Positions 1-33,503 of a stretch of DNA of 33,503 bases are shown piece after piece. The notes below the pieces were generated by a model. The model was not told the origin of the DNA. It ran no database searches and saw nothing but the letters and a program-made list of their open reading frames with translations. The DNA is taken from positions 1 to 33,503 of the forward strand of contig CAKZVF010000007.1 in NCBI GenBank assembly GCA_937921995.1, given 5' to 3'. How positions within the stretch are numbered: the first letter of the stretch is position 1; the number at the start of each line of letters is the position of its first letter. The translations under genes and the position numbers were made by a program. This stretch comes from an uncultured Pirellulaceae bacterium. Lineage in GTDB: Bacteria > Planctomycetota > Planctomycetia > Pirellulales > Pirellulaceae.

Positions 1-1
1 A

Positions 2-3392
<3,391 letters not shown>

Positions 3393-3461
3393 TCGACGAA
3401 GTTGCGTCGGAGACGGGCCGGCCCAAGAGAAGCAAGAAGAGGTATTGAAGGCGATTGGCGA

Positions 3462-3489
3462 GGCCGCAGATTTAACTGCGGCCTTTTTT
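3462..3489 (+). terminator. Rho-independent terminator after the SHD1 gene
   Basis: A perfect 8-bp stem GGCCGCAG / CTGCGGCC (3462-3469 and 3476-3483) with a 6-base loop is followed directly by six T residues. It lies 70 bases after the SHD1 stop codon on the same strand and likely ends the guaB-SHD1 transcript. Confidence 0.92.
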
Positions 3490-3540
3490 CGTTGGGCGGA
3501 AGAACTGCGTATCGGAATATCTACAGCGCCGAAGTCGCTT

Positions 3541-3575
3541 TCTAATTTCTAATTTCTAATTTCTAATTTCTAATT
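3541..3575. repeat. Heptamer tandem repeat A, TCTAATT x5
   Basis: Five exact, contiguous copies of the 7-base unit TCTAATT. The array passes without a break into a second heptamer array. It is AT-rich and non-coding, just downstream of a terminator. Confidence 0.95.
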
Positions 3576-3631
3576 TCAAAATTCAAAATTCAAAATTCAA
3601 AATTCAAAATTCAAAATTCAAAATTCAAAAT
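3576..3631. repeat. Heptamer tandem repeat B, TCAAAAT x8
   Basis: Eight exact, contiguous copies of the 7-base unit TCAAAAT follow directly after array A. The two units share phase and the TC..AAT/ATT frame, which suggests one array derived from the other by substitution and re-expansion. Heptanucleotide tandem repeats are known from other bacterial genomes, such as cyanobacteria; their function here is unknown. Confidence 0.95.
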
Positions 3632-3826
3632 TTCGAATCTTAAATCTCGAACCTCAGCATCGGGCTCTGCACCGGGCTCAGCCGCAATTGCTTCCCCATC
3701 CCCAAAACCTCCATTACAAAGCTCCCATTTCCCTCCGCACAAACGCCAAAACGTCCCAATTTTCTATCAAATATCGCCACAGAAGCGACGAATAACTCCG
3801 CGTCGGCTTCTTCAGCAAGCTATCTT

Positions 3827-3855
3827 TTGCCGATCTGAATCCAAACCGGTATACT
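3827..3855 (+). promoter_or_regulatory. Sigma-70-like promoter of the coiled-coil gene
   Basis: A -35 box TTGCCG (3827-3832) and a -10 box TATACT (3850-3855) are separated by exactly 17 bases. Transcription would start near 3862, giving a leader of about 29 bases before the ATG at 3891. Prediction from motif match only. Confidence 0.55.
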
Positions 3856-3890
3856 TTCGACTTACGAATTTTTCGTCGCTTGAAACCCTT

Positions 3891-5063
3891 ATGACAAAGC
3901 TAACCCAACATATTTTGACGCTTTGCTTTTTTGGCTTGGCCATCACATGCTCCGGATCTGCCTCCGCCCAAACGGAGGAGATTTTCCAACAGACCGAAGC
4001 CGAAACCAATCGCTTCTTTGAAAAAGCACACGGCGCACTGGACGATGCCTTAGAGATCTTTGACGCGCAGGAAAAATTGCCCAGCGAGGATGATCTCGCG
4101 TTCTATAACTTCTTTAGCCAGACCCAAGAATCACAAGAGACCAAAATCGAGAGTTACTTGGATGCCGCCGCCGGAGCCCTGGGCATTTCCAGCATCTCCG
4201 ATCGCCGCAATCGGATTTCAGATATCCGGGACGAAATTAAGGCCACGCGCGAAGAATTAACGGTCTACCAACGCAAAATCATTTCGGCACCAAGCAAAAG
4301 TTACAACCCGTTGGTCGTGACAGAATCCGGATTCCAGAAGAAGATCGATGCCGCCAATGAGAAGATCCTGCTGCTGGAAGAAAAGATCGACGAAGAAAAG
4401 GTTCAGCTGGTAAAGGAACTTCAGCGCATCGGCATGAAATTAGACGCCGAAAAAATTGATATGCTTCTGGAATCGATCACCGGCGACGAATTCGTGCGTG
4501 TGTCGATCATTTTCGACAACGCCAAAGCATTTGCCTTGGAACTGGAACAGTTGACCGAAAAGACCGGCGAAGATCTTGAAGCGGCGAAAAAATATTACGG
4601 TGTCTATTTGATGCTGCTGAAGACTGTGGAACGCCTTCAGAATAAGTTCGTCGAAAACGTGGATGATGTTTACTATCCTAAACTTGAAGAGTTCGCCGAA
4701 AAGGCGCAGCAAAACATCGCCGACGCGAAGCGCGCGATCAACGCCGGCGCCGACGCGGCGGTGCTTGAGAATAACATCGAAAGCAACCGGCTGACTTTCG
4801 ATGCGGCCCAATCCTACAAACAGGTTTTGGCTCAGCAAAAGCATCAAATGATGCTCGCCAACCTAGAGTGCAAAAAGAATATTCTCACCGCCGCCAACAC
4901 CTACAAAACGGTCGCACTCAGTAAGGATGTTGCCAGTCTGTTGGCCACCAGCCGCCGAGCGTTTGATTCGATCTCCAATCTGGCGGTGCCGGACCTGCGT
5001 CCGTTTGAGAACGTGAAGATGCGAGAAGCCTTCGGGAAACTAACGCAGGAATTGAGAAAGTAA
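3891..5063 (+). CDS. Secreted coiled-coil protein, function unknown
   Basis: The 390-residue product starts with a clear signal peptide (MTKLTQHILTLCFFGLAIT, cleavage likely after SGSASA-Q). The rest is strongly charged, rich in Glu, Lys, Ala and Leu with heptad-like spacing, especially residues 95-170 and 205-300, consistent with long coiled coils in the periplasm or on the cell surface. No enzyme motif is visible. A good promoter lies directly upstream. The acylphosphatase gene begins 6 bases after the stop, so the two may share a transcript. I do not recognise the family. The signal peptide, promoter and codon pattern make it a confident gene. Confidence 0.85.
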   Translation: MTKLTQHILTLCFFGLAITCSGSASAQTEEIFQQTEAETNRFFEKAHGALDDALEIFDAQEKLPSEDDLAFYNFFSQTQESQETKIESYLDAAAGALGISSISDRRNRISDIRDEIKATREELTVYQRKIISAPSKSYNPLVVTESGFQKKIDAANEKILLLEEKIDEEKVQLVKELQRIGMKLDAEKIDMLLESITGDEFVRVSIIFDNAKAFALELEQLTEKTGEDLEAAKKYYGVYLMLLKTVERLQNKFVENVDDVYYPKLEEFAEKAQQNIADAKRAINAGADAAVLENNIESNRLTFDAAQSYKQVLAQQKHQMMLANLECKKNILTAANTYKTVALSKDVASLLATSRRAFDSISNLAVPDLRPFENVKMREAFGKLTQELRK

Positions 5064-5069
5064 CCTCCG

Positions 5070-5339
5070 GTGCAACGCTGGCATATCTACTTCACCGGCC
5101 GCGTCCAAGGCGTCGGCTTCCGCTACACCAGTCGCCAAGTTGCTCAGCGCTACGACGTTTGCGGCTGGGTCAAAAACCTGCCCAATGGTTCGGTCGAAAT
5201 GATCGTTGAAGGTTCTTCTACGCAGCTGCGAAAGTACGTCGCCGACGTATCTGAATCCACCCACGGCCATGTCGCCGACATGCAAGTGACGAAATCCGAT
5301 GCGACGGGCGAATTCTCCGGCATGGAAATTCGTCACTAA
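5070..5339 (+). CDS. acyP: Acylphosphatase
   Basis: Acylphosphatase hydrolyses carboxyl-phosphate mixed anhydrides such as acetyl- or 1,3-bisphosphoglycerate-type acyl phosphates. At 89 residues it has normal family length. The signature GRVQGVGFR lies at residues 10-18, with the catalytic Arg18. The second signature GWVKNLPNGSVE has the catalytic Asn36. The start is GTG, 6 bases after the stop of the coiled-coil gene, without a clear Shine-Dalgarno sequence, suggesting translation coupled to the upstream gene. No functional tie between the two proteins is evident. Confidence 0.95.
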   Translation: MQRWHIYFTGRVQGVGFRYTSRQVAQRYDVCGWVKNLPNGSVEMIVEGSSTQLRKYVADVSESTHGHVADMQVTKSDATGEFSGMEIRH

Positions 5340-5553
5340 GGATGTGGTGGCTTCTAAGCACTCGGTGGCTTTCGCAGGGGCCCAGCGCGTGAAGATCGCG
5401 AGTGTGAACAAGGTCACAGTAATATTGCGATCCATCCAACGTTTGCCGGATTAATTCACGAAATTCGTATCACGAGGCGACTTGACTGTAAGATCATTGT
5501 GACCGCAGCGTCCAGATTGACGTAAAGCCAACTCACACCACGAAAGATCTTAA

Positions 5554-6006
5554 ATGAAAAATCACTCACTCCTCCTCGTATTCCCCCTTGCCATGGCAAT
5601 GGCTTTTTTTACCGTCGTCGAAGCTAACGCTCAATCAGGCAGTCGTTCTGCCGGACCTTCGTTCGGTGCAGCCAACCGAACCGCTTCACCGCAACTGCCG
5701 TCTCGATCGTTCACCGCGCCATCGTTGTCTTCCCCTTCGTTCTCTGCCCGGTCTTTTTCCGCATCGCGCGGTAGCACTTCCTCTTTCGGATCGGGGGCGC
5801 GAGTCAGTCCGCAAGCTTACGGTTCATCAACACGTTCGGTCAGACCTTCCAGCACTTACTCGCCACCGACCGGTTCATTTCGAACGTCGCGGGCTTACGT
5901 TGCACCAACACAAAGCCGGTCGATCCCTCAATCTGTTCGACGGCAACCTGTTTATTCGCCGCTGCAATCGAGATCTTGTTCTTCTGGGTTGTGCGGAGGG
6001 TATTAG
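5554..6006 (+). CDS. Small secreted Ser-rich low-complexity protein
   Basis: The 150-residue product has a signal peptide (MKNHSLLLVFPLAMAMAFF, cleavage likely after VEANA-Q). The mature part is extremely rich in Ser, with Arg, Pro, Thr, Phe and Tyr in repeated S-R-S-F/P-S-F steps, and it ends in SCSSGLCGGY with two Cys. No catalytic motif is present. A terminator follows 37 bases after the stop, so it forms its own unit. It resembles in style the small secreted protein at 13769-14182. A role at the cell surface is inference. A longer ORF in another frame (5588-6211) lacks a signal peptide and is rejected. Confidence 0.7.
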   Translation: MKNHSLLLVFPLAMAMAFFTVVEANAQSGSRSAGPSFGAANRTASPQLPSRSFTAPSLSSPSFSARSFSASRGSTSSFGSGARVSPQAYGSSTRSVRPSSTYSPPTGSFRTSRAYVAPTQSRSIPQSVRRQPVYSPLQSRSCSSGLCGGY

Positions 6007-6042
6007 AGAAACCCGTTTCACCGATTCTCTCTCATCGTTTCG

Positions 6043-6081
6043 GCTCGTGTCACATTCTTCAGGGTGGCACGGGCTTTTTTT
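6043..6081 (+). terminator. Rho-independent terminator after the Ser-rich gene
   Basis: An 11-bp stem GCTCGTGTCAC / GTGGCACGGGC (6043-6053 and 6064-6074), with two G-U pairs and a 10-base loop, is followed by seven T residues. Confidence 0.88.
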
Positions 6082-6110
6082 GTTTTTAACAAGCGTTCGA
6101 TCGCAAAGCC

Positions 6111-6139
6111 ATCGCCACACAATCGCCACACAATCGCCA
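6111..6139. repeat. Short direct repeat, ATCGCCACACA
   Basis: Two full copies of the 11-mer ATCGCCACACA (6111-6121, 6122-6132) plus a 7-base partial third copy. It lies just after the terminator, in non-coding DNA. Confidence 0.8.
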
Positions 6140-6507
6140 ATTTGGTGCCCTCTTAGTGCCAACCTAACTCCAGAAAAATTTGACATCGCAGACGGCCATC
6201 ACGCACATTGAGAAGCTGAAGCGTATTAGCGTCGTGCGTTCCTTATCTCCCATTTGCCATGCGTTTCGAAGACCGGACGTGCGGAATGATCGTGGCCAAA
6301 GTCCTTCGCGATTAAACACGACCAGCCGATTTGCGAAGTTAACTAAAACGAAAATGGGACGTTGCTGGTTTAGATCGTTTTGGAACGACCGGACTTTTCG
6401 GAGATGATGATGCGGTCGTCGACATCGTCGACATTCCTATACGGGCAAAAAAAGTGATCGCAACTTATGGCTGTGAGCATGGATAACAAAAGTTGTAATC
6501 GTTTAGT

Positions 6508-8214
6508 TCATTGTCCCGTAACGCTCTGATTTTCATCCACATGGTGTCGGCAATCATTAATGTCTAAGTGTTTAAGCGCCCCGCATTCCTCAAGAAACGA
6601 AAAATCCTTTACGCTGTCGCAATTCGCGATCCTTAGATTTTCAACTCTACTGTTGCGAAGACCCGCGAGGCTGCCCAAATGTTGCAAGGTGTCTGCGCGA
6701 AAACTCTCAAGTTCTGCCAAACCGGAGAGATCTGGCAATTTGGTTATCGCCAGTCCTTCGAGCGTTATGTGCCTTAAGGAAGCCGCATCTGAAATGAAAT
6801 CAAGCGATCCATCTTTGAGCCCCTGACAATCGACCAATCTAAGGAACTGGAGAGCTTGGGGCGGAACAGAAAACTCTATCGCTTGGAGCTGTTTCCCATT
6901 TAACACGGTCAATTTTTGCAGCTGATCAACGGGCTTTAAGAATTTAATCTTAGGGAGCAATTCAATTCCGATGAGATAGAGTTCCTTTAGTTGACTGACG
7001 TTCGTAAACGTAGCCTGTTCCAGCGATTTCAAATTGGCAATGAAGATTTTTTTCAGTCCCGAATGATGAGCTATCCCGGTCACAGACTTTAGCGATCGGG
7101 CGTCATAAATAGTGACAGACTCAAGCGATTCAAGATGCTGCAGCGGGTGCAGGTCCTCAAGTTTCGGGGCATAAACGCAAACCGATCGAAGTTTCGACAT
7201 CCCCTTGAATACCGAAGCATCTTCGATTTGAAGGCTTTCAGGTAGAGTCAACTCTTCCATCAACGAGCACGATAATAAAAAATCTACCTCCTGAAGCTGA
7301 CCCATTTCACCGAGATTAAGACGCCTCAGTCCCTTTGAATTCCTCATCGCATTGACACACTTTAGACCACGGCACCCCTCAAGCGAAACTTCTTCTAACT
7401 TATGCATTTCCGCCAACGCATCAATACTAGCGAGCTTCTCACAATAATCGCACGAGATAGATCGCAAGTCAGTGCAGTTCGCCAATGGCTGGATCGACTC
7501 CAGATGAAAATTGCCGTTAAGTTGCACGGACTCTAATTTCATCAGCGCCTCCAACCCCTCCAATGTTTTGATAGATTCGCATCCCCATAGACTAAGCCGA
7601 TTCAGTCGCGACAGATTGCCGATCGGCGATACGTCGCTGATCGAGTCGGATTGATCGATGAACAATTCCTTGAGCTTTTCAAGCGACTTGATTGAGTCAA
7701 TATTTGTCAATTCATTACATATATTTACCCTCAACGATTTAATATTCGGAAGGTTTTCGATGCCATCAAGTGACGTCAACCTCGGTGACTGTTGTATCGA
7801 CAGGTCTTGCACTTGGGGCAAGTAAGGGAAATTCCTTAGCGACTGAAGTGATTCGATGGTCGTTGAAGTATGGTCAAGCTCCAATCTTTTGAGCTTGTTG
7901 AAAGCTGTCAGCAGCTGAAAGTCAAAAGTATCATCCACCTCCCAAAATTTGATTTTTGCTACGTTGCAAAATATGTTCTCTCCAAGCCAACGACGCAGAA
8001 ACGCCGGTCCAACAGGGGACGTGTTTTTATTCTTCAGTTGGTGCTGATAAGTGAACGTGGTGCTTGGTAGTTGCCTGAGAATTTTTTCAACCGCATCGTT
8101 CTCTCGTTGAACTGTCTTGATCCTATACGCAACAAACGCCGCGCAGCCCGCAAGAATCGCAGTCAGCATCATCAGAAACAAGAGACCAAACTTTGGTCGG
8201 AAGCGCATCTTCAT
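6508..8214 (-). CDS. Membrane-anchored leucine-rich-repeat protein
   Basis: The 568-residue product starts with RFRPKFGLLFLMMLTAILAG, a positively charged N-terminus and one membrane helix (about residues 8-30). This style of N-terminus is common in planctomycetes. A short coiled segment follows, then roughly twenty leucine-rich repeats of about 22-24 residues (pattern LxxLxxLxLxxCxxLxxI) filling residues 105-560, with recurrent CExL/CxGL positions. This suggests a curved binding surface outside the cytoplasm; the ligand is unknown. A second ATG two codons in is equally possible. Both flanks lack same-strand neighbours, so it is a single-gene unit. The base composition looks more AT-rich than neighbouring genes, which could mean transfer, but I did not measure it. 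Confidence 0.85.
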   Translation of the reverse strand: MKMRFRPKFGLLFLMMLTAILAGCAAFVAYRIKTVQRENDAVEKILRQLPSTTFTYQHQLKNKNTSPVGPAFLRRWLGENIFCNVAKIKFWEVDDTFDFQLLTAFNKLKRLELDHTSTTIESLQSLRNFPYLPQVQDLSIQQSPRLTSLDGIENLPNIKSLRVNICNELTNIDSIKSLEKLKELFIDQSDSISDVSPIGNLSRLNRLSLWGCESIKTLEGLEALMKLESVQLNGNFHLESIQPLANCTDLRSISCDYCEKLASIDALAEMHKLEEVSLEGCRGLKCVNAMRNSKGLRRLNLGEMGQLQEVDFLLSCSLMEELTLPESLQIEDASVFKGMSKLRSVCVYAPKLEDLHPLQHLESLESVTIYDARSLKSVTGIAHHSGLKKIFIANLKSLEQATFTNVSQLKELYLIGIELLPKIKFLKPVDQLQKLTVLNGKQLQAIEFSVPPQALQFLRLVDCQGLKDGSLDFISDAASLRHITLEGLAITKLPDLSGLAELESFRADTLQHLGSLAGLRNSRVENLRIANCDSVKDFSFLEECGALKHLDINDCRHHVDENQSVTGQ

Positions 8215-8502
8215 TAAGGGAGATTTTCAACAAATTCAGGTGGTGTAGTGACACGCCAAAGTTAACCCTAGTGGCGTACGGTCCAAGCCTTTTGTTTTAA
8301 CACAACTATGGAGAAACAATCAAAATCATCGGCATTCCGGTTTGCGGCCCTCTGTTGACGGTAGTTTTCCGTCATTGATTCCGATTTTCTGGCTACTTCT
8401 TCTCTCGATTTGCCGTTTCTACTTGTAACAAACGGCGCTGAGCGGCAACCAATAGGATGAAACGCGTAAAATCCGCTTCTAAACGGCAGAAACTGACGTT
8501 AT

Positions 8503-8844
8503 TTGAGTGCCTTCGTGGACCAAACAGAAAAGCAATCCATCTTCGACGACCTGCTGTTGCGTAGCCGTGGCCGATTGGCGGCAGTTGCTGGTGCCTACGC
8601 GCGTGAGGACGCGGACGATTTGCTGCAAGAGATTTTGTTGCAGATTTGGAGAAGCATGTCCACGTTCAAGGGCGACAGTAGCATCGCTACGTGGAGCTAC
8701 CGCGTCGCGTTCAACACCGGGGTGACGTGGTTGCTCAATCAGCCCGGTTCGTCGCTGGGGAATCCAATCGCAACCGGAAGGCTCTCGCACAACCACCACC
8801 GAGCCCCGCGATTTGCTTGTGAATTTTTCAGAAACTGCTTGTAA
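8503..8844 (+). pseudogene. Truncated or frameshifted ECF sigma factor
   Basis: Residues 10-80 resemble ECF sigma factor region 2: RLAAVAGAYAREDADDLLQE, then ILLQIWRSMSTFKGDSSIATWSYRVAFNT, which holds the core-RNA-polymerase-binding and -10-recognition helices. After VTWLLNQ the frame loses resemblance and stops, and region 4 (the -35-binding helix-turn-helix) is absent. The +1 frame continues with PVRRWGIQ..TTTEPRDLLVNF and stops near 8893, which looks like the former linker. That implies a frameshift plus loss of the 3' part. The apparent start is TTG. The downstream serine hydrolase begins 25 bases after the shifted frame ends, where region 4 would have been. A functional stand-alone region 2 protein is possible but unlikely. 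Confidence 0.75.
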
Positions 8845-8917
8845 CAACCGAAATATTTGGCAACCAAAACGAATAGACTGCAACAAACAATAGGCACCCG
8901 TTCGAAAGGCGATTGAG

Positions 8918-10696
8918 ATGAAACGCTATATCCTGAGACTGATTATCTGCTTGGCGATATATTCCCTGTCGTCAGTGCAGATCCTATCGGCACAGAACTT
9001 GTCCGATGAAATCGTGGCAAAGGCTGCGACTCCGTTGGTGCAAGACAACGTCGTCGATGGACTATCGCTTGGTTACATTCATGGCGATCAGTACGGCACC
9101 GTGCATCTGGGCCACTCCAATAGCGCTAAGAGTGCCGAAAAATTAACCGCCAACGATTCGACGATCTATGAAACGGGGTCCATCTGTAAGGTCTTCACCA
9201 GCCTGTTGTTGGCCGACGCTGTGGTGCGCGGCGAGATAAAACTCGACGGTGACGCCAATGTACCCAACGCCGCCAATATCAAATTCCCAACCAAAGACTA
9301 TCGCTGCATCAAATGGATCGATTTAAGCACGCACCGTTCCGGCTTGCCGCGTTTGCCGGAAAACATGGATATTTCCAGGGTGATCGCTCCCTATCGGGTT
9401 TATGATTCGAAGAAAGCGGCCGCCGCTTTGAGTACGCTTGAGCTAACTCTAGCACCGGGCATGTCACAGGAGTATTCCAACTTCGCCGTCTCGGTGTTGG
9501 GATATTTGATCGCCGAAAATGCCGGCAAGAGCTATCAGGATCTGTTACAAGAACGAATCGCAAAACCGCTTGAGATGGTTGATTGCTCCGTTGATCTATC
9601 CGAGGACCAAAATGGCAGGCTCGCCACGCCACACGCTTCCTTTGGTGAACCAACGCCGAAGTGGAATTGGGCTGATCTGCCGGGCGCCGGCGGCGCCTGT
9701 GCGTCGCTGGATGACATGATGCGATTCGCGAAGGCTCAACTCAATCCACCCGAGGGTAAGTTGGGCGAGGCGATTGAGTTGGCGTGGACACTACACACCA
9801 AAGCAGATGCTTCGGGCCCTGCGATGGGATTAGGTTGGATGATTCTTGGCGATGGCGAAACACACTGGCACAACGGTGGAACCGGCGGATCTCGTTCGAT
9901 GCTCTTGGTCAATCGAAAAGAGAAACTGGCAGTCGTCGTCCTCTGCAACACCGCCGTTAACCACGAAGTGGATCAACTGGCAATGCAGCTGATGACCTTG
10001 GCCACCGGAGAGGGTATTGCCGATGCGTCGACATCTCAGACCACAGATGGCAAGACGCCGCCCAAGGTTTCCCCCTTCACGTCCGTTGGCTTCTTCGAAG
10101 AAAAGATCTTTGTCAACTACGCTGGAAAGACTTACCTCTGGCAAGAGATCGACGATATCCCCGTCGCGAAAATCATTGCCGCATCGAAAAAGCACTTTGG
10201 CGACATTTGGCAAAAACGAATCAGAGAGGACTTGGCCGAAGTGTTGTGGAAGATGGACCACAAACCAGGCGATACCGTCAAGCTAAAACTGCAGGACTTT
10301 AAGACGAAAGACGTTTCCGTCATCGACAGTGCGGCGATGACCGAAGCCAATCGCAAGCTCCTTCGGGAAGAAGGAAAGCGATTTGGCAAGGTAGAGTCCG
10401 ACGGCAAAAAGAATCCAAACAATCTGGACATTGACGCTGATCATCGGGCGCGTTTGGTCGGCCGCTACCAGCTGAACCCCAACTTCATTATGACCGTGAA
10501 AGACCGTGACGGACAATTGACGGTTCAAGCGACCAATAAGTCTGCCCTGGAGCTGACGCCCGATTCGAAGACACATTGGTCTAACAAGATCGTCAAAGCG
10601 ACGCTCGAATTCAAGCTGCCCAACAAAGGCCCTGCGAAGAGCCTGATTCTGCACCAAAATGGCGGCAAACAAACGGCCAAACGAATGAAGGACTAA
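8918..10696 (+). CDS. Serine hydrolase, beta-lactamase class C / PBP4* fold
   Basis: The 592-residue product has a signal peptide (residues 1-25, cleavage likely after ILSA-Q) and a beta-lactamase-related domain (about 30-360). The nucleophile motif is SICK (Ser88, Lys91), the second motif YSN is at 185-187, and the third, HNGG, is at 317-320 in place of KTG, as in many class C-like esterases and D-aminopeptidases. Residues 365-592 form an extra C-terminal region of unknown fold, similar in position to the lipocalin-like tails of such enzymes. The substrate cannot be told: peptidoglycan peptides, esters or D-amino acid peptides are all possible. Lactamase activity is not implied. It lies directly downstream of a broken sigma gene and has its own start with AAAGG upstream. 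Confidence 0.9.
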   Translation: MKRYILRLIICLAIYSLSSVQILSAQNLSDEIVAKAATPLVQDNVVDGLSLGYIHGDQYGTVHLGHSNSAKSAEKLTANDSTIYETGSICKVFTSLLLADAVVRGEIKLDGDANVPNAANIKFPTKDYRCIKWIDLSTHRSGLPRLPENMDISRVIAPYRVYDSKKAAAALSTLELTLAPGMSQEYSNFAVSVLGYLIAENAGKSYQDLLQERIAKPLEMVDCSVDLSEDQNGRLATPHASFGEPTPKWNWADLPGAGGACASLDDMMRFAKAQLNPPEGKLGEAIELAWTLHTKADASGPAMGLGWMILGDGETHWHNGGTGGSRSMLLVNRKEKLAVVVLCNTAVNHEVDQLAMQLMTLATGEGIADASTSQTTDGKTPPKVSPFTSVGFFEEKIFVNYAGKTYLWQEIDDIPVAKIIAASKKHFGDIWQKRIREDLAEVLWKMDHKPGDTVKLKLQDFKTKDVSVIDSAAMTEANRKLLREEGKRFGKVESDGKKNPNNLDIDADHRARLVGRYQLNPNFIMTVKDRDGQLTVQATNKSALELTPDSKTHWSNKIVKATLEFKLPNKGPAKSLILHQNGGKQTAKRMKD

Positions 10697-10855
10697 AACA
10701 CCTAGTCGTACGGCAAGTTTGCACTTTTTTTTTGGTCTCCCTTTGAAGAATTTGAACCAAAGGACCATAATTAGCGTAGGGACCTAATAGCGGATTTTTT
10801 TCGCGCTGCCGGTTCTAAAATATCTACGCCCTTTCAGCCCCTTCAAAGCCTCAAC

Positions 10856-12616
10856 ATGCTTCGATTTGCCTCGGACATCGTCTTTTTCGCCCAGCGTCCT
10901 GAAATCACCGATTGGCTGACGCCGGTTTGGTTGCTGTCCGTTGGAATCGCAGCGGGATTCGTGTTGGCGATTTTCATGCTGATCAAATTGGCTGTCCTAC
11001 AGAAAATTCCACTATTTAATTCTGTTGATACCAAGACCGCCAAGTATCACGTGTTGAGCCTGCTGCTGGCTGCGTTTTATGTGGTCCTGTTTCTGTTTTA
11101 CTACCGCTGGCAATACGGAACGTTGGCGGTCGACAAAGATCTGATTTTTGCTCTGGCGTTTGTGATTCCTCTGTGCCTGTTGGTGGGCTACGGAGCTTGG
11201 CGTCTGGTCAGTAAATCCATGGCGGGGGAAACATGGTCGTTCGCCACCGAAGGATTTTTAGGTTGGATGAACCGCATTGGGATCGTGTTTTTGATTTTCG
11301 CGGTTCTGGGAGCGGTCCTTGCTCCGTTTAACGGCTTCGGCATCGTTAAGTTCGTTGACGATCCCGGCGAGATGATGGCATCGTTGGCTCGGTTACCGTT
11401 TGCTGGATCCCAAGTGGTTGAAATGAAGGTTCCTCCGAGCCCCATCGATCATTCCGGCGACACGGCTCAGCTTAAATTCAGTGGCGCCGAACTGGTTGGC
11501 ATTTCCATCAAAACAGATCAACAGATCGAAGTCAGCACTGAACCCATTACCCCAGAAACCAGCCGCAATTTAGTCTATGACATCGAAGCCAATGAAGAAC
11601 CGATCGTGGTTGCTAAAAATTTCGCGCGTTTAGGTGAACAGAACTACGACACGTTTTATGTGAATAACTTAGGCGCGACGGCAGCCAATGTCAGAATTGA
11701 AGTCCGAACCGCGCCGGTGATCCCTCAGGTGGCGATCATTCCCGTGGCAGCGATCATCGTCGTGATGATCTATCTGTTTTACATGCTGTTTTGTGTTTTG
11801 GCCCCCAAGGTCGCAGCGATTGCGTTGTCGACGTTTAAGACAGAAGTGTCCCAACCGCTTTATCTATTGGTCGCTGTGATTGGGATGGCGTTCGTTGTTG
11901 CTTCGATCTTTATTCCCTACAACACCTTTGGCGAAGACATCAAACTGTACAAGGACTCCGGCTTAACGCTGATCCGAGTCCTCGCGATTTTCACCGCCAT
12001 TTGGGCCGCCAGTAAATCGGTTGCCGAAGAAATAGAAGGACGCACGGCTCTAACAGTCCTATCCAAACCCGTCGGACGTCGACAATTCATCTTCGGAAAA
12101 TTCTCGGGGATCACGTTGGCGATCGGATTGCTGTTTATCGTTCTTGGGCTGTGGTTTGTGATTTGGACGTCGTACAAGCCGATCTATGATGGCCGAGAAA
12201 CATCGCAGAAAGTCAAAGAGTGGTCGCAGTGCTTCACCGAGGCGACTTATATTATTCCCGCGATCTTTCTATGTTTCTTGGAGGTAGTCGTATTCGTCGC
12301 CATCAGCGTGTCGCTGTCGACGCGGTTTGGCATTCTGCCCAACTTCTTGATCTGTTTTGCGATTTACATCTTGGGGCATCTGACGCCGATGATGGTGCAA
12401 TCGGATCTGGTTGAGTTCGCTCCGGTGGTGACGTTTTCCAATTTGATTGCTGTCATTTTCCCGGTGCTGGACCATTTCGATGTCCGCGCGGCGGTGAACA
12501 ACAACGAACTTGTTCCGCCGCAGTACCTAGGGTGGGCCATCATTTACACGTTCCTCTACGGAACGATCGCGATGCTGCTGTCGCTGGTCCTGTTTGAAGA
12601 TCGCGACTTGGCGTAG
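10856..12616 (+). CDS. ABC-2-type transporter permease
   Basis: A 586-residue integral membrane protein. The N-terminal part has about four helices (near residues 22-45, 64-84, 92-112 and 130-155). A soluble beta-rich segment follows (about 165-290, outside the cytoplasm). The C-terminal half carries about six helices with the ABC-2 permease pattern RVLAIFTAIWAASKSVAEEI then EGRTALTVLSKPVGRRQFIFGKF, typical of permeases whose cytoplasmic loop contacts an ATPase. No ATPase gene is adjacent here, so its partner must be encoded elsewhere. The cargo is unknown. It runs towards rnpB, with a long hairpin between the two. Confidence 0.88.
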   Translation: MLRFASDIVFFAQRPEITDWLTPVWLLSVGIAAGFVLAIFMLIKLAVLQKIPLFNSVDTKTAKYHVLSLLLAAFYVVLFLFYYRWQYGTLAVDKDLIFALAFVIPLCLLVGYGAWRLVSKSMAGETWSFATEGFLGWMNRIGIVFLIFAVLGAVLAPFNGFGIVKFVDDPGEMMASLARLPFAGSQVVEMKVPPSPIDHSGDTAQLKFSGAELVGISIKTDQQIEVSTEPITPETSRNLVYDIEANEEPIVVAKNFARLGEQNYDTFYVNNLGATAANVRIEVRTAPVIPQVAIIPVAAIIVVMIYLFYMLFCVLAPKVAAIALSTFKTEVSQPLYLLVAVIGMAFVVASIFIPYNTFGEDIKLYKDSGLTLIRVLAIFTAIWAASKSVAEEIEGRTALTVLSKPVGRRQFIFGKFSGITLAIGLLFIVLGLWFVIWTSYKPIYDGRETSQKVKEWSQCFTEATYIIPAIFLCFLEVVVFVAISVSLSTRFGILPNFLICFAIYILGHLTPMMVQSDLVEFAPVVTFSNLIAVIFPVLDHFDVRAAVNNNELVPPQYLGWAIIYTFLYGTIAMLLSLVLFEDRDLA

Positions 12617-12654
12617 CCAAAGTTTCACAACGCGCCGGCAAGCAACGTTTCACA

Positions 12655-12727
12655 GTTTAACGACAAGCCGGCAGGCGACCTCGTTTTGCGGAGCATAACA
12701 CCGACGCCTGCTGGCTAATCGTTAAAC
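12655..12727. repeat. Long imperfect palindrome between permease and rnpB
   Basis: Outer arms GTTTAACGA (12655-12663) and TCGTTAAAC (12719-12727) pair perfectly. Inner arms AGCCGGCAGGCG (12666-12677) and CGCCTGCTGGCT (12705-12716) pair with one wobble. The loop is about 27 bases. A run of A (T on the minus strand) separates it from the rnpB 3' end. It could act as a terminator for the permease transcript or be a dispersed REP-like element. Confidence 0.8.
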
Positions 12728-12738
12728 GAAAAAAAAAC

Positions 12739-13107
12739 GAGTTGGTCGTAAGCCGGGTTTTGTCGTTGGTGGTTACACCAAGGACGATCATTTATCTAGG
12801 CCCACCGTTGCCGATGGGCTCAAGCAGCTTACCCGAAAGTCATCGCGCGGCGAGCAGCCACTGCTTTCTGTTTAGCCTTGCTTCAGGAGGGGTTTACCCA
12901 GCCGCGCGTGTCACCACGTGCGCTGGTGAGCTCTTACCTCACCGTTTCACCCGTACCACGCGATCAAAAAAGATCCGTTCGGCGGTTTACTTTCTGTTGC
13001 ACTTGCCCTGATCTCACGATCGGTCGGCGTTACCGACCTCCTTGCTCTGTGAAGCCCGGACTTTCCTCTCGCGGAAATAATTCCGCCAGCGATCGCCCGA
13101 CCAACTC
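12739..13107 (-). ncRNA. rnpB: RNase P RNA, bacterial type A
   Basis: This is the catalytic RNA of ribonuclease P, which trims the 5' leader of tRNA precursors. On the minus strand the 5' end GAGTTGGTCG (from 13107) pairs perfectly with the 3' end CGACCAACTC (to 12739), forming helix P1. The conserved block GAGGAAAGTCCGGGC lies at 13068-13054. The 3' conserved block has TAGATAAATGATCGTC followed by ACAAAACCCGGCTTA. The GGTAAACCCC and GGGTAAGC segments typical of the family are present between them. The length of about 369 bases is normal. A run of T follows P1 directly. Several small ORFs on the plus strand across this segment are shadows. Confidence 0.96.
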
Positions 13108-13768
13108 ATGTATCGTTGAATCTTTGAGGTAGTCTATCCACCGGTCTGCCGTTGTAAAGCTAGTAGCATCTGAATCGTAGCCTTTCGGTCTCCGAAACAG
13201 CACTCACGAGCAACAGCCTCACCTCTACCCGCCAATTCCCTCGTTCACCTCAATTAAATGTGACCGAAAAAGATGAGTAGTATTAAGGCATATTTTCCCA
13301 AGAGAACCAAGCTCACTTAGAAGTTACTGCAATTTCAAATTTAAGAAACATCAACGGTGGAGTTTTTCGGGTAAGGGTGGACTGTCGCGCACCAGCGCTC
13401 TTTCGGAGACCGAAAGGCTACATTCAATAACCGCCAACGATCGCCCGAAATACCGGCGTTTGACTCTAGCGATTGTTTCAAACGCGAGATTAATGCGTCC
13501 CCAAGAATACCCGTAAACTCGACGCAGCCAATCACGTTCATCGACAAACACAAGAACTGAACTCGTTTTTGAAATTTACTGCATCTACTGGCCGTCAAAA
13601 GCACGAATGTAATAAGACTAACGATTCGCGTTGGCCTCAATTCGTTTTCTTGAAAAACCTATGTAAATGAGTCGCGTCGGGACAGGCCGGTCAAAGTTAG
13701 TGGAAAACTATTGCCAATGATTGCGAAGTTTCGCTCTCCAACCTTTTAACACGATAAGGACATCTTCA
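13108..13768. other. Gene-free stretch, 661 bases, upstream of rnpB
   Basis: It holds the rnpB promoter region (not resolved), an inverted repeat pair at 13178-13197 and 13401-13420, and the leader of the next gene. The ORFs at 13341-13640 and 13351-13551 (-) cross one repeat arm, show no family resemblance and were not accepted. Confidence 0.65.
13178..13420. repeat. Segment bounded by 20-bp perfect inverted repeats
   Basis: TAGCCTTTCGGTCTCCGAAA at 13178-13197 recurs as its exact reverse complement at 13401-13420. With one indel the match extends outwards by about five more bases (TGAAT-). Each arm is itself a small hairpin (TTTCGG, 3-base loop, CCGAAA). The enclosed 203 bases have no gene. 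It could be a MITE-like or REP-pair element; no target-site duplication is evident. Confidence 0.85.
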
Positions 13769-14182
13769 ATGAAGTTTCTCATCCCTTGTTCCGTGATCGC
13801 CGCCATGGCGACTGTTTCGCTCTTTAGCTCAACAGCATCCGCTCAGCTTTTCAGCCGCAAATCGGCACCATCAGCAAGATACTCGGCCCCCTCAACACCG
13901 TATTCGGTGGCTCCTTACTACAACTCCCGAAACGGCAACTCATTCTCGGCCCCAAATTTTTCCAATAACGGTGCTCGATTCACGCCGGCCACCTATCCGC
14001 AGCCGCAACAAAACAATTACGGCCAATCTTACTCGCAACCCAATTACGCCGACCAGACTTACCCAAGGCAAAACAACGCAGGCCCGAGCTTAGTACCGAC
14101 GCCGGCCGATTCGTCGCGACCGGCCTACTCGCAGAACTACTCGGCCCAGCCGCAAACGTATTCGACGCCTCGCAAATCGTGA
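13769..14182 (+). CDS. Small secreted Ser/Tyr/Gln/Asn-rich protein
   Basis: The 137-residue product from the ATG at 13769 has a classic signal peptide (MKFLIPCSVIAAMATVSLF, cleavage likely after STASA-Q). AAGGA lies 8 bases upstream of this ATG, which decides against the earlier in-frame start at 13721. The mature part is low-complexity, with repeated YSxPxxYS, QPNYADQTYP and QNNYGQSYSQ-like steps and no Cys. It has the same general style as the protein at 5554-6006 but no clear sequence homology. An extracellular matrix or wall-associated role is inference. Confidence 0.72.
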   Translation: MKFLIPCSVIAAMATVSLFSSTASAQLFSRKSAPSARYSAPSTPYSVAPYYNSRNGNSFSAPNFSNNGARFTPATYPQPQQNNYGQSYSQPNYADQTYPRQNNAGPSLVPTPADSSRPAYSQNYSAQPQTYSTPRKS

Positions 14183-14355
14183 GGCGGTTAAAACCAATGC
14201 CGCGTGCCGGCATCACGACCTTTTATACGCAGGATTGGCTACTCGCCTTTTTTTTTACCCTACATATCTTCAGCTACGCTTCCGTCGGGCTTGCCCCGAT
14301 CGGAGCGAGCAACTGACAGGCTACAGGAACACACGACAAGAACCCTTTTGCTCCC

Positions 14356-14399
14356 CGTCGGGCTTGTCAATTGTGATTCCGACCGGGACAAGCCCGACG
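14356..14399. repeat. Perfect 13-bp inverted repeat
   Basis: CGTCGGGCTTGTC (14356-14368) and GACAAGCCCGACG (14387-14399) pair perfectly across an 18-base loop. A further copy of CCGTCGGGCTTG at 14282-14293 lies in direct orientation upstream. No T run follows, so it is not an obvious terminator. Confidence 0.85.
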
Positions 14400-14431
14400 T
14401 AAATCCAGGTTGAAAAAAGGATGAGGGGGAT

Positions 14432-14448
14432 AAAAAGGCTACCAGCCT
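14432..14448 (-). terminator. Weak terminator candidate after the ovoA operon
   Basis: On the minus strand AGGCT-GGT-AGCCT forms a 5-bp stem with a 3-base loop, followed by a run of T, 44 bases beyond the MATE stop codon. The stem is short, so the call is tentative. Confidence 0.4.
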
Positions 14449-14491
14449 GTCCTGCGTTTTTTTCTTTCGTACAGCAGTCTACCTGCCTATC

Positions 14492-15832
14492 CTAGGATCG
14501 TTTTCTTAAAACCGATCTGGCATACATAACGGTCACCAGCGTCATCAACACGGTCGTCGCCGCTGATGTGTACCAGATCCACAGAACGCTTTTATCCCAC
14601 TGAGCAATGAACAGCCACAGCAGCGGCATGGGCAAAATGATTTTGCGCGTCACCGATTCAAAGAATCCGTACATGGGTCGCTTGATCGCTTGCAACATCG
14701 CGATGTGCGTCGACGTCATCACGTAAGACCATTGAACAAAAGCGAAAATCCTCAAACACGTCACACCGATACCGATTACCTCGGGATCATCCGAGAATAT
14801 TCCCATCAGCCGATCGGCCAGTAAAAACATCGCCGCCGAACTGGTGATCGTCAGGATCAATCCGAAACCGTTGCAAACCCTCATCGTTTCATTGATTCGA
14901 TCAAATTTCTTGGCACCGTTATTTTGCCCCACCAGCGCCATGATCGCGGCATACAAACCAAACGATGGCAGCAAAACAATCTGTTCAATCCGCGTGGTCA
15001 CCGCGTAGGCCGCGACGGTCGATTCGCCAAAGGTCTTCAAAAAGTAAGTCGTTACAAAGAACCCCAACGCGACCGACATGATGTTAAAACTGGCCGGCAG
15101 GGCCTGCTGTGCTATCTCGGCGAAGACCCGCACGTCCGGCACAAACTTCTTCCAGTCAGAAACATCCAACATTCCGCGTTTCAGGACCGCGCCAAATATA
15201 TAGATGAGCCCACACATCTGAATCAGCACCGTCGCCAACGCGATTCCGGTGACGCCCATCGCCGGCAATCCGCCGCCGCCATAGACAAACCAAGGATCTA
15301 ACGCCAGATTCAAAAAGAAACCCACAATCAGCACGCGGCTGAAAGTCTTGCTGTCGCCGTGAGCCACCAAGATCCCGTTGCACAGACTGCTCATTATCTG
15401 AAACGTCGCCCCCATAAAAATGGGCCGGATATAGCTCAACGACGTCTGCAAATACTCACCATCGGCCCCCATCAACTGAAACAATGGCCTCGCCGTCACC
15501 AGTCCAATGATTGTCATCGCAATAGAAAGAAGAAAACCTAGCGACAGGCTTTGAGCAATATAAGTCCGTTGACGCGGCAGGTCGTCGCTTCCGATGGCAT
15601 TGGCAATCAATGCCGATGTCCCGCGCGAGGTGCCACTGCTGGAGGCGATGATCATTAGATAAACCGGGAAGCTCAGCCCCAACGCCGCCAAGGCGGTTGT
15701 CGAAATCTGCCCGGCGTAAAACGAATCGACGACGTTGTACATCGTCATGAAGAACAATCCGATGCTGGCGGGAACTGCCAAGTTACGCACATGTCCTGGA
15801 ATCGAACCGGTCGTCAAAGAAGGTTTGTTCAA
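14492..15832 (-). CDS. MATE-family efflux transporter
   Basis: A 446-residue multidrug and toxin extrusion family protein, a cation-coupled antiporter of the inner membrane. The family N-terminus is plain: LTTGSIPGHVRNLAVPASIG, then LFFMTMYNVVDSFYAGQIS. About twelve helices in two related halves follow. There is no ATG. An upstream TTG at 15901 would add 23 residues with no MATE resemblance. I chose the TTG at 15832, which shares the sequence TTGA with the stop codon of the ATP-grasp gene and gives a normal MATE start (MNKPSLTTGS). The overlap indicates translational coupling. As the last gene of the ovoA operon, it likely exports the product of the two enzymes or a related thiol; the substrate is inference. 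Detoxifying efflux is the alternative. Confidence 0.92.
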   Translation of the reverse strand: MNKPSLTTGSIPGHVRNLAVPASIGLFFMTMYNVVDSFYAGQISTTALAALGLSFPVYLMIIASSSGTSRGTSALIANAIGSDDLPRQRTYIAQSLSLGFLLSIAMTIIGLVTARPLFQLMGADGEYLQTSLSYIRPIFMGATFQIMSSLCNGILVAHGDSKTFSRVLIVGFFLNLALDPWFVYGGGGLPAMGVTGIALATVLIQMCGLIYIFGAVLKRGMLDVSDWKKFVPDVRVFAEIAQQALPASFNIMSVALGFFVTTYFLKTFGESTVAAYAVTTRIEQIVLLPSFGLYAAIMALVGQNNGAKKFDRINETMRVCNGFGLILTITSSAAMFLLADRLMGIFSDDPEVIGIGVTCLRIFAFVQWSYVMTSTHIAMLQAIKRPMYGFFESVTRKIILPMPLLWLFIAQWDKSVLWIWYTSAATTVLMTLVTVMYARSVLRKRS

Positions 15833-16995
15833 GATGCGACCAACTGACTTAGTACCCTTTGATTCTGCGTTTGTGATTCCGAGGTCACCGATAAATGACA
15901 AGTCGTATATTCGCCCGATGGTTCTTCGAACGCGCTCAACACTACGACCCGCGCGGGCGATGGGGACTGTCGAAAAGTTTCTGCTTTAGAAATCAGTTGT
16001 TCCAACGAACCCATAAATTTAAAACTGGCCAAATAAATACCTTCGCCCAGTCCCTCCGCGGCGAACATCCGCGATGCCATTAGGAACGGTGTGATTCCCG
16101 TTAACCGAGGATTAACATCCACCAAAAATTGCTGCCCGTCACCGTTGGTAACCACGTCGATTCCGACGACTCCAAAATACGCTTGCGCATGCAGATACTG
16201 AGCCGTTGGTGCAATCATTTTTGCCAGTTCGTCGAAACGCCGTTCTTGTTCTTCGGCTGAGAAACAGCCGCCGCTCCACTTACCACCCTCGTCGAACCGT
16301 TGCTGCGTGAACCCCAACCAGACCACCGTTCCATCTTTTTTCAGATAGAACTGAACCCCCACATCAGATTGAATATCTTCGATGATTGAATTGACGACGT
16401 AGGAGGCGTTTGGCCGTTGTTCCTCGATTTCAATCAGCACGGAAACAGCTTCAATGCTCTCGCGCACGAAAAAATTGCTCAGACCGGCATAACCGTGAGT
16501 CAATTTTACGACACAGGGAGCAGTGATCTCATCAAGCACCGCTGCCTGAGGACAATCAATTTTCTCGATGACCTCTTTGGAGTGCAAGCGATAATAGCTT
16601 TCGGGATCGACGATCTGCGAATCATCGTCAATTGATTCGTGGGGAAACAGCGTGATAAATTGCGCGTCATCTTTCAGCTCGGTCCAACGCGGTACGGCGC
16701 GATCGCCAAGTACGCGCCGCCAATGTTCCATCAGTGCCCGCGGAGGGGGTAATTCCGAGCAAACCGGAATTTCGTTCCCCCAAGCCCACATCAAATGATG
16801 CGGACCGAGCACCTTCAACAACTCTCGCCGCGGCGGAGGCGTTGGGTCATGGATGATGTACTGATTCCGATTCTGAAACCGCGTCGCGTCACTGTTGGAC
16901 GAAGGATACTCCGTCAACAAGTGAGCCTCGGGGCAATCCTGGGCGTAAAGTTCAGACAGAAAAACACCGGAGGCAATACGTTCAATTTTGGTCAT
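15829..16995 (-). CDS. ATP-grasp ligase in ovothiol operon
   Basis: The 388-residue cytoplasmic protein has an ATP-grasp fold in its C-terminal two thirds. The nucleotide-binding Lys and mobile loop are at CVVKLTHGYAGLSN (Lys164, Gly-rich 168-171). The hinge acidic pair is in NSIIED (Glu206, Asp207). The metal-binding strand is FLVDVNPRLTG (Asp293, Asn295, Arg297), with VGIDVVTNGDG before it. Enzymes of this fold activate a carboxylate as an acyl phosphate and join it to an amine or thiol. The N-terminal 100 residues are unlike carbamoyl-phosphate synthase or biotin carboxylase. It starts 10 bases after the ovoA stop and ends in TTGA, overlapping the MATE start. A ligase joining a thiohistidine or its precursor to another small molecule fits the context, but the substrates are not visible in the sequence. 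Confidence 0.88.
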   Translation of the reverse strand: MTKIERIASGVFLSELYAQDCPEAHLLTEYPSSNSDATRFQNRNQYIIHDPTPPPRRELLKVLGPHHLMWAWGNEIPVCSELPPPRALMEHWRRVLGDRAVPRWTELKDDAQFITLFPHESIDDDSQIVDPESYYRLHSKEVIEKIDCPQAAVLDEITAPCVVKLTHGYAGLSNFFVRESIEAVSVLIEIEEQRPNASYVVNSIIEDIQSDVGVQFYLKKDGTVVWLGFTQQRFDEGGKWSGGCFSAEEQERRFDELAKMIAPTAQYLHAQAYFGVVGIDVVTNGDGQQFLVDVNPRLTGITPFLMASRMFAAEGLGEGIYLASFKFMGSLEQLISKAETFRQSPSPARVVVLSAFEEPSGEYTTCHLSVTSESQTQNQRVLSQLVAS

Positions 16996-17005
16996 ACAGC
17001 CGCAA

Positions 17006-19174
17006 TCATTTCTTTTGCCAAACCGTCAACTCGGACTGACCATACTGCCATGTCCGCTCGGTTTCGCGAATCGCAAACGGTATATCAACAGGTTGACTCA
17101 CCATCGTAAATTCCGGAGACAGCACCTCTTCCACGCCCTCGATCGTCGTGAAGTTTTCACCGGTGTTGGCTTTAAACCCACCCAACCATTTTTTGCGCGG
17201 TGTGTGTTCTTCGTCCCAGTTGTAAGGTGAAACCAAAACTAACAAACCACCAGCGTTGATGCGATCCTTGATCAGATTAAGAAACTTCTTCGGGTCGTAT
17301 AAACGGTCGATCAAGTTTCCTGCGAAAACCAAATCATAATCGTTGTACTTTGCCACCAAATTACAGGCATCACCCTGCAAGAAAGCAACTTTGTCTTTCA
17401 CGGCATCGTAACCATCGAAGTCGGAAAGATTGACCTCACGGAAATCATTAATTTCGCCTTGCTGCGTGATCACGTAACGTTGGCGACCGGTCTTCTGCAA
17501 ATTCGCTGGCGCCTCGATCAATCGCACCGAAAGATCAACCGCGTCGACGTGATCAAAATGTTTGGCCAATTCGAACGCCGACCGAGCTGTGGCGCAGCCG
17601 ATGTCCAAAGCACGACCCGTCTTTCGCCCACCGAGCAACTTAACAACTTCATCGACGCACGCCACTGGGAAGTTTGGGACATCCAGTTGTGTTTGACCAT
17701 AATGGAATTCGATGTAACGGGAAACCATCTGGTCGGTCTCATAAACATTCGCCACCGTCTCTGGCAGAGGTTCCGCTTCGACATACCTCAACCCCGAATA
17801 CTGGAAGAAATGCCTGCGGAATGCATACCGCGCTTCCTTGATCGCGTAATTCCCGGTAGAGATCCAGCAGCCTCCCTTGAAGAGATTGTGCTTGCCGTCA
17901 AAGGTCGGTGTTGAAAAATCATCATAGGTCGGGTGAACTTCAAAACCGCCATACCCGTCGATGGGGGTTTCGGTCCATTGCCAGACGTTGCCGACAAGAT
18001 CGAAAAACCCATTCTCAAATTCGTGCCGATCAACAGGGCAGGGCGACATGCCGTGCTCCAAATTGATGTTGCCTGGAGCCTGTTCCCAATGCGGCTGATC
18101 GGTATCAATCGCATTGCGCATCTGATACCACTCGGCTTCGGTCGGCATACGGAAGTGCCGTCCGGTCTTTTCCGATTTCCAATTGCAAAAGGCCTTCGCT
18201 TCGAGGCAATTGATCTCTGCCGGCCACGACCAGGGCATGTCGATCACTTCCAACATCGTTCTCAACTGGAACTCGCCAGAGCCACTTTCATCAGCCACCC
18301 AATAGACCGGATGCTGTGCCTTGCTGAATTCGATCCACGCCCAACCTTCATCGGTCCACAGTTCCTTGTTTTCGTAGCCACCGTCTTCGACAAATTCGAG
18401 GAACTCTTGGTTGGAGACTAAATACTTCGACGCCTTGAAGGCTTTTACTTCTTCGGATGCATACCCGTACTCGTTATCCCAACCATAAATCGGATTGCTT
18501 TTCGATTTCCCCATCTCAACTTTGCCACCGACAACTTTAATTAATTCGTTTTGCGGCGGTTGGCCACCAAGCGGGTTAATCTTCCCCCACATCGGATGTT
18601 CATTGACCAATTCAAGAGGCAACTCGCGCATCAAAATCGACGACGTTTCGAGATGAATCCGCTCGTGCTCGATTCCCATCAGGATAATCCACATCGGACT
18701 ATTCCAATCAATGGGCAGGGTGAATTCGCATTCACGGATAAATTTGTCGACGATCGCGCGGGTCTGGTCGCGATGCCATTTCACCTTCTCAGGCGACGGC
18801 CACTCGTAGTTTTTATCATCCAAATCATCCCACGACATTTCATCGACGCCGATCGCCAACATCGACTCCATCATAGGGTCGACGCGCTGATTGATTAGAT
18901 TGGCAACGTTCAGTTTGTTGATAAAAAAGACAGAGGTATGCCCGTAATAGAAGATCAAAGGTTGCCGCAGGTTGTTAGCGCGGTGATAGAAAGATTCGTC
19001 GGATGCCATGCACTCAAACAAGCTCTCGTACAACGAGAATGAATCATGGAAATACTGGAGGATTTCCGCGCGTTTGGTTTCGACGTCGCCTTCATTTAAC
19101 AGAGGGGTTTTTGTGATCAGGTTGAAGGCGTTTTGCGGGGATCCTTCGGCAGATTTTCTGTTCATTGTTTTCAT
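17006..19174 (-). CDS. ovoA: 5-histidylcysteine sulfoxide synthase / methyltransferase, ovothiol synthesis
   Basis: OvoA joins cysteine to C5 of histidine with O2 and non-haem iron, giving the sulfoxide precursor of ovothiol; its C-terminal domain methylates the imidazole of the resulting thiohistidine. The 722-residue product has three parts. Residues about 30-190 are a DinB-like domain with the iron ligands His79 (YYGHTSVFF) and His170/His174 (IEHERIHLE). Residues about 205-465 are a formylglycine-generating-enzyme-like domain with GNVWQWTET. Residues about 480-722 are a SAM methyltransferase (LDIGCATARSAFEL at 523-536) with the OvoA hallmark TPRKKWLGGFK at 658-668. The fusion separates OvoA from EgtB. 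The ATG has AAAGG upstream. No gene for the PLP-dependent lyase OvoB is adjacent. First gene of a three-gene operon. Confidence 0.95.
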   Translation of the reverse strand: MKTMNRKSAEGSPQNAFNLITKTPLLNEGDVETKRAEILQYFHDSFSLYESLFECMASDESFYHRANNLRQPLIFYYGHTSVFFINKLNVANLINQRVDPMMESMLAIGVDEMSWDDLDDKNYEWPSPEKVKWHRDQTRAIVDKFIRECEFTLPIDWNSPMWIILMGIEHERIHLETSSILMRELPLELVNEHPMWGKINPLGGQPPQNELIKVVGGKVEMGKSKSNPIYGWDNEYGYASEEVKAFKASKYLVSNQEFLEFVEDGGYENKELWTDEGWAWIEFSKAQHPVYWVADESGSGEFQLRTMLEVIDMPWSWPAEINCLEAKAFCNWKSEKTGRHFRMPTEAEWYQMRNAIDTDQPHWEQAPGNINLEHGMSPCPVDRHEFENGFFDLVGNVWQWTETPIDGYGGFEVHPTYDDFSTPTFDGKHNLFKGGCWISTGNYAIKEARYAFRRHFFQYSGLRYVEAEPLPETVANVYETDQMVSRYIEFHYGQTQLDVPNFPVACVDEVVKLLGGRKTGRALDIGCATARSAFELAKHFDHVDAVDLSVRLIEAPANLQKTGRQRYVITQQGEINDFREVNLSDFDGYDAVKDKVAFLQGDACNLVAKYNDYDLVFAGNLIDRLYDPKKFLNLIKDRINAGGLLVLVSPYNWDEEHTPRKKWLGGFKANTGENFTTIEGVEEVLSPEFTMVSQPVDIPFAIRETERTWQYGQSELTVWQKK

Positions 19175-19365
19175 GAGTGGTTACCTTTTAGTTAATCTCA
19201 GTTGTACCGAAAAAAACCAAAAAATGATAACCGCCAGAAGTTGGGAAACCCGCATTTCAGAAAAAATGTCGGCATTAAGCGGCGAAAAAGCAGCCCTGTG
19301 GTGATGCCACAAAAAGCAATTCAAGATCAGCTTCTGAAAATCAGTTTCTGAAAACCAGTGCCGCT

Positions 19366-20367
19366 TCAGCTTAAGCTGACAACGTCCGTGATATCGATCA
19401 GTCCCAGCGGTCGGTTGCGGTGATCCACAACAGGAAGTTCGCTGATGTTACGGCTGGCAAGAATTTCAATTGCAACCGAAGTGCGTTCGGTCGCGGCCAC
19501 CGTGATCGGTTGGTGCGTCATCACATCGGCGATCGGACCATCGAACTGATTGTCTTGTTGCCGTTGGAGCAGCTTTACTAAATCGCTGTCGGTGAAAATC
19601 CCCGAAAGCGCGCCCGATGGGTTGGTCAGCAATACGACTCCCGATCTGCGCTGCTGACCACGATGGGTGACGTAAATCTCGCGCACGGTTTTTGTTTCGC
19701 TGGCCACGCGGCATTGAGCCAACGGACGCATCATTTCAGTAACCAAGGAAAGCTTGACCCCCAAAGATCCTCCCGGATGAAACTTGACAAAGTCGGTCGC
19801 TTGAAAGGAACGCAGTTGTGATACCGATAACGCCAGCGCGTCGCCAAGGGCCAACATAACCGTCGTACTGGCCGAAGGGGCAAGCCCCAAATGGCAGGAC
19901 TCCTCGACGCGTCCGAAATCCAAAACTAAGGAAGCGTGATTGGCGAGGGTTGAATTTAGTTTAGAAGTCAGCGCGATGATGGGAACACCAAACGAATTAA
20001 TGCGCGGCAGCAGATTGACGATCTCTGCCGTTTCACCGCTGTTGGACAATGCGAGAACGACGTCGCCTGCTCGTATGCGGCCAAGATCTCCGTGAATGGC
20101 TTCGGCTGGATGCAGGAAGTGACTGGCGGTTCCCAGCGACGCCAACGACGCTGAGATCTTTTGACCAATCCAACCGGCCTTGCCCATCCCCGTGACAATC
20201 ACGCTACCTTTACAATCCGTCAGCGTTTGGACCGCCGCTGGAAAATCGGCGGGAATGCGCTGGGCCACCTTGGCAATCGCATCGGCCTGATGCTCAAGGA
20301 TCGCTTTGGCGCGGCGGACGTGTTCGAACGCCGAGTGCTGTACGGATTGGCGAGAGGCGGCTGCCAT
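19366..20367 (-). CDS. kdsD: Arabinose-5-phosphate isomerase, SIS plus CBS pair
   Basis: KdsD/KpsF converts ribulose-5-phosphate to arabinose-5-phosphate, the first step towards Kdo, the inner-core sugar of lipopolysaccharide. The 333-residue product has the normal family length and order. An SIS sugar-isomerase domain spans about 45-190, with GMGKAGWIGQKISASLASLG, HPAEAIHGDLGRI and SNSGETAEI. Two CBS domains follow (about 212-333), ending LPVVDHRNRPLGLIDITDVV. The ATG overlaps the stop of the upstream ABC transporter in TAATG, so the two are translated as a coupled pair. That pairing with an MsbA-like exporter supports a lipopolysaccharide role. Confidence 0.95.
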   Translation of the reverse strand: MAAASRQSVQHSAFEHVRRAKAILEHQADAIAKVAQRIPADFPAAVQTLTDCKGSVIVTGMGKAGWIGQKISASLASLGTASHFLHPAEAIHGDLGRIRAGDVVLALSNSGETAEIVNLLPRINSFGVPIIALTSKLNSTLANHASLVLDFGRVEESCHLGLAPSASTTVMLALGDALALSVSQLRSFQATDFVKFHPGGSLGVKLSLVTEMMRPLAQCRVASETKTVREIYVTHRGQQRRSGVVLLTNPSGALSGIFTDSDLVKLLQRQQDNQFDGPIADVMTHQPITVAATERTSVAIEILASRNISELPVVDHRNRPLGLIDITDVVSLS

Positions 20368-22364
20368 TACGCGGCCTCCTCGAGGTCGAGGCTTCTAAGC
20401 CGTTGATAGTCCGGGCACCGCGCCAACAATTGTTGATGCGTACCAAAGTCGACGACTTTCCCGTCGGACATCAGAATAATGTAGTCGGCTAAATCCAATG
20501 TAGAGATTCGATGCGTAATGATCAGCGTCGTTCGGTTTTTAATGAATTTGGACAGCGCTTGGTGAATCAAATTTTCACTTTCGACGTCGATCTGACTGGT
20601 GGCTTCGTCCAAGATCAAGATGTCTGGATTTTTGAGAATCGCACGCGCCAAAGACAGACGCTGCCGTTGGCCACCGGAGAGCTTGCCTCCATGTTCACCA
20701 ATATTGGCATCATAACCCAGTTCTAAATCTTGGATGAATTCGTGGGCGTGTGCCTTCTTCGCGGCTTCGATAATCTTAGCGCGATCCACGGTGGGTTGAC
20801 CATAAGCGATATTTTCGGAGATCGTATCGTTGAACAACATCGTTTGCTGCGTCACATAGCCAATCCGCTGACGCAACTGCTTCAGGCCTGCTTGGCGGAC
20901 ATCGACACCACCAATGCGGATGCTTCCTTCGCCCACTTCATAGAAGCGTGGCACCAAGTTGATCAACGTACTTTTACCACAACCGTTGTGTCCCATAATC
21001 GCCACCGAAGCTCCCGATGGGATCACCGCCGACACACCTTTAAGAATCGGTTTGCTGGGGTCGTAAGCAAATTTGACATCATCAAATTCGATTTGAAGTT
21101 CGCCCGGCGGAATGACCGTTGGGTTCTTCGGGCTATGAACGAGCGGCGTTTGGTCAATCAACGGGAACACGCGATCGGCCGCGACGACGCCGCCTTGGAT
21201 TGTGTTGTAGACGTCCGCCATCTTTCGCAGTGGGTCCGCGATGCCAATCAAGAACCCGAAAAACACCATCACACTACCGAAGTCCATCGCCGTCGAACTC
21301 ATCAGAATCCCGAACAGTCGAGTCTGCTGGTTCAAAACCAAGTAACCTCCGGCGAGCACGCTGAGGCTGATCATGCTGACGCCCAAGAGTTCGTTATTGA
21401 TTCGAGAAAACGAATTATACCAGGCGATCTTCATACTTTTACTATAAACGTCGTTGGCAACGTGCTGGAACCGCTCTCGTTCGCCATCTTCCATCGTGAA
21501 GGCTTTGACGACACGCTGATACGTTAGCGCCTGATAAAGTCGATCCAGCAGTTTCGCGGACTCTTCGATCGCTTTACGGTTGGCGCGTTTGGTGACCCTG
21601 GCCAGCGCGATCATGAGGTAGCCCGCGATGGGACAAATCAGACAAGAGAAAATCAACAACCGCCAGTTAACATAGGCCGCTCCGACCAGACAGGCGATCA
21701 TCTTCATCGGTTCGCGCACCGTTTTTCCAAACAGCACCATGACGGCCTGCCCAATGACGTTCGTTTCACCGCGAATTCGACTGATCAGGTCTCCGGTACC
21801 TTTGACATCCATCTCCGATATTTCCATGTCCAAGACATTTCGGAAAACATCGTTTTGCAAATCCAACACCGTGCGCTGACCCACGCGCGCGACCAACACC
21901 ATATTCCCCATCAAAAAGATGCCGCGCAGTATCGTGCCGATGATCATGAAAACGATCAACCACACCAGCGTTTTATAGGCCGACTTAGGTGCGTACTTGG
22001 TGATGTAGGGTTTAAGCTTTTGATTCCAATCAAATCGCTTTTCCTCTGTCTTAATTTCAGATTGCAGGCGATTGATGCTCCGCTGCGTCTCAACAGGCAA
22101 CGCGATTCTGTCCCCAAGGCCGCCGGCGACTTTCAGTTCGGCGATCTCGCCTTCGAGTTTCGCGATCGCGGCCACAGATTTCTCCGCCCTGTCATCCACC
22201 CATTCGTGCAGAGATTTATCGTGGAGGACAATCTCCACAAACGGGTAGACGGCACCGAGGTTAGCGCCCCACAGAACGGCCACGCAGAGGCAGCAGAAGA
22301 ATGATCCGACAAGGGACCAGCGATATTTGAGCGTCATCCATAACGCTCGTTGGAGATTTTTCAT
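20367..22364 (-). CDS. MsbA-like ABC exporter (fused membrane and ATPase domains)
   Basis: A half-transporter of 665 residues from the ATG at 22364 (MKNLQRALWMTLKYRWSL). An in-frame start 26 codons upstream adds residues without membrane-domain resemblance. The N-terminal half has six helices. The C-terminal half is a complete ATPase: Walker A GHNGCGKST, signature LSGGQRQRLSLARAI, Walker B ILILDEATSQID and the switch histidine in LIITHRIST. Unusually, the loop between helices 1 and 2 carries about 90 extra residues (DDRAEKSVAAIAKLEGEIAE and on to KLKPYITKYAPKSAYK), predicted coiled coil on the outer face. The TAATG overlap with kdsD suggests lipid A-core or another lipid-linked glycan as cargo; multidrug export is the alternative. 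Confidence 0.92.
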   Translation of the reverse strand: MKNLQRALWMTLKYRWSLVGSFFCCLCVAVLWGANLGAVYPFVEIVLHDKSLHEWVDDRAEKSVAAIAKLEGEIAELKVAGGLGDRIALPVETQRSINRLQSEIKTEEKRFDWNQKLKPYITKYAPKSAYKTLVWLIVFMIIGTILRGIFLMGNMVLVARVGQRTVLDLQNDVFRNVLDMEISEMDVKGTGDLISRIRGETNVIGQAVMVLFGKTVREPMKMIACLVGAAYVNWRLLIFSCLICPIAGYLMIALARVTKRANRKAIEESAKLLDRLYQALTYQRVVKAFTMEDGERERFQHVANDVYSKSMKIAWYNSFSRINNELLGVSMISLSVLAGGYLVLNQQTRLFGILMSSTAMDFGSVMVFFGFLIGIADPLRKMADVYNTIQGGVVAADRVFPLIDQTPLVHSPKNPTVIPPGELQIEFDDVKFAYDPSKPILKGVSAVIPSGASVAIMGHNGCGKSTLINLVPRFYEVGEGSIRIGGVDVRQAGLKQLRQRIGYVTQQTMLFNDTISENIAYGQPTVDRAKIIEAAKKAHAHEFIQDLELGYDANIGEHGGKLSGGQRQRLSLARAILKNPDILILDEATSQIDVESENLIHQALSKFIKNRTTLIITHRISTLDLADYIILMSDGKVVDFGTHQQLLARCPDYQRLRSLDLEEAA

Positions 22365-22604
22365 GGTTGTTCTTAGCAAATGCGTCCATGCAATTTTGCG
22401 AATTCCGCGTGAAGAACGGAACTTTGGCTCAAGTTTTACCAATCATCCCATTTTGAACCAAGGGCGATTCGCGCGGCGAGAACTCGACGGCGTCCATTTG
22501 TCTCTTGAAATTACCACCGCCGCCAAAACGCGAGGCCAAAGACAAATGATCGCGGTGATGCTAGCAGCCCCTAACCCACCAACGGAAGAATTCTTCAGGG
22601 TCTA

Positions 22605-24095
22605 TCATACGCCTGCGGACAACAGATCAATGAAGGGCGCGATGTCCAGCAGGTTCACCGCTCCGCTTTGATCACAATCCGCTTCGGTCTGATACCCATT
22701 GTTGGACAGCACGTTGATGAAAGGCATGATGTCTCCGAAGTCGGTAACCCCATCAAGATTCACATCGCCTAACTGAAATGGCCCGTTCAAAATATTGTCC
22801 AGTTTTTCGGTCAATGCATCGTAGTTCGTTTGCTGAACTTGCGTCAAAGATTCGTCGAACAGATTCCGATTCTCATTAGCCAAATTAAACAGATTTTCAG
22901 TCCCATCGTCAAAGCGAATCAGTTTCCAGCCATCCTGCTTCACGGTTTTGCCGTCGTTGTTCGAAGGTGTCGAACCCGGCGAAACGAATCGTTCGGAGAA
23001 CTGGCAAGTGTGAATCACATCAGCAGCAGGATCGACGACGTAGGGCGCAAAGGAACGAGAATCAGTGGCCGCTCCATCAGCAATCACACCGGCGCTCTGA
23101 CCGGCTAAATCCAAAACGGTCGTGAACACATCCACCAAAGAAATCAAACCATCATGAGTCCGTCCCGGTGAAGTAATATCGGCACCGCTGACGATACATG
23201 GAATTTTAACTCCGCCTTCGAAAAGTGTTCCTTTGGATCCACGAAGGCTTGTGCCAGCCGGAAGTGTCATAGTCGGCGTGCCGTTGTCACCCACAAATAC
23301 GACCACCGTGTTGGCACGAACGGCTGGATCGAGTTCATTTAATAGGCGTCCGATTTCGGTATCCATTGCCTCAACCATCGCCAAATAATAGTCACGCGGA
23401 TTGGCGGCAATATCCGCATCCGTCCCAGACAAATTCGCGGTGTGCAAGTCGTTGGGAGGAAGATGCCAAGGAGAATGGGGAGCATTAAACGCTACCCAAG
23501 CGAACCAAGGATTCGCTCCCTGTTGTTGAATCCAATTCGATGCGTCACTGGCGGTAACACTGGTCACATATTCGGTGACAGGATTGCGTCGATTATTGAC
23601 GACGACTCCGTTCTCGACCTTCACCCATTGAGAATAGTCCGTCACACCGCCACCTATTGCACCACAGTAGTGGTCAAATCCCATCAAATTCGGATTGTCG
23701 TTTCCGCCATTGCTCGTGCCACTCAAATGCCACTTGCCAAAACAACCCGTTGCATATCCAGCGGTTTGAAACGCTTGGGCGACGGTTCCCTCATCAAGCG
23801 CTGGTGTCCCACCGACCTCCCCAACTCCAGTGCGAAAGCCGTATCGTCCGGTAAGAATTTGTGCGCGGGCCGGTGAGCACGTTGGGCTTCCCCAGCAATT
23901 GGTAAATCGAACGCCGGCCCCGGCCAATGAATCCAGCGTCGGCGTCGGTGGACCGTCGGTCGCCATAAAGAGATTTAGCGAATCAACACCTAAGTCATCG
24001 GCAACCAGTAGCAAGACGTTTTTCTGTTGAGCACTAACTTGAGCAGTGCTGAAACAGCCCAAAACGGCAAAAGTAATCACGATACGGAAAATCAC
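22605..24095 (-). CDS. Secreted Cys-type sulfatase with dockerin-like tail
   Basis: A sulfatase that removes sulfate esters from polysaccharides or other substrates, acting outside the cytoplasm. The start is GTG at 24095, with AGGAGA 5-10 bases upstream; it gives MIFRIVITFAVLGCFST, a signal peptide cut after VSA-Q. An ATG 19 codons upstream has no such support. The 496-residue product has metal residues ADD (Asp33, Asp34) and the formylglycine motif CSPAR at residues 73-77. GKWHLSG and FVGDNGTP hold further active-site residues, and SKGTLFEGGVKIP follows. The last 60 residues carry two EF-hand-like dockerin repeats (DVNLDGVTDFGDIMPFINVL and DCDQSGAVNLLDIAPFIDLL), as in many planctomycete exoenzymes. 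It needs a formylglycine-generating enzyme or anaerobic maturase encoded elsewhere. It stands alone. Confidence 0.95.
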   Translation of the reverse strand: MIFRIVITFAVLGCFSTAQVSAQQKNVLLLVADDLGVDSLNLFMATDGPPTPTLDSLAGAGVRFTNCWGSPTCSPARAQILTGRYGFRTGVGEVGGTPALDEGTVAQAFQTAGYATGCFGKWHLSGTSNGGNDNPNLMGFDHYCGAIGGGVTDYSQWVKVENGVVVNNRRNPVTEYVTSVTASDASNWIQQQGANPWFAWVAFNAPHSPWHLPPNDLHTANLSGTDADIAANPRDYYLAMVEAMDTEIGRLLNELDPAVRANTVVVFVGDNGTPTMTLPAGTSLRGSKGTLFEGGVKIPCIVSGADITSPGRTHDGLISLVDVFTTVLDLAGQSAGVIADGAATDSRSFAPYVVDPAADVIHTCQFSERFVSPGSTPSNNDGKTVKQDGWKLIRFDDGTENLFNLANENRNLFDESLTQVQQTNYDALTEKLDNILNGPFQLGDVNLDGVTDFGDIMPFINVLSNNGYQTEADCDQSGAVNLLDIAPFIDLLSAGV

Positions 24096-24338
24096 ATTTT
24101 CTCCTGATCTGCGGTGGGTAGGCTGAACGTGGTTGGGGAATGCCTCTAACAAATGTCTGTCACGTAGACCTTCTCGATCAGAGGACCAGCTGTCGATATT
24201 TTAACATGCCACCAAGTGATTTCAGAGAGATTTTCCAGTTTGAAGTACCGGTCGTAGAGCGAAACAACCACATCATGACACAGCACTTGCGCGATTTCGT
24301 ACCTTTATCCACTACCGTTGCTGCGGCAATGAAATCTA

Positions 24339-25370
24339 CTACCGTCGCAATTCTGGCCGCTCGTTGGAGCGACGTAGCTTGATCGGCGCGATCTTCAACG
24401 GCTTCAAAGACGTGTAGGTCAGTTCTTTTTCCGCTTCTTCGTGCTCGCGTGAATCGACCAATTTGATCGACATGCGGCCAACGTATTTTAAGAAGCTGTC
24501 GGCCCCATCGTAGCCCTGTACCTTTTCGTCCCAGTGCGTTCGTTTTTGAATCGGTAATCCCTTTTCAAAGTTCCACACGATGTAACCGCGCACCATCTTC
24601 TGCAGAATCTTGGACCTTGTCTTCTCGCTCTCGATCGGAGTCAGAACTTCCGTGCGAAACGAAATATAACCGTTCCCCTGTTTCACCTTTTCGAACTGGT
24701 AACACCTCCGCGCCTTTAACCGCACCGCAGCACCAAATTCGTTGGTCGATTCAAATTCCAACGGTACATTCCAGCGATACCCGACCGACACCTTCTTCGT
24801 CGGCAGTGGAATCGTGATGTCACCGGTTGAGAAATCGGTCGACACAAAATCAGATTGCCGATCCAGCACTTTTCCATTGGGTGCGATCGTGATCCGCGAC
24901 CGTGGTTGACCAAGGCTACTGGCGATCCCCGCGTATTCGTCGGGGGCGTTTTTACTTTCGCGGCTGTCGTAAAGTGTTGCTTCCTCTTCGCCAACGCGTT
25001 TCCAAGATTTGATCGCGGTGATCGTGTTATGGAAAACCATGTCGCCCGATGTTCGGTTCACGTCATCCACTTCCCACGAACTGAGCGTCTCAACCCGCGC
25101 AGACGCTTCCTCGGTCGTGCCAGCGATCTGTGTCTTGGTTGTCGTGACGTGTTCGACTTTCCAAAACAGCTCTTGCTTCTCTTTCAAATCGTATTTGAAT
25201 TCGTATTTGGCTTTGGCTGCTAACCGATCGACCGCAGAGCTGATCGAGTCACCGGTCGTGGATTCCTGCGGCGCGGCTTGTACCGTTGGCGCCAGCGCTG
25301 CCGCCGCGATCGAACAGATGAAAGTGGCACAGAAAATGATCGCAGATTTTTGCGATTCTAAGCGTGTCAT
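24339..25370 (-). CDS. Secreted protein of unknown function
   Basis: From the ATG at 25370 the product has 343 residues and a signal peptide (MTRLESQKSAIIFCATFICS, cut after TVQA-A). The mature part has alternating beta-like segments and many charged residues, including YEFKYDLKEKQELFWKVEHV, where it may begin to fold. No catalytic motif is visible. A TTG five codons earlier is the alternative start. The gene begins 53 bases after nadK ends and shares its strand, so it may belong to the prepilin-peptidase-like, nadK transcript. I do not recognise the family. Confidence 0.8.
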   Translation of the reverse strand: MTRLESQKSAIIFCATFICSIAAAALAPTVQAAPQESTTGDSISSAVDRLAAKAKYEFKYDLKEKQELFWKVEHVTTTKTQIAGTTEEASARVETLSSWEVDDVNRTSGDMVFHNTITAIKSWKRVGEEEATLYDSRESKNAPDEYAGIASSLGQPRSRITIAPNGKVLDRQSDFVSTDFSTGDITIPLPTKKVSVGYRWNVPLEFESTNEFGAAVRLKARRCYQFEKVKQGNGYISFRTEVLTPIESEKTRSKILQKMVRGYIVWNFEKGLPIQKRTHWDEKVQGYDGADSFLKYVGRMSIKLVDSREHEEAEKELTYTSLKPLKIAPIKLRRSNERPELRR

Positions 25371-25423
25371 GGAGTGTCCGTACAATTTGACAAAATTTGA
25401 AGGGGAGATTGTTACTGCTTTGA

Positions 25424-26311
25424 CTACTTCTTTTTAAACTGCCCGCCCCAGCCCAATTTCTCTCGGAGCGTGCTGTAGTAATTATTGCCCACAACCTCGA
25501 TCAATTGAAACACCGATTTATCGCGGACGATACGCACCCGATCGGTCGAACAAAGCTTGGTTATGGTTTGACCGTCCAGCACGATCGACGTCGATTCGTT
25601 CGGTTTTTGCACCACGAACTCGTAAACTCGGTCGGCCGTATCGACCACCGGGCGGACCGTCAGCGTGTGGGGACTGATCGGAGAAATCACAAATGCTTGC
25701 AAATCTTTTCTCAGAATCGGACCGCCCGCAGAAAGATTATGCGCCGTCGATCCGACAGGCGTACTAATTAAGAGGCCATCGCAGCTATAAGTCGTGGCCA
25801 TCTGCCCATCCACAAAAAGGTCGATATTCTGAATCTCGTAGGGAGGCCCCCCCAGAATCGCGGCTTCGTTGAGTCCCACTTTTTCGGCGATCTTTTCACC
25901 ATCGCGGAAAACTTGAACGTTCATCATCAAATGATCAACGAAGCGGTACTTATTCTGCGCGATTGATTGCAGTGCTTCGCCCAGTCGATCTGGTTTGATA
26001 TCAGCCAGAAATCCAAGCTTCCCAAGGTTCACCCCCAGGACTGGCATCTGATGACTGCCCAGTCGCTTCGCGGCGCGGAGAATCGAACCGTCGCCGCCCA
26101 GCACGATCACAAAGTCGGCTCCGGTGCTGGAAAGATCATCCGAATAGTCTTCGTCTTCGCCAACGATGTCGACATGTTCCTTGATCGTAGGACGCAGCGC
26201 ATCAATTTGCTGGGACAGATGCGGTCGGTTATCAACGGAGCTGAGCAAGAAGACTTTGGGACGATTCTCAGGCGAGAACACTTTCTTTTTCTGTTTTTCG
26301 TTCGCGTTCAT
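25424..26311 (-). CDS. nadK: NAD kinase
   Basis: NAD kinase phosphorylates NAD+ to NADP+ with ATP or polyphosphate in the cytoplasm. The 295-residue product has the GGDG motif in VIVLGGDGSILRA (about residues 70-80), LGVNLGKLGFLAD, the NE motif at GLNEAAILGG, and the C-terminal signature SCDGLLISTPVGSTAHNLSAGGPI. TTG and ATG codons are adjacent, and either may initiate; ATG at 26311 is chosen. The gene starts 3 bases after the stop of the upstream membrane protein, so the two are almost certainly co-transcribed. The N-terminal 25 residues are Lys-rich and variable. Confidence 0.96.
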   Translation of the reverse strand: MNANEKQKKKVFSPENRPKVFLLSSVDNRPHLSQQIDALRPTIKEHVDIVGEDEDYSDDLSSTGADFVIVLGGDGSILRAAKRLGSHQMPVLGVNLGKLGFLADIKPDRLGEALQSIAQNKYRFVDHLMMNVQVFRDGEKIAEKVGLNEAAILGGPPYEIQNIDLFVDGQMATTYSCDGLLISTPVGSTAHNLSAGGPILRKDLQAFVISPISPHTLTVRPVVDTADRVYEFVVQKPNESTSIVLDGQTITKLCSTDRVRIVRDKSVFQLIEVVGNNYYSTLREKLGWGGQFKKK

Positions 26312-26314
26312 CAA

Positions 26315-27487
26315 CTACTCGTTCAGCCAAAATTTCACCGGCATCTGCCAACACCAGAAGGTAATATGCACCATTGTAGCAAACATCGCCACCGCACATC
26401 CATTAGAAACCAGCCGCAGCAAACGGCCCGGCGATAATAGCCTTAGAATTGGCTTCCCAAGGCTCCAAAGCAACAACACCCATATCGCCGATTGCCAGCC
26501 CAGCCCCAATCCGACCAGCCCCATCGACACAACGATCGCACCGCCGGTAGAGCCGTGGATCGGCTTGACGTCTGCTTGATCGGCGTTTGCTTGATCGGGC
26601 AGCGCATCGGCGCGGTTTAGCAAACGCGCTAGCCCGACCGCGTCGACGGCCCATGCCACCAAGCCGGCCACCACACCGGCGACCGCCCCCAACAAAATTG
26701 TGTTCAGCGCTGTGCGATCAAACACCTCCGGCGGCCAATCAGTGACCAAACCAACGCCCGCAGTCCACGGGACTTGAATCACATGCGGCCAAGTCGAAGC
26801 GCACGCGACCAAGAAGATCGCCGCAAAGAAAACGACCAACAACGGAATACGTTTGCCTTCGGATGCGATCACTGCGATCGTGAACAATCCGCACATCAAC
26901 GTCGCGTGATACACAAACGTCAATATCAAAAACCAGTTCGGCGTGAACAGGAGAAATTCGACACCCGTGAGATTGACCTCCGGCCGCAGCGGAAGATTCA
27001 AACCGCCCCAAACAACTTCCACCAAAAACAACAGTAAGAACACCGCCCCCAGCAGCAATTCCACAATCAGATACCGCACGGCAATGGGAGCGGCACAGCT
27101 TCGGCACCGTCCATCGTTCATCAGCCAACCAAAAATCGGAACGTTATCGCGCATCGAAAGCTTGGCATCACAATGCGGACAATGGCTGGAACCCAAAATG
27201 CTTCGCCCGCGCGGTACACGCCACGCGACGACGTTGAGAAAACTGGCAAAGCAACTGCCAAGAAACGTGATCCAGAGGTACACGAACGCGTGCATGGCAA
27301 ACGTTTGCATCCCCTGCATCACGTCCAACCAGTAGGACATCGACTTAAATTGGTACCCGCTGCGGAGCGCGTAGTTTGTCAAAAAAGGCAAGACAAAAAA
27401 CAGCAGCAACGCCGCGACCGCCAATAGCCAAAGTGCAGTTTTCACCACCGCAAAACGATGGGCTTGTTTTGGCTGAAGGTCAGACAA
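26315..27487 (-). CDS. Prepilin peptidase-like (A24) membrane protein lacking both catalytic Asp
   Basis: The 390-residue protein has about nine membrane helices. It carries the N-terminal domain of type IV prepilin peptidases: LGSCFASFLNVVAWRVPRG, then two zinc-type CxxC pairs (Cys103/106 and Cys128/131) flanking LSMRDNVPIFGWL, and RYLIVELLLGAVF. A24 peptidases need two membrane Asp residues, in the ALID..RRIP and GxGDxKL motifs. Here the first aligned site reads VIASEGKRIP (Ala208) and the second reads GGAIVVSMGL (Ala317), before GLGWQ. If the alignment is right, the protein cannot cleave prepilin leaders. A non-catalytic binding or methyl-transfer role is inference. It precedes nadK by 3 bases. 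Confidence 0.85.
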   Translation of the reverse strand: MSDLQPKQAHRFAVVKTALWLLAVAALLLFFVLPFLTNYALRSGYQFKSMSYWLDVMQGMQTFAMHAFVYLWITFLGSCFASFLNVVAWRVPRGRSILGSSHCPHCDAKLSMRDNVPIFGWLMNDGRCRSCAAPIAVRYLIVELLLGAVFLLLFLVEVVWGGLNLPLRPEVNLTGVEFLLFTPNWFLILTFVYHATLMCGLFTIAVIASEGKRIPLLVVFFAAIFLVACASTWPHVIQVPWTAGVGLVTDWPPEVFDRTALNTILLGAVAGVVAGLVAWAVDAVGLARLLNRADALPDQANADQADVKPIHGSTGGAIVVSMGLVGLGLGWQSAIWVLLLWSLGKPILRLLSPGRLLRLVSNGCAVAMFATMVHITFWCWQMPVKFWLNE

Positions 27488-27517
27488 CAGGGAGTCTCAA
27501 TGGCAATAGAAAAAAGC

Positions 27518-27610
27518 GTAGTGGACGAGGCCACGAGTCCTGAAATGCGATTAAACTCAAAAGACATTTTCGTTTAAACGAGGGGCTGGATTCGTTGCCT
27601 CATCCACTAC
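27518..27610. repeat. Palindromic repeat with 23-bp arms
   Basis: The arms lie at 27518-27540 and 27588-27610 and pair at 20 of 23 positions; the left arm starts GTAGTGGACGAGGCC and the right arm ends CTCATCCACTAC. The 47-base centre contains the small palindrome TCGTTTAAACGA. It sits between the A24-like gene and the CDGSH gene and resembles dispersed REP-like elements of planctomycete intergenic DNA (inference). Confidence 0.85.
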
Positions 27611-27689
27611 CGAGAAAGATCTGAAGGTGGTTGGAAGCCTACGCTTCAAAAAATCGTTACCGACGCACGGTCGGTGTTGGGGATTACCC

Positions 27690-27947
27690 TCAGCCGATTT
27701 TGGGTTTGCCGATCTGGGAATGCGATCCGTCACAAAACGGCGTGTTATTGGTTTGCTTGCACTGGCACAAATAAGCCGTCTTGGTTTCCTCTGCGGTGAA
27801 AACGTGCGGCACGAAATCAGTGCCCTTATGAGCTCCGTTACAAAACGGTTGTGTGTCCGAAAGCCCGCACGTGCAGAACGCGTACTTCTTGCCCTCTTCC
27901 AGCTCGACCGCCTTGGGCTCAGTTGCGGCAATTTTTGGTTTATCCAT
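27690..27947 (-). CDS. CDGSH iron-sulfur protein, two-motif type
   Basis: An 85-residue protein with two CDGSH-type [2Fe-2S]-binding motifs. The first is Cys25, Cys27, Cys36 and His40 in CTCGLSDTQPFCNGAH; the second is Cys61, Cys63, Cys72 and His76 in CQCKQTNNTPFCDGSH. The 3-Cys-1-His ligand set is typical of the mitoNEET family, whose redox-labile clusters act in electron or cluster transfer. Two-motif short forms are common in bacteria. No neighbour suggests a partner. There is no signal peptide, so it is cytoplasmic. Confidence 0.95.
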   Translation of the reverse strand: MDKPKIAATEPKAVELEEGKKYAFCTCGLSDTQPFCNGAHKGTDFVPHVFTAEETKTAYLCQCKQTNNTPFCDGSHSQIGKPKIG

Positions 27948-28222
27948 CGTTCAAAATCCCTTGAATAATCTTCGTTGTAAATCTTCTATTTTAAGCATCA
28001 TCGGCCACGCCGTAAGTTGGCGGTAGACCGCTACCCAAAGCAATACAGGCAATTCTGCACTAATTGTCCGGCGATTTGATGCCTATAGAGAACTAAATCG
28101 GCATGTTGACGTATCAACGTAGCCATAAAATCTCGTTTTTTCTATAGTCACAGCGCTGTCCAACGGGCTTTTACCGTCGGCCGCGGATTTCCGCCATCGC
28201 AGGGTTTCACTCTAGTTTCACA

Positions 28223-29356
28223 ATGACCATCCTCGACCGTTATTTACTGATGCTTTTTTTGCGCACGTTCCTCGTGTGCTTTCTCAGCTTCACCGGTCTA
28301 TATATCGTCATCCATCTCTTCAGCAACCTGGACGAACTATCGGCGCTGAGCACCGAATCGAGTTGGGGGGAATTGATGGTAGACTTCTATGGCCCGCGCG
28401 TGGCTGAGATGTTTGGCAAAACGGCACCGGTACTGGCCTTGGTCGCGGGGATTTTCTCCATCAGTATGCTCCAGCGCAACCGCGAACTGACAGCGATCGA
28501 AGCCGGCGGTATCACGAAACTGCGAGCCCTACGTTCGATTATTTTTGCGGGGCTGGTCATCGTTGCGTTAACGGTCGCCAACCGCGAGCTATTAATTCCG
28601 CAGTTCAAGGATCGTTTGGTTAGGACGCCCCAGAACTGGCACGACCGTGGCAAGGTCCCGATGAACCCACGTGAGGATTTGCGAACCGGCATCAAGTTTC
28701 GTGGCAAAGAGTTCTTCGTAGGACAAAAAAAGATCACCGAGGCAAACGCGCAACTGCCACTGGCCATCAGCACATCCGTGCCGCGCATCGTCGCCCATTG
28801 TGCGACGCTGGTCCCCGCAAGCGACGTGCACCCCGAAGGCGTTTTGTTCGAAGGCGTTACGATTCCGCCGGTGATGACCAACACCGATTCCATTCTGTTC
28901 GAACAGCAACCGCTGGTGTATTCGCCGAAAGATTTTCCCTGGCTGGCAGCCGACCAGTGTTTTATCGCCGTCAAGATGGATGCCGACCAGATTGCGTTCG
29001 GAAAAAAAATGGCTCAATATCGTCCTACTTCCGAAATGATCGCAGCGCTGAAGCTACCAAAACGCAAATTCGGGCAAAGCGCAGAGGTCAGCGTGCATGC
29101 GCGACTGCTCCGACCGGTGCTGGACATCGCGCTGCTGCTGCTGGGTCTGCCGATGATCGTTTCCAACAGCGAACGAAACATTTTCGTCTCCGCCGGATTG
29201 GGATTCCTCATCGTCGGAAGCGTGTTCCTTGTCGACGCCGCCTGTCAGGGCCTAGGAGCCTACCGATTGCTGGAACCGGCAGCGCTGGCGGCTTGGTTGC
29301 CGCTGATTATCTTCGTACCGCTGGCCGTGCTATCGATGCGGAAGCTAAAAGCGTAA
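28223..29356 (+). CDS. LptF/LptG-family permease
   Basis: Inner-membrane permease of the YjgP/YjgQ family; LptF and LptG with the LptB ATPase extract lipopolysaccharide from the inner membrane. The 377-residue product has normal length. Helices lie near residues 12-32, 58-80, 100-120, 295-315, 325-343 and 350-370, with a long periplasmic domain of about 170 residues between them. The start TILDRYLLMLFLRTFLVCFL and GIFSISMLQRNRELTAIEAGGIT are typical. It cannot be assigned to F or G from sequence alone, and no second copy or LptB lies nearby. The gene is alone on the plus strand and convergent with the next. Confidence 0.92.
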   Translation: MTILDRYLLMLFLRTFLVCFLSFTGLYIVIHLFSNLDELSALSTESSWGELMVDFYGPRVAEMFGKTAPVLALVAGIFSISMLQRNRELTAIEAGGITKLRALRSIIFAGLVIVALTVANRELLIPQFKDRLVRTPQNWHDRGKVPMNPREDLRTGIKFRGKEFFVGQKKITEANAQLPLAISTSVPRIVAHCATLVPASDVHPEGVLFEGVTIPPVMTNTDSILFEQQPLVYSPKDFPWLAADQCFIAVKMDADQIAFGKKMAQYRPTSEMIAALKLPKRKFGQSAEVSVHARLLRPVLDIALLLLGLPMIVSNSERNIFVSAGLGFLIVGSVFLVDAACQGLGAYRLLEPAALAAWLPLIIFVPLAVLSMRKLKA

Positions 29357-29378
29357 GTTCTTGGCTCTACTTATTGGC

Positions 29379-31469
29379 TCAATGGGTTTGATTAACCGTC
29401 TGTGTACCGCGCACGGTATTGGTCTTTTGCCTGCGATTGACGACCGTTTGATTCTGAGTGCTCCGAACGACTTGCGCAGTAAGAACTTTCGTATAGTCGC
29501 CAACTTCTTTGCGGAAGTCGTGCGCTCTCTGAGCAATCATCGGAGCGCCTGCCCCCTCCAAGCCAATCAGCATACGATTGACTAACTTTAAGCGTCGCAG
29601 GTAAGCCAGCGTATCGCTGCTGGCGATCTTGAACGACTTCTTGATGGCGCGTTTGAAGTCCGCATCTGTCTCCAATGCTTTCAAATGAGCCGCCACGTCA
29701 TCCAACAGCACGTGGTAATATTCATTCAGACCAAACGACGTGGCGAGCGTCGGCACAAACCAATCGTCGCCATTTAGATACATCGCGCGGGTCGCACCGA
29801 GTTCCACCCGAGCCAACCCCATCAGCCACGCCAAAGAATGCTTCTTAAACTGACTGTCCGCAATTTGCCCCGGCGTGGCAGAAGCCCCATCCTTAATCGG
29901 ATGCGTCCCGGCAAATGGTTGGGGTTGATCAATTCCCGCATTAATACCGCTGTAGAAGATGAATTCTGGCAGTTGAAGGATGATCTTATCGTAGACCGCT
30001 ATTTCATCCGGGTTTGAAATGGCAACCAGTTTCTCCAGCTGCTCAATCGCCGACAAATATTCCACAGTACCGACGATGCGGGGCGGGATCGTTTCATCCG
30101 CGGGCGCAAATTCATTGTGGAAATGATACGTATCTTCTACCACGTTCGTGACGGCGGTTTCGACGTCGCGCGTCCGCTGTGTGTACGGCGTCCCGTCGGT
30201 GCATATTAAATCTTGCGATTGCCACTCTGTCAGCGGCGTTGTGGAACTCAGTCGGTCGGTCTCGGTTGACTTCCCGTAGCGCTTAATCAAAGGGCGATAT
30301 TCCAAGTTCCAAGTGAAGTAGTGCCTGCGGTCGAATCCTTCGCCACTGTCTGCGCCCAAGAATTGGCTGATCGCGGTTGGATTCTCTGGCATCCGCAACG
30401 CGTCTGGTCCAATCTGTGAACGCGCCTTCAGTAAACCGTTGGCCACGGGGCCAATGCCATAACGACCACGTCGCCAATGACTGAGTCCCTTTGAGAGACG
30501 TTCGGCTTTTTCAACAACATGACTTCCCGAGTTTTCAACCGCGTTGACCGTCTGCATGATCGACTGCGTCAGCCCTGGTTGCTGGAGCCGAGCATCGCTA
30601 AGGTCGGTTGCATTGGTCAAAAACAATCGAAGCGCCTCGACGTCTTCCTTAAGAAACAATGCCGATACCAATCCATCTTCAAAACCGCCCGGATCAAGAA
30701 TCATCTCGGCGGCGGCGTTGAACCTTTGCAGCCGAAAAACGGCTTCTCGTTCTGAAACACGATTCTGAAATTCCGACAAAGCCAACTGATTCGCATCGAA
30801 ACTTTCTAGCATCGCAGCGACTTCTTTTTTGAGACTTGGAGATTTTCGATAGCCGGCCAAAGCTCCATCAAGATATCGCTCCATCTTTTTCAGTTCAGTT
30901 ATCCGATCTTTGAAGCCGGCAACGTCGAAAAAGAAACTACGGCTCCGACGCCAATCCTTCATGATTTTCTCAGCCGTGGTTAATTCATGGCGCTGAGTCT
31001 CTCGCATCAGTTTCTTCGTTGATAGCTCCAGACCGTCGGTTAGGTACATTAAAACTGGCAGTTTCAGTTTGAAGTCTGCCGGCACCCGTCCTTCTTTAAT
31101 CGTCTCTTGCCACGCTTCAAAGAGCGCAACGCGCAGCGAGTCAATCCCATGACGCTGACCGAATGTTTCGATACCCTCAACCGTCTTGCTGGTAACACGC
31201 GCGATCAGTTCCGAGAACTCGAAACGGAACGTTTCTCGATCGTTTGCCAGCAGTGCGGGAATAATTTGATGCTCGAGCGTCCTCTCAAGACCTCTGCTGA
31301 TCCCGATGTGGTCTTCTTCAGCCAAGTCTTGGGCGATCGCCGTCGGGCTGAGAAGAAAACTAAGCGTCAGAAACGGCCAAGCCAACGCCAGCAACAAAGA
31401 AGGCTCAGTCCGACAGAAGCCAAGAAATCGGCCAACGAAATCAGGCGCGCGGAAGTTGCTAGTACTCAT
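29379..31469 (-). CDS. Large secreted protein of unknown function
   Basis: The product has 696 residues from the ATG at 31469, which has AGGAGA 7-12 bases upstream; an in-frame start at 31544 lacks this. A hydrophobic stretch LALAWPFLTLSFLLSPTAIA (about residues 27-46) acts as a signal peptide, cut before QDLAEED. The remainder is mainly helical, with long charged segments and no enzyme motif that I recognise. The C-terminal 30 residues are Thr/Gln/Val/Asn-rich (TAQVVRSTQNQTVVNRRQ). The gene converges on the LptF-like gene with only 22 bases between stops. Its function is unknown. Confidence 0.85.
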   Translation of the reverse strand: MSTSNFRAPDFVGRFLGFCRTEPSLLLALAWPFLTLSFLLSPTAIAQDLAEEDHIGISRGLERTLEHQIIPALLANDRETFRFEFSELIARVTSKTVEGIETFGQRHGIDSLRVALFEAWQETIKEGRVPADFKLKLPVLMYLTDGLELSTKKLMRETQRHELTTAEKIMKDWRRSRSFFFDVAGFKDRITELKKMERYLDGALAGYRKSPSLKKEVAAMLESFDANQLALSEFQNRVSEREAVFRLQRFNAAAEMILDPGGFEDGLVSALFLKEDVEALRLFLTNATDLSDARLQQPGLTQSIMQTVNAVENSGSHVVEKAERLSKGLSHWRRGRYGIGPVANGLLKARSQIGPDALRMPENPTAISQFLGADSGEGFDRRHYFTWNLEYRPLIKRYGKSTETDRLSSTTPLTEWQSQDLICTDGTPYTQRTRDVETAVTNVVEDTYHFHNEFAPADETIPPRIVGTVEYLSAIEQLEKLVAISNPDEIAVYDKIILQLPEFIFYSGINAGIDQPQPFAGTHPIKDGASATPGQIADSQFKKHSLAWLMGLARVELGATRAMYLNGDDWFVPTLATSFGLNEYYHVLLDDVAAHLKALETDADFKRAIKKSFKIASSDTLAYLRRLKLVNRMLIGLEGAGAPMIAQRAHDFRKEVGDYTKVLTAQVVRSTQNQTVVNRRQKTNTVRGTQTVNQTH

Positions 31470-31810
31470 CACAGATCTCCTCAGAGAGTGTTTATTTTCA
31501 GATTGGAAGACGAAAGGGAAATCGTTTTCAATGAACAGTTCCAATCCCCCTAAACACCATCTGAAAGTCGAACGGCATCTGAAAGTAAGTGTGTTTTCTC
31601 CGCAGAACGTAACGGTTTTTCTTTGATATTTTTCCCGAGAAAAATGGGCTAAAGTCGTACAAATTTACTTGTCGCGTGCGACTCCAATTCAAACCATAAC
31701 GATCGGCCTGTTCTGCACGACTGGGTTTTGCCCAAGCGACCGCTAGAATGGGATGAGTAACAGTTCTGCTTTGCAGAGCTAACCTAAGCAATCGCTCCTC
31801 GTACTTAAAA

Positions 31811-32329
31811 ATGATCAAACAACCTTTCAATATCAAAGCCTGGATCGACGACAATCGCGATCTGCTAAAACCGCCTATTGGAAACAAATGTGTCTACGAA
31901 ACCGCCGACGATTTGATCGTGATGGTGGTCGGCGGCCCCAACGCACGGCGCGACTTTCACTACAACGAAGGCGAAGAATTGTTCTTCCAAGTAGAAGGGG
32001 CCATCACGCTCCGAACGGTCCAAGATGAAAAAATCGTCGACGTCGTCATCAACGAAGGCGATATTTTTCTACTTCCGGCCCGCACGCTGCATTCGCCCCG
32101 ACGACCGGCAAACACGATTGGCATCGTTGTCGAAACCAGCCGACAAGACGGTCAAAAGGATGGTTGCGTCTGGTTCTGTGAAAAGTGCGACGCGAAAATT
32201 TACGAAGAGTACTTTGAGCTGAACGAACCCAAAGAGATTGTGACGAAGTTGAAAGCGATCACAGAACGCTTCAACAATTCGGTTGAGATGCGAACTTGTA
32301 GCGATTGCGGACAAGTGCTTGAGCTTTAG
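31811..32329 (+). CDS. nbaC: 3-hydroxyanthranilate 3,4-dioxygenase
   Basis: This cupin dioxygenase opens the ring of 3-hydroxyanthranilate with O2, leading to quinolinate (NAD synthesis) or on to degradation. The 172-residue product has the ferrous-iron ligands His50 and Glu56 (DFHYNEGEELFFQVEG) and His94 (ARTLHSPRRPANTIG). The C-terminal part has the second, rubredoxin-like metal site of bacterial forms, Cys123/Cys126 (WFCEKC) and Cys163/Cys166 (TCSDCG). The Arg residues in RRDF and RRPA that contact the substrate carboxylate are present. No other kynurenine-pathway gene is in the window. Confidence 0.96.
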   Translation: MIKQPFNIKAWIDDNRDLLKPPIGNKCVYETADDLIVMVVGGPNARRDFHYNEGEELFFQVEGAITLRTVQDEKIVDVVINEGDIFLLPARTLHSPRRPANTIGIVVETSRQDGQKDGCVWFCEKCDAKIYEEYFELNEPKEIVTKLKAITERFNNSVEMRTCSDCGQVLEL

Positions 32330-32774
32330 CCAAAACGAACTGATGCGCTGTCGTTATACAGCGCGATCACAGAACAGGAACTGGGTTCTAACGGCTAACC
32401 GTTCACGATCATTGTCGCTCGATTCTTCGAATCGTAAGCGTGCCGATGTGAAAAGCGTTCCAATTCTAACCGCATTGCACGAAATTAAACCAAACGTGAT
32501 ACCCGCTATCAGCTTGGAAAGCTGAGCGACAATGAGTTTTCAAATCACGCGTTGAAAGCAAATGCAGGGCCTGGGAAAACAGCCGGCATCGGGAAACTAA
32601 ACTCCTCACATATCGCACGCAGATCCAAGCTTCTTCCAAATTCGTATCGCAATTGGCCGTCAGACTGGTTTTTGACGTAGGATGGTCGTTTCTGGATGAG
32701 CACGATAAACTCGGAAAGACGAGAGTGCCCCATCCGACACCTTTTAAAAATGCGTAAAAAGCCAGAAGCGACGA
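32330..32774. other. Gene-free stretch, 445 bases
   Basis: Between the convergent dioxygenase and the oxidoreductase. A small hairpin GCGCTGT / ACAGCGC (32345-32351, 32358-32364) lies just after the dioxygenase stop but has no T run. The short ORFs at 32283-32525 and 32545-32733 have no recognisable features. Nothing else is seen. Confidence 0.65.
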
Positions 32775-33503
32775 TCAGGCCGCTCGCCGCATTTGGGGCA
32801 GCAGCGCTTCAGGGATCGCGTCCGACGCCTTGGTCTCGGGAAGTTTCGCCAGCGGACCGGTCATCGACAGATTGCGTTGTTCCCAGCGATGTGTATTGAG
32901 AGAATTCAATACGCCATCGGCAATCTCAACCGCTTCCATGCCTTGCCGAGCGTCGATGCGTGGCCGCGCGCCGGTTTTGATCGCATTGATCCAGTCGTTG
33001 TGTTCGGCTTCAATCGCGTTGCTTCGCGGAACGTCGACTTGTTGCCGCTTGAGAACATTTTCGAACAGGGATTCTCGAATGAAATCCTGCTGTTGGTCAG
33101 TCAGATTGAAAAAATCTAACTCACGGTCACGAATCCACGAGGGCACCACGATCGTCGTGACTTTCGAATTAGTAAAGTCTATCTGCGAAAAACCATTGGT
33201 GCCAAAAATTTGCATCGAACGTTCGGGCGAAAAGCTACAACGCGAGGCCGTTAGATTGGCGACGGCTCCGCCGCTGAACTGTAAACGTGCCTGAGCCATG
33301 TCTTCGTTTTGTCCAAAGACTGAAAAACCAACGGCGCGGGTATCGACGACGTTGCCCTCAACAATTGAGTTGACCAAATCAATGTCATGGATCATCAAAT
33401 CGTAAACGACACCAATGTCCGTTGAACGAAACGTGTAACCGCTCATCCGCGACGCTTGAATGAATTTTGGCGTTCCGATCTCCTCCAGCGCTTTGGCAAA
33501 CGC
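32775..33503 (-). CDS. Gfo/Idh/MocA-family oxidoreductase, 3' part (5' end outside window)
   Basis: The frame is open to the window edge, so the N-terminal NAD(P)-binding Rossmann domain is outside. The visible 242 residues are the C-terminal substrate-binding domain, with DIGVVYDLMIHDIDLV carrying the usual catalytic His region, then the beta-sheet part (LQFSGGAVANLTASR, QIFGTNGFSQIDF) and the GMEAVEIADGVLNSL helix near the end. Such enzymes oxidise or reduce sugars and their nucleotide derivatives. The HDIDLV form is often seen in members tied to surface-glycan synthesis, but the substrate cannot be told. Confidence 0.92.
   Translation of the reverse strand, partial: AFAKALEEIGTPKFIQASRMSGYTFRSTDIGVVYDLMIHDIDLVNSIVEGNVVDTRAVGFSVFGQNEDMAQARLQFSGGAVANLTASRCSFSPERSMQIFGTNGFSQIDFTNSKVTTIVVPSWIRDRELDFFNLTDQQQDFIRESLFENVLKRQQVDVPRSNAIEAEHNDWINAIKTGARPRIDARQGMEAVEIADGVLNSLNTHRWEQRNLSMTGPLAKLPETKASDAIPEALLPQMRRAA

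Follow-up and report, generated by a model that had tools for sequence, protein, structure and literature searches.

A conserved pair of ovoA and an ATP-grasp ligase gene, often with a MATE exporter, suggests an unrecognised ovothiol-amino acid compound

An ovoA gene, an ATP-grasp ligase gene and a MATE transporter gene lie side by side in an uncultured Pirellulaceae bacterium (contig CAKZVF010000007.1; the whole stretch analysed, 33,503 nucleotides, is called the window here). The pairing of ovoA and ligase, often with an exporter, is found in marine bacteria of two phyla and suggests an unrecognised ovothiol-amino acid compound, which may be secreted. Gene identity, the fold class of the ligase, linkage and co-occurrence are established below. 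From these we consider it somewhat probable that the ligase forms an amide bond between an amino acid and 5-thiohistidine or ovothiol and that the MATE protein exports the product in planctomycetes; the substrates, the direction of the bond and the export are what we infer. Among the papers listed in literature searches, none reports a set of ovoA, ATP-grasp ligase and MATE.

The cassette in the window

The features are listed in Table 1. On the minus strand of the window, the ligase gene starts with an ATG at 16995 and ends in a stop codon at 15831-15829. The gap between ovoA and the ligase gene is 10 bases, and the ligase TGA and the MATE TTG at 15832 share a TTGA overlap. The ORF list places the MATE start at 15901, 69 bases upstream of this TTG; the TTG is favoured because a −4 overlap is possible in the loci of several relatives. 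The ORF coordinates confirm the compact one-strand run described in an earlier note on this DNA. Tight spacing is not general, and the gaps between ovoA and the ligase gene in relatives range from approximately 1 to 1086 bases. A kpsF-like gene lies upstream of ovoA, 191 bases away. A scan of 14183-19400 for sigma-70-type sites gave none inside this gap, and five in total compared with 4.4 in shuffled sequences.

Table 1. Features of the cassette, in window coordinates
Feature	Position	Strand	Remarks
ovoA	17006..19174	minus	722 aa; 5-histidylcysteine sulfoxide synthase and 5-thiohistidine N-methyltransferase domain
ATP-grasp amino-acid/peptide ligase	15829..16995 (including stop codon)	minus	PF02655, fold, ovoA linkage
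MATE family efflux transporter	14492..15832	minus	PF01554, TIGR00797; TTG start overlaps ligase stop
Gap 5' of ovoA, presumed cassette promoter region	19175..19365	minus	191 bases between ORFs

The OvoA protein is over both NCBIfam cut-offs (TIGR04344, 665 bits, cut-off 400; TIGR04345, 304 bits, cut-off 170) and matches PDB entry 8khq with a phmmer E of 2e-240. Residues H79, H170 and H174, which we take to be the iron-binding histidines, and Y417, presumably the active-site tyrosine, are invariant across 32 aligned OvoAs. The window OvoA is the predicted maker of 5-histidylcysteine sulfoxide and ovothiol. Solved structures in the PDB also exist for the stand-alone methyltransferases OvoM and OvsM. 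The MATE protein passes PF01554 and TIGR00797 (228 bits, subfamily cut-off 147) and reaches none of the equivalog cut-offs listed.

Linkage, co-occurrence and probable transfer

We compared 25 ligase genomes, mostly metagenome bins (23 scanned loci, the window and G025, a single-contig 6.57 Mb genome from the window's genus, perhaps of a cultured strain). The ligase gene has ovoA directly upstream on the same strand in 25/25, with an extra ORF intervening in one; the scan used exact peptide patterns from ovoA-linked ligases, so more diverged, unlinked homologues would escape this count. The arrangement exceeds chance: in every one of these genomes, the first cassette gene reached upstream of the ligase is ovoA. 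Two of them are Alphaproteobacteria, so the pairing spans two phyla. The earlier note had proposed a linked pathway that would fail if close ATP-grasp homologues rarely adjoined ovoA, or belonged to a family with a known, unrelated substrate. This idea survived the neighbourhood comparison across planctomycetes and the other phylum, and the ligases stay below the cut-offs of all named families scored (see below).

The third gene of the set proposed in that note is retained only in part. MATE is next after the ligase gene in 19 of the 25 genomes. In the other 6 it does not adjoin the pair: two have it elsewhere in the genome, and no close copy was found in four. Both alphaproteobacterial copies are without a close MATE match. 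One further genome (G006) has ovoA followed by MATE with no ligase gene between, so the MATE protein need not serve the ligase product. It could instead export ovothiol or its disulfide, with just a fraction of the pool modified by the ligase. This reading, which we regard as improbable, differs from the favoured one on the exporter alone, and the same role of the ligase is compatible with it. It draws on G006 and on the genus comparison given next, in which MATE tracks ovoA slightly better than the ligase does. However, the case of G006 comes from a single fragmented assembly of 530 contigs, in which the contig stops within the MATE gene, and in the Alphaproteobacteria and some Pirellulaceae no close MATE accompanies ovoA and the ligase.

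In the window's genus (its own genome and 27 others), a genome nearly always carries either all three genes or none of them. The ligase occurs in 20/22 ovoA-positive and 0/6 ovoA-negative genomes (Fisher 7e-5, ignoring phylogeny), and MATE in 21/22 and 0/6 (Fisher 2e-5, again ignoring phylogeny). The genes flanking the cassette vary between loci while the cassette is constant. None of the eight other planctomycete genomes in which ovoA was detected appears among the ligase matches of the phylum sample described below, and an alphaproteobacterial genome (G466) has ovoA and lacks the ligase.

In the OvoA tree, 21 ligase-linked rows and one row that has lost the ligase (L040) fall on one side of a branch with 100/100 support, and both alphaproteobacterial OvoAs lie inside this side. 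The ligase tree groups the alphaproteobacteria with a Pirellulaceae row (support 97/99). Since the ligase-linked OvoAs form one clade over both phyla, the pair was probably transferred jointly; a single origin and joint transfer are well supported by the trees. We rejected the possibility that the L076 copy is a planctomycete contig: for RecJ on the same contig, the best 8 of 113 plasmid records are all from Alphaproteobacteria. The best 8 of 443 matches of a mannonate dehydratase at the other locus (L079) come from mixed taxa.

The ligase could alternatively make an unrelated dipeptide and share with ovoA only its regulation, for example under oxidative stress, with the MATE protein exporting that dipeptide or generic toxins. 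The varied substrates of its ATP-grasp fold relatives would allow this, and distant homologues (approximately 25% identity) on two cyanobacterial plasmids have no ovoA within 8 kb. We nevertheless judge it unlikely, given that the ligase is kept in none of the six ovoA-negative genus genomes and that ligase and ovoA seem to have moved between phyla together despite changed flanks.

The ligase and the proposed pathway

Of the curated profiles, a general one, PF02655 (ATP-grasp_3), is the sole one whose cut-off the ligase exceeds (36 bits, cut-off 23); it is present in 21/21 ligase members. It falls below every named-family cut-off among the curated profiles scored, including LdmS (NF047900; 34 of 475 bits) and BesA (NF042917; 30 of 750 bits); the alphaproteobacterial L079 ligase scores 68 bits against the LdmS cut-off of 475. 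A DxNPR motif is invariant in all 21 members (D280, D293, N295, P296 and R297). H49, H66, H67, W72, H167 and Y169 are invariant as well and may contribute to the substrate pocket. The AlphaFold2 model of the window ligase has a mean pLDDT of 93.1, and its top Foldseek match is 7r8q, with a TM score of 0.71 at 16% identity, from which substrate specificity does not transfer. Rows 1-17 of the Foldseek result (7r8q/7r8p, 8ynd/8ynq and 3wvq/3wvr) are all ATP-grasp ligase-type entries, with BesA at row 26, below PurK and a carboxylase. The model fits ATP-grasp peptide ligases best, and the predicted fold agrees with amide-bond formation. Some ATP-grasp enzymes form bonds other than amides.

Two other identities for the ligase gene were rejected. 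Against a common planctomycete gene lying here by chance, an even sample of the phylum gave a match in 8 of 392; the sole strong one is the window's own ligase, and none of the remaining seven spans more than 144 profile positions or has an E better than 4.5e-10. Against a known defence protein, it matched 0 PADLOC families at E 0.01.

The distant cyanobacterial homologue in Gloeothece adjoins an isoaspartyl peptidase gene, a weak hint at an acidic partner; the second record, from Kovacikia, carries no annotation. A partial match in Gemmobacter adjoins a GNAT gene.

We propose that the three genes form a portable thiohistidine cassette. In its pathway, OvoA would link cysteine and histidine as the sulfoxide, and a PLP lyase would free 5-thiohistidine, which the C-terminal domain of OvoA can methylate to ovothiol A. 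The ATP-grasp enzyme would activate a carboxylate as an acyl phosphate and then attach it to 5-thiohistidine or ovothiol through an amide bond, so that the product would be a thiohistidine dipeptide. The partner amino acid is plausibly an acidic one, as for the analogous LdmS (Asp) and BesA (Glu). The planctomycete MATE would export the dipeptide, or ovothiol itself.

The lyase is probably the product of a neighbouring gene in the alphaproteobacterial copies. Both have an EgtE/SufS-related, PLP lyase-like gene directly upstream of ovoA, and we suggest that it supplies this step. The L079 protein misses the curated cut-offs (EgtE, 140 of 400 bits; SufS, 199 of 475 bits), with only 21-33% identity among the matches listed in 40 relatives. 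In the neighbourhood comparison, the planctomycete cassette copies have no lyase gene as a recurring neighbour. The window's genome (77% complete) has no PatB-type lyase (TIGR04350) at E 1e-40, and 5/27 genus members have TIGR04350 matches below the cut-off.

The earlier note had suggested that the sulfoxide itself may be the ligase substrate. Such coupling of histidylcysteine sulfoxide, with no lyase involved, would fit the planctomycete copies and the lack of a TIGR04350 match in the window's genome, but two features disfavour it: the PLP gene before ovoA in both alphaproteobacterial copies, and the retention of a methyltransferase domain whose substrate is 5-thiohistidine (PMC12631010). OvoB is also described there as a broad-specificity lyase, so an unlinked enzyme could serve. 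We hold coupling of the sulfoxide to be very unlikely.

The order of the steps could also be reversed, with the ligase acting upstream of OvoA and an aminoacyl-cysteine (or histidyl) dipeptide replacing free cysteine for the linked OvoA clade. Mycobacterial EgtB, which takes gamma-glutamylcysteine, is a model for this order, and linkage and joint transfer are equally compatible with it. It seems highly doubtful to us: the general neighbourhood comparison shows no further recurrent gene family next to the cassette that could strip off the extra residue, and the linked clade has only eight invariant positions of its own in the 32-row alignment, with the four active-site residues unchanged in all 32.

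Coupling after OvoA remains our preferred order. To our knowledge, a ligase acting on a 5-thiohistidine would be the first of its kind. It is possible, though here we are more tentative, that aminoacyl-thiohistidine dipeptides are undescribed low-molecular-weight thiols, made by an OvoA-dedicated ligase and exported by MATE in marine planctomycetes, with genes that move from one phylum to another as a cassette.

Comparison with known systems

The cassette resembles the ovothiol A pathway (OvoA, OvoB) in its two-domain OvoA, which is over both NCBIfam cut-offs. It differs by the added, conserved ATP-grasp ligase, often with MATE, and by planctomycete copies with no recurrent lyase neighbour.

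SAOUHSC_02373 (PDB 7r8p/7r8q), which we take to be LdmS, an L-aspartate--L-methionine ligase by its NCBIfam name, shares the ATP-grasp fold. D280, D293, N295 and R297 of the ligase align with D, D, N and R of 7r8p, which presumably have a metal role. The window ligase is distinct from LdmS in identity and in profile score, as given above. BesA (8yi6; L-propargylglycine--L-glutamate ligase; Foldseek E 6e-12) and a Streptomyces ATP-grasp peptide ligase (8ynd; E 4e-15) are likewise amino-acid-joining ATP-grasp ligases, but they are only 14% and 11-12% identical to the window ligase, and their names include no thiohistidine substrate.

Few 5-thiohistidine-using enzymes are known, and the cassette ligase is a directly testable enzyme. 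If the ligase is dedicated to such a substrate, its frequent association with an exporter would indicate that marine planctomycetes secrete an ovothiol derivative. The cassette also suggests a modular movement of ovothiol pathway parts between phyla. A 2025 paper calls finding such enzymes a critical prerequisite to understanding the roles of these compounds and names OvoA as the sole other one known before 5-thiohistidine N-acetyltransferase (5THNAT; PMC12631010). 5THNAT, encoded beside ovoA in Proteiniphilum and other Bacteroidota, is also an acylating enzyme that offers a second fate for 5-thiohistidine (PMC12631010), and serves as a precedent for the proposed pathway. It is, however, GNAT-type and acetyl-CoA-dependent, and according to the same paper some of its partner OvoAs are without the methyltransferase domain, which is kept in the ligase cassette.

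The ovoA–ligase pair and its conservation

The three genes were found in the window in the order, strand and spacing that the earlier note had described. The gap between ovoA and the ATP-grasp gene (called the ligase here) is 10 bases, and the TTG start of the MATE gene shares TTGA with the ligase stop codon. The nearest named families to the ligase are LdmS and BesA, with scores far under the cut-off. Terminator-like hairpins lie on both sides of the cassette; this evidence is weak, as the same scan lists 12 such sites where shuffles give 7.3. The assembly measures 4.8 Mb (completeness 77%, contamination 5%), and the window lies on contig 7.

Features of the window and of compared loci (L-numbers)
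Feature	Location	Strand	Remark
ovoA	window 19174-17006	minus	passes both NCBIfam domain cut-offs
ATP-grasp gene (ligase)	window 16995-15829	minus	passes Pfam ATP-grasp_3 only
MATE gene	window 15832-14492	minus	passes TIGR00797
Terminator-like hairpin 3' of MATE	window 14448-14436		terminator scan
Terminator-like hairpin upstream of ovoA	window 19314-19294		terminator scan
KpsF-like sugar-phosphate isomerase and MsbA-like ABC transporter, upstream of ovoA	window 19366-22442		one-base overlap
AAGCCCGACGG-like motif downstream of MATE	window 14282-14400	both	three copies
Sulfatase	window 22605-24152		C-terminal dockerin type I match, 23.0 bits (Pfam cut-off 22.9)
ovoA break	L067 (Mariniblastus bin) 7239-7341		methyltransferase domain; two BLAST pieces ~100 bases apart
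PLP protein gene upstream of ovoA	L076 4575-5765		related to SufS/EgtE
PLP protein gene upstream of ovoA	L079 4581-5777		related to SufS/EgtE
Ligase homologue (25%)	L145 (Gloeothece plasmid) 7968-10461		adjoins isoaspartyl peptidase/asparaginase gene; without ovoA
PatB lyase	L149 (Sulfurovum) 8105-9262		annotated after ovoA

A ligase profile scan of a species-level genome collection gave 31 pattern matches, and 23 loci encode a relative; diverged homologues are missed because the scan needs exact peptide patterns. With the window and the same-genus genome G025, the set comprises 25 ligase genomes. In all 25, ovoA closely precedes the ligase in the same orientation. The contigs of L073 and L075 hold only the 3' part of ovoA, the frame of ovoA is broken in L067, which may be an assembly error, and in L074 a 240-aa ORF (PEP-CTERM-like by eye) sits inside the 1086-base gap between the two genes. 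Among the relatives of the ligase loci, those with names belong to Mariniblastus and other Pirellulaceae, which makes a Mariniblastus-like planctomycete the probable source of the window. Besides the cassette genes, a sulfatase-like family (ten loci, with no constant orientation) is the only one to recur in over three loci of the 25. The surroundings otherwise vary, and the cassette is therefore the conserved unit. Median identities to the window proteins across the 23 loci are 72% for OvoA, 55% for the ligase and 62% for MATE (17 loci having it). The ovoA–ligase pair is real and conserved, and this neighbourhood comparison bears out the linkage that the note had proposed.

As to the flanks of the window, only L062 and L063, its two nearest relatives in the set of 25 loci, also have the KpsF-like/MsbA-like pair. 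The AAGCCCGACGG-like motif has four window-wide matches at ≤1 mismatch, a number reached in 1 of 100 shuffles.

Each cassette protein was also used as a query against 60 genomes (the window's own, 27 of the genus, 9 of the family and 23 of the order). Among the own and genus genomes, a strong OvoA was found in 22, the ligase in 20 and MATE (E ≤1e-60) in 21, while six of the 28 (G005, G011, G023, G024, G026 and G027) lacked all three. Four of these six gave OvoA matches of 23–33% only, which we tentatively read as EgtB-like. ovoA occurs without the ligase in G021, where a contig end cuts ovoA, and in G006. Fisher tests for co-occurrence with ovoA in these related, and hence not independent, genomes gave 7e-5 (ligase) and 2e-5 (MATE). 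In the 32 genomes outside the genus, G030 carries ovoA and the ligase, G036 and G043 carry ovoA and no ligase, and none has MATE at 1e-60.

The MATE partner

MATE follows the ligase directly in 19 of the 25 genomes and is absent from the locus in six. A MATE of 58–60% identity lies about 22 kb off on the same contig in L077 and on another contig in L082. No close MATE was found genome-wide in L066, L075, L076 and L079 (best match 29% identity, E 8e-41, in the L076 genome); the L076 contig covers only ~500 bases downstream of the ligase. In G006, ovoA is followed some 136 bases later by MATE, and the ligase was found neither in this gap nor elsewhere in the assembly. It appears to have been lost secondarily, since the G006 OvoA falls within the clade of ligase-linked OvoAs, unless the fragmented assembly misleads. 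G006 speaks against a strict three-gene module, and MATE may therefore serve ovothiol itself. MATE is a frequent partner of the pair, but the proposal that it exports the ligase product is more weakly supported than the linkage.

Ligase chemistry and substrate

The AlphaFold2 model of the ligase has a mean pLDDT of 93.1 and a pTM of 0.91. Its top Foldseek matches were 7r8q/7r8p (SAOUHSC_02373, which we take to be LdmS; TM 0.71 to 0.67), then 8ynd/8ynq, a Streptomyces ATP-grasp peptide ligase, and 3wvq/3wvr; BesA came at row 26, amid PurK and carboxylase entries. The profile alignment with 7r8p spans the metal site (E 2e-8), and D280, D293, N295 and R297 do not vary among the 21 ligases aligned. 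Given the fold, this alignment and these residues, the ligase likely forms an amide bond through an acyl phosphate. An acidic amino acid as its partner substrate is a guess, by analogy with LdmS, BesA and the isoaspartyl peptidase gene beside the distant cyanobacterial homologue.

The OvoA of the cassette looks ordinary in sequence. It matches PDB 8khq at E 2e-240, H79, H170, H174 and Y417 are invariant in 32 OvoA rows, and only eight invariant positions set the linked clade apart. This favours free histidine and cysteine as the substrates of OvoA and argues against the ligase acting first to supply it. The note had offered 5-histidylcysteine sulfoxide as an alternative ligase substrate. That OvoA keeps its methyltransferase domain, and that the alphaproteobacterial loci have a PLP gene, disfavours this and speaks for 5-thiohistidine or ovothiol. 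A PatB-type lyase was not found at E 1e-40 in the window's genome (77% complete), and the SufS-like relatives listed there for the L079 PLP protein are only distant.

Probable spread between phyla, and prior work

The pair also occurs in two alphaproteobacterial loci, L076 (titled Hellea sp.) and L079 (uncultured Caulobacterales), with ligases 49% identical to the window's. The PLP proteins encoded directly upstream of ovoA (396–398 aa) are 79% identical to each other; that of L079 is a relative of SufS and EgtE, under both cut-offs. They are candidates for an OvoB, the lyase that releases 5-thiohistidine, of a PLP family other than the PatB lyase. Neither the ligase nor an L079-type PLP gene lies within ~8 kb of the alphaproteobacterial OvoAs G466 and G1003. 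The matches listed for the RecJ encoded on the L076 contig are alphaproteobacterial; those listed for a mannonate dehydratase of L079 come from mixed taxa.

The ligase is rare in the order of these carriers (1 of 249 genomes). OvoA at E 1e-100 occurs in 3 of 385 genomes of the class Alphaproteobacteria and 9 of 392 of the window's phylum; the other eight OvoA-bearing planctomycetes were not among the phylum's ligase matches. In the midpoint-rooted OvoA tree (32 rows), a branch with 100/100 support separates the 21 ligase-linked rows and L040, which seems to have lost the ligase, from the ten other OvoAs, which belong to planctomycetes, Alphaproteobacteria, Rahnella, Photobacterium and Sulfurovum. 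The ligase tree places the two alphaproteobacterial sequences with the Pirellulaceae bin L082 (97/99). The simplest reading of these groupings is one origin and joint transfer between phyla; the pair was probably transferred.

The searched literature, mostly without subscription journals, gave no report of ovothiol in planctomycetes or, among the matches listed, of a thiohistidine-ligase gene cluster, and it names ovothiol and ATP-grasp together only in unrelated passages of one review. For a ligase forming thiohistidine dipeptides it yielded only a review on ergothioneine. The cassette is best explained as the ovothiol pathway with a new tailoring step. In the available portions of their survey of ovoA neighbourhoods, Liao et al. 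make no mention of an ATP-grasp ligase; they describe a 5-thiohistidine N-acetyltransferase and state that, apart from it, OvoA alone was known to recognise any 5-thiohistidine derivative (PMC12631010).
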